Shown here: in pieces, positions 1-39,721 of the stretch
Layout of the letters: every line of letters begins with the position of its first letter
How positions within the stretch are numbered: position 1 is the first letter of the stretch
Virus record (IMG/VR): IMGVR_UViG_3300044621_000375
Coordinates: 1-39,721 of that record
Origin: a virus
Reading direction: 5' to 3' (one strand)
DNA: 39,721 bases
Program-made: the position numbers and the translations under genes
Notes under the pieces: model-generated
Database searches by the model: none
What the model was told of the DNA's origin: nothing
The model's input: only the letters and a program-made list of their open reading frames with translations

Positions 1-127
1 TTGATTCGTGGAGCACGGAGCGTTTGTCCGTCTTTTCCACAATCGACCAAGTGTACAACTGGCCGCCGAGCACCCGTATGCGTACGCTCGGCCCCACCGG
101 CGACTTTGTGGGCGAGCGCCCAATCAA
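1..127. repeat. Left copy of 127-bp direct terminal repeat
   Basis: These bases are identical to 39595-39721. A 127-base overlap equals a common large k-mer setting of short-read assemblers, so this most likely marks a contig that closes into a circle rather than a biological terminal repeat. Removing one copy leaves 39,594 bp. The repeat lies inside a coding gene, and the reading frame is preserved across the join. Confidence 0.95.
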
Positions 128-593
128 ACTCGACGACGCCACGTACTTCCGCGATGCCTCGACCAACGTGTCGTACGGCATCCAAATGATTAACCAACAG
201 CAGTACAACAATATTGCGGTCAAGACGGTCACGTCTACCTACCCGCAAATCCTGTGGTACAACCCGACGTACCCCAACATCGAGCTGTATTTATATCCAG
301 TACCGTCTCGCGTGCTGGAGTTCCACTTTGTGTCCGTGCGCCCGCTGTCGCAGCCGGCCGCGCTGGATACCGACCTGACGTTCCCACCAGGCTACTTGCG
401 CGCGTTCCGCTACAACTTGGCGTGCGAAATCGCACCGGAGTTTGGTGTTGAGCCTTCGCCGCAAGTGCAGCGCATTGCGATGTACAGCAAGCGCAACCTT
501 AAGCGCATCAACGATCCGGGCGACGTAATGGCAATGCCAGCGGCGCTGATGGTGAATCGTCCGCGCTTCAACATCTTTACCGGAAACTTCTAA
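1..593 (+). CDS. Tail adaptor, P22 gp4-like (3' part; starts at 39474)
   Basis: This is the 3' part of a gene split by the contig ends. The frame enters at base 3 and ends with TAA at 591-593. Joined to 39474-39594 it gives a 237-residue protein. The N-terminal part supplied from the other end has the helical start typical of P22 gp4-like head-to-tail adaptors (residues resembling ADQINGALRLIGMLAEGE), followed by a conserved region with W, P and Y residues. In P22, gp4 binds the portal ring and lets gp10 attach. Here the gene lies after coat and small head genes and directly before a gp10-like gene, as in P22. The family call rests on context and general resemblance. An internal ATG at 24 is not the real start. 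Confidence 0.8.
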   Translation, partial: DSWSTERLSVFSTIDQVYNWPPSTRMRTLGPTGDFVGERPIKLDDATYFRDASTNVSYGIQMINQQQYNNIAVKTVTSTYPQILWYNPTYPNIELYLYPVPSRVLEFHFVSVRPLSQPAALDTDLTFPPGYLRAFRYNLACEIAPEFGVEPSPQVQRIAMYSKRNLKRINDPGDVMAMPAALMVNRPRFNIFTGNF

Positions 594-2303
594 GTGAAGA
601 CGCCGATCCTAGGGTCGACGTATGTCATCCGGTCGGTCAATGCTGCCGACAACCGGATGGTCAATCTTTATCCCGAAGTGGTGCCAGAGGGCGGCAAGGA
701 GCCTGCCTACCTGCAACGCTGCCCCGGCATAGCGCTTCAAACAGTTGTCGGCACTGGCCCTATCCGTGGGCTGTGGGAACACGCTGGCTTCTTGTACGTC
801 GTCTCGGGTAACGAGTTCTACAAGTTAGACCATGCGTATAACTTCGCGGGCATCAACCAACTTTCGTTAGAAACGGAAGGGTTTGTTCTGCTTGAAGACG
901 ACAGCACTATCTTGCTGGAAAACCAAGTTCAGACATACATAGGCTTAGTGTCTGGCACTGGCCCGGTGTCGATGGCCGACAACGGCACGCAGATTTTTAT
1001 TGCTGCTAACCCTGACGGCTACATCTACAACACCGCTACGGATCAGTTCCAGCAAATCCTTGACCCGGACTTTCCGGGCGCTGTCACGGTCGGCTACCTT
1101 GACGGTTACTTTGTATTTAACGAGCCGAATAGCCAGCGCGTGTGGGTCACGCAGCTGCTCGATGGTCTGTCGATTGACCCGCTGGATTTTGCCAGCGCCG
1201 AAGGTTCGCCGGACGGATTGGTGTCGCTCATCATCGACCACCGCGAAGCGTGGTTGTTTGGCGAAAACTCAGTCGAGGTTTGGTACAACTCGGGCGACCC
1301 GCTGTTCCCGCTTACTCGCATCCAAGGCGCGTTTAACGAGATCGGTTGTATTGCGCCGTACTCGGTCGCCAAGATGGACAACTCCGTCTTTTGGCTAGGC
1401 GCAGACCCTCGCGGTCAGGGCATCGTCTATCGAGCAGACGGCTACACCGGAGTGCGTATCTCAACCCATGCGGTTGAGTTTGCCATTCAGGGTTACAGAA
1501 ACTTGGCTGACGCGGTGGGCTACACCTACCAGCAGGACGGCCATACGTTTTATGTGCTGAACTTCACCGACGCCGATACGACTTGGGTGTTTGATGCCGC
1601 GACAGGCGCGTGGCACGAACGCGCTGCTTATCGCAACGGCAAGTTCAAGCGGCATCGCGGCAACAGCCATGCTCGATTCAACGGCCAACCGATTATTGGC
1701 GATTACGAAAACGGCAAGTTGTATGCGTTCGACTTGGATGTATACGCCGACGACGGGCACGTACAAAAGTGGCTGCGCCGCTGGCGCGCGCTGCCGCCTG
1801 GTGCTAACGACCTTAAGCGCACCGCGCACCACACGCTGCAGATCGACTGCGAGACTGGCGTTGGCTTGCCGGGATATAGCGCGTTTGACGTTATCGGCTG
1901 GCTTGCCACTGAAGACGGCGACATACTTGAAACCGAACAGGGCGAGTATTCGCAAGTCATCGGCACGCTTGGCACACAAGCCTATGACGAGATCGGCACG
2001 CAAGACTTAAATCAGATCGGCGTGCAGAACTGGGAAGGTTACTGGATTGGCCTTGACGGCCCGATTGTGCAAGGCGCTGACCCACAATTGATGCTGCGTT
2101 GGTCAGACGACGGCGGTCACACTTGGAACGGCGAGCGCATGACCTCGATGGGGCGCGTCGGTCAGTATGGCACTCGCGCCATCTTCCGTCGCTTAGGCAT
2201 GACGGTAAAGCTGCGCGATCGTGTGTACGAAATCAGCGGTACGGATCCTGTTAAAGTCGCCATTATGGGCGCCGAACTGGCACTGAGTCCAACCGGATCA
2301 TGA
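594..2303 (+). CDS. Packaged DNA stabilisation protein, P22 gp10-like
   Basis: The 569-residue protein begins MKTPILGSTYVIRSVNAAD and continues with NRMVNLYPEVVPEGGKEP, an N-terminal region typical of the P22 gp10 family (hub of the tail machine that closes the filled capsid). P22 gp10 is about 470 residues, so this is somewhat long. GTG start immediately follows the TAA of the gp4-like gene, with a GGAAA purine run upstream. Repeated beta-strand segments rich in G, Y and W fit the beta-propeller-like fold known for this family. It acts in the virion at the portal-adaptor-tail junction. The stop overlaps the next start in an ATGA, implying translational coupling. Confidence 0.85.
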   Translation: MKTPILGSTYVIRSVNAADNRMVNLYPEVVPEGGKEPAYLQRCPGIALQTVVGTGPIRGLWEHAGFLYVVSGNEFYKLDHAYNFAGINQLSLETEGFVLLEDDSTILLENQVQTYIGLVSGTGPVSMADNGTQIFIAANPDGYIYNTATDQFQQILDPDFPGAVTVGYLDGYFVFNEPNSQRVWVTQLLDGLSIDPLDFASAEGSPDGLVSLIIDHREAWLFGENSVEVWYNSGDPLFPLTRIQGAFNEIGCIAPYSVAKMDNSVFWLGADPRGQGIVYRADGYTGVRISTHAVEFAIQGYRNLADAVGYTYQQDGHTFYVLNFTDADTTWVFDAATGAWHERAAYRNGKFKRHRGNSHARFNGQPIIGDYENGKLYAFDLDVYADDGHVQKWLRRWRALPPGANDLKRTAHHTLQIDCETGVGLPGYSAFDVIGWLATEDGDILETEQGEYSQVIGTLGTQAYDEIGTQDLNQIGVQNWEGYWIGLDGPIVQGADPQLMLRWSDDGGHTWNGERMTSMGRVGQYGTRAIFRRLGMTVKLRDRVYEISGTDPVKVAIMGAELALSPTGS

Positions 2304-3022
2304 CGCAGAACATTACGCAAATTCCTGCGCCGCGCGTTCCGTTCCTTGATGAGCGGACAGGCCTTATTTCGCGTGAATGGTTCCGCTTCCTTAACAATCA
2401 GTACCAACTGACGGGTGGCGGCACCACGTCTACTACGCTGGCTGACCTTGAACTGACGCCATCGCTGTCGTCTAACACCGAAGATGAAATAGCGGTTCTG
2501 CAACAAGAGATTGAGGATATTCAAAAGCAACCTCCGCTTGCCGAGGTTGTAGCCGCCAAAGTCTTTACTGTTAACTACGGTTCGTTTTTCTCGACGCAAA
2601 CGCAAGTTGCCGCCGTAGCCAATACTCCTTACGCCATAACGTTTAACAACACGTCAAGCCAATACGGCATTTATATTGATCCGGCAAATAACACTCACAT
2701 TAAGGTAGGTAGGCCGGCTATTTACAACATGCAGTTTTCCATTCAGTTGGACAAGACTGCTGGCGGCGTGGGATTGTTTTACGTGTGGCCGCGTGTTAAC
2801 GGCGTCAATGTGCCTAATTCGGCATCTCAAGTCCGTATTCAAGGCAACAACGGCGAAGTGTTCGTGGCTGCCAACATATTTGTACCCATGTCCAACGGCG
2901 ATTACTTGCAGTTGATGTGGGCAACTGACGAAATTACTGTGCAACTTTTGGCCGAGACAGCAACCGCCGTTCATCCCGGCATCCCCTCGGTCATCCTTAC
3001 TATGACGCAGGTGAATATATGA
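2300..3022 (+). CDS. Putative tail needle or receptor-binding protein
   Basis: 240 residues, close to the 233 of P22 gp26, and located just after the gp10-like gene where P22 encodes its tail needle. Residues 11-30 contain PRVPFLDERTGLISREWF, an N-terminal motif common in small phage tail proteins. Residues 58-77 form a short acidic heptad-like coiled coil with EIAVLQQEIEDIQ. Residues from about 85 on are beta-rich and look like a compact jelly-roll, as in the needle knob of phage Sf6. The coil is much shorter than in P22 gp26, so a short fibre is an equal alternative. Start is the ATG in the ATGA overlap with the gp10-like gene; its own stop overlaps the next gene in the same way. Confidence 0.5.
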   Translation: MTQNITQIPAPRVPFLDERTGLISREWFRFLNNQYQLTGGGTTSTTLADLELTPSLSSNTEDEIAVLQQEIEDIQKQPPLAEVVAAKVFTVNYGSFFSTQTQVAAVANTPYAITFNNTSSQYGIYIDPANNTHIKVGRPAIYNMQFSIQLDKTAGGVGLFYVWPRVNGVNVPNSASQVRIQGNNGEVFVAANIFVPMSNGDYLQLMWATDEITVQLLAETATAVHPGIPSVILTMTQVNI

Positions 3023-3819
3023 CCGTCTACCTTTCAGCCTTTGCTGGCGCCGGAGCGCAGTTCTTTACCGACGACGGTTCAGTGTTGTCGGGCGGCAAGA
3101 TTTACACGTACCAGGCTGGCACTGCTGCCCCTGAAAACACCTACACGTCCGAAGTGGGGACTTCGCTAAACACCAACCCGATCATCTTGGACTCGGGTGG
3201 CCGCTTGCCGGAAGACCTGTGGTTGTCGGAAGGCGTGACGTATCGCTTCGTGCTGACCGACGCTAACGACGTGCAGATTGGCGAGTACGACGATATTGCT
3301 GGCGTCAATGACATTTCTACCGAGTCGGTGGCGTGGGCTACCATCACCGGCACCCCGACGACGGTGGCTGGTTATGGCATCACGGATGCGCTGACGACTA
3401 CGGCTGCTGCGGCAACCTACGCTCCGATTGCCTCGCCTACGTTCACTGGCACGCCGCTGATTCCTGATAACGGCTCGCCAAACACTAACTACGCCGTAGG
3501 CTATCGAGAGGCCCCGCAGAACAGCCAGACGGCTAACTACCAGTTGGTGCTGGCCGATCGCGGCAAGTCGATTCTGATGAACGGCGCGTCGCTGATATTG
3601 ACCATTCCAGCTAACTCAGCTGTCGCGTTCCCGGTTGGCACGGTCATCATCATCGTCAATCTCAACGCTTTGGCGCTTTCGATTGCGATTACAACCGACA
3701 CGCTGACGCTGGCTAATAGCGTCACCACCGGCACTCGCACCCTTGCGCGTAACGGCTTGGCGACCTGTGTCAAGATTGGCGCAACCTCGTGGCTGATCAG
3801 CGGAGCGGGATTGTCCTAA
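3019..3819 (+). CDS. Tail fibre protein
   Basis: 266 residues. The N-terminal part (about 1-110) has the motif TDDGSVLSGGKIYTYQAGT and a LDSGGRLPEDLWL segment, both common in phage tail fibre and appendage proteins. A linker with GYGITDA, a repeat typical of trimeric fibre shafts, follows at about residues 115-125. The C-terminal about 100 residues (from GYREAPQNSQTANYQL) form a beta-rich domain found at the tips of many fibres, ending in TSWLISGAG. Start ATG lies in an ATGA overlap with the upstream gene, and the stop overlaps the next start (TAATG). Likely involved in host attachment; the receptor cannot be read from sequence. Confidence 0.75.
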   Translation: MTVYLSAFAGAGAQFFTDDGSVLSGGKIYTYQAGTAAPENTYTSEVGTSLNTNPIILDSGGRLPEDLWLSEGVTYRFVLTDANDVQIGEYDDIAGVNDISTESVAWATITGTPTTVAGYGITDALTTTAAAATYAPIASPTFTGTPLIPDNGSPNTNYAVGYREAPQNSQTANYQLVLADRGKSILMNGASLILTIPANSAVAFPVGTVIIIVNLNALALSIAITTDTLTLANSVTTGTRTLARNGLATCVKIGATSWLISGAGLS

Positions 3820-4475
3820 TGGGCGGCGCTACCCTAGCAGCAGCGATTGCAGGCACGACCGGAGGGTCTGGCGGCGCTTTCGATTTTGACTCTGGTTCTG
3901 GATCGGTATCCATTCCCACTGGAGCCACAGGCGTGACCATCGAGGTATGGGGCGCTGGCGGTGGCGGCGGCTACGGTACGGTAACGAACATCTTTGGTGA
4001 GTTTGCCTACGAGCCGCAGGAAAACCCCGGTGGCGGTGGTGGTGGTGGCGCTTACGTCAAGACGGTGTTGGCGCTGACCGCGCCTGATGCCAGTAAAACC
4101 ATCCTGTACACTGTCGGCGTGGCTGGCACAGGCGGCTCACTTGGCGATGCGGTAGGCGGCGCTGGCGGTCAGTCAGTGGCGTATGCCGGAACGTATGCTC
4201 TGCCCGAAATGATCGCGACAGGCGGTTTTGGCGGCTACGGTGGCATCGGCATCTACGGCAGTCAGCAAGGCGCTGGCGGCACGGCGTCAGGCGGCAATAC
4301 AAGCAACGACAACGGCAACGGTGGTGCTGCGTTCACTCAGACCGGCGCCGCGCCTAGAGCCGGCGTAGGAAGCCTTACAGCGGGCGGCGGTGGTGACGGT
4401 GGCGATCCGGTAGAAGGCGGCGCTGCTGGTCTGCCTGGGTCTAATGGTCGCGTCCGAATGGTCTTTACCTTTTAG
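3819..4475 (+). CDS. Glycine-rich tail protein or adhesin
   Basis: 218 residues, translated from the ATG that overlaps the upstream TAA. The protein contains VEVWGAGGGGG followed by several long glycine runs, the hallmark of glycine-rich phage tip adhesins (Gly_rich-type domains, and analogous to the polyglycine II sandwiches of T-even adhesin gp38). The alternating G-rich and short variable loops fit a polyglycine domain presenting receptor loops. A second, longer member of the same kind is at 29030-29986. Extending the frame upstream to 3789 would overlap the previous gene by 30 bases and is not needed. Confidence 0.65.
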   Translation: MGGATLAAAIAGTTGGSGGAFDFDSGSGSVSIPTGATGVTIEVWGAGGGGGYGTVTNIFGEFAYEPQENPGGGGGGGAYVKTVLALTAPDASKTILYTVGVAGTGGSLGDAVGGAGGQSVAYAGTYALPEMIATGGFGGYGGIGIYGSQQGAGGTASGGNTSNDNGNGGAAFTQTGAAPRAGVGSLTAGGGGDGGDPVEGGAAGLPGSNGRVRMVFTF

Positions 4476-4482
4476 GTGACAC

Positions 4483-4818
4483 ATGGCAGTTAACATCCGC
4501 GTCCTAATCCCGGCCAAGATTGCCGAGAATACTCAGACAACCCAATACACCGCGCAAAACGTGTCGACCATCATCGACAAGTTTACGGCGACCAACTACA
4601 GCGCTGCGGCGGCTACCATCTCGATCAACCTCGTGACGCAGTTCGACTCGTCGGGCAACCAGAACTTGATCATCAAGCAGAAGACGCTGCTGCCGAGCGA
4701 GACGTACACGTTTCCCGAACTGGTCGGCCACGTCCTGCAACCGGGCGGGTTCATCTCGACGATTGCCGGCACGGCATCGGCTATCAACATCCGCTCGTCA
4801 GGGCGAGAGGTGTCATGA
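4483..4818 (+). CDS. Putative small virion protein
   Basis: 111 residues, start ATG preceded by AGGTGA. The sequence is mostly alternating hydrophobic and polar residues with many T, S and N, predicting a single beta-sandwich. Segments such as QYTAQNVSTIIDKFTATN and LPSETYTFPELVGHVL look like small head or tail structural proteins found beside fibre genes. It has no signal peptide or membrane segment. No specific family was recognised; the structural role is inferred from its place between fibre genes and an acetyltransferase. The stop overlaps the next start in an ATGA. Confidence 0.5.
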   Translation: MAVNIRVLIPAKIAENTQTTQYTAQNVSTIIDKFTATNYSAAAATISINLVTQFDSSGNQNLIIKQKTLLPSETYTFPELVGHVLQPGGFISTIAGTASAINIRSSGREVS

Positions 4819-5273
4819 TCGTCCGTCCCGCTACCCTCGACGACCTGCCGGCGTACATGCCGCTGGCGGTCGCGTTCCACGAAGCCTCGCCCATTCGCCA
4901 GGCTATTCCGTTCAGCCCGGAAGGGTTCGCCGACTTCTACACGGCGGCCATCGAGAGTCAGAACATGGGCGTGTGGCTCGCCGAGCAGGACGGGCGGCTT
5001 ATTGGTATCTGCGGGGCGCTGGCGTACCCGATGTACTTCAATCCGGACTACTGGGTCGCGCAGGAGCTTTGGTGGTACTTGTCACCGGAAGCTCGTGGGC
5101 ATGGCGCGGGCAAGGCAATGTATGATGCAATAGACGCGTGGGCGACCGAGAAAGGGGCGTCGGCGCTGTTTATGATTGCGTTAGAGGACGAACGAGCGTC
5201 AAAAATGGAAAAGCTGTACGTCCGTCAGGGCTTTCAACCGATGGAACGTACGTTCTACAAAGAGGTCGCGTAA
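4815..5273 (+). CDS. GNAT-family N-acetyltransferase
   Basis: 152 residues with the GNAT fold signature. The acetyl-CoA binding loop is R94-G-H-G97-A-G99-K, fitting the R/Q-x-x-G-x-G motif A, preceded by a beta-4 strand with LWWYLSPEARG. The N-terminal IVRPATLDDLPAY is a typical GNAT beginning, and the C-terminal segment LYVRQGFQPMERTFYKEV matches motif B. It would transfer acetyl groups to an unknown amine. Acetyltransferases are recurrent cargo in podovirus tail and ejection regions, but the target is not known here. It is translationally coupled by ATGA to the upstream gene and directly abuts the gp7-like gene. Confidence 0.85.
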   Translation: MIVRPATLDDLPAYMPLAVAFHEASPIRQAIPFSPEGFADFYTAAIESQNMGVWLAEQDGRLIGICGALAYPMYFNPDYWVAQELWWYLSPEARGHGAGKAMYDAIDAWATEKGASALFMIALEDERASKMEKLYVRQGFQPMERTFYKEVA

Positions 5274-6041
5274 ATGGGAATCGCAACAGCAGCAGCAATC
5301 GCCGGTAGCGCCCTTGTTGGCGCCGCTGCGTCCCGTAAAGCCGGTAAGGTTCAAGAGCGAGCCGCTAAAGACGCGGCCGCAGAACGCGAGGCCGCGCTTG
5401 CTCGGCAGGAAGAACTGTCGCGGCCGTTCCGCGAGACGGGACTTGAAGCGCAGAACGCGCTCGCCCGCCTAAGTGGTATTGGCCCGGACACCGGCGCTGC
5501 CGACTACGGTTTGTTTGGCCGCCAGTTTGGTGAGCAAGAGCTCATGACGGATCCCGGTGTTGGGTTCCGACTGCGCGAGGGAATGAAAGACCTTGACCGA
5601 CGATTGTCGGCAGGCGGGCGCATGTTCTCTGGCGGAGCTCTTAAGGCCGGTCAGCAATACGGGCAAGAGCTGGCGTCGCAAGAATACAGCAACGCGTTTA
5701 ATCGCGCGATGCAGCTGCGCGCCGAGCGCGCTAATGCGCTTGCCGGTCTGTATGGTGGCGGTCTGCAAGCGACGACTGGTTTCGGTCAGGACGTGGGTGA
5801 ATCCGCGCGCACCGTTGGTGATTTGATGACTTCGGGCGCTGCTGCTCGTGCGTCAGGTTACATCGGCGGCGCTAACGCGCTCAACAACGCGCTCAGTATG
5901 GGCGTCAACTACATGAACCAGCGCGACCTGATCAACCGCATCTATCCGCAACAAGGCGGCGTTATTCCGGGTACGTCAGCGGGCGCGGGTTCGCCCGTGT
6001 ACGCAGGCGCTCCGCGCTCTATTTATAACGTCGGCCCGTAA
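5274..6041 (+). CDS. Internal virion protein, P22 gp7-like DNA transfer protein
   Basis: 255 residues. The N-terminus (MGIATAAAIAGSALVGAA) is a small hydrophobic Ala/Gly-rich segment followed by a long charged helix, as in ejection proteins that insert into the host envelope. The central part has REGMKDLDRRLSAGGRMFSGG and AGQQYGQELASQEYSNAF, motifs common in phage proteins annotated as DNA transfer protein p. The C-terminal portion is Gly/Asn-rich. It is first in a run of three internal proteins ahead of lysis genes, matching the P22 order 7-20-16. Start ATG immediately follows the acetyltransferase stop. Confidence 0.7.
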   Translation: MGIATAAAIAGSALVGAAASRKAGKVQERAAKDAAAEREAALARQEELSRPFRETGLEAQNALARLSGIGPDTGAADYGLFGRQFGEQELMTDPGVGFRLREGMKDLDRRLSAGGRMFSGGALKAGQQYGQELASQEYSNAFNRAMQLRAERANALAGLYGGGLQATTGFGQDVGESARTVGDLMTSGAAARASGYIGGANALNNALSMGVNYMNQRDLINRIYPQQGGVIPGTSAGAGSPVYAGAPRSIYNVGP

Positions 6042-6053
6042 GAGGGACACAGC

Positions 6054-7349
6054 ATGGCCCTTGATCCTCGCATCGCACTAGGCATCCAGCCGGTACAGAT
6101 TCAATCGCCGTTCGAGTTGGCGGGCCAAGTCTCGGCGCTACGAGACGCGCAACAGCGCAACAAATTGGTCGAGATGCAGATGCGCGAGTCCGAGCGCGCG
6201 ATGGCCGAACAAAACGCGCTGCGCCGCGTGGTGTCGGCGCCTGGCTTTTTTGATCGCCCGGACGCGCTTGAGACGGTGGTGGGTCAGTTTGGCGAGACAG
6301 GCGCTAAATTAGTCGAGGCGATTGGTAAAGGGCGTAAGGCTCAGACCGACGCCGCGCAAACGGAACTTGAGAATAAGATTAAAAATAGCCAAGCTCTTTA
6401 CGACATTCTGGGCACCGCTGAAGACAACGATAGTTGGCAAGGAGTCTATAGCCAGGCAAAAAATGCCGGTTTGGATATGACCAACGTCCCCACCACATTT
6501 AATCGGTTATGGTCGGCTAATGCTCGTCGGCAAGCGCAGGGATACACCGAATATCTTAAAAATCAACTTGAAGAACGCAAAGTTGGTGTATCCGAAGGCA
6601 CTCTAAAACAGAGTCAAGATCGCCTTGCGTTTGAGCGCTCTCAAGAGGATTGGAAGCGCGCCAACCCTGAGTACGACCTGAAAGAAACGGCGTTAGGGTT
6701 TGTGGCCGTCAACAAACGCAACCCGAGCGACGTGCGTGTGGTGACTGGCGCCGACGGTAAGCCGCTGACCGGCGCTGTTAGCGCCAAGGCTACCGAAGAT
6801 CAGCTCAAAACCTCGTACAACGCAGCGCGCATGTTGTCGGCCGGTGAAGTTATCGGTCAAGCGTTAAAAGCTAAACCGGGCGCTGAAAAGCCAGGGTTTT
6901 TTGAAACGGTTGTGGGCAGCACTCCGTTTATTAAAGGCGCGGTAAACTTTGTTCGTAGTGATGAACGCCAGCAAGTTGCCGCTGCGCAAATACAGTTAGC
7001 CGACGCGCTGTTATATCTCTCTACTGGCTCGGCTTATAACGATCTGCAATACACCAATAACCAGAACGCGGTAATTCCGCAGTTTTCGGATGGCGCGGGC
7101 ACGATTAAGGCCAAGCGCAAATTGTTTCTTGACCAAGTTGAAGCGGCTAAAGTCCGATCGGCGGCGGCATGGACGGACGATCACGAAAAAACGTACAAAG
7201 AAATGCTGCAAATGTACGACGCGCCGTTGGCTCCGCCTGTGGAGGCGGTTCAACTACTGCAGTCTGACCCGTCGCCGGAAGCGCGTAAAGAATTTGACGA
7301 AGAGTTTGGCGAAGGCGCTGCGGCAAAAATTCTTGGCAATAAAAAATAG
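6054..7349 (+). CDS. Putative internal (ejection) virion protein, gp20-like position
   Basis: 431 residues, mostly helical, with Gln- and Ala-rich N-terminal coiled-coil stretches (about residues 20-60 and 90-120) such as SALRDAQQRNKLVEMQ. No membrane segment or enzymatic motif is visible. A purine-rich GAGGGA precedes the ATG. By position between a gp7-like protein and a 931-residue protein it fits the middle ejection protein of P22-like phages (gp20), which forms part of the channel that carries DNA across the envelope. Sequence similarity to gp20 was not recognised; the call is from context and composition. Confidence 0.5.
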   Translation: MALDPRIALGIQPVQIQSPFELAGQVSALRDAQQRNKLVEMQMRESERAMAEQNALRRVVSAPGFFDRPDALETVVGQFGETGAKLVEAIGKGRKAQTDAAQTELENKIKNSQALYDILGTAEDNDSWQGVYSQAKNAGLDMTNVPTTFNRLWSANARRQAQGYTEYLKNQLEERKVGVSEGTLKQSQDRLAFERSQEDWKRANPEYDLKETALGFVAVNKRNPSDVRVVTGADGKPLTGAVSAKATEDQLKTSYNAARMLSAGEVIGQALKAKPGAEKPGFFETVVGSTPFIKGAVNFVRSDERQQVAAAQIQLADALLYLSTGSAYNDLQYTNNQNAVIPQFSDGAGTIKAKRKLFLDQVEAAKVRSAAAWTDDHEKTYKEMLQMYDAPLAPPVEAVQLLQSDPSPEARKEFDEEFGEGAAAKILGNKK

Positions 7350-7361
7350 GCGGCGTAGATC

Positions 7362-10157
7362 ATGGCCGATCCGTACAGCTTCGCAAATTTAACGCCGAAC
7401 GAAGTCGCTAAAGCTAAAGACTTGTTCCGCGCGTATGGCCTCTCGCCGTTGCCGCTTGAGCGGGGCGCCGAAGGTTTTGACGCGTTGCCGGCGCAATCGC
7501 GCGCGCAGTTGTTCAACATCATCCGGCAGGCCGAAGCGCCGGCGGCTGAAAAGTTTGACGTCACCGTCACTGGCGAAGGCGGTCGTCCGCTAGGCACAGC
7601 GCTGCCCGGCCCCGCTGCAGAAGAACAGCCTAAAGCAACGACCAATCGCTTCTCTAAATTTGTACGGCCGACCGATGAAACCGAGCCGGCGGCGGCGCCT
7701 GCTGCTGCTAATCGGTTTGCTAAGTTTCGCGACGAAGGTCTGCCCGCACCTCGCCAGCCAACGACGTTTGGCGAAGACATGGCGGCGATCGCGCGCGAAG
7801 TGGTTAATCCGAACGTGGCGCCGTACGCAACGGCTGCGGGTGCTGGATTTCTTTTGGGCGGCCCACCGGGCGCCGCCGTTGCTACAGGCGGCTTGTTAGC
7901 GTCTGATTTCTTGACAGGCGGCGTCGTCAATCCGCTGCTGCAAGCCTTCGGCCAACAACCAATGATGACGCCTTCTGAGGCCATCAACGCGATGTATGGC
8001 TCGAACATTGTCGCGCCAGAGGCCACTTCGGGCGGCCGTCAAGCCTTTCGCACGATGGGCGCTTTTGTGTCCCCGACGCGCGCTACGATTGGCGTGGCTA
8101 ACGAATTGGCGCCGATGGTTACGTCGCCCGTTGCTCGCAACGTGCTCACGACGCTGGCCGAAAAGCCGGGCCTGCAAACGGTGTCTGCTCTGGGCGCTGG
8201 CGGCGCTGTTGGCGCAGGCCAAGAAGCCGGCGTCACCGATCCGTTCCAGCAGTTGTTGCTCGCCGCTGCGGGCGGCGTCGCGCCGTCAGCTATCAGCGCT
8301 GCAACTAAACCGGCCATACGCACCGTCTACAACATCACCGAGCCGTTCCTGCCGGGCGGCGCCGAGAAGGTCAAGGCCCGCGCTTACCTAGAAGCGTTCG
8401 ACAACGACCCGAACAAGGTGCAGCAGGCCATCAACCTGTTGGAGCTTGGCACGCCGCCTGAGAAGGTCGCGACCGCGCTCAACGCCTCGGGCTTTGCCGC
8501 GCTGCTTGGTAGCGCCCGCAACGCCAACACGATCGTCAAGGATCTGTACCTTGCTCGCGACTCAGCGCTGCAGCAGGGGCAAGCAAACCGACTGGCCGCC
8601 GCCTCGCGTAGCGTCAACGCTTTGCAGGCGGATCTCGACCAGCAGCAGAAGAATCGGTTGGTGGCTCTGTCAGAGCAGGATGAGCTGGCGCAGCGCGCTG
8701 TGCGAGAGGAACGCGAGCGCTTGGCTGGCCGGTTGCCGAAGGAAAGCCAGCTCAAGGTCGGCGAAACCGTCACAGAACGCAGCGCCGACGAGCTTGAGCG
8801 CGTTAAGACAGAGATCGTCCAACCCGCCTACCGCGCTGCGTTTGACGCTGCACCCGAGCCGTTTAGCTTCGACTTGGTAGCTCAGACCGCTCGCGCGCTG
8901 ATGGACGACGCCGGGTATGTGTTTAACCCAGAACAGGCCCCGCTCACGGCTAAAGCAGTTGCCGCATATCAATCCAAGGTAGTTAAACAGCCATACGCGA
9001 CGTTGATGGGCGAGCCGCCCGTTCGCCGCGAGCCAACGATGATTACGTTGGAAGACGCCGATGCGTTTGTTCAAGCGATCAACGAAGACCTAGCGGCGCT
9101 GGGCCGCGCCAACGACGCGTCAGCCAACAAGACTGTCGCCAATCTGATGCAGCTTAAACGCGCCGCCGAGCAAGCTATTGAAGCAGGCACGCAAGGCACC
9201 GAAGCGGCGAAGCTCTACAAAGACGCGCGTACCGCTCACCGCGAGCAAGTGATTGGCCGCTTCCGTACTGGCTGGGTGTCGGATCTGGAACGGCAGACCG
9301 TCACCAACGAGCAGAAGCTCGCGCCTGAGTCGGTCGTCAAGACCATTCTTGAAGGCGAACAAAATGCACTGCGGTTTGTTGCGGCGCTTGGCGAAGACCC
9401 TCTGGCCGTGGACGCGGTGCGTCGCGGTATCGTCGATCGCTATCGTCGTGCAGTGGTGCGCGACGGCGTTATCAATCCGTCGAAGTCTGCCGATTTCCTT
9501 CGCGTAAATGACGATGCGCTCAATACGCTTGAAGAGTCGGGCATCAAGATCCTCGACGACTTGCGTCAGTTTGACGAAAACGCTGCGCGGTTGGCCGAGG
9601 CAGGCGAGACGGCGACGACCCGTGTGGCCGCTGAGTTTGAGCCGCGCCTGCGTGAGCTGAAAGAGCTGGAGCGCCGGGCGCGTACGCTTGCCAACCGAGT
9701 CGGCGTGGCGCCTGAGAAGTCGGCTGAGAAGCTGGATACGTTGGCGCAGTCGTCTGAAGATGTGGCAACCGTCATCAACGACATTCGCCAAGCCTTGCTC
9801 GACAAGCGCCGCTTCAAGACGCTGGTGCGCGAAGGTGTGGCGGCTGGCGGCGGTGTGCGTGAGCTTACGGCTGAACAGGCCGGCCCTAAGCTGCAAGTGT
9901 TCGACCAGCTCTTTACGTTTGCCAACTTCCTGCTCACCCGCGCTCAGGGCCGCGTCGACGCCAAGCTGGCGGTCGACATCGCCCAGGAGATGCTCAACTC
10001 AGACCCGGCCGCGAAGGCGCTGGCTGAGGCGATGGTAAAGGGCAAGCGGTCTGAATTTGGTGAGATGCTGCAGAAGCCTGCAGGCCGTCCGGGGCCGGGT
10101 GCGGCAGTCAACGTACTGGCGCCGGTCGTTACAAACCAAAATGCGCTCAGGGAGTAG
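7362..10157 (+). CDS. Large internal (ejection) virion protein, gp16-like position
   Basis: 931 residues, the longest protein here. Residues 1-60 contain FANLTPNEVAKAKDLFRAYG. Residues about 120-330 include Gly/Ala-rich hydrophobic stretches (around YATAAGAGFLLGGPPGA and TVSALGAGGAVGAGQ) that could insert into membranes. Residues about 330-900 are long charged helices with coiled-coil character. This layout resembles the largest ejection proteins of podoviruses (P22 gp16, T7 gp16). No lytic transglycosylase catalytic motif is apparent. The gene is followed two bases later by a small lysis-cassette protein starting with GTG. Confidence 0.55.
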   Translation: MADPYSFANLTPNEVAKAKDLFRAYGLSPLPLERGAEGFDALPAQSRAQLFNIIRQAEAPAAEKFDVTVTGEGGRPLGTALPGPAAEEQPKATTNRFSKFVRPTDETEPAAAPAAANRFAKFRDEGLPAPRQPTTFGEDMAAIAREVVNPNVAPYATAAGAGFLLGGPPGAAVATGGLLASDFLTGGVVNPLLQAFGQQPMMTPSEAINAMYGSNIVAPEATSGGRQAFRTMGAFVSPTRATIGVANELAPMVTSPVARNVLTTLAEKPGLQTVSALGAGGAVGAGQEAGVTDPFQQLLLAAAGGVAPSAISAATKPAIRTVYNITEPFLPGGAEKVKARAYLEAFDNDPNKVQQAINLLELGTPPEKVATALNASGFAALLGSARNANTIVKDLYLARDSALQQGQANRLAAASRSVNALQADLDQQQKNRLVALSEQDELAQRAVREERERLAGRLPKESQLKVGETVTERSADELERVKTEIVQPAYRAAFDAAPEPFSFDLVAQTARALMDDAGYVFNPEQAPLTAKAVAAYQSKVVKQPYATLMGEPPVRREPTMITLEDADAFVQAINEDLAALGRANDASANKTVANLMQLKRAAEQAIEAGTQGTEAAKLYKDARTAHREQVIGRFRTGWVSDLERQTVTNEQKLAPESVVKTILEGEQNALRFVAALGEDPLAVDAVRRGIVDRYRRAVVRDGVINPSKSADFLRVNDDALNTLEESGIKILDDLRQFDENAARLAEAGETATTRVAAEFEPRLRELKELERRARTLANRVGVAPEKSAEKLDTLAQSSEDVATVINDIRQALLDKRRFKTLVREGVAAGGGVRELTAEQAGPKLQVFDQLFTFANFLLTRAQGRVDAKLAVDIAQEMLNSDPAAKALAEAMVKGKRSEFGEMLQKPAGRPGPGAAVNVLAPVVTNQNALRE

Positions 10158-10159
10158 GC

Positions 10160-10384
10160 GTGGACAGCGTACAGATGCTTTTTAACATCATCATCGGTGT
10201 GGCGGCGTTCTTCGGTGGGTGGATACTGAACAACATCAGCCGCACCATTGAGCGCCTGGACAAAGACGTGCGCAACATGCCGCACACGTATGTCACGCAG
10301 TCGACGTACCAGCGCGACATCGACGACATCAAAAACATGCTGGGCAAAATCTTCGACAAACTAGACGAGAAGATGGACAAATGA
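10160..10384 (+). CDS. Small membrane-anchored protein of lysis cassette
   Basis: 74 residues from a GTG start with a GGAGT run just upstream. Residues 6-24 (MLFNIIIGVAAFFGGWIL) form one transmembrane helix, followed by a charged helical tail ending IKNMLGKIFDKLDEKMDK. Small proteins of this layout are frequent next to phage holin genes and superficially resemble XhlA-type lysis accessory proteins, although here the membrane segment is N-terminal. It overlaps the next gene by ATGA. A role as lysis regulator or spanin-like linker is inference. Confidence 0.6.
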   Translation: MDSVQMLFNIIIGVAAFFGGWILNNISRTIERLDKDVRNMPHTYVTQSTYQRDIDDIKNMLGKIFDKLDEKMDK

Positions 10385-10788
10385 GCGAAGACATCGAATT
10401 GCTGAAGGTGCAGATCAAGGCTGAGCTGCAACGCTTGGAAGCCCACAGCAGCGCCAAGGATGTAGCTGGCAAGGCCATTGGCAAGGATGGCCTAAAGTAC
10501 ATCACCGCTATTGTGGTCATTGGCGTCCTCTCCAGCCTTGCGCTAGATAGCGACAAGATTGCCGCTGTCATGGGCCTGCTCGGTGCCTCGCTGACGGCCC
10601 TAATCTCCATGCTGGCGTCTATTGCCGGTACGGTAGAGAAGGAAGACAAGCCTGAGTTTGGCGTAATCAAAGAGCTGATCGCCAAGCTCGACAAGCTCGA
10701 TCGTAAGGAAATGCCGATGCGCGTTGACGTGGAAGACGGTCACGTCATCGTGACTAAGGGCGATGACGTTGTGAGGGCAAGCAAATGA
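10381..10788 (+). CDS. Putative holin or lysis-associated membrane protein
   Basis: 135 residues. A charged N-terminal helix (1-38) leads into two hydrophobic segments, about 40-55 (YITAIVVIGVLSSLAL) and 59-83 (KIAAVMGLLGASLTALISM), then a soluble charged C-terminus ending in MRVDVEDGHVIVTKGDD. Two membrane helices and the place between a membrane-anchored peptide and a 3-TM holin suggest a lysis function (class II-like holin or antiholin). No known family was recognised. Translation is coupled on both sides by ATGA overlaps. Confidence 0.5.
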   Translation: MSEDIELLKVQIKAELQRLEAHSSAKDVAGKAIGKDGLKYITAIVVIGVLSSLALDSDKIAAVMGLLGASLTALISMLASIAGTVEKEDKPEFGVIKELIAKLDKLDRKEMPMRVDVEDGHVIVTKGDDVVRASK

Positions 10789-11270
10789 TGACCATGGTCA
10801 GTACCTTCCTCTCGTTCCTTGCGGGCGGTTTGCCCAAGATCCTTGCGATTTTCCAAGATCGGCAGGATAAGAAGCATGAGCTTGCTCTCGTTGCCGCACA
10901 GAAGGAGCGTGAGTTGGCTTTGGCCGAGCGCGGTTTCATTGCTCAGGCGCGGGTAGAAGAGATCAAGCTGGAGCAGATCCAGACGCAGACCGCATCTGAA
11001 GAGCGTCAGTCGCTCTACAACCACGACATCGAGATTGGTAAAGGCGCGAGCCAGTGGATGATCAACTTGCGCTCGTCGGTGCGTCCGGTCGTGACGTACA
11101 TCTTTGTGCTGGAGCTGGTCATCATCAACATCGCGGGCATGTGGTACGCGTGGAACCAAAACGTACCGTTTGCGATCGCGCTAGAAAACGTGTTCAGCGA
11201 CGATGAAATGGCGATTCTTGCCAGCATTATTGCCTTTCATTTTGGTGGGCGCGCTTTCAGTCAAAAATGA
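10785..11270 (+). CDS. Holin, 3TM type (GTA_holin_3TM-like)
   Basis: 161 residues. It begins with a hydrophobic segment (about 5-22), has a long amphipathic helix rich in K, E, Q and A (25-75), then two C-terminal hydrophobic segments: 100-122 (RPVVTYIFVLELVIINIAG) and 142-156 (MAILASIIAFHFGGR). This layout and the FHFGGRAF ending match the three-helix holins first described in gene transfer agents. It would form inner-membrane lesions that release the endolysin encoded immediately downstream. ATGA overlaps on both sides. Confidence 0.8.
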   Translation: MMTMVSTFLSFLAGGLPKILAIFQDRQDKKHELALVAAQKERELALAERGFIAQARVEEIKLEQIQTQTASEERQSLYNHDIEIGKGASQWMINLRSSVRPVVTYIFVLELVIINIAGMWYAWNQNVPFAIALENVFSDDEMAILASIIAFHFGGRAFSQK

Positions 11271-11755
11271 AAGTTAGCCCCGAGCTGATAAAGCTCCTAA
11301 AACATCACGAAGGCGTGAGGCTACGCCCGTACCAGTGCCCGGCGATGCTTTGGAGTATTGCCATAGGCCATGTGATCGACCCGTCTCACATCGCGGTGAA
11401 ATATGCGGATCGGAAAAACCTACCGATACCCCCAGGCTGGGATCGCCAGCTCTCTATGGGAGAGGTGGACGCTATCCTTGCTCAAGACCTTAGCCGCTTT
11501 GAGCGCGGCGTGGCCCGACTTTGCCCTGGTGCTACTAGTCATCAAGGCCAGTTCGACGCCTTGGTAAGCCTGGCCTTCAACATAGGCCTAGGTAATGTCC
11601 AGCGCAGCAGTGTCCGTATGCGCTACAACCGTGGCGACATCGAGGGCGCCGCCGACGCTTTCCTCATGTGGACGAAAGCGGCCGGGCGCGTGTTGCCCGG
11701 CCTCGTCAAGCGCCGCAACGATGAGCGGGCGCTGTTCCTCAGCTCTCAGTTCTGA
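11267..11755 (+). CDS. Endolysin, T4/P22-type lysozyme (GH24)
   Basis: 162 residues, the usual size for phage lysozymes. The catalytic region HHEGVRLRPYQCPAMLWSIA places the glutamate at residue 15. At the spacing of the T4 lysozyme triad (E11, D20, T26), the partners here are C24 and S30. The C-terminal part has GQFDALVSLAFNIGLGN and LPGLVKRRNDERALFL, the family's conserved helical lobe. The enzyme should cleave the MurNAc-GlcNAc bond. No signal peptide is seen, so release should depend on the upstream holin. The stop lies inside the end of the convergent leftward gene at 11746-11931. Confidence 0.85.
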   Translation: MKVSPELIKLLKHHEGVRLRPYQCPAMLWSIAIGHVIDPSHIAVKYADRKNLPIPPGWDRQLSMGEVDAILAQDLSRFERGVARLCPGATSHQGQFDALVSLAFNIGLGNVQRSSVRMRYNRGDIEGAADAFLMWTKAAGRVLPGLVKRRNDERALFLSSQF

Positions 11756-11931
11756 AGCTCCGCGAGCAGCTCTTCGCGCTCCCTCGCATCGCGCAGCGCA
11801 CAGAAGCGCTGGTGCAGTCGCACTAGGAACGTCACGCGTGGCTCGACGCGTCGGCGCTCTAGTTGCATCAGGTACTTGACCTCATCCTCGCTCATGTCGG
11901 GAAGGGCTTTGTTTAGCTCGTGCCAGTTCAT
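11746..11931 (-). CDS. Small acidic/basic helical protein, unknown function
   Basis: 61 residues from ATG at 11931, which overlaps the helicase stop in an ATGA, so it is the last gene of the nuclease-helicase unit. The sequence starts MNWHELNKALPDMSEDEV and is mainly helical with many E and R. No domain was recognised. Its final codons overlap the last ten bases of the convergent endolysin gene. A longer reading from 11991 would run into the helicase gene and is rejected. Confidence 0.65.
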   Translation of the reverse strand: MNWHELNKALPDMSEDEVKYLMQLERRRVEPRVTFLVRLHQRFCALRDAREREELLAELQN

Positions 11932-13271
11932 GTTTTCAGTTCCTCCAATGCAATATCCGATATGGCGCGCTTGTCGTGCAGCGCCGCCCAAATGCGCTCA
12001 TCAACCGTCGAGTTGGTGATGAGAATGTAGACCCACACGTCGTGCGCTTGGCCGCTGCGGTGCAACCGGCCGACCGTCTGCTCGTACTCTTCGAGCGACC
12101 ACGGCAGCGACAGGAACACCATGCGACAGCCGCCATGCTGCAGGTTCAGCCCATGCCCTGCCGATTTAGGGTGTATTAATAGCAGCTCTATTTGCCCTGC
12201 GTTCCAGCGCTCTATCGCCTGCGGGTCGTCGATCGTCGCCGCCTGCGGGTAGCGCCGGCGCAGCTCGGCAAGCTGTTCAACAAAGTTATACACGATGATC
12301 GTATTCGCTCGCTGGTTCCCTTCGAGCACCTCATCGAGCAAGTCAAACTTATGCTCGGCAAACCACACCGGCGTCTGTGACGCGGTGAACTTGCCCGGTC
12401 GCGTCGGGTCAGCCTCGCGGTGCGAATCGTAGACGAACCCCGAGGCCATCTGCTGCAGCTTGCTGGTGACGGCGCCCGCGTTCATCGCGATGACGCGCGC
12501 GTCGGGGAAGTCGTACAGAAAGTCCCGCTTCATCTTCTCGTATGGTTCGCGATCGGGCAGGTCGCAGCGCATCTCGACGACGTGCAGCGGCGGCAGCTTG
12601 TCCTTGTACTGGCCGGGATCTAGCAGAAACGTTGCTGGCTTGATGCGCGCCATGACCTGTTCCAACGAGCCCTTGCGCGGTGCCCACTCGCCGTACTCGC
12701 GATTGAGGCACACAAAATACTGTTGCAGGAAAGCGCCCTTGCTGCGGCCAAGCAAACCCTGGTCGATGATCTTGCACTGCCCGAACACGTCTTCGAGGCC
12801 GTTAGATGTGAACGATCCGGTCAGGCCCCAGCGCAGCTTCATCGGCTCGACGACCTTCTCGAACGCCTTGAACCGCTTGCCGCTTGGGTTCTTCAAGCGC
12901 GTCAGCTCATCGAACACAACGCCATCGAAATCGAGCTTTTGCTCGGCGAGCCACTGCAGATTGTCGTAGTTAGTCACCACGACAGAAGCGCTTGATTTCA
13001 ACGCCGCTTGACGCTGCGCCGGTGTGCCAAGCGCGACGGCGATTGTCATGCCCGGCGTCCAGATCGGTTGCTCGACGGGCCACACCTTCTCGCAGACGCG
13101 CTTGGGCGCCAGCACCAGCCAGCGCTTGACGACGCCTTGGGCGAGCGCGTCGCGCATAGCAGTCAGGGTGAGCGCCGTCTTGCCGGCGCCCATCGGCGCC
13201 AGCACCATCGCGCGGTCGCGCTCGAAGAGGAAGTCAGCCGCTTCGTTTTGATACGGACGCAATGAAAGCAT
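11928..13271 (-). CDS. SNF2-type superfamily 2 helicase
   Basis: 447 residues. It starts with the Q-motif-like LRPYQNEA, then Walker A at residues 28-32 (GAGKT), motif II DELT at 121-124 with the following RLKNPSGKRF, and in the C-terminal RecA domain motif VI QTVGRLHRSGQAHDVWV. This pattern marks the compact SNF2 ATPases found beside VRR-NUC nucleases in phage and prophage replication modules. It presumably remodels DNA or protein-DNA complexes during replication or recombination. Its start overlaps the end of the nuclease gene by 38 bases. Confidence 0.9.
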   Translation of the reverse strand: MLSLRPYQNEAADFLFERDRAMVLAPMGAGKTALTLTAMRDALAQGVVKRWLVLAPKRVCEKVWPVEQPIWTPGMTIAVALGTPAQRQAALKSSASVVVTNYDNLQWLAEQKLDFDGVVFDELTRLKNPSGKRFKAFEKVVEPMKLRWGLTGSFTSNGLEDVFGQCKIIDQGLLGRSKGAFLQQYFVCLNREYGEWAPRKGSLEQVMARIKPATFLLDPGQYKDKLPPLHVVEMRCDLPDREPYEKMKRDFLYDFPDARVIAMNAGAVTSKLQQMASGFVYDSHREADPTRPGKFTASQTPVWFAEHKFDLLDEVLEGNQRANTIIVYNFVEQLAELRRRYPQAATIDDPQAIERWNAGQIELLLIHPKSAGHGLNLQHGGCRMVFLSLPWSLEEYEQTVGRLHRSGQAHDVWVYILITNSTVDERIWAALHDKRAISDIALEELKT

Positions 13272-13521
13272 CGACCTGCTCTATATTCCAAATGACTTTG
13301 TATTTCTGATTCGTTTGTTGCATGACGCTTGCAAACACCTTCTGCAGCGGCGACAAGCGCCCGCCCTGCGTTTTCAACTCAACAAACCACGTCTGCCCGT
13401 CAGGCAAACAGACGATGCGATCGGCCACGCCGCGCTGCGACGGCGAGCGGAACTTAAACGTCACGCCGCCGGCTACCTCGACCGCCCACGTCAAATACTC
13501 TTCGATTGTCTTCTCACGCAT
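13234..13521 (-). CDS. VRR-NUC domain nuclease
   Basis: 95 residues from ATG at 13521. It contains the VRR-NUC core: GVADRIVCLPDG with the catalytic Asp, then WFVELKTQGGRLSPLQ with the E-x-K pair and the conserved Q. Single-domain VRR-NUC proteins next to SNF2 helicases are typical of phage replication or recombination modules, and some cut branched DNA. A longer reading starts at 13560, but it would begin upstream of the best promoter. With the start at 13521 there is no Shine-Dalgarno, and the -10 box lies 6 bases before the ATG, which suggests a leaderless transcript. Confidence 0.9.
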   Translation of the reverse strand: MREKTIEEYLTWAVEVAGGVTFKFRSPSQRGVADRIVCLPDGQTWFVELKTQGGRLSPLQKVFASVMQQTNQKYKVIWNIEQVDAFIASVSKRSG

Positions 13522-13527
13522 GGTCAG

Positions 13528-13556
13528 ATAATAATTTACAAAACATCTATTGACAA
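13528..13556 (-). promoter_or_regulatory. Sigma70-type promoter for nuclease-helicase unit
   Basis: Reading leftward, TTGTCA (13556-13551) is followed after 17 bases by TATTAT (13533-13528). The expected transcription start coincides with the ATG at 13521. The -35 box overlaps that of the divergent rightward promoter. Confidence 0.7.
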
Positions 13557-13578
13557 CCAATTTCGCCGCGCCTAATCT
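13550..13578 (+). promoter_or_regulatory. Sigma70-type promoter for rightward replication unit
   Basis: A perfect -35 TTGACA (13550-13555), a 17-base spacer and -10 TAATCT (13573-13578). Transcription should begin near 13585, about 20 bases before the GTG at 13606, leaving room for AGGAG at 13595-13599. Confidence 0.8.
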
Positions 13579-13605
13579 TGGCTCAAAGCAGTACAGGAGA
13601 GTCTA

Positions 13606-14733
13606 GTGTCACACAGTAATATCGTCGGCGGCAGCACCGCCAAACGCGTCATTAAGTGCCCCGGCAGTGTCAAGCTCTGCCAACAAGTCCCACCGAAACC
13701 ATCCTCGTCGTATGCCGACGCCGGCACGCTGTTGCACGACGCCATCGCGCGTATGCTCGGCACCGACGCCAAGGCTGATGATGTGATCGGCAGCATCTAT
13801 AACGGCATCGAGCTGACGCATGACTTGTATGAAGACAAGCTCGTGCCTGCAGTACAGGCGCTTAACAACATCGACCCTAATCAGGAACTCGAGTATGCCG
13901 TTGAACAGACTGTCAGCTTCGGAACTCTTCTTCCGGGCGTGTTTGGCTCTTGCGATATTATTGGCCGTCTTGGTGATCGTGCCGTTATACTGGATTGGAA
14001 ATTCGGTGACGGCGTGGCGGTCGAGGCCGAAGAAAATCCGCAGCTAATGTTCTACGCCGCAGCCGCGATGCGCACGCCGAGTTTGGCGTGGGTGTTCGAC
14101 GGCGCCAAAGAGATCGAGTGCATCATCGTGCAGCCGCCCTCAGTCAAGCGCTGGGTGACGAGCTTCGATCGACTGCGCCTTTTTGAGCGCGAGTTGGTGT
14201 ACGCCGTGCAGTTGTCGGAAAAGCCCGACGCTGCGCTGCATGTGGGCGATCACTGCCGCTGGTGCGCAGCGAAGCCTATCTGCCCTGAGATGACAGGCGC
14301 CGCTGATCGCGCGCTTGCCAAGCAGGTGAAGGAGCTGAACGTCGAGGAATTGAGCAAGGCGCTGGTGAAGGCTGACTTGCTTGAGGAATGGATTAAAGAC
14401 TTGCGTGCGCTCGCGTTTACGGCGCTTGAGAAAGGCGGCAAGGTGCCAGGGTATAAACTGGTAGCCAAGCGTGGCACGCGCAAGTGGATCGACGAGGCTG
14501 AAGCACAGCGCGCGTTGCGTGAGCTTGGTCTGACCGACGATCAAATTATTGAACAGTCGATGGCAAGTCCTGCGACTGTGGAAAAGGTCTTGAAGAAGCT
14601 GAAGAAGCCGTTGCCGGAAGGCATCTGCACTTCAGTCTCTTCAGGGACGACGATGGCAACCGTGGATGACCCACGGCCCGAAGTCGTACAAATCGGGCAG
14701 CAGTTGACTGCGGCCCTTAATAAACTGATGTAA
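13606..14733 (+). CDS. DUF2800 family PD-(D/E)XK nuclease, Cas4-like
   Basis: 375 residues. The GTG start has AGGAG six bases upstream. The N-terminal GGSTAKRVIKCPGSVKL is characteristic of DUF2800. The nuclease core has CDIIGRLGDRAVILDWKFGD (D...D-x-K, near residues 115-136) and a following QLMFYAAAA helix. A cysteine cluster CRWCAAKPICPEM may hold an iron-sulfur cluster together with an earlier cysteine, as in Cas4 and AddB-like nucleases. The family is common in phage replication operons containing a family A polymerase and a primase-helicase, as here. It probably processes DNA ends, but no activity can be assigned from sequence alone. Confidence 0.85.
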   Translation: MSHSNIVGGSTAKRVIKCPGSVKLCQQVPPKPSSSYADAGTLLHDAIARMLGTDAKADDVIGSIYNGIELTHDLYEDKLVPAVQALNNIDPNQELEYAVEQTVSFGTLLPGVFGSCDIIGRLGDRAVILDWKFGDGVAVEAEENPQLMFYAAAAMRTPSLAWVFDGAKEIECIIVQPPSVKRWVTSFDRLRLFERELVYAVQLSEKPDAALHVGDHCRWCAAKPICPEMTGAADRALAKQVKELNVEELSKALVKADLLEEWIKDLRALAFTALEKGGKVPGYKLVAKRGTRKWIDEAEAQRALRELGLTDDQIIEQSMASPATVEKVLKKLKKPLPEGICTSVSSGTTMATVDDPRPEVVQIGQQLTAALNKLM

Positions 14734-14746
14734 AGGAGTCTTGATT

Positions 14747-15400
14747 ATGTCCAGTATCGTAAAGTTCTCTAAAGCCGGTCTGCCTGCCGTCACGTCGCTC
14801 ACTACGGCGTTGCGTCAGATGGAAAACGAAGTCGCCGCCGTTGGCACCGCCATCTTAAAGATGGACAAGACGGGTCACTGGGTCTTTGGCGCAGATCAAA
14901 CCGAGGTCGAGGATGACAGCCTGTGGGCCGTCAATCCGTTTAGCTTCGTCCACGGCTACATCGCGTGGGGTGATGGTGAGGTGCTAGGAGAGAGCATGGT
15001 GTCTGTCTCCGAGCCGTTGCCAGAACCGCCGGCGGCGCCGCCGCAAGCTCGCAAGGGCTGGGAGAAGCAAGTCGGTCTGTCGCTGAAGTGCATCAGCGGC
15101 GAGGACACTGGCCTTGAAGTGCGCTATACCACGACGAGCGTGGGCGGTAAGCGCGGAGTGCAGACGTTGGCGGTGGCGATCGCCGAGCAGGTCGATAAAG
15201 ACCAAGCGAAGCCGGTCGCTATCGTGCGTCTGGGCAAGGAGCACTACCAGCACAAGTCCTACGGCCGCATCTTCACGCCCGTCTTTGAAGTCGTGCGCTG
15301 GATCGGCATGGAAGGTGACGCTCCTGAGTCTGTAGAGGCAGAGGCTCCTGCGGTAACAGAAGCCGCTGCCCCCACGGGTCGTCGGCGTAGAGCCGGCTAA
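14747..15400 (+). CDS. Putative ssDNA-binding or replication accessory protein
   Basis: 217 residues. ATG at 14747 is preferred over TTG at 14741 because AAGGAG (14733-14738) then lies eight bases upstream. The N-terminal half (about 1-95) has WVFGADQTEVEDDSLWAVNP and a conserved aromatic region. A Pro/Ala linker follows at 86-100. The second half is beta-rich (VGLSLKCISGEDTGLEVRY, HKSYGRIFTPVFEVVRW) and ends in an acidic stretch and a basic TGRRRRAG tail. It sits between the DUF2800 nuclease and the polymerase, where related modules encode a DUF2815-type ssDNA-binding protein, but direct resemblance to DUF2815 was not recognised. Confidence 0.5.
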   Translation: MSSIVKFSKAGLPAVTSLTTALRQMENEVAAVGTAILKMDKTGHWVFGADQTEVEDDSLWAVNPFSFVHGYIAWGDGEVLGESMVSVSEPLPEPPAAPPQARKGWEKQVGLSLKCISGEDTGLEVRYTTTSVGGKRGVQTLAVAIAEQVDKDQAKPVAIVRLGKEHYQHKSYGRIFTPVFEVVRWIGMEGDAPESVEAEAPAVTEAAAPTGRRRRAG

Positions 15401-15406
15401 AGGAAA

Positions 15407-15454
15407 GGGAGCCGAAAGCTGTCGCCCCACCACCCAGGCGGTGAGTAGGCTCCC
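15407..15454 (+). other. Long-range stem-loop in leader of zinc-ribbon gene
   Basis: GGGAGCC (15407-15413) pairs perfectly with GGCTCCC (15448-15454). Inside the loop, CGCC (15423-15426) pairs with GGCG (15437-15440). No T-tract follows, so it is not a terminator. It lies in the only gap between the 217-residue protein and the zinc-ribbon gene. Confidence 0.5.
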
Positions 15455-15461
15455 GATTCTG

Positions 15462-15635
15462 ATGAAGCGTGAACGACGCAACTGCCCCGTCTGTGGCGTA
15501 GAAACGTACGGCGGTAAAGCCTGCCGTTACCACAAGCGCGTCTATGACTGGCACGAACGAACAGCGCGTGAGCGACGTGTGAGCTACTGGGCGCACATGA
15601 TCGGCGAGCTGATAGACAAAGCGAGAGCAGCATGA
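15462..15635 (+). CDS. Small zinc-ribbon-like protein
   Basis: 57 residues from ATG at 15462; a GTG at 15441 would add seven residues. It has CPVCG, then a C-x-x-H pair (CRYH) nine residues on, a short zinc-binding layout, followed by a basic helix rich in R, W and Y. It lies in the replication unit directly after a stem-loop and is coupled by ATGA to the next gene. A nucleic-acid-binding or HNH-remnant role is possible but not shown. Neither start has a good Shine-Dalgarno. Confidence 0.6.
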   Translation: MKRERRNCPVCGVETYGGKACRYHKRVYDWHERTARERRVSYWAHMIGELIDKARAA

Positions 15636-15841
15636 CCAAACCGTCATGGAAAAACCTAGTCCTGACGCTGGAGCAGTACCGCGTGCTGATGGAGCGCAAG
15701 CGCTGGGCACGCATTAACAACGAGCGCGTGCGGTACAAAGATTTAGTGGAAGCTTGGGGTATCAAGCAGCACCACATGGCGACCGCCGTGTTTCGCGGTA
15801 TCAAACAATACGACTACATTCTGTGGAAAGAACAGCAGTGA
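15632..15841 (+). CDS. Small basic protein, possible helix-turn-helix
   Basis: 69 residues, start in an ATGA overlap with the zinc-ribbon gene. The sequence is basic and helical; YKDLVEAWGIKQHHMATAVF could form a helix-turn-helix and the C-terminus is rich in K, Y and W. It might be a DNA-binding regulator or replication accessory factor. No family was recognised. Its stop overlaps the GTG start of the polymerase (GTGA), so the three genes are translationally chained. Confidence 0.6.
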   Translation: MTKPSWKNLVLTLEQYRVLMERKRWARINNERVRYKDLVEAWGIKQHHMATAVFRGIKQYDYILWKEQQ

Positions 15842-17793
15842 TTCTGTGGGTCGACTTCGAGACGCGCAGCCGCTACGACTTGAAGGTCGGCGGCGTCTAC
15901 AACTACGCGCAGGACGCGAGCACCGAAGTGCTGTGCATGTCCTACGCGTTCGATGACGAGCCGGTGCGCACTTGGCTCCCGATCCATCCGTTCCCCGAGG
16001 CCGTTGCTAACTTCAAGGGCCAGATCCGCGCGCACAACGCCGCCTTCGAGCGGCTTATCTTTTGGTACGTCCTGCAGCTCAACTACGACTTGACGCAATT
16101 CTACTGCACCGCTGCACAGGCGCGTGCCAACTGCCTGCCCGGCAGTCTTGAAGATATTGGCCGCGCGCTTGGCGCCGGTATGCGTAAAGATCATCGAGGC
16201 GCGGCGCTCATTCGCCAGCTCTCGATTCCAAAGCCCGACGGCACCTTCCGCAGCGACCCCGACCTGATGGCCGAGATGATCGCCTACTGCGAGCAGGACG
16301 TGCGCGCCATGCGTGCAGCGAGTCAGGCCATGCGTGACCTGTCCGATGCGGAGCTCGCCGACTACCAAGTCAACGAACGGATCAATGACCGTGGCGTGCT
16401 CGTGGACGTGCCGCTTTGCAAGGCCGCCGTTACCTACGCCGAGCAGGAGCTCACCGACATCGAGCAGCTCGTCGTTGAGATCACCGAGGGCGCGCTCACG
16501 TCGGTGCGCTCGCCGCGTATGCGTGAATGGGTCGCCGAGCGTTTAGGGCCAGAGGCCCGCAAGCTCATGACCGTGTATAAAGACGGCGAGAAGAAAACGT
16601 CGATCGACAAGGCGGTGCGCGCTAACTTGCTCGCCGTCACCGATCCTGAACAGGTGCCGCCCGACGTGGCGGATGTTATCCAATGCGCTGACGATCTGTG
16701 GGCCTCGTCGGTCGCTAAGTTCAACAGGCTCGCCAACCTAGCCGATGTTGAGGATCACCGTGTCAGAGGAGCATTTGTATTTGCTGGTGGAAGTGCCACG
16801 GGGCGCGCTTCAAGCTATGGCGCCCAGGTTCACAACTTCACGCGTCGCACTCTTGGAAACGCTGATGCCGTCCGACATTCAATGGTCAGAGGTCACAGTA
16901 TCGTTCCAGAATATGGGCGACGGGTTACAGATGTACTTAAAGGAATGTTGCGACCCGCTCTCATCCCCACCCGAGGTCACGTTTTCGTCGTGGCCGACTG
17001 GTCAGCGATAGAAGCCCGCGCAACACCTTGGTTGTCTGCCGACTTGCAGGCCAACACCGTGCTCGATGTGTTCCGCGCAGGCGGCGACATATACAAGCGC
17101 GAAGCCGCCGGTATCTACAACACCACGGTCGAGGCCATCACCGACGAGCAGCGCCAGATCGGCAAGGTCGCCATCCTGTCGCTTGGCTTCGCTGGCGGCG
17201 TCGGTGCGTTCGCGGCGATGGGTCGCGGCTACGGCATCACCATGAGCGAGTCCGACGCGCAGCGCATCGTCAACGCCTGGCGCCGCGCTAACCCATGGGC
17301 GCTGCGCTACTGGGGTGCGCTAGAGAACGCGTACATGCGCGCCATGCGCAATCCCGGCCACGAGTTTAGCGCCGGACGTGTGACGTATTTGTACGACAAG
17401 TTGCATCTTTGGTACATGTTGCCAAGCGGACGTGTGCTCAATTATCCGTTTGCACGCCTCGAAGAGGATGGCGTATCGTACTTGAAAGCCGCATGGAAAC
17501 CCGCAGCCGACGCGACCGAATGGCCTCGCGCTCGACTGTGGCGTGGCCTTGCGTGCGAGAACATCACTCAGGCGACCGCCAACGATCTACTGCGCGAGAG
17601 CTTGCGCGAGCTGGATCGTCGAGGGCTGTCGACTGTCCTGCATGTTCACGACGAAATTGTTTTGGAGTGCCCCGAGGACGCCGCCGATGCGACCGTCGCC
17701 ACGTTGCGAGAGGTCATGTGCACGGCGCCCGCGTGGGCTGAGGGGTTTCCGCTGAAGGCCGATGTGAAGGTCATGAAGCGGTACGGGAAATAA
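15838..17793 (+). CDS. Family A DNA polymerase with 3'-5' exonuclease domain
   Basis: 651 residues from GTG at 15838, overlapping the upstream stop. The exonuclease domain has WVDFETRSRYDLK (D-x-E, residues about 4-6), HNAAFERLIFW (Exo II) and AYCEQDVRAMR (Exo III, Y-x3-D). The polymerase domain has motif A VVADWSAIEAR near residue 385, motif B RQIGKVAILSLGFAGG near 440 and motif C VLHVHDEIVLE near 600. All catalytic acidic residues are present and there is no 5'-3' exonuclease domain. It is the replicative polymerase of this phage. An in-frame extension upstream to 15754 overlaps the previous gene and is unlikely. Confidence 0.95.
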   Translation: MILWVDFETRSRYDLKVGGVYNYAQDASTEVLCMSYAFDDEPVRTWLPIHPFPEAVANFKGQIRAHNAAFERLIFWYVLQLNYDLTQFYCTAAQARANCLPGSLEDIGRALGAGMRKDHRGAALIRQLSIPKPDGTFRSDPDLMAEMIAYCEQDVRAMRAASQAMRDLSDAELADYQVNERINDRGVLVDVPLCKAAVTYAEQELTDIEQLVVEITEGALTSVRSPRMREWVAERLGPEARKLMTVYKDGEKKTSIDKAVRANLLAVTDPEQVPPDVADVIQCADDLWASSVAKFNRLANLADVEDHRVRGAFVFAGGSATGRASSYGAQVHNFTRRTLGNADAVRHSMVRGHSIVPEYGRRVTDVLKGMLRPALIPTRGHVFVVADWSAIEARATPWLSADLQANTVLDVFRAGGDIYKREAAGIYNTTVEAITDEQRQIGKVAILSLGFAGGVGAFAAMGRGYGITMSESDAQRIVNAWRRANPWALRYWGALENAYMRAMRNPGHEFSAGRVTYLYDKLHLWYMLPSGRVLNYPFARLEEDGVSYLKAAWKPAADATEWPRARLWRGLACENITQATANDLLRESLRELDRRGLSTVLHVHDEIVLECPEDAADATVATLREVMCTAPAWAEGFPLKADVKVMKRYGK

Positions 17794-17815
17794 AAAACCC
17801 CGGTGGGAGCCGGGG
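17792..17815 (-). terminator. Leftward-oriented intrinsic terminator after polymerase gene
   Basis: CCCCGG (17798-17803) and CCGGGG (17810-17815) form a six-pair GC stem with a six-base loop. On the minus strand the stem is followed by six T residues (17797-17792), a classical Rho-independent terminator for leftward transcription. On the plus strand there is no T-run, so rightward transcription into the primase gene should pass. Confidence 0.65.
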
Positions 17816-17839
17816 TCAAAGGTCTAAGGAGATTTAACG

Positions 17840-20143
17840 ATGCTAGCCTTCGTCGACTATTTAGCACAGGCCGCCCCAGAAGGCGAGACAATTCTTCTGG
17901 TGCGCCAAAAGCCACGCATGGAAGACGGCGCCCCGGCGCTGCACGGCGACGGTACGCCGAAATACACTTGGCCGCCGTGTCTGCCTGAGCGTTACCGCGA
18001 GGACAAGCCTGCCGCTTGGTACGGCAACACCGCGCTCTTCGTGCTCGATCGGTTCAAGGACGGCAAGCTCTCAGCAGGCACCGCGTTCTCGAAACACGTC
18101 GCGTTCATGGTGCTCGATGACGTGGGCACCAAGTCCAAAATTCCGCCTCTAGAGCCGTCATGGAAGATCGAAACCAGCCCCGGCAACTACCAGTGGGGCT
18201 ACACGTTCGACTATGACCACCAGCCAACGAAAGAGGATTTTGCCGCTGCGATTTTTGCGATCGCCGAGGCCGGTTACACCGACAAGGGCGCGATCAACGC
18301 GGTACGCAACTTCCGCATCCCCGGCTCTATTAACTTAAAGCCTGGGCGCGATAACTTCCCTGCGCGCCTCGTTGAGTTTTCTCCTATTCGGTTTTTCACT
18401 CTCGATCAAATCTGCCGAGAGCTGAACGTCACGCCTGCGGTCGCTGACACCGCCTCGTATCAGCCGCTACATATCGAGGACGACGGCAACGACGCCGTGC
18501 TCGTGTGGCTCTCCGAGCAAGGCCTCGTCATCAATCCGCCTAATAGCACAGGCTGGGCGGGCGTCGTGTGCCCGAACCACGCCGAGCACTCCGACAACAA
18601 CCCAGAAGGGCGTTATCACCCGGTGCACCGCGCGTTCGACTGCTTCCACGAGCACTGCGGCGACTGGAACAGCGAGCGGTTCCTCCGTTGGGTCGAGGCC
18701 GAGGGCGGCCCGGCGACGGGCTACGGCCTGCGCGATGAGCTGCTTGCAAAGACGATGGAGTCCGCGCTCTCGAAGATCACGCCGACCGACTCGTATCCTG
18801 ACGCTGCGCAACAGGTCATCGAAGAGGTGCGCCGGCGTGAGCTTGGGCGACTGACTAAGAATGAATGGTACGAGCGTTTCGCCTATCTGCAGGACGACGA
18901 CGCGTACTTTGATATGGTCGAGCGCCGTGAAATTTCGCGCGGGACGTTCAACGCACTTTTCCGTCACGTTTCCTCTAAATCCATACGCACCGGCCGGGCC
19001 ATCGAGGCGTCCATCTGCTTCGATGAGCACCGCCAAGAGAAGGGCGCGCACTCACTCGTCGGCGTCACTTACGCGGCGGGCGAGGATATTCTCGTCTCGC
19101 GTGCTGGGCTCGTGTATGGCAACCGTTGGCGCAACGCGCGCCCGGTCGTGAGCGGTGGTGGTGACGTGTCGCCGTGGCTTGCACACTTCGAGCACATGAT
19201 CCCTGAGCCTGCCGAGCGCGCTCATGTCCTAAGCGTGATGGCCTATAAAGTCCAGCACCCCGATGTAAAAATAAATCACGCGATATTACACGCCGGCCGG
19301 CCGGGCTCCGGTAAGGACACCCTCTGGGCGCCGTTCTTATGGGCTGTTGGTGGGCCTCTTAACGTAAACGTGTCGATGGTGCGCAACGAAGAGTTGTCGA
19401 GCCAGTGGGGCTATGCGCTCGAAGCGGAAATCATGGTCATCAACGAGCTGCGACAGGCTGAGGCCAAGGATCGCCGCGCGCTGGAAAACCAACTGAAACC
19501 GATCATCGCGGCTCCGCCTGAGCTTCTGCCCGTCAACCGTAAGGGTCTACACCCGTACGATGCCTTAAACCGCATTTTCGTCCTTGCGTTCTCCAACGAG
19601 CGCGCCGCTATCAGCCTGCCTTCTGACGATCGTCGCTGGATGGTCGTCTGGAGCGAGGCCGAGCGTCTGCCTGAGCGTGACGCGGCGCGCCTCTGGGCTT
19701 GGTATAAGGCCGGCGGCTTCGAGCAAATTGCCTGTTGGCTTTCCTCATACGACGTTTCCAAGTTCAACCCCGGCGCCGTCCCACCGATGACAGAGGCCAA
19801 GGCCATCATGATCGACGCCGGCATGTCGACGGCCGAGTCGTACCTCGTCGAGATGATGCGCGCCCGCGCGGGCGAGTTCGCGCGCGGTGTGATCGGCTCG
19901 CCGTTCCACGCGGTGTGCGATCGCGTCGCCGGCGCCATGCCTGCAGGCGTCAAGGTGCCGCAGTCGGCGCTCTTGCACGCGCTGCGCGAGGCTGGGTGGC
20001 AAGACTTAGGGCGCGTCGCGAGCGGCGACTACCCGAGCAAGAAGCACTTATTCTGCGCGCCTGATATGGTCACGCGTAGCAAGTCGGAGCTCAGGCGAGC
20101 GGTGGAGCCCACCGCGCCGCCGTCACTCGCCGTCGTTAAATAG
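17840..20143 (+). CDS. Primase-helicase: AEP-like primase, zinc motif, SF3-type helicase
   Basis: 767 residues, start ATG with AAGGAG upstream. The N-terminal domain (1-200) has HVAFMVLDDVGTKSK, the D-D metal site of archaeo-eukaryotic primases, and NFRIPGSINLKPGRDNFPAR, the conserved RepB-primase-type motif. A Cys/His cluster follows (VVCPNHAEHSDNN, later FDCFHEHCGDW), likely zinc-binding. The C-terminal ATPase has Walker A GRPGSGKDT near residue 485, Walker B EIMVINELRQ near 533 and a FVLAFSNERAA sensor segment, as in phage primase-helicases with a DUF5906 or SF3 domain. It should prime and unwind DNA for the adjacent polymerase. Its last 21 bases overlap a convergent mini-gene. Confidence 0.9.
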   Translation: MLAFVDYLAQAAPEGETILLVRQKPRMEDGAPALHGDGTPKYTWPPCLPERYREDKPAAWYGNTALFVLDRFKDGKLSAGTAFSKHVAFMVLDDVGTKSKIPPLEPSWKIETSPGNYQWGYTFDYDHQPTKEDFAAAIFAIAEAGYTDKGAINAVRNFRIPGSINLKPGRDNFPARLVEFSPIRFFTLDQICRELNVTPAVADTASYQPLHIEDDGNDAVLVWLSEQGLVINPPNSTGWAGVVCPNHAEHSDNNPEGRYHPVHRAFDCFHEHCGDWNSERFLRWVEAEGGPATGYGLRDELLAKTMESALSKITPTDSYPDAAQQVIEEVRRRELGRLTKNEWYERFAYLQDDDAYFDMVERREISRGTFNALFRHVSSKSIRTGRAIEASICFDEHRQEKGAHSLVGVTYAAGEDILVSRAGLVYGNRWRNARPVVSGGGDVSPWLAHFEHMIPEPAERAHVLSVMAYKVQHPDVKINHAILHAGRPGSGKDTLWAPFLWAVGGPLNVNVSMVRNEELSSQWGYALEAEIMVINELRQAEAKDRRALENQLKPIIAAPPELLPVNRKGLHPYDALNRIFVLAFSNERAAISLPSDDRRWMVVWSEAERLPERDAARLWAWYKAGGFEQIACWLSSYDVSKFNPGAVPPMTEAKAIMIDAGMSTAESYLVEMMRARAGEFARGVIGSPFHAVCDRVAGAMPAGVKVPQSALLHALREAGWQDLGRVASGDYPSKKHLFCAPDMVTRSKSELRRAVEPTAPPSLAVVK

Positions 20144-20191
20144 CCAAGCGCAGATGACCGCCACGATCGCGCCCACAAATAGCGCGATCAT
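20123..20191 (-). CDS. 22-residue predicted single-pass membrane peptide
   Basis: ATG at 20191 overlaps the stop of the upstream 82-residue gene as ATGA. The product is MIALFVGAIVAVICAWLF followed by NDGE, essentially one transmembrane helix with a short acidic tail. Its 3' end runs antisense into the last 21 bases of the primase gene. Coupling, composition and its place at the end of a compact operon support a real gene, but it is very short and could be chance. Function unknown. Confidence 0.5.
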   Translation of the reverse strand: MIALFVGAIVAVICAWLFNDGE

Positions 20192-20198
20192 GTGGGCG
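20165..20198. other. Two mutually exclusive 8-bp hairpins
   Basis: GATCGCGC (20165-20172) can pair with GCGCGATC (20182-20189), and CGCCCACA (20170-20177) with TGTGGGCG (20191-20198). Both stems are perfect and they share bases, so only one can form. They cover the start of the membrane-peptide gene and the end of the one before it. Confidence 0.45.
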
Positions 20199-20436
20199 GC
20201 TCTAGGCGTCGCAGTAGCTCGCGCTCTAAGGCGTCATACCCTAGAGCGCGAGCGGCTACCGCCTGCAGCATGATCACGGCGCGACTACACGGCGCGCAGG
20301 CTAGGATGCCTTCGAGCGCCTTGCGGTAGCGCTCCGCGCGCTTGTCTGGGCTCTCCCATCGCGCGGCGGCCGGGCCGTGTGGCACGTCATCGGCGCCGAA
20401 TAAATCGCGCAGCTCGTCGTCTGATATTTTCGCCAT
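20188..20436 (-). CDS. Small helical protein, unknown function
   Basis: 82 residues from ATG at 20436. N-terminal acidic helix MAKISDDELRDLFGADDVP, then a basic and Ala-rich region (RWESPDKRAERYRKALEGI) with a CAPC pair, ending in a leucine- and arginine-rich helix. No recognised domain. It lies three bases after the stop of a 38-residue gene and is coupled to the membrane peptide downstream. Codon composition is very GC-rich, like the rest of this leftward unit. Confidence 0.6.
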   Translation of the reverse strand: MAKISDDELRDLFGADDVPHGPAAARWESPDKRAERYRKALEGILACAPCSRAVIMLQAVAARALGYDALERELLRRLEPPT

Positions 20437-20439
20437 GGC

Positions 20440-20556
20440 TCACCAATAGTCGCGACCCGAGCGCTTGGCGCCCCACGCCGGCGGCGGCACGCTCGCCCAT
20501 TCTCGCCGGCGGTACTCATCACGCCGGCGCCAATAGTTCCATAACCATCGAAGCAT
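20440..20556 (-). CDS. 38-residue Arg/Trp-rich small protein
   Basis: A short reading frame between 20556 and 20440 encodes MLRWLWNYWRRRDEYRRREW and then a Pro/Ala stretch ending in RSGRDYW. It contains six Trp and nearly a dozen Arg residues. It starts three bases after the stop of the zinc-motif gene and ends three bases before the next start, so it fills the gap exactly. Shine-Dalgarno is weak. Function unknown; the composition resembles cationic amphipathic or nucleic-acid-binding peptides. Confidence 0.5.
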   Translation of the reverse strand: MLRWLWNYWRRRDEYRRREWASVPPPAWGAKRSGRDYW

Positions 20557-20559
20557 ATC

Positions 20560-20826
20560 TCAGCGCCTCTCTGCCTGTTGTATCAGCTCCGTCAGCGTTT
20601 TCAACTCGCCGCGCAAGCTCTCGAACGCCTGGCGCTCCTGCTCCGCCCAGGCGTCACCCTCAGCGCGAGCGCGCGCGTACTCAGGCGGCGGCCATGGGTC
20701 GAAGCCCACGCCGTCGCATGCCCAGCATGTGATGGCGCCGCCGTCCTCGTCGACGGCAAGCGCGTCGTACCCTGAGCCCGCGCAGCACGGGCAGCGCTCG
20801 CGCGCTGGCGATGTTGGCCGGGTCAT
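20560..20826 (-). CDS. Small protein with DnaJ-type CxxCxGxG zinc motifs
   Basis: 88 residues from ATG at 20826, which overlaps the previous stop as ATGA. Two motifs, CPCCAGSGY and CWACDGVGF, match the CxxCxGxG repeats of DnaJ zinc domains, so one zinc ion is likely bound by four cysteines. An acidic loop lies between them. The C-terminal half is a charged helix with EQERQAFESLRGELKTLTEL. Such mini-zinc proteins are common in phages, but their role is not established. An extension to 20835 adds three residues and is less likely. Confidence 0.65.
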   Translation of the reverse strand: MTRPTSPARERCPCCAGSGYDALAVDEDGGAITCWACDGVGFDPWPPPEYARARAEGDAWAEQERQAFESLRGELKTLTELIQQAERR

Positions 20827-21305
20827 GAGAACCACCGGCGCGCGATCGTCGCACCGAGCTCACGCCGCGCAGCCTCGCGGATCGACTCGCCGGTGCTCTC
20901 GTCGGTGCGCAGCCAGTCCCAGATGGCGCTCGCCATCACGCGGCACGCCGCCGCGCGGTACTCCATCGACCAATATTGGCCGGTGGTGTAGTCGAGCCCC
21001 TCATCGGCCGAATATGAGAGCCGGCTCGATTGATCAAGCGCCGCCTGCAGCATCGCGCCAGTGATCGACGGCCGCAGCTCGATGTACCGCAGCATCGCGC
21101 GCGCATGATGTAGCTGGGTCGTGATCGAGCGCGCGTCGCTGCGGTACGCGGCGCGCCCGGCGGCGTCGCGCCAGTCGGAAATATAGTTGCGCGGGTCGAG
21201 TCCGGGTCGCTGGCGGATCCAGCTGTACAGCGCCTCGATAATGTTATCGCGCAGGGTATCGGCCGGCGGGTAGCTGGCGGCGGTGGTCGATTGTGTGGTC
21301 AACAT
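20823..21305 (-). CDS. Helical protein, unknown function
   Basis: 160 residues. ATG at 21305 is chosen because it follows a terminator-like hairpin and a GGAG run; the frame extends to 21365 but would run through the hairpin. The protein starts with a Thr/Ser-rich segment (MLTTQSTTAASYPPAD), then helical segments such as LRDNIIEALYSWIRQRPGL and ITTQLHHARAMLRYIEL, ending with ELGATIARRWFS. No domain was recognised. First gene downstream of the attenuator-like hairpin in the leftward unit, and coupled to the zinc-motif gene. Confidence 0.6.
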   Translation of the reverse strand: MLTTQSTTAASYPPADTLRDNIIEALYSWIRQRPGLDPRNYISDWRDAAGRAAYRSDARSITTQLHHARAMLRYIELRPSITGAMLQAALDQSSRLSYSADEGLDYTTGQYWSMEYRAAACRVMASAIWDWLRTDESTGESIREAARRELGATIARRWFS

Positions 21306-21326
21306 GATGTGGTTCTCCGATAGGGT

Positions 21327-21354
21327 AAAAAGAGGGCGCCCGCAGGCGGCGCCC
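21327..21354 (-). terminator. Intrinsic terminator or attenuator downstream of clamp gene
   Basis: On the minus strand, GGGCGCC, a seven-base loop and GGCGCCC form a perfect seven-pair stem followed by TCTTTTT. It starts 17 bases after the clamp stop and ends about 22 bases before the next gene, so it would terminate or reduce read-through within the leftward unit. Confidence 0.7.
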
Positions 21355-21370
21355 GAATGGAGCAAACGGA

Positions 21371-22096
21371 TCAGGCGGCGCTCGATATGGCCGCTGCAGC
21401 TTCGAGCGCGACGCGTTCGGCGGTGTCGTCGCTGTATGGCAGCGCGTCGTCATGCGCCATGCGGCACGCGGCGATCGGCGCCTCAGCCACCATGCGATCG
21501 CGCAGTGGCATGACGATAACGACCATATCCGGGTCGGTGTCGCACACGATCGCCGGGAATTCGCCGCGCTGCAGCACGCGCACCGCATGGTGACCCGCCT
21601 TCGCCTTCGAGATGTTGCGCGCGATCGCGAACGCCGCGCACGCATCCGTCACATAGTCCGAATTGAGCACGGCCGGCGCGCCATCGAGCAGGCCTTCCTC
21701 ATCGCCTTTCGGGACGACCCTGCGCCAATCAGGGAATTGGCCGTCGAGCGGGCGCCCGGTGACGTGACCCGTCGGCGTCGCGATCGAGAGAGAATTCTGC
21801 GCGCCGTCGATCGTGATCGACACGTCGCACGCGCCCAGCGACTTGCCGCGCGCGTACTCGCCGCCGAACTGCTTGAGCGCGGCATCGAGTAAGTCATTCG
21901 GAATGATCACGGGCGCTGCGGCGCTGCGCACGCCGCGCGCATGCGCGACCAGCATGCGGTGGCCGTCGGTCGCGATGACTTTGCCGCGCTGGGTGTCGAG
22001 AAAGACGCCGCAGAGATAGCGGCGAATGTCGCCATCGGCCGAATGGGTACGCGCAGCGCGCAGGGTCGAGAGAGATACAGTGAGAGTGTATTGCAC
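21371..22096 (-). CDS. Shortened DNA polymerase sliding beta-clamp-like protein
   Basis: 241 residues from GTG at 22096, with AGGAG eight bases upstream. It aligns by eye with E. coli beta-clamp domain II from its first residue: IRRYLCGVF (25-32), IATDGHRML (41-49), DGQFPDWRRVVPK (118-130). It then appears to skip the first half of domain III and resumes to reach VIVMPLR (193-199), the clamp C-terminus, and adds about 42 residues rich in Ala. Domain I is missing. Residues matching the peptide-binding pocket are kept: R25, L28, T43, G45, H46, R47, P122, R126, V127, M196, P197, L198. It could be a mini-clamp or a decoy for clamp-binding proteins. No clamp loader is encoded in the window. Confidence 0.8.
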   Translation of the reverse strand: MQYTLTVSLSTLRAARTHSADGDIRRYLCGVFLDTQRGKVIATDGHRMLVAHARGVRSAAAPVIIPNDLLDAALKQFGGEYARGKSLGACDVSITIDGAQNSLSIATPTGHVTGRPLDGQFPDWRRVVPKGDEEGLLDGAPAVLNSDYVTDACAAFAIARNISKAKAGHHAVRVLQRGEFPAIVCDTDPDMVVIVMPLRDRMVAEAPIAACRMAHDDALPYSDDTAERVALEAAAAISSAA

Positions 22097-22112
22097 GGTA
22101 GTAGCTCCTAGG

Positions 22113-22256
22113 TTACTTGCGAATGAGGTCATCGAGGAGAGCGGCGACGCCGGCCAACAGGCCGGCGCCGATCGCGAGGTTATAGTCGTCGAGCACGATC
22201 GCGGCGCACAGCACGCCGACGCACGTCAGCACGATGGCATCGAGCACGCGGGTCAT
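22113..22256 (-). CDS. 47-residue predicted two-pass membrane protein
   Basis: ATG at 22256 overlaps the stop of the upstream gene as ATGA; the stop is 16 bases before the clamp start. The product begins MTRVLDAIVLTCVGVLCAAI, turns with VLDDYNLAI and continues GAGLLAGVAALLDDLIRK, giving two hydrophobic helices joined by a short acidic turn. No known family. Its position directly before the clamp gene, and translational coupling upstream, support it being a real gene. Confidence 0.6.
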   Translation of the reverse strand: MTRVLDAIVLTCVGVLCAAIVLDDYNLAIGAGLLAGVAALLDDLIRK

Positions 22257-22564
22257 GAGCGCACCCATCGCGCGGCCTGCCATGTGCGCACGTTTTCAGC
22301 TGCAGCGCGCAGCTGGCTGAGCACGCGCTCGCGCTCGTCGAAGTCGGGAATCGCGATATACACGTCGGCGCCCATGTTCCGGTCATACGCGAACATGACG
22401 TCAAACTGGGTGAGCTCAGGCTCGCCCAGAATGACGTACTCGAGGTCGCGATCAATATCGACGAAAACGACCCGGCCGTCGTCGAGCCGGGTCGCAGCGA
22501 TGCGTTGGCCGGCCGGGCTATACATGCGGCCGGTGTTGAACGCGAGCACGGGACGGGCGCTCAT
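22253..22564 (-). CDS. Small alpha/beta protein, unknown function
   Basis: 103 residues from ATG at 22564, overlapping the stop of the first gene of the unit (ATGA). The N-terminus MSARPVLAFNTGRMYSPAG leads to beta strands with ATRLDDGRVVFVDIDRDLEY and ELTQFDVMFAYDRNMGADV, then a C-terminal helix ERERVLSQLRAAAENVRTW. No recognised domain. An extension upstream to 22609 would overlap the previous gene further and is unnecessary. Confidence 0.6.
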   Translation of the reverse strand: MSARPVLAFNTGRMYSPAGQRIAATRLDDGRVVFVDIDRDLEYVILGEPELTQFDVMFAYDRNMGADVYIAIPDFDERERVLSQLRAAAENVRTWQAARWVRS

Positions 22565-22794
22565 GAGCGCACCGCCTGAGTGCCCGCGTCCTCGATGTGG
22601 GCCATGCACCCGTTGATCATCGCGACGCGATCGGCGACGCCTAGCTCGATCGCGAGCTCGAGCGCTGCAGCTTGCGTTGCGCGGCGGCGGGCGCTGCGGT
22701 GGACAATCGAGAGGATGCGCACGGCGGCGTCGGGCATCTCGACGGCGACGAGCTTGCGGGCGATGGTGAACTGGCGTTGTTCGTTCTTAGTCAT
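22561..22794 (-). CDS. Small helical protein, first gene of leftward unit
   Basis: 77 residues from ATG at 22794. GGAG lies nine bases upstream of this ATG but only three bases from the alternative ATG at 22800, so 22794 is preferred. The sequence is helical and Ala/Arg-rich (QRQFTIARKLVAVEMPDAAV, HRSARRRATQAAALELAI). No domain was recognised. Being the first gene after a strong leftward promoter it is probably expressed early. Confidence 0.6.
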   Translation of the reverse strand: MTKNEQRQFTIARKLVAVEMPDAAVRILSIVHRSARRRATQAAALELAIELGVADRVAMINGCMAHIEDAGTQAVRS

Positions 22795-22816
22795 GGTCAT
22801 GTGCTCCTATCTGCGC

Positions 22817-22846
22817 GGCCGGCGCGCGCTGTTGTTTTTGCCGGCC
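22817..22846 (-). other. Stem-loop at expected 5' end of leftward transcript
   Basis: GGCCGGC (22817-22823) pairs with GCCGGCC (22840-22846) around a 16-base loop that is A-rich on the minus strand. The promoter upstream predicts transcription to start near 22845, so the stem would form at the very 5' end of the mRNA and could protect it. Confidence 0.45.
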
Positions 22847-22851
22847 CGCTC

Positions 22852-22879
22852 ATCTTAGATGGCGGCTCGATGCTGTCAA
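22852..22879 (-). promoter_or_regulatory. Sigma70-type promoter for leftward accessory unit
   Basis: Reading leftward, a perfect TTGACA (22879-22874) is followed after 16 bases by TAAGAT (22857-22852). The start codon of the first gene is about 50 bases from the expected transcription start. Confidence 0.75.
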
Positions 22880-23039
22880 AGATTATTTGTTTAGGCGTTC
22901 ATCAGGCGGTCATGCGGTTTTTGGGTCATTTGGGTCGCGTTTGGGTCATGGGCTCGAGCTCGATGACCCATGAGCGCGAGCCTGAAAACATAGTGCGCGC
23001 GCATCGTTTGGGTCATTTGGGTCATGTTTTTATATCAAT

Positions 23040-23067
23040 TTGTAAAGCTGTATTTTTACTGTATAGG
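23040..23067 (+). promoter_or_regulatory. Possible rightward promoter overlapping LexA-like box
   Basis: TTGTAA (23040-23045), a 16-base spacer and TATAGG (23062-23067). The match is moderate. The -10 lies inside the LexA-like operator, so a bound repressor would block it. No gene starts close downstream; the nearest rightward start is 23493. Confidence 0.35.
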
Positions 23068-23076
23068 CATACAGCT
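23057..23076. promoter_or_regulatory. LexA (SOS) box-like operator
   Basis: The segment TACTGTATAGGCATACAGCT has the CTGT-N8-ACAG core (CTGT 23059-23062, ACAG 23071-23074) of LexA boxes in gamma- and betaproteobacteria and agrees with the E. coli consensus at 15 of 20 positions. A further direct CTGTAT lies 11 bases upstream (23048-23053), giving an AGCTGTAT/ATACAGCT inverted repeat across 23046-23076. Confidence 0.55.
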
Positions 23077-23457
23077 CTCGCCACATCAGCGCGCAAATGT
23101 TTCGGCGCTCCGACTTTTTTCGCGTGACAAAATGACCCAAATGACCCAAAGGGCGCCCAGCTCCCCGGCGCTTGGGTCATTTGGGTCATCGGCCAACGCG
23201 TGACCCAAATGACCCAAAGCTCGATGGCCGCACGTCCGCGCTGGCGCGCGCACCGGCTCGCGCACCATGACCCAAATGACCCAAAGCTCGAGCGCTGGCG
23301 ATCGCCGACGGCGTGCTCGAGCTCGAGGGCTGGCGGGCTGGCGGCCGGTGGCCTGCAGGCCTGCGGGCTGACGGGCTCGATGGCGGCGCGCTCGATTCGA
23401 TGGGGGGGAGGGCCCGAGCGACCGGCCAAAAAAGCTATGGAGGGTTCGCAAAAAATT

Positions 23458-23486
23458 TTTTATTTTTATGCAAACCGCGCTATGCT
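23458..23486 (+). promoter_or_regulatory. Putative promoter for late unit, leaderless start
   Basis: TATGCT (23481-23486) is a good -10; the -35 region (TTTTAT, 23458-23463) is weak but lies in a T-rich tract. Six bases separate the -10 from the ATG at 23493, the usual place of the transcription start. GCTCA and TGAGC form a 5-bp inverted repeat around the start codon (23484-23498). Confidence 0.5.
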
Positions 23487-23492
23487 CACTGT

Positions 23493-23942
23493 ATGAGCTT
23501 CCAGTCCTTACCCTTCGCGCCCCGCGAAATCAGGGCGACCGAAAAAGTGTTGCAGGCGATATACGACGCCGCGAAGATTGGTTTGAAAGGTGACTCGCTG
23601 GCGTTAGCCGCCGGGTTGTTGCCAACGGAGTACCGGCGCCTATGTCAGTTAGACCCCATAGCCCAAATGGCCGAACAGAAAGGTCGCGCCGATGGCGAGG
23701 CTGAAGCCGCCACGCAGTTACATCTTGCGGCTAAAGCCGGAGACACCAAAGCCTCCCTTGCCATCCTCACGCATGTGCATGGCTGGGTGGCGAAGCAACA
23801 GGTGCAAGTCGACATCAAACAACAGATCAGCATCACAGCGGCGCTGCAGGAGGCGGAATCGCGCGTGCTTGCTGGCCGATTGGGTCAAGACGTACGCGCC
23901 CCACTGACGATCGAAGGCGAACATGCAACTGCCGATCTATAA
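23493..23942 (+). CDS. terS: Terminase small subunit
   Basis: 149 residues from ATG at 23493. The N-terminal region (REIRATEKVLQAIYDAAKIG, then SLALAAGLLPTEYRRLC) has helix-turn-helix character, and the rest is a helical oligomerisation region (AEAATQLHLAAKAGDTKAS). It precedes and overlaps the large subunit gene by 20 bases. It should recognise the packaging site. An open frame continues upstream to 23313, but that part is low complexity and includes the promoter. No Shine-Dalgarno is present, which agrees with a leaderless message. Confidence 0.8.
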   Translation: MSFQSLPFAPREIRATEKVLQAIYDAAKIGLKGDSLALAAGLLPTEYRRLCQLDPIAQMAEQKGRADGEAEAATQLHLAAKAGDTKASLAILTHVHGWVAKQQVQVDIKQQISITAALQEAESRVLAGRLGQDVRAPLTIEGEHATADL

Positions 23943-25446
23943 CGGTGAAGATGAACAGCTCTTAATGAGCAAGCTCTGGTCGCCCGCGCTTAAGGACGAC
24001 CCCGAGGCGTTCGTGCGGTTCGTGTTTCCGTGGGGGCAGAAAGGCACCCCGCTTGAGCACTTCACTGGCCCGCGCACATGGCAGCTAAAGATGCTGCGCA
24101 AATTTGCTACGCATATTCGGGCTAATAAACAGCGCGAGGCGTTTGAGGTGCTGCGAACGGCGACGGCCTCCGGGCGCGGTATCGGCAAGTCAGCGCTGGT
24201 CAGTTGGCTAATCTTGTGGATGCTCACCACCCGCATAGGCAGCACAACTATTGTGTCGGCCAACAGCGAGGCGCAGCTACGCTCGGTGACGTGGGCCGAG
24301 ATCACTAAGTGGCTGGCGCTAATGATGAACAGCCATTGGTTTGAGGTGTCCGCCACGCGGGTGATGCCGGCCAAGTGGATCGCGGAGCTGGTCGAGCGCG
24401 ACCTTAAGAAGGGCACGCGCTACTGGTCGGTTGAAGGCCGGCTGTGGTCGGAGGAGAACCCCGACGCGTACGCGGGCGTGCACAACCATGATGGCGTCAT
24501 GGTCATCTTCGACGAAGCGAGCGGTATACCTGACCCCATCTGGGCGGTGTCGGCGGGCTTCTTTACGGAAAACACACCGCACCGTTTTTGGTGCGCGTTC
24601 AGTAACCCGCGCCGCAACGAGGGGTACTTCTTTGAGTGCTTCAACGCCAAGCGGGCGTTTTGGCAGACCGAGAGCATCGACGCGCGTGAGGTGGAGGACA
24701 CCGACAAGGCGGTGTACCAGCAGATCATCGACGAGTACGGCGCCGACAGCCCCCAGGCGCGCGTTGAGGTGTACGGTCAGTTTCCGCTCGAAGGTGACGA
24801 TCAGTTCATTGGCCCGTCGGTAGTCGAGGCGGCTGCGCACCGGCCAAGGTGGAAGGATGAGACGGCGCCGATCGTGCTCGGGGTGGATCCAGCGCGCTCA
24901 GGCGCCGACAGCACCGTGATCGTGGCGCGGCAAGGGCGCGACATTATCGCGATCAAGCGGTACAAGGGCGACGACACCATGACGACGGTGGGACGCGTTA
25001 TTGATGCGATCGAGGAGTTCAACCCGGTGTTTACCGTCATCGACGAGGGCGGACTCGGGTACGGCATCCTCGATCGGCTCAAGGAGCAGCGCTATAAGGT
25101 GCGCGGGGTTAACTTTGGGTGGAAGGCGAAGAACCCGGTGATGTGGGGCAACAAGCGTGCGGAGCTCTGGGGCACGATGCGTGACTGGCTGCGCGAGGGG
25201 CACATACCGAACGATCGGCAGCTCATGACCGACCTGTGCGGGCCGACGCAGAAGCCGAACTCATCGGGTACGATCTTCTTAGAAGGTAAGAAAGAGATGA
25301 AGTCGCGAGGGCTTGCAAGCCCTGACGCGGCCGACGCGCTCGCGGTGACATTTGCATTTCCGCTCGGGCAGCGCGAATATAGGGAGAAGGCTCGCCGCGT
25401 GGTCTACCACCAAGGGGACATGGCGGGCAGTTGGATGGGAGCATAA
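23923..25446 (+). CDS. terL: Terminase large subunit
   Basis: 507 residues. ATPase: Walker A ASGRGIGKSALV near residues 83-91, Walker B VMVIFDEASG near 193-200, followed by a coupling motif region with CAFSNPRRN. Nuclease: GVDPARSGADST (about 320), VIDEGGLGYG (about 373) and SPDAADALAV (about 467) supply the acidic residues of the RNase H-like fold. It pumps DNA into the prohead and cuts concatemers. It overlaps the small subunit by 20 bases and has GAAGG before its ATG. The packaging mode (headful or site-specific) cannot be told from sequence alone. Confidence 0.95.
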   Translation: MQLPIYNGEDEQLLMSKLWSPALKDDPEAFVRFVFPWGQKGTPLEHFTGPRTWQLKMLRKFATHIRANKQREAFEVLRTATASGRGIGKSALVSWLILWMLTTRIGSTTIVSANSEAQLRSVTWAEITKWLALMMNSHWFEVSATRVMPAKWIAELVERDLKKGTRYWSVEGRLWSEENPDAYAGVHNHDGVMVIFDEASGIPDPIWAVSAGFFTENTPHRFWCAFSNPRRNEGYFFECFNAKRAFWQTESIDAREVEDTDKAVYQQIIDEYGADSPQARVEVYGQFPLEGDDQFIGPSVVEAAAHRPRWKDETAPIVLGVDPARSGADSTVIVARQGRDIIAIKRYKGDDTMTTVGRVIDAIEEFNPVFTVIDEGGLGYGILDRLKEQRYKVRGVNFGWKAKNPVMWGNKRAELWGTMRDWLREGHIPNDRQLMTDLCGPTQKPNSSGTIFLEGKKEMKSRGLASPDAADALAVTFAFPLGQREYREKARRVVYHQGDMAGSWMGA

Positions 25447-25704
25447 GTGGCTCGCAAGTCTGTCTCACTGTCGGTTGGGCGCGGGGAAAAGCTGTCTACC
25501 AAGGCAGGGGCGGGGCTTACTGCCAAAGGCCGCGCGAAGTACAACCGCGAGACGGGGAGCAAGCTCAAAGCCCCCGCGCCCAGCCCCAAGACCAAAGCGG
25601 ACGCCGGTCGTAAAAAGTCATTCTGTGCCCGCATGGGCGCCGTGGCTCGCAACGCTAAAAACGGTGAGCGAGCCAAAGCATCACTTAAACGATGGAAGTG
25701 CTAA
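25447..25704 (+). CDS. Small basic phage protein
   Basis: 85 residues from a GTG immediately after the terminase stop. It reads as a very basic, Lys/Ala-rich protein containing SVGRGEKLSTKAGAGLTAKG, YNRETGSKLKAPAPSPKTKA and SFCARMGAVARNAKNG, ending LKRWKC. Proteins with these motifs are common between terminase and portal genes of podoviruses and in cyanophages, but their function is unknown to me. The high charge suggests nucleic acid or virion association. Confidence 0.75.
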   Translation: MARKSVSLSVGRGEKLSTKAGAGLTAKGRAKYNRETGSKLKAPAPSPKTKADAGRKKSFCARMGAVARNAKNGERAKASLKRWKC

Positions 25705-25706
25705 CA

Positions 25707-25865
25707 ATGGCAGCTAAACGGGGACTCTATGAGAATATCAATCGAAAGCGTGCTCGCATCGCTGCAGGCAGCGGTGAGAAGATGCGTAAGCCTGGTGCAA
25801 AGGGAGCCCCCAGCGCCAAAGATTTTAGAGAGTCCGCCAAAACGGCCAAAAAAGGTAAAAAGTAA
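25707..25865 (+). CDS. Small basic protein, unknown function
   Basis: 52 residues, ATG at 25707 two bases after the previous stop. The sequence MAAKRGLYENINRKRARIAA continues into a Gly/Lys-rich tail ending KTAKKGKK. Its stop overlaps the next start (TAATG). It is a short Lys/Arg-rich protein of the kind that recurs between terminase and portal genes. Function unknown. Confidence 0.7.
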   Translation: MAAKRGLYENINRKRARIAAGSGEKMRKPGAKGAPSAKDFRESAKTAKKGKK

Positions 25866-26059
25866 TGAACTACCGAAATCCAACCGGCGTGTCGCCCGGC
25901 GCAACGATCGGCGACATGATCACGCAAAGCCGCGCAAGCGCGCCAAAGATGCAAAAACCTCGGATGCCAAAGCGCGAGATGAGTAGCGACGCTATCGGCA
26001 CTACGGTGGACTTTCGCCCATCGCCGGTGCGTCCGCGAGGTCGCGGAGGGATGCGCTAA
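25865..26059 (+). CDS. Small basic protein, unknown function
   Basis: 64 residues starting in the TAATG overlap. N-terminus MNYRNPTGVSPGATIGDMIT, then RASAPKMQKPRMPKREM and a C-terminal RPRGRGGMR. Rich in Arg, Pro and Met, probably disordered. It overlaps the next gene by one base (TAATG again). No domain recognised. Confidence 0.65.
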   Translation: MNYRNPTGVSPGATIGDMITQSRASAPKMQKPRMPKREMSSDAIGTTVDFRPSPVRPRGRGGMR

Positions 26060-26202
26060 TGCCGCTTGTTAAAAGCGCAAGCAAAGGCGCCTTCCGTAAG
26101 AACATTAAAGCTGAGATGCAGTCAGGCAAACCGCAGAAGCAAGCGGTTGCCATTGCGTATGCGGTCAAGCGCCGCGCGGCGGCTAAGAAGGGCAAGAAGT
26201 AA
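26059..26202 (+). CDS. Small Lys-rich protein (DUF6496-like)
   Basis: 47 residues beginning MPLVKSASKGAFRKNIKAEM and continuing QSGKPQKQAVAIAYAVKRRA. The stretch SGKPQKQAVAIAYA is the signature of small phage and bacterial proteins annotated with DUF6496, which have a conserved KQAIAIA-type helix. Start overlaps the previous stop; two bases separate the stop from the portal start. Function unknown. Confidence 0.75.
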   Translation: MPLVKSASKGAFRKNIKAEMQSGKPQKQAVAIAYAVKRRAAAKKGKK

Positions 26203-26204
26203 TC

Positions 26205-28352
26205 ATGGCTAAAGACCCGACAGGCATCAAGGGCGCGGCGCAAGTCGCCAACAGTCCGCAGTCACGCAGTAAGAACGATGCGGCGGACGTATTGGCGAGG
26301 ATGCGTAAGCGTCTTGAACAGTCCTTGTCGGCGTACAGCGAGTCGCGTGATAGCGAGCTCGATGACTTGCGTTTCATGGCAGGCTCGCCGGACAACCGTT
26401 GGCAGTGGCCGCAAGAGGTGCTGGCAACGCGCGGTGCGGTGCAGGGCCAGACGATCAATGCGCGACCGTGCTTGACGATCAACAAGCTGCCGCAACATGT
26501 GCGCCAGGTCACAAACGACCAGCGTCAGAACAGGCCGTCGGGCAAAGTCATCCCGGTTGATGACAAGGCGGACATCGAGGTCGCCGAAGTCTTCAACGGC
26601 ATGGTGCGGCATATTGAATATATGTCGGACGCGGACGTGGTGTATGACACGGCGTGCGACAACCAAGTCACCTACGGCGAAGGGTATTTCCGCATTTTGA
26701 CGGAATACTGCGACGAGACGAGCTTTGATCAGGACTTGCGCCTACAGCGCATCCGTAACTCGTTTAGCGTGTACATGGATCCGCACATTCAAGACCCGTG
26801 CGGCTCTGATGCGGAGTATTGCTTTATCACTGAAGACATGCCGCAAAGCGAGTTTGAGCGCCTGTTCCCAGACGCCGAGCCTATTTCGTCAATCGCTATT
26901 CGTGGCGTTGGCGATGAGGCCATGTCGCAGTGGATTATGGAAGATACGGTGCGTATTGCGGAGTATTTCTACGCCGTATACGAGAAAGCCACGCTTCATT
27001 TGTACCCCAACAACCAGACTGCCTACGCCGGATCACCCGAAGCGCGGCAGATGGAAATGATGGGCGTGCGTCCGCTGCGCACCCGTGAGGTCGACATCCG
27101 CAAAATTAAGTGGATGAAGACCAACGGCTACGAAATTTTGGAAGAAAACGACTGGCCGGGTAAGTGGATTCCTGTCATTCGCGTGATTGGCAACGAATTT
27201 GAGGTCGACGGACGCCTGTACATCTCGGGTTTGGTGCGAAACGCCAAAGATGCCCAGCGTATGTACAACTATTGGGTGTCTCAAGAGGCAGAAATGCTTG
27301 CCTTGGCGCCAAAAGCGCCATTTATCGGCTACGCCGGTCAGTTTGAAGGCTACGAGCATCAGTGGAAGACGGCAAACGTCCAAAATTACCCTTATTTGGA
27401 GGTCAATCCCGACGTTACCGACGGCCAAGGCGCTGTTTTGCCGCTTCCGGCACGCGCACAGCCGCCTTTGGCGCAAACTGGGCTTATTCAAGCCAAAATG
27501 GGCGCCTCGGACGACATTAAATCGACCACTGGATACTACGATTCGAGCCTGGGCGAAACTTCTAACGAGCGCTCAGGTCGAGCCATTTTGGCGCGTGAAC
27601 GGCAAGGCGACACAGGTTCATATCACTACATTGACAACTTAGCTCGCGCTATACGCTACGGGACGCGCCAACTCGTTGATTTGATCCCGAAAATTTACGA
27701 CACCCAGCGCATCGCGCGCATCATTGGTATCGACGGTGAAACTGACACCGCACGCATCGACCCGACGCAAGCCGAGCCAGTGCGCGAAATTCGCGATCAG
27801 TCGGGCATCGTGATCGCCAAGATTTACAACCCGTCTGTTGGTAAATACGACGTGGCCGTCACAACGGGCCCGTCCTACCTGACCAAGCGCCAAGAGGCGA
27901 TGGATGCGATGGGTCAAATTCTGCAGGCTAACCCGAACCTGTGGGCTGTGGCTGGCGACCTGTTCGTCAAGAACATGGACTGGCCGGGCGCTCAGGAGAT
28001 TGCCAAGCGCTTGCAGAAGACCATCGAGCCGCGACTGCTGGAGGATGAAGAGGATCCAGCCATTCAAGCGGCCAAGATGGAGAACGAGCAGCTTCGATCT
28101 CAGATGGATGAAATGCGGGTCATGCTGGATAACGTCCAGAGGTCGATCGAAGCCCGTGAAGTCGACATCAAGGCGTATGATGCGGAGACGAAGCGCATTA
28201 GCGCTGTCCAAGCGGGCATGACGCCCGAGCAGATCCAAGATATTGTCTTGGGCACCATCAGCGGCATGATGACATCAGGCGACCTCGTGGCGCCGATGCA
28301 GCGTGAGGCTATGATGCCGCCTGAGATGGGCATGGAGTTACCGCCGCAATGA
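26205..28352 (+). CDS. Portal protein, P22-like
   Basis: 715 residues, close to P22 portal (725). It opens with a helical region containing DVLARMRKRLEQSLSAYSES, then RPCLTINKLPQHVRQVTNDQ and QRQNRPSGKVIPVDDKAD, motifs common in P22-type portals. Downstream, TYGEGYFRILTEYCDE and RSGRAILARERQGDTGSYHY are further portal hallmarks. The C-terminal about 70 residues are a long charged helix followed by a Met-rich tail, resembling the barrel region. It forms the DNA entry vertex and binds terminase and the gp4-like adaptor. Its stop overlaps the following gene by ATGA. Confidence 0.92.
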   Translation: MAKDPTGIKGAAQVANSPQSRSKNDAADVLARMRKRLEQSLSAYSESRDSELDDLRFMAGSPDNRWQWPQEVLATRGAVQGQTINARPCLTINKLPQHVRQVTNDQRQNRPSGKVIPVDDKADIEVAEVFNGMVRHIEYMSDADVVYDTACDNQVTYGEGYFRILTEYCDETSFDQDLRLQRIRNSFSVYMDPHIQDPCGSDAEYCFITEDMPQSEFERLFPDAEPISSIAIRGVGDEAMSQWIMEDTVRIAEYFYAVYEKATLHLYPNNQTAYAGSPEARQMEMMGVRPLRTREVDIRKIKWMKTNGYEILEENDWPGKWIPVIRVIGNEFEVDGRLYISGLVRNAKDAQRMYNYWVSQEAEMLALAPKAPFIGYAGQFEGYEHQWKTANVQNYPYLEVNPDVTDGQGAVLPLPARAQPPLAQTGLIQAKMGASDDIKSTTGYYDSSLGETSNERSGRAILARERQGDTGSYHYIDNLARAIRYGTRQLVDLIPKIYDTQRIARIIGIDGETDTARIDPTQAEPVREIRDQSGIVIAKIYNPSVGKYDVAVTTGPSYLTKRQEAMDAMGQILQANPNLWAVAGDLFVKNMDWPGAQEIAKRLQKTIEPRLLEDEEDPAIQAAKMENEQLRSQMDEMRVMLDNVQRSIEAREVDIKAYDAETKRISAVQAGMTPEQIQDIVLGTISGMMTSGDLVAPMQREAMMPPEMGMELPPQ

Positions 28353-28711
28353 CCTGCGAAGTCTTTATCGGACGGCTGTTTTTGGCTCGGGATGTGACCC
28401 ACAGCACCCACCTGAATACCCGTAACTACGCAAAGCACAAAGCGTTGCAGAAGTTTTACGAGGGCATCATTCCCTTGGCAGACACGTTTGCAGAGGCATA
28501 TCAGGGTCGGTACGGCCTAATCGGCCCGATTGCGCTGGCATCTGCCCAGAAGTCGAACAACGTGCTGGACTTTCTGGAGAAGGAACTTAAAGACCTAGAG
28601 GAAATGCGGTATAAGGTCGTCAGTAAAGACGACGCTACCCTGCAAAACCTGCTGGACGGCATCTTCGAGTTGTACCTGTCCACTATCTACAAATTAAAGT
28701 TTTTGGCTTGA
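28349..28711 (+). CDS. DUF5856-like helical protein
   Basis: 120 residues beginning MTCEVFIGRLFLARDVTHS. It has HLNTRNYAKHKALQKFYEGI and ADTFAEAYQGRYGLIGP, a four-helix pattern with spaced H, K, Y and E residues as in phage DUF5856 proteins, which look like ferritin/Dps-type bundles. Metal-binding residues typical of ferritins are not complete as far as I can see. Translation is coupled by ATGA to the portal gene. A DNA-protection or head role is possible but not shown. Confidence 0.6.
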   Translation: MTCEVFIGRLFLARDVTHSTHLNTRNYAKHKALQKFYEGIIPLADTFAEAYQGRYGLIGPIALASAQKSNNVLDFLEKELKDLEEMRYKVVSKDDATLQNLLDGIFELYLSTIYKLKFLA

Positions 28712-28721
28712 GGTATAGACA

Positions 28722-29024
28722 ATGGAATTACTGAATCCACTTAACGACAGCCTGTACCCGGCCAGAACTGCGGCCTACACAGGCACCGCTGGCTCTACGG
28801 CTACTTGGGACTCAGGCCCAGAAGGCGTCGTGGTGTGGTGTACGTCCGATGCGTATGTGTCGGTTGGCGTTGGCGTAACCGCTACGACCAGCAGCACCCC
28901 GGTTCCGGCTAACACGCCGATCCCGTTTAAGGTTCCGCCGGGTTCTGGCGCTCCGTGGCGCGTGAGTGCCATCCAAGTGTCGGCAAGCGGCACTGTCTAC
29001 GCAAAGCCCATTAACCAGAACTAA
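28722..29024 (+). CDS. Small beta-rich virion protein
   Basis: 100 residues, ATG preceded by a GAGG purine run. It starts MELLNPLNDSLYPARTAAYT and is then rich in S, T, V and G (VVVWCTSDAYVSVGVGV, TPVPANTPIPFKVPPGSG), predicting a compact beta-sandwich. Such proteins occur next to phage structural genes and may decorate the head or tail. It begins the block of receptor-binding genes between portal and scaffold. Function inferred from context only. Confidence 0.5.
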   Translation: MELLNPLNDSLYPARTAAYTGTAGSTATWDSGPEGVVVWCTSDAYVSVGVGVTATTSSTPVPANTPIPFKVPPGSGAPWRVSAIQVSASGTVYAKPINQN

Positions 29025-29029
29025 AGCCG

Positions 29030-29986
29030 ATGGCTCGCTATTACGGCGTACCGCTTCGTAACGGCCTGAAGATGGGCCTAGGGTCTGTTATTGCCCTTGG
29101 CAAAGCAAGTACGCCGCCCATCTTTCCTGTAACCGCTTCGTACCTTGTTGTTGCTGGCGGCGGCGGCGGCGGCACTTCTGCGTTGGCTGGCGGTGGAGCG
29201 GGCGGCGTTTTAACTTCGCCAAGCGCTACTCTTTCTTCGGGCATAACTTACACGGTTACTGTAGGAAGTGGCGGCGCAGGAAATAATTTTGGCGCGTTAA
29301 TTCAAGCCGCAAATGGCGCCAATTCGTCTATTTCTGGCGCCGGATTTACAACAGTAACCGCCATTGGCGGAGGTCGTGCTGGCACCAACATCTCCGGCGG
29401 TCCTCTTATTTTGGCTCCGGCTTCGGGCGGGTCTGGTGGTGGCGGTAGCCCGACAAACAGTGGCTCTTTGGGCGTTAATGAAACAGGCGCCGCTGGTACT
29501 GCCGGGCAAGGCAACAAAGGCGGCGACGGCTCATATTTGTTTCCCGACATCGGCGGTGGCGGCGGTGGCGGTGCAGGCGCAGTTGGCGTTACTAACTCAC
29601 CGTTTCAACGCGGCGGTCGTCCGGGTGGCAATGGTATTACGTCGTCTATTACTGGCGTTTCTACATACTACGGCGGCGGTGGCGCGAGCGGTGGTTACTG
29701 CGGCACAGTCATTAACCCGACTCCGGGTGGACTTGGCGGCGGCGGTGGCGCTGGTGAGGCCATCCCTGGTGGTAACGGCACCGCTAATACTGGCGGCGGC
29801 GGTGGCGGTGGCGCCTATGCTTGCGGCGGCCCCGGCTACAGCGGTGGTGCTGGCGGTTCGGGCGTCATAATTATTAGTTGCAGTTCTTCGCTACCTATTG
29901 CAACAACCACCGGGTCTCCGGTTGTTTCTGTTTCTGGCAGTAACCGTATTTATCAGTTCAACGGTTCCGGCACGATTAGGTGGTGA
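29030..29986 (+). CDS. Glycine-rich receptor-binding adhesin
   Basis: 318 residues. After a short N-terminal segment (MARYYGVPLRNGLKMGLGS), the protein is dominated by Gly-rich repeats beginning ASYLVVAGGGGGGTSALAGG, with further runs such as PDIGGGGGGGAGA and ANTGGGGGGGAYA. The ending has SGVIIISCSS and SNRIYQFNGSGTI, typical of Gly-rich phage tail proteins. Like the 3819-4475 protein it probably forms polyglycine helices that carry host-binding loops. It is the longer of the two such proteins here. Confidence 0.7.
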   Translation: MARYYGVPLRNGLKMGLGSVIALGKASTPPIFPVTASYLVVAGGGGGGTSALAGGGAGGVLTSPSATLSSGITYTVTVGSGGAGNNFGALIQAANGANSSISGAGFTTVTAIGGGRAGTNISGGPLILAPASGGSGGGGSPTNSGSLGVNETGAAGTAGQGNKGGDGSYLFPDIGGGGGGGAGAVGVTNSPFQRGGRPGGNGITSSITGVSTYYGGGGASGGYCGTVINPTPGGLGGGGGAGEAIPGGNGTANTGGGGGGGAYACGGPGYSGGAGGSGVIIISCSSSLPIATTTGSPVVSVSGSNRIYQFNGSGTIRW

Positions 29987-29989
29987 TTT

Positions 29990-30400
29990 ATGGCGCACTT
30001 TGCAAAATTAAACGAAAACAATGTCGTGCAAGAAGTTATCGTTATAGCAAATGACGCTGTGAATAATTTAGAGTTTCCCGAATCAGAGCCGATAGGCGTA
30101 GATTTTTGTAAGTCGTTGTACGGCGCAGATGCCGTTTGGAAACAGACCTCTTACAACGCTTCTTTTCGCAAGCATTACGCTGCGATCGGAATGATATACA
30201 ACGCGGATATAGATGCGTTCATAGTGCCAAAACCCTTTTCAAATTGGACTTTGAATCCAAGTACAGGAAATTGGGACGCCCCAGTTCCGTATCCGAATGA
30301 TGGGCAGGACTATAATTGGGAAGAAGAGACGCAAACTTGGAAACGCGTGTACGTGTACGAGATTTTTGGGTTGCCTCCGCCTGACCAACTTGTGCCGTAA
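29990..30400 (+). CDS. Cyanophage-like structural protein, unknown function
   Basis: 136 residues beginning MAHFAKLNENNVVQEVIVI. It has KQTSYNASFRKHYAAIGMIY and FIVPKPFSNWTLNPSTGNWD, a pattern I know from small conserved proteins in marine and freshwater phages, especially cyanophages. The two-Trp segment WTLNPSTGNWDAP may fold as a small beta-motif used as a virion or tail-tip protein. Base composition is clearly lower in GC than flanking structural genes, so it may have been acquired with the next gene. Stop overlaps the next start (TAATG). Confidence 0.55.
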   Translation: MAHFAKLNENNVVQEVIVIANDAVNNLEFPESEPIGVDFCKSLYGADAVWKQTSYNASFRKHYAAIGMIYNADIDAFIVPKPFSNWTLNPSTGNWDAPVPYPNDGQDYNWEEETQTWKRVYVYEIFGLPPPDQLVP

Positions 30401-30999
30401 TGTTGTTCAACAAAGACAAACAGATTGCTTTTGTACTGCCCACTCGATGCGGCAGTACGTCAACAAAGCATTTTCTGGAGTCAGTTGGATTTAGCCAAGT
30501 TAAGCATCCAAGTTTGCCCGATCATCAACACGTAAAGTATTCAGATGCCGTGCAGTGTTTCCCAAATTTAGCGAAATACAAAAAGTACGGCATCTTTAGG
30601 AATCCGCTTGAGAGGTTTATTAGTACCGTTAACTACTTACTAACTGGCAAGCCTTTTGTGTCCCCAGAGGAATTTGTGGATTGTTTTGACAAGAACCCTA
30701 ATCACCCATTAGGCATCTTCAAGCAGCCACAAGTGGAATGGTTAGATCACAAAGGCATTGAAGTTATTAAGTTTGAAAACTTGGCAAAAGAAGTTCTTTC
30801 TGTTGTGCGAGGCTTTTGCGAGGGCAAGAATTTTCCTCACTTAAACTCGTCCAGTTCGGCAAAAAACTTTTCTGATTGCTACTATAAAATTATGAATATC
30901 GACCAAGGTAAATTTAGTAAGCAGATAGAAGAGTTTGTACGGGACTACTACGCCGCCGACTACCAGTTTGCCAGGGACGTTCTTGGCAAGGAGTATTGA
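30400..30999 (+). CDS. Sulfotransferase-like protein
   Basis: 199 residues. The motif PTRCGSTSTKHFL (14-26) fits the 5'-phosphosulfate loop of sulfotransferases that bind PAPS, and FRNPLERFISTVNYL (66-80) fits the 3'-phosphate site with conserved R and S. The length and the order of motifs match compact carbohydrate sulfotransferases (Sulfotransfer_2-like). It would transfer sulfate to a carbohydrate or other acceptor; the acceptor is unknown. GC counted in two 60-base lines is about 42-45%, against about 57% in a terminase line, suggesting recent acquisition. It lies between adhesin and fibre genes. Confidence 0.7.
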   Translation: MLFNKDKQIAFVLPTRCGSTSTKHFLESVGFSQVKHPSLPDHQHVKYSDAVQCFPNLAKYKKYGIFRNPLERFISTVNYLLTGKPFVSPEEFVDCFDKNPNHPLGIFKQPQVEWLDHKGIEVIKFENLAKEVLSVVRGFCEGKNFPHLNSSSSAKNFSDCYYKIMNIDQGKFSKQIEEFVRDYYAADYQFARDVLGKEY

Positions 31000-31001
31000 G
31001 A

Positions 31002-32408
31002 ATGGCCGATACTAAAATCAGCGCACTGCCTTCGGGCGCACCGGCACTGGCAACAGACGAAACCGTCATTGCTCGCGGTGGCGCTAACTACAAACTCACG
31101 CTGACCAACATCGCGGCCTCAATGCCGCCGATTGGTGCAACGACGCCGAATACGGGTGCGTTTACGACACTCTCTGCCTCTGGCAATGCTTCACTGACAA
31201 CGCTCTCTGCCTCTGGCGCTGCGTCATTTGCAGACGGCTCTGTCTCGGCTCCTGCCGTGACGAACACGGGCAACACCGACACGGGCGTCTACTTCCCGGC
31301 TGCTAACGAAGTGGCTGTCTCTACAGGCGGCACGGTCGCTGCTGCGTTTAACAGCAACGGCTTGTTCTTCCGTAACCGCATCATCAACGGCAATATGCGG
31401 ATTGATCAGCGCAATGCGGGCGCGGCGGTGACAGTTAATTCTGCGAATAATTTTTACGCTGTTGACCGTTTTTTTGGCAGCGGCCAAGTTACCGATGGCG
31501 TTTTTACGGTTCAACAATCAACAACTGCCCCCACAAACTTTACTAATTCAATCATTGCTACTGTTACAACTGCGGATGCGTCACTTGGGGCAACCCAACA
31601 GTACATTGTTGGGCAAGCAGTTGAAGGCTTCAATGCTGCTGATTTGAGATGGGGAACGGCAAACGCATTAACGGTTACGTTGTCGTTTTGGGTACGTTCA
31701 AGTTTAACAGGAACGTTTGGCGGTTCGCTTGTAAATAGCGGGTTTAACAGATCATATCCGTTTACTTATTCAATAAGTTCTGCAAATACTTGGGAGCAAA
31801 AAACTGTAACCATTGCTGGTGATACATCTGGCACTTGGCTAACAGACAATGGAGTAGGAATTCGCGTATTGTTTAGTTTGGGCGCTGGCTCAACATACGC
31901 TGGTACAGCAGGAGCATGGGACGGCTCTTACAAATCAGGCGCAACAGGTCAAACTCAAGTCATCGGCACCCTCAACGCCACTTGGTACGTCACCGGAGTC
32001 CAACTAGAAACCGGCTCCGTCGCCACTCCGTTTGAGCGTAGACCGTATACGACTGAATTACAGTTGTGCCAAAGGTATTACGCTAAAACCTTTGCTTTAG
32101 GGACAAAACCCGCAGATAACGCAGGCAGTTTTGGTAATTTAGCATCTAATACTGGCACATTTTCAACAGGTGCTGCATTAGTTGGTCGATGGCAATTTCC
32201 AGTCGCTATGCGGGCGGCACCAACTATAACGTTTTATAACCCAACAACTGGAACAGCGGGATTTTGGGGTGATGTTTTTGGTACTGGGGTTACATATAAC
32301 CCCGGAAGTCCGGCAGCAAATGAGTTTTCAGCCGCGTTTGCAAACGCAAGCACTGGGGGTACAACGCTTACTCCCGGCCTTCATGTTGTTGCATCTATTG
32401 AGTTGTAA
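31002..32408 (+). CDS. Tail fibre with carbohydrate-binding-type domain
   Basis: 468 residues from ATG at 31002, chosen over TTG at 30996 because AAGGAG lies eight bases upstream. The N-terminus MADTKISALPSGAPALATDE resembles the start of the two tailspikes. Residues about 40-120 carry short Ser/Ala-rich repeats (TTLSASGNASLTTLSASGAA). The segment IINGNMRIDQRNAGAAVTVN and a following beta-sandwich with GVQLETGSVATPFERRPY form a domain widespread in phage fibres. The last part (LCQRYYAKTF onward) is a separate beta domain, likely the receptor-binding tip. Confidence 0.8.
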   Translation: MADTKISALPSGAPALATDETVIARGGANYKLTLTNIAASMPPIGATTPNTGAFTTLSASGNASLTTLSASGAASFADGSVSAPAVTNTGNTDTGVYFPAANEVAVSTGGTVAAAFNSNGLFFRNRIINGNMRIDQRNAGAAVTVNSANNFYAVDRFFGSGQVTDGVFTVQQSTTAPTNFTNSIIATVTTADASLGATQQYIVGQAVEGFNAADLRWGTANALTVTLSFWVRSSLTGTFGGSLVNSGFNRSYPFTYSISSANTWEQKTVTIAGDTSGTWLTDNGVGIRVLFSLGAGSTYAGTAGAWDGSYKSGATGQTQVIGTLNATWYVTGVQLETGSVATPFERRPYTTELQLCQRYYAKTFALGTKPADNAGSFGNLASNTGTFSTGAALVGRWQFPVAMRAAPTITFYNPTTGTAGFWGDVFGTGVTYNPGSPAANEFSAAFANASTGGTTLTPGLHVVASIEL

Positions 32409-32410
32409 TC

Positions 32411-32569
32411 ATGTACCAAGAAACTAAAAATATGTTTGGAGAAATTGTAATTAAGCGCTTATCAGATCGCGCATTTATTCCGCCAGACCCCGCCAACACC
32501 GACTATCAGGAATATCTGAAATGGCTTGCAGAAGGCAACGAGCCGCTGCCCGCTGACGAGGACAAGTAA
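32411..32569 (+). CDS. Small tail-fibre-associated protein
   Basis: 52 residues beginning MYQETKNMFGEIVIKRLSDR, with AFIPPDPANTDYQEYLKWLA near the C-terminus. The P-D-P-A-N-x-D-Y-Q-x-Y-x-x-W-L motif is seen in small phage proteins encoded after fibres and in fibre chaperones or tips, so a role in fibre assembly is plausible. Its stop overlaps the next start (TAATG). Confidence 0.65.
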   Translation: MYQETKNMFGEIVIKRLSDRAFIPPDPANTDYQEYLKWLAEGNEPLPADEDK

Positions 32570-32856
32570 TGGCTAACTGGAAAGTCGAAGGTCTGTACGT
32601 CGCGCCAAGCCTCGATGGTCACAGCGATGTGGTCACGCAAGTCGCATGGGCGTGCGAGGGTAACAACTCAATGCGCGGCAAGTTAGACCTCGGCGCTGCG
32701 GGTCAGCCGTTTGTGTCGTATGCCGATCTAACGGAAGATACCGTCCTGTCATGGGTCTGGGAGCGTGTAGACAAGGCGTTCGTTGAGAAAGACGTAGACG
32801 CCTCTTTGCCTGCTGCGCTGACCGTGACGCTCAAGCCGCTGCCTTGGAGTAACTAA
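32569..32856 (+). CDS. Conserved small phage protein (DUF7936-like)
   Basis: 95 residues beginning MANWKVEGLYVAPSLDGHSD and ending VTLKPLPWSN. It contains VTQVAWACEGNNSMRGKLDL and a Trp-rich segment LSWVWERVDKAFVEKD. Proteins with this pattern are frequent next to tail and tailspike genes of podo- and myoviruses. The short beta-strand pattern suggests a virion component. No enzymatic motif. TAATG overlaps on both sides. Confidence 0.6.
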   Translation: MANWKVEGLYVAPSLDGHSDVVTQVAWACEGNNSMRGKLDLGAAGQPFVSYADLTEDTVLSWVWERVDKAFVEKDVDASLPAALTVTLKPLPWSN

Positions 32857-34874
32857 TGGCTATTATCCCTATTACCGACCTGCCGAGCGCTACTAGCCCG
32901 GTATCGGCGTCTAGCCCTGCGGCTATCGTCCAGAACGGCGTTACGGTTAAGGCGTCACTGAGTGCGTTCCGTAACTACGTCACGCCGCAAGACTACGGCG
33001 CCAAAGCAGACGGCGTTACGGACGACACTATCGCCATTCAGACGGCTATCAACGTGGCCTCTGCTACCGGCTCAACGGTGTACTTCCCTGGCGGAACGTA
33101 TCTTGTCGTCCCGGCTACGCTGAAGGATTGGGAAGGCACGCCGCTTGGCGAAGGCCAGATGACCTGCGCGTTTGTCATGCAGTCGAACATGTCGCTGTAT
33201 GGCGAAGTGGGCGCTGTTCTTAAACTGAAGGATAACGTCTCGACGCTGGCGGCTCCTAAGCGGCTGGCTATGTTCTTCACCAACGTCCCGCTGCAAAACA
33301 TTCGTTTTGTCGGCTTGACGATGGACATGAACGGTTTGAACAACCGCATCAGCCCGTCTGCTCCTGCGTCGTATAACCGTTACAACCAAGCCATGATTCA
33401 CGTCACCGGCACAACCGGCGGCGTAGCGGCTCGATGCGATAACGTCACTATCGACAACTGCAAGTTTCTTAACACGGCAGGAACCTCGTGCGTTGTTATG
33501 GCGCAAAGCAACACGGCTGGCGTCACGCTTGGCACTAATTGGTCGATTACCAACTGCTTGTTTAAGAATAACGGTTTGGACACAAACGACCATAGCAGCG
33601 TGTTTGCGTGGGCAAATGATGTTGTTTGTGAAAACAACATTTTTACTGCTGACAGCATGTTCCCGAACGGAATCGTTGGAAACAGCGGAACCTTTGTGGC
33701 GTATGAAGTTCACGGCGCAAACCAGCGTTTTGTGGACAACCTTGTCGAAAACTACTGGCAGGGCATGTGGGTTGCTTCCAACCTGACTTCGGACGCTGAC
33801 AACATCGTCATTGCCAACAATACGTTCTCGCCAATCAACTTTGCGGCCATCGACTTCTTCCGATTCTCGGCTTCCGAGTCAATCATTAAGAAGGTGTTGA
33901 TTGACGGCAACACCATCGGCCTTGACGATACTGTTCCTCCAACTGGCGTTCTGCCGACGTTAAAGACGGGCATCCAAATTGCTCCGTTTTATAAGATTTC
34001 CGATGTTCAAATTTCTAACAATATCGCAAGCAAAATCGGCACAAGCAAAGCATCTGCGTTTGTTAACGTCGTGTCGCAGGCTGCCGCTGCCAGTCAAGCG
34101 CATAGCGACATAATTGTTAAAAACAACTATACCAACGGCTACACGTTTGGCGTTGTTTTAACTACCAGCGCTATCAATGGTATGGGGCCGGTTGAGATTA
34201 GCGGCAACAACTTTGTTAACTGCTTGCCTGCCACGGCGTTTGCGTTCTCGCAGGGCATTGCGGTTGCCGGAACGACTAGTGCCTACAAGAACCTGTTTAT
34301 CGGCACTAACTCGTTTATCGACAATCAGACTGTGCCAACGCAGTCGTTTGGTATTCGCCTTGACGCCTTGATCACAAACCTCAACGTCAAGCCGCAAAAC
34401 TACCAAGGCATGACGGTAGCGAACTACGCTGAAACGGCCGGCACGGTTGTTACAAACCGATACGGATACTATGAAAACCGGGATTTTACGCCGGTATGGA
34501 AGGTGTCAGGAACCCCTATTACGGTGGGAAACGCAATATCGGTGGGGTTTCTCACCATCAACGAAAAGCAAGTTACTATCAACGCTTACTTGTCTATTGG
34601 TTCAACTACCTCGTTCGGTGCTGGCGGAAATTTACAACTTGATCTGCCGTCCGTTGCGTTGAGCGATCCGCGAGTGGCTCAGTATTTTGGAACGTGGCGT
34701 ATTAGCGACTTCAGCGCAGGCCCCAACTTTAGGTACGGCTGGGCTGAAATTGACGGCGGTAACAACGTCATTACGTTGCAGATTGACAATGGCACGTTTG
34801 CGACTAGCGGATCGCCGGTTGCCTTGACAACCAACGACGTTTTGAGCGTCCAAATCACTTACATGCGTGCCTAA
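32856..34874 (+). CDS. Tailspike 1, pectate-lyase-like beta-helix
   Basis: 672 residues. After an anchor-like N-terminus (MAIIPITDLPSATSPVSASS) comes YGAKADGVTDDTIAIQTAI, the hallmark start of pectin-lyase-type right-handed beta-helices. Repeated coils such as IVIANNTFSPINFAAIDFF, DVQISNNIASKIGTSKA and VEISGNNFVNCLPATAF follow. A small beta-domain forms the C-terminus. Such spikes often depolymerise capsule or O-antigen. The catalytic residues cannot be assigned from sequence. Confidence 0.88.
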   Translation: MAIIPITDLPSATSPVSASSPAAIVQNGVTVKASLSAFRNYVTPQDYGAKADGVTDDTIAIQTAINVASATGSTVYFPGGTYLVVPATLKDWEGTPLGEGQMTCAFVMQSNMSLYGEVGAVLKLKDNVSTLAAPKRLAMFFTNVPLQNIRFVGLTMDMNGLNNRISPSAPASYNRYNQAMIHVTGTTGGVAARCDNVTIDNCKFLNTAGTSCVVMAQSNTAGVTLGTNWSITNCLFKNNGLDTNDHSSVFAWANDVVCENNIFTADSMFPNGIVGNSGTFVAYEVHGANQRFVDNLVENYWQGMWVASNLTSDADNIVIANNTFSPINFAAIDFFRFSASESIIKKVLIDGNTIGLDDTVPPTGVLPTLKTGIQIAPFYKISDVQISNNIASKIGTSKASAFVNVVSQAAAASQAHSDIIVKNNYTNGYTFGVVLTTSAINGMGPVEISGNNFVNCLPATAFAFSQGIAVAGTTSAYKNLFIGTNSFIDNQTVPTQSFGIRLDALITNLNVKPQNYQGMTVANYAETAGTVVTNRYGYYENRDFTPVWKVSGTPITVGNAISVGFLTINEKQVTINAYLSIGSTTSFGAGGNLQLDLPSVALSDPRVAQYFGTWRISDFSAGPNFRYGWAEIDGGNNVITLQIDNGTFATSGSPVALTTNDVLSVQITYMRA

Positions 34875-34888
34875 TTACGGAGTAAGCC

Positions 34889-36439
34889 GTGACTATTACG
34901 AAAAAGATTTCGCAACTGCCTGCTGCCTCGGTTCCGTTAAGCGGAAGTGAGTTGGCGCCGATTGTTCAAAGCAGCGAAACCAAGAAGGTTCCTGTGTCGG
35001 CTATTGGCCCGTTTGTTAGCGTCAAGGCTTATGGCGCGGTTGGCGACGGCGTTGCTGACGACACCGTGGCTATTCAGGCTGCGGTAACCGCTAACAAGTC
35101 GGTGTTCTTCCCGGCTGGCACGTACAAGATCACTGCCCCGATTGTCCTTTCCCAGAACAACTTTGAGATTTCTGGCGTTAAAGGCAAGTCGATGATTAAG
35201 GGGTCTGGCGGGGTCATCCAAGGTTACTTCCGCGTATCAACGGCGTTTACCGCCGAGAACGGCATCATTGAGAACCTGGCGTTTGACTCGGACGACGCTA
35301 CGGCAGTGCGATGGGCAATTTACTCGCCTTCTGGCGTGTACCTCTCGCATTTGCTGATCGCAGACTGCGACTTCTACGGTCGCCTCGCCGCTGGCATTAA
35401 GGGCGTGCTGATTGGCTCGCACGTTTACCGTTGCACGTTTGGCGTGTTTGGCTCTGGCTCTGGCAACGCCATGAAGGCGATTGAGTCTATTGGCACCGCG
35501 CCGGTCAATCTGACCAACATCAACGTCATTGAGCAGTGCTGGGTTAAGAACTGCGGCGCCCCGCAATCCAACATTGAGTTCCAAACCGGCTACGAGTTGG
35601 TATTCCGTGACTGCATCATCGAGTTTGTTACGCCGACCCTGACGCCGATCCTGCTCTCTGGCATCTTGTTCCCGCGCTTTGAAGGCTGCTGGTTCGAAGA
35701 CGCGCAAGGCACGACGGACACTGGCAAGGCTGTTATCTGGACGCGCAGAGACTCTAACGGCATCTTTGCTGAAGTTCTGACGGTTGATAACTGCCTGTTC
35801 CACACCTACGCAAGGGTGCCGGATGGCTTGATTAACTTCTCCGACAGCCCGCGCAAGGTTTGCAACTTCTCCAAGAACGTCATGGTGTCGTTGCAGTCGC
35901 CCGTGATTGTGGGCGGCAACTCGGTGGCTAATTTCGTAAGCAGTTACGGCAACTACGCCACGGTTGGCGCAGGCGGCGATGCGACCGGCTTGCAGTACGA
36001 CTCACCGGCTAAGTTTGACCTTGGCGTGGCGACTCCGGCAATTACGTTCCCGGCTACCCAGATTCCAAACAACCTGCCAAACGTCCTTGACGATTATGAG
36101 GAAGGCTCGCTGACGCCGACCGACCAGTCTGGCGCAGGGCTGACGTTTACGTCGGCTTTGGGGCGTTACACAAAGGTTGGCCGCTTGGTGACGTTCTCAA
36201 TGACGGTGGCGTATCCCGTTACGGCAAACGCAAGCGCGGCGATTATTTCGCGCCCGCCGTTTATTAACGTCGAAGAATCCCCGGTAACACTAATGACTAA
36301 CGTCGGGTCAGCGTTGCAAGGCTACGTTATCTCGACCGGCATCAACTTGTTCCCGGTGGGATCGTTTACCCCCACAACCAACGCTACGCTGTCCGGCAAG
36401 ACGCTGTACATCAGTGGCGTTTACATGACCAACTCATAA
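34889..36439 (+). CDS. Tailspike 2, pectate-lyase-like beta-helix
   Basis: 516 residues from GTG at 34889, with GGAG seven bases upstream. The N-terminus MTITKKISQLPAASVPLSGS is an anchor segment related to those of tailspike 1 and the fibre. VKAYGAVGDGVADDTVAIQA begins the beta-helix, with repeats such as CWFEDAQGTTDTGKAVIW and NVMVSLQSPVIVGGNSV. A C-terminal domain after about residue 400 (YEEGSLTPTDQSGAGLTFT) resembles the tip domains found in many tailspikes. It differs strongly from tailspike 1, which would fit a second receptor specificity. Confidence 0.85.
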   Translation: MTITKKISQLPAASVPLSGSELAPIVQSSETKKVPVSAIGPFVSVKAYGAVGDGVADDTVAIQAAVTANKSVFFPAGTYKITAPIVLSQNNFEISGVKGKSMIKGSGGVIQGYFRVSTAFTAENGIIENLAFDSDDATAVRWAIYSPSGVYLSHLLIADCDFYGRLAAGIKGVLIGSHVYRCTFGVFGSGSGNAMKAIESIGTAPVNLTNINVIEQCWVKNCGAPQSNIEFQTGYELVFRDCIIEFVTPTLTPILLSGILFPRFEGCWFEDAQGTTDTGKAVIWTRRDSNGIFAEVLTVDNCLFHTYARVPDGLINFSDSPRKVCNFSKNVMVSLQSPVIVGGNSVANFVSSYGNYATVGAGGDATGLQYDSPAKFDLGVATPAITFPATQIPNNLPNVLDDYEEGSLTPTDQSGAGLTFTSALGRYTKVGRLVTFSMTVAYPVTANASAAIISRPPFINVEESPVTLMTNVGSALQGYVISTGINLFPVGSFTPTTNATLSGKTLYISGVYMTNS

Positions 36440-36442
36440 CTG

Positions 36443-36471
36443 TTGCGCCCTGTTAGGCCATACAGTATTGT
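36443..36471 (+). promoter_or_regulatory. Possible promoter upstream of scaffold and coat genes
   Basis: TTGCGC (36443-36448), a 17-base spacer and TATTGT (36466-36471) lie in the short gap after tailspike 2. The match is moderate. It would boost scaffold and coat expression over the upstream genes. Confidence 0.35.
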
Positions 36472-36480
36472 TAACCCGTA

Positions 36481-36513
36481 CTGGTGCGGTTCACCAGGGA
36501 TTCCATAGGAATC
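36481..36513 (+). promoter_or_regulatory. Two hairpins in scaffold leader; second one masks Shine-Dalgarno
   Basis: CTGGTG and CACCAG form a six-pair stem with a five-base loop at about 36481-36497. GATTCC (36499-36504) then pairs with GGAATC (36508-36513) around a three-base ATA loop. The second stem includes the TAGGA ribosome-binding site of the scaffold gene, four bases before its ATG. Confidence 0.5.
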
Positions 36514-36516
36514 AAC

Positions 36517-37299
36517 ATGTCTGACGAAAATCAACTTTCCGAAGTTGTAGCGGCTAACCCCGCGCCGGAACCGGAAGCTACGGCGGCCCCGGAACCTGTA
36601 GAAACGCCAACTGAGGCGTCGCCGGAAGAAAAGCCAGCCAAATCGTTCTCTCAAGAAGAGCTGGACGCGATGGTTGGCAAAAGACTTGCCCGTGAGCGGC
36701 GCAAGTGGGAACGAGAGCAAGCATTGAGGGCGCAGCCGGCAACGTCTGCACCTGCAGAGCTGCCTAGCAAGATGGAAGACCCGGACGCGTACGCAGAGGC
36801 CTTGGCCGAGCGTAAGGCAACGGAGCTTCTAGCTAAACGCGAAGCAGAGCGAGAAATGCAGGCTATTCGTGAGGCTTATCACGATCGCGAAGAAGCAGCG
36901 CGGGACAAATACGAAGACTTCGAGCAAGTCGCGTATAACAACTCGCTGCCCATTACGACCGTGATGGCTCAGACGATTCAGGCTTCGGATGTTGGGCCCG
37001 ATATTGCTTACTATCTCGGTTCCAATCCCCGCGAGGCTGACCGTATTTCCCGCATGAGTCCTTACCTGCAAGCCAAGGAGATCGGAAAGATCGAGGCCAA
37101 GTTGGCCGACAGTCCCATTCCGGTCAAAAAGACATCCAGCGCGCCCCCGCCCATTAAGCCGGTATCGGCCAAAGGCACGAGCGGATCGAGCTACGAAACG
37201 ACGGATCCACGGTCGGTATCGGCCATGAGTACGTCAGAGTGGATCGAACGCGAACGCCAACGGCAGATCAAGCAGTGGGAAGCGCGTCGTAACCGCTAA
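36517..37299 (+). CDS. Scaffolding protein
   Basis: 260 residues from ATG at 36517; a TTG-type extension to 36484 would lie in the hairpin region. The N-terminal part is acidic and Pro/Ala/Glu-rich (NPAPEPEATAAPEPVETPTE), then a helical coiled coil with QEELDAMVGKRLARERRKWE. The C-terminal segment is basic (STSEWIERERQRQIKQWEAR), as in scaffolds that bind coat through a basic helix-turn-helix. The acidic-helical-basic layout, length and place directly before coat match P22-type scaffolds such as gp8. Confidence 0.85.
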   Translation: MSDENQLSEVVAANPAPEPEATAAPEPVETPTEASPEEKPAKSFSQEELDAMVGKRLARERRKWEREQALRAQPATSAPAELPSKMEDPDAYAEALAERKATELLAKREAEREMQAIREAYHDREEAARDKYEDFEQVAYNNSLPITTVMAQTIQASDVGPDIAYYLGSNPREADRISRMSPYLQAKEIGKIEAKLADSPIPVKKTSSAPPPIKPVSAKGTSGSSYETTDPRSVSAMSTSEWIERERQRQIKQWEARRNR

Positions 37300-37320
37300 C
37301 AATTTTTCGGAGACACTTCA

Positions 37321-38526
37321 GTGGCTAATACACTTCTTACTATTGACATGATTACGCGGAAAGCGTTGGAGATTCTTGAAAACAATCTCGTGCTGACCCG
37401 TAATGTGAACCGCCAGTACGACAACAGCTACGCCGTCGAAGGCGCCAAGATCGGCACCACGCTGCGTATCCGTCTGCCGGATCGCGCCCTTGTAACTGAC
37501 GGTGCCGCCCTGCAGGTGCAGGACGACAACGAGCAGTTCACCACGTTGACGGTTGCTTCGCAGAAGCACATTGCTGTCAACTTCACGACTGCCGAAATGA
37601 CGATGCAGTTGGACGACTTTGCCGAGCGCGTGCTCAAGCCGCGTATCAGCCAGTTGGCTGCCAGCATCGACGCGGACGTTGCTAACTCGTTTAGCGGCGT
37701 TTACCAGTCGGTCGGCACCCCCGGCACGACCCCCAGCACGACCTCGGTTCTTCTCGCTGCCCAGCAGAAGTTGAACGAAGCCGCCGCTGTGATGTCGCCG
37801 CGCTATGTCACCGTGAACCCGGCCGCTAACGCCGCGCTCATCGAGGGCATGAAAGGCTTGTTCAACCCGGTCAGCACCATCTCGGCGCAGTTCAAGAACG
37901 GCATGTTTGGCGAAGGCATCCTTGGGTTCGACGAGCTCAACATGTCGCAGTCGATCAAGCAGTTCACGACTGGCACCCGCACGGGCGCTCATTCGGTCAC
38001 GACCACGGTTTCCACTCAAGGCGCCTCGACCATTGCCATCACCGGCACTGGCACGCAGACGATCAAGAAGGGCGACGTGTTCACGATCAACGGCGTGTTT
38101 GCGGTCAACCCGCAGACCCGCGAATCGACTGGCTCGCTCCAGCAGTTCGTCTGCACGGAAGACGTGGCGGCTGTGGCTGGTGCTTATGCGACCGTAAAAA
38201 TCTCCCCGGCGATCTACACCTCGGCTCACGCCTTGGCGACCGTTTCGTCGTTCCCGCAGGCTGGCGACACGATCACCTTCTTGGGTGGCGCTTCGACTCA
38301 GTACCCGCAGAACCTCGTGTACCACCGCGACGCTATTGCCTTCGCCACGGCTGACTTGCTCATGCCGCAGGGTGTCGACATGGCCTCGCGTCAGGTTCAC
38401 AACGGTATCTCCATGCGCGTTGTCCGTCAGTACGACATCAACAACGACCGTATGCCGTGCCGTATCGACGTTCTCTACGGTTACAACGTGATTCGCCCGC
38501 AGATGGCCGTGCGACTTTGGGGTTAA
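37321..38526 (+). CDS. Major capsid protein, P22 coat-like
   Basis: 401 residues from a GTG with GGAG eight bases upstream. The N-terminal MANTLLTIDMITRKALEILE and LTRNVNRQYDNSYAVEGAKI, then GTTLRIRLPDRALVTDGAAL, are typical of the P22 coat family (HK97 fold with an inserted I-domain). A long beta-rich segment in the middle (about 200-310) corresponds to the insertion domain region. The ending VLYGYNVIRPQMAVRLWG is also typical. A GTG start in the most highly made protein is notable. A 404-codon frame on the opposite strand is a shadow. Confidence 0.93.
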   Translation: MANTLLTIDMITRKALEILENNLVLTRNVNRQYDNSYAVEGAKIGTTLRIRLPDRALVTDGAALQVQDDNEQFTTLTVASQKHIAVNFTTAEMTMQLDDFAERVLKPRISQLAASIDADVANSFSGVYQSVGTPGTTPSTTSVLLAAQQKLNEAAAVMSPRYVTVNPAANAALIEGMKGLFNPVSTISAQFKNGMFGEGILGFDELNMSQSIKQFTTGTRTGAHSVTTTVSTQGASTIAITGTGTQTIKKGDVFTINGVFAVNPQTRESTGSLQQFVCTEDVAAVAGAYATVKISPAIYTSAHALATVSSFPQAGDTITFLGGASTQYPQNLVYHRDAIAFATADLLMPQGVDMASRQVHNGISMRVVRQYDINNDRMPCRIDVLYGYNVIRPQMAVRLWG

Positions 38527-38530
38527 TGCC

Positions 38531-38845
38531 ATGAGTTACGTACTCGGCAATCTCCCCAAGCAGTCGGTCATCAGCGTCACGCTGTCGCCTGCTGCCGTTT
38601 CCGCTAATACGTCTGCCGAGCAGACGTTTACCGTGAACGGTTTGGAGGCTGGAGATCACGTAGTTGTCAACAAGCCGAGCGCCCAAGCGGGCCTCGGTAT
38701 TGTTGGATTCCGTGTCTCGGCAGCAAACACGTTGGCGATCACTTTCGGCAACTTCACCGGTGGCTCGATCACACCGACGGCAAGCGAGGTCTATCGTGTC
38801 CTCCTAAGCCGCCCGGATCGAGTTATCACCGATGGCATTATTTAA
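38531..38845 (+). CDS. Small head decoration or completion protein
   Basis: 104 residues, ATG four bases after the coat stop. Beta-rich with MSYVLGNLPKQSVISVTLSP and AGDHVVVNKPSAQAGLGIV, no membrane segment. Small Ser/Thr/Val-rich proteins directly after coat are often decoration or head completion proteins. No specific family was recognised, so the role is inferred from context. Confidence 0.55.
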   Translation: MSYVLGNLPKQSVISVTLSPAAVSANTSAEQTFTVNGLEAGDHVVVNKPSAQAGLGIVGFRVSAANTLAITFGNFTGGSITPTASEVYRVLLSRPDRVITDGII

Positions 38846-38862
38846 TTTAGGAGTATCAAAAC

Positions 38863-39255
38863 ATGCCTTTTCCTAATGGCACTGGTGGCTATCAATATAG
38901 TGACGGTAATCTTGGCGAGCCGTTGCTGCTTGTCCAGGCGGCTCCGACGGCCCTGACTGGCGCCGCAACTCTCACCCCGGCTCAGTTGGGCAACGGGCTG
39001 TTCACCTACAACGGTGCAGCACTTAGCCTGACCCTGCCGACGGTCGCTGACCTTGAGTTGTTCGTTTCGTCTGCTGAAAAGCCGGACGTGGCGTTCGACT
39101 TTTTCATCATCAACACGGGCGCGAATACCGCCACGTTGGCGGTGGGAACGGGTTGGACGATTGTGGGTGCGGTTGGCACCGCGACGGCAACTTCGTCTCA
39201 CTGGCGCGCGCGCAAGACGGGCGTTGGTGCCTGGACTTGCTACCGCATCGGCTAA
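38863..39255 (+). CDS. Small virion protein, head-fibre-like
   Basis: 130 residues with TAGGAG upstream. It begins MPFPNGTGGYQYSDGNLGEP and has VADLELFVSSAEKPDVAFDF and TATSSHWRARKTGVGAWTCY, a beta-rich fold reminiscent of short decoration or fibre-tip domains in phages, including the tip domain in the fibre at 3019-3819. It may decorate capsid or tail. No enzymatic motif is visible. Confidence 0.5.
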   Translation: MPFPNGTGGYQYSDGNLGEPLLLVQAAPTALTGAATLTPAQLGNGLFTYNGAALSLTLPTVADLELFVSSAEKPDVAFDFFIINTGANTATLAVGTGWTIVGAVGTATATSSHWRARKTGVGAWTCYRIG

Positions 39256-39260
39256 TAGTC

Positions 39261-39470
39261 ATGCCTAACATCTTCCTTCGCCATCCCCGTCACGGGGAAA
39301 AAGTCGCAATCTCGCAACTTGAAGCGCGGGAAGATATGGAGCACGGATGGGTTGAATTTGACCCATCCGGCTCTGATGACTCAGAATCACCGGCGTCGGC
39401 AGAAATGCCGGCGTCGGTTGATTCCGACGCACCTAATGCTTTACGAGTTCGCCGCCGACGCAAGGAGTAA
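39261..39470 (+). CDS. Small acidic protein, unknown function
   Basis: 69 residues from ATG at 39261. N-terminal MPNIFLRHPRHGEKVAISQL is followed by an acidic, Ser/Asp/Glu-rich middle and a basic tail VRRRRKE. A longer frame starting at 39153 overlaps the previous gene and is not needed. Position between head proteins and the gp4-like adaptor suggests a head completion or connector accessory, but no family was recognised. Confidence 0.6.
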   Translation: MPNIFLRHPRHGEKVAISQLEAREDMEHGWVEFDPSGSDDSESPASAEMPASVDSDAPNALRVRRRRKE

Positions 39471-39473
39471 CTG

Positions 39474-39721
39474 ATGGCTACCACCGCTGCCGACCAGATC
39501 AACGGTGCGTTACGTCTGATCGGAATGTTGGCAGAGGGTGAAGTGCCTTCGGCCGCCACGTCCCAGGACGCGTTGACGGCGCTCAACCAGATGATTGATT
39601 CGTGGAGCACGGAGCGTTTGTCCGTCTTTTCCACAATCGACCAAGTGTACAACTGGCCGCCGAGCACCCGTATGCGTACGCTCGGCCCCACCGGCGACTT
39701 TGTGGGCGAGCGCCCAATCAA
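39474..39721 (+). CDS. Tail adaptor, P22 gp4-like (5' part; continues at 1-593)
   Basis: ATG at 39474 has AAGGAG eight to nine bases upstream and starts MATTAADQINGALRLIGMLA, then EGEVPSAATSQDALTALNQM, a helical N-terminus typical of P22 gp4-like adaptors. The frame is open to the contig end and, through the 127-base overlap, continues without shift to the TAA at 593. The joined protein has 237 residues. See the entry at 1-593 for role and limits. Confidence 0.85.
   Translation, partial: MATTAADQINGALRLIGMLAEGEVPSAATSQDALTALNQMIDSWSTERLSVFSTIDQVYNWPPSTRMRTLGPTGDFVGERPI
39595..39721. repeat. Right copy of 127-bp direct terminal repeat
   Basis: Identical to bases 1-127. See the left copy. It lies within the gp4-like gene, and joining the copies keeps the frame open. 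Confidence 0.95.

Follow-up and report, generated by a model that had tools for sequence, protein, structure and literature searches.

Why would a phage carry only part of a bacterial sliding clamp? The question is raised by a gene in the window analysed here, the whole 39,721-nt stretch (positions 1 to 39,721) of IMG/VR virus record IMGVR_UViG_3300044621_000375. The window is phage DNA: alongside genes for the portal and terminase it encodes a family-A polymerase, a SNF2 helicase, DUF2800 and a DUF2815-type protein. The portal, terminase and DUF2815 assignments come from comparing similarity and gene position with annotated phages, and a Pfam search with the DUF2815-type gene gave no match. 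The gene of interest, here termed the mini-clamp gene, lies on the minus strand (Table 1). Its GTG was accepted as the correct start because it is preceded at a suitable spacing by a ribosome-binding site and because relatives begin with ATG or GTG at the equivalent position, while a longer alternative start, the ATG at 22132, overlaps the gene upstream. An Rfam scan of the window returned no RNA, and the clamp protein matched none of the defence-system models.

Table 1. The mini-clamp gene, its parts and its neighbours, in window coordinates.
Feature	Position	Strand	Basis
Phage family-A DNA polymerase, without canonical clamp-binding motif	15754..17793	+	Context, motif scan
Primase/helicase-like replication protein, left border of island	17840..20143	+	Context
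82-aa protein, no assigned function, end of island	20188..20436	-	ORF list
91-aa protein with zinc-type motif CPCC..CWAC	20560..20835	-	ORF list
160-aa protein, no assigned function, directly downstream of clamp gene	20823..21305	-	ORF list
Mini beta-clamp coding sequence, 241 aa, GTG start	22096..21371	-	Pfam/PHROG/PDB homology, AlphaFold model
C-terminal extension of 42 residues (200-241), two predicted helices	21374..21499	-	Model, alignment
Clamp domain IIIb (second half of domain III), residues 138-199, bearing NxxY and MPxR of the pocket	21500..21685	-	Model, profile to beta 320-366
Clamp domain II, complete, residues 1-130, most of pocket subsite I	21707..22096	-	Pfam, profile, model
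AGGAG ribosome-binding site	22105..22109	-	8-nt gap to GTG at 22096
56-aa hydrophobic microprotein, probably membrane, directly upstream of clamp gene	22113..22283	-	Hydrophobicity by eye
Island protein, 103 aa, no assigned function	22253..22564	-	ORF list
First gene of minus-strand island, 79 aa, no assigned function	22561..22800	-	ORF list
Iteron-like array, TTGGGTCA in 12 copies, both orientations, around AT-rich stretch	22920..23286		Between island and terminase genes

Homology searches placed the protein firmly among beta clamps. A single-sequence search matched PDB beta clamps over domain II (E ~1e-7), the mini-clamp family profile matched them at E 1e-29, and a fold search returned beta clamps only, among the matches listed. 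All 43 family members searched matched Pfam DNA_pol3_beta_2, though the window protein itself scored 22.4 bits, under the 27-bit cut-off. The match to PHROG 3007 ran end to end (E 3.7e-28, protein 17-212 in long-start numbering to profile 3-186 of 190) and was shared by all 43 aligned family sequences. The RusA domain was matched in none of the 43 members (E 0.1), and a RusA identity was rejected. The label 'RusA-like Holliday junction resolvase' attached to PHROG 3007 and PHROG 12598 is seemingly wrong and has been carried over into many RefSeq phage records; in Bcep781 the mini-clamp gene coexists with a separate gene annotated as RusA-like.

Relatives have been deposited as 'DNA polymerase III beta subunit', as 'fragment' or as 'RusA-like Holliday junction resolvase', so the mini-clamp family is already catalogued, under misleading names, and is not peculiar to the window. 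PHROG 3007, the proteins named 'DNA polymerase III beta subunit' in EP23, Acinetobacter phage 4316 and AH2 (gp20) and the 'DNA Pol III b subunit fragment' of Bcep781 (gp15) form one family, and the sequences from EP23, 4316 and Bcep781 share the truncation of the window protein, whereas the window clade adds a helical tail of 42 residues. AH2 gp20 (209 aa), placed here by length and name only, is likely a mini-clamp already in print (PMC3483164). No study of the truncation or its role was found in the open literature searched, where both seem undescribed; the 2011 survey by Kazlauskas and Venclovas may mention such proteins.

The earlier note, made from the letters alone, had the protein begin where domain II of the E. 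coli clamp begins, lose domain I and the first half of domain III, and gain about 42 residues at its end, and structure prediction bore this out. An AlphaFold model of the window protein as a monomer, built from 43 phage sequences, reached a mean pLDDT of 91 and a pTM of 0.82, and its fold fits domains II and IIIb: VIA-align superposed model residues 1-200 onto E. coli beta 124-366 (175-178 aligned, Z ~16, rmsd 2.5-2.9 Å). The superposition passes over ~65 residues of E. coli beta that make up the first half of domain III, and the family profile aligns the second piece of the mini-clamp to beta 320-366, so that beta ~255-319 is missing along with domain I. A minimal distant relative encoded beside polA (L070, 189 aa) gave an equivalent superposition over its full length; the core therefore stops with MPxR, and what follows in the window clade, the tail of 42 residues, has been added to it; this tail is present in close relatives of the window protein and variable over the family. 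Many mini-clamps outside the window clade end in a short Trp-bearing tail, ~10-20 residues past MPxR and often after Pro-x or Pro-Ser/Ala (for example L034, L035, L036, L082, L084, L096, L098, L109, L113 and L114). A mixed MAFFT alignment in which the IIIb helix was matched to that of IIIa was overruled by the NxxY motif, the profile and the structure. The missing parts could in principle have been encoded elsewhere, but a domain-II profile search, under whose threshold the window's own gene falls, detected no second clamp gene in 25 records.

The same truncation proved widespread. A tblastn search matched 71 phage records, among them Escherichia phage TheodorHerzl, which infects E. coli K-12, and at least 418 IMG/VR contig stretches encode a relative, some full-length clamps included. 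The mini forms are recognizable by the ATDGH motif, which lies ~40 residues from the start, compared with ~170 in host DnaN. The 'new minimal clamp architecture' offered in the earlier note is thus real as an architecture, and no description of it was found; its novelty gives way to a widespread, already catalogued family. Full-length phage clamps (PHROG 947; Pseudomonas phage 73 and KL1) are clamp homologues too, but are untruncated at ~370-390 aa. Being shortened relative to DnaN, the mini-clamp could be imagined as the functionless, decaying remnant of a captured dnaN, a reading we consider extremely improbable since the conservation pattern contradicts it: boundaries are identical, frames intact and pocket residues invariant across 47 diverse members, many of which share just 22-30% identity with the window protein. 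For the mini form, a single origin was not rejected (p-AU 0.26, from few columns and long branches).

To define what has been conserved, residues were compared between the 47 diverse mini-clamps and 77 host DnaN sequences, using the peptide-pocket and dimer-interface residue lists of the E. coli clamp (PMC11139829). The pocket pairs named in the earlier note, from R152/R25 through to M362-P363-M364/M196-P197-L198, all hold, and further counterparts were found for Asn320 (N145), Tyr323 (Y148) and Arg365 (R199). Among the mini-clamps, R25, T43, G45, H46 and P122 are invariant (100%), followed by L28 (97%), P197 (93%), M196 and R199 (91%), R126 (89%), Y148 (87%) and N145 (82%), while the R176 position (R47) holds R in 87% and otherwise K. 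The interface residues Ile78, Arg103, Phe106, Ile272, Leu273, Glu298 and Glu304 all fall within parts that have been deleted, either domain I or the segment at ~255-319. Because both sides of the dimer interface sit in the missing domain I and first half of domain III, normal ring closure is impossible.

Residues facing DNA have changed as well. Q149 and K198 of E. coli beta touch DNA (PMC5042465); the K198 position is K in 100% of the 77 DnaN sequences and D or E in ~85% of mini-clamps, and the Q149 position is replaced in most mini-clamps. The first helix of domain II, which lines the channel, is ~four residues (~one turn) shorter in mini-clamps, and their median pI is near neutral (6.6) where that of DnaN is acidic (5.3). 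The mini-clamp thus shares with DnaN (TIGR00663; 6ap4, 6fvl, 8vat) the fold, the way domains II and IIIb are placed relative to each other, and the residues of the peptide pocket, but it is set apart from DnaN because three defining features tested were absent: it falls short of the curated NCBIfam TIGR00663 cut-off (33.4 against 137.65 bits), it does not have three complete domains per chain, and its ring-closing interface is gone. Judged by its residues, the mini-clamp looks like a peptide-binding module and not a conventional ring, and the pattern suggests selection for peptide binding rather than DNA encirclement.

A ring of unusual symmetry is a further reading. Clamp rings comprise twelve beta-alpha-beta-beta-beta units, and by predicted secondary structure and general knowledge of the clamp fold each mini-clamp chain would contribute three, so that four chains might make up the twelve, with the unpaired half of domain III leaving edges open. 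With all known interface residues gone and the pore lysine reversed, we regard such a ring as unlikely.

The genomic setting points to an accessory gene. In the window clade, the mini-clamp gene belongs to an island of small ORFs that occupies the opposite strand between the primase and terminase genes; the membrane and zinc-motif microproteins described earlier as neighbours are indeed there, as a same-strand hydrophobic ORF and a CxxC..CxxC ORF. Four relatives (L310, L311, L312 and L313) have the primase-terminase interval intact and the clamp absent, and the island is exchangeable. In these four contigs it holds other small ORFs of no assigned function, many overlapping by a few bases, and is likely a reservoir of early accessory genes. 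The mini-clamp was found in 6 of 20 long contigs whose PolA is 66-78% identical to that of the window; some of the 14 negative contigs are cut near the island, and L310-L313, with intact borders, are the firm negatives. On the PolA tree, its presence changes at least three times, counting negatives that include possibly cut contigs. The mini-clamp is therefore an accessory gene of patchy distribution. The iteron-like array next to the island has equivalents at the corresponding place in relatives, some built on a different word (the TTGCCCAC type in L014 and L024), and is a possible replication origin or operator set; GC skew over the whole window gave no clear origin signal.

Elsewhere in the family, the neighbourhood suggests a different use. 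In Acinetobacter phage 4316, BcepC6B, L070 and L084, the mini-clamp gene directly follows polA in a replication operon with VRR-NUC and helicase genes nearby, and in Pseudomonas phage 73 a full-length clamp gene occupies a comparable position adjoining polA. This placement makes a serious rival of the proposal that the mini-clamp serves the phage as an adaptor in replication, or as a processivity factor needing no clamp loader, with a pocket that receives the phage polymerase or further replication proteins while the mini-clamp itself is monomeric or part of a complex. Consistent with it are the detection of PolA in 15 of 25 mini-clamp records, the less acidic character of mini-clamps relative to host clamps, and QVGLSL, a sequence that fits the hexameric clamp-binding motif and was noted for the region 14741-15400 of the window and its relatives: within the window clade, 6 of 7 DUF2815-type (SSB-like) proteins keep it with minor variation. 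Family B polymerases, an alternative client, were not detected in 13 records.

Several observations weigh against an adaptor. Closely related PolA proteins manage without a mini-clamp in intact syntenic loci, as described above, and the acidic residue at the channel lysine position and the shortened channel-lining helix count against it too. The canonical clamp-binding motif had no matches in 21 phage PolA sequences against 3.5 expected; clamp-binding motifs are loose, which limits such a scan, and PolA may still bind. The PolA of Pseudomonas phage 73, whose clamp is full-length, has one internal QLVLL match, a single case that carries no weight as evidence. The genome of Pseudomonas phage USP_25, which was deposited as complete, encodes a mini-clamp with no DNA polymerase annotated (over the 49.9 of 62.5 kb inspected) and no match to PolA or PolB profiles over the whole record; this phage appears to rely on the host replicase. 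On balance, we find the adaptor possible but less likely than not.

We favour, with a probability of roughly 45%, a non-ring competitor for clamp-binding peptides, probably those of host proteins. This explanation builds on what was computed here, namely family membership and fold, a conserved pocket, the loss of the interface on both sides, a reversed DNA-contact residue and a patchy accessory distribution, from which we infer a monomeric state, peptide binding, host targets and a benefit to the phage. The gene product is a beta-clamp derivative reduced to domains II and IIIb, the parts that form the pocket for QLxLF-type peptides. Most likely remaining off DNA, it would vie with the host clamp for motif-bearing host proteins, candidates being the clamp-loader delta subunit, Pol III alpha, Hda, the repair polymerases and MutS/MutL, and host replication or repair would be shifted in the phage's favour. 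Against delta as a target stands its additional contact with a clamp loop, which the mini form may have lost. An E. coli clamp engineered to be monomeric binds delta ~50-fold more tightly than the dimer does, and cannot tether Pol III or support processivity (PMC11139829). This behaviour makes a natural monomer with an intact pocket a plausible competitor and, by analogy, its tight delta binding would make the clamp loader an attractive target. That the mini-clamp is a natural monomeric imitation of the clamp, widely phage-borne, which traps host replication and repair proteins and above all the clamp loader, is put forward tentatively, at less than even odds.

The suggestion in the earlier note of a decoy that occupies clamp-binding partners of the host has accordingly been strengthened by several independent observations, but shares the field with an adaptor role that gene neighbourhood genuinely backs in some lineages. 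In USP_25, simply shutting off host replication would work against the phage itself, since this phage seems to need the host replicase. Competitor and adaptor roles may both hold, in different phages.

Interference with clamp function by a phage protein has a precedent in Twort Gp168 (PMC11139829), which differs in that it binds the DNA channel of the clamp, whereas the mini-clamp would imitate the partner-binding side of the clamp. For phage genomics, the family corrects the database label 'RusA-like resolvase' in many phage genomes. Much of bacterial DNA metabolism converges on the pocket of the sliding clamp, which is also targeted by drugs, and a phage protein that has this pocket, apparently without the ring, would be a natural competitor that could reveal which clamp partner phages must control.
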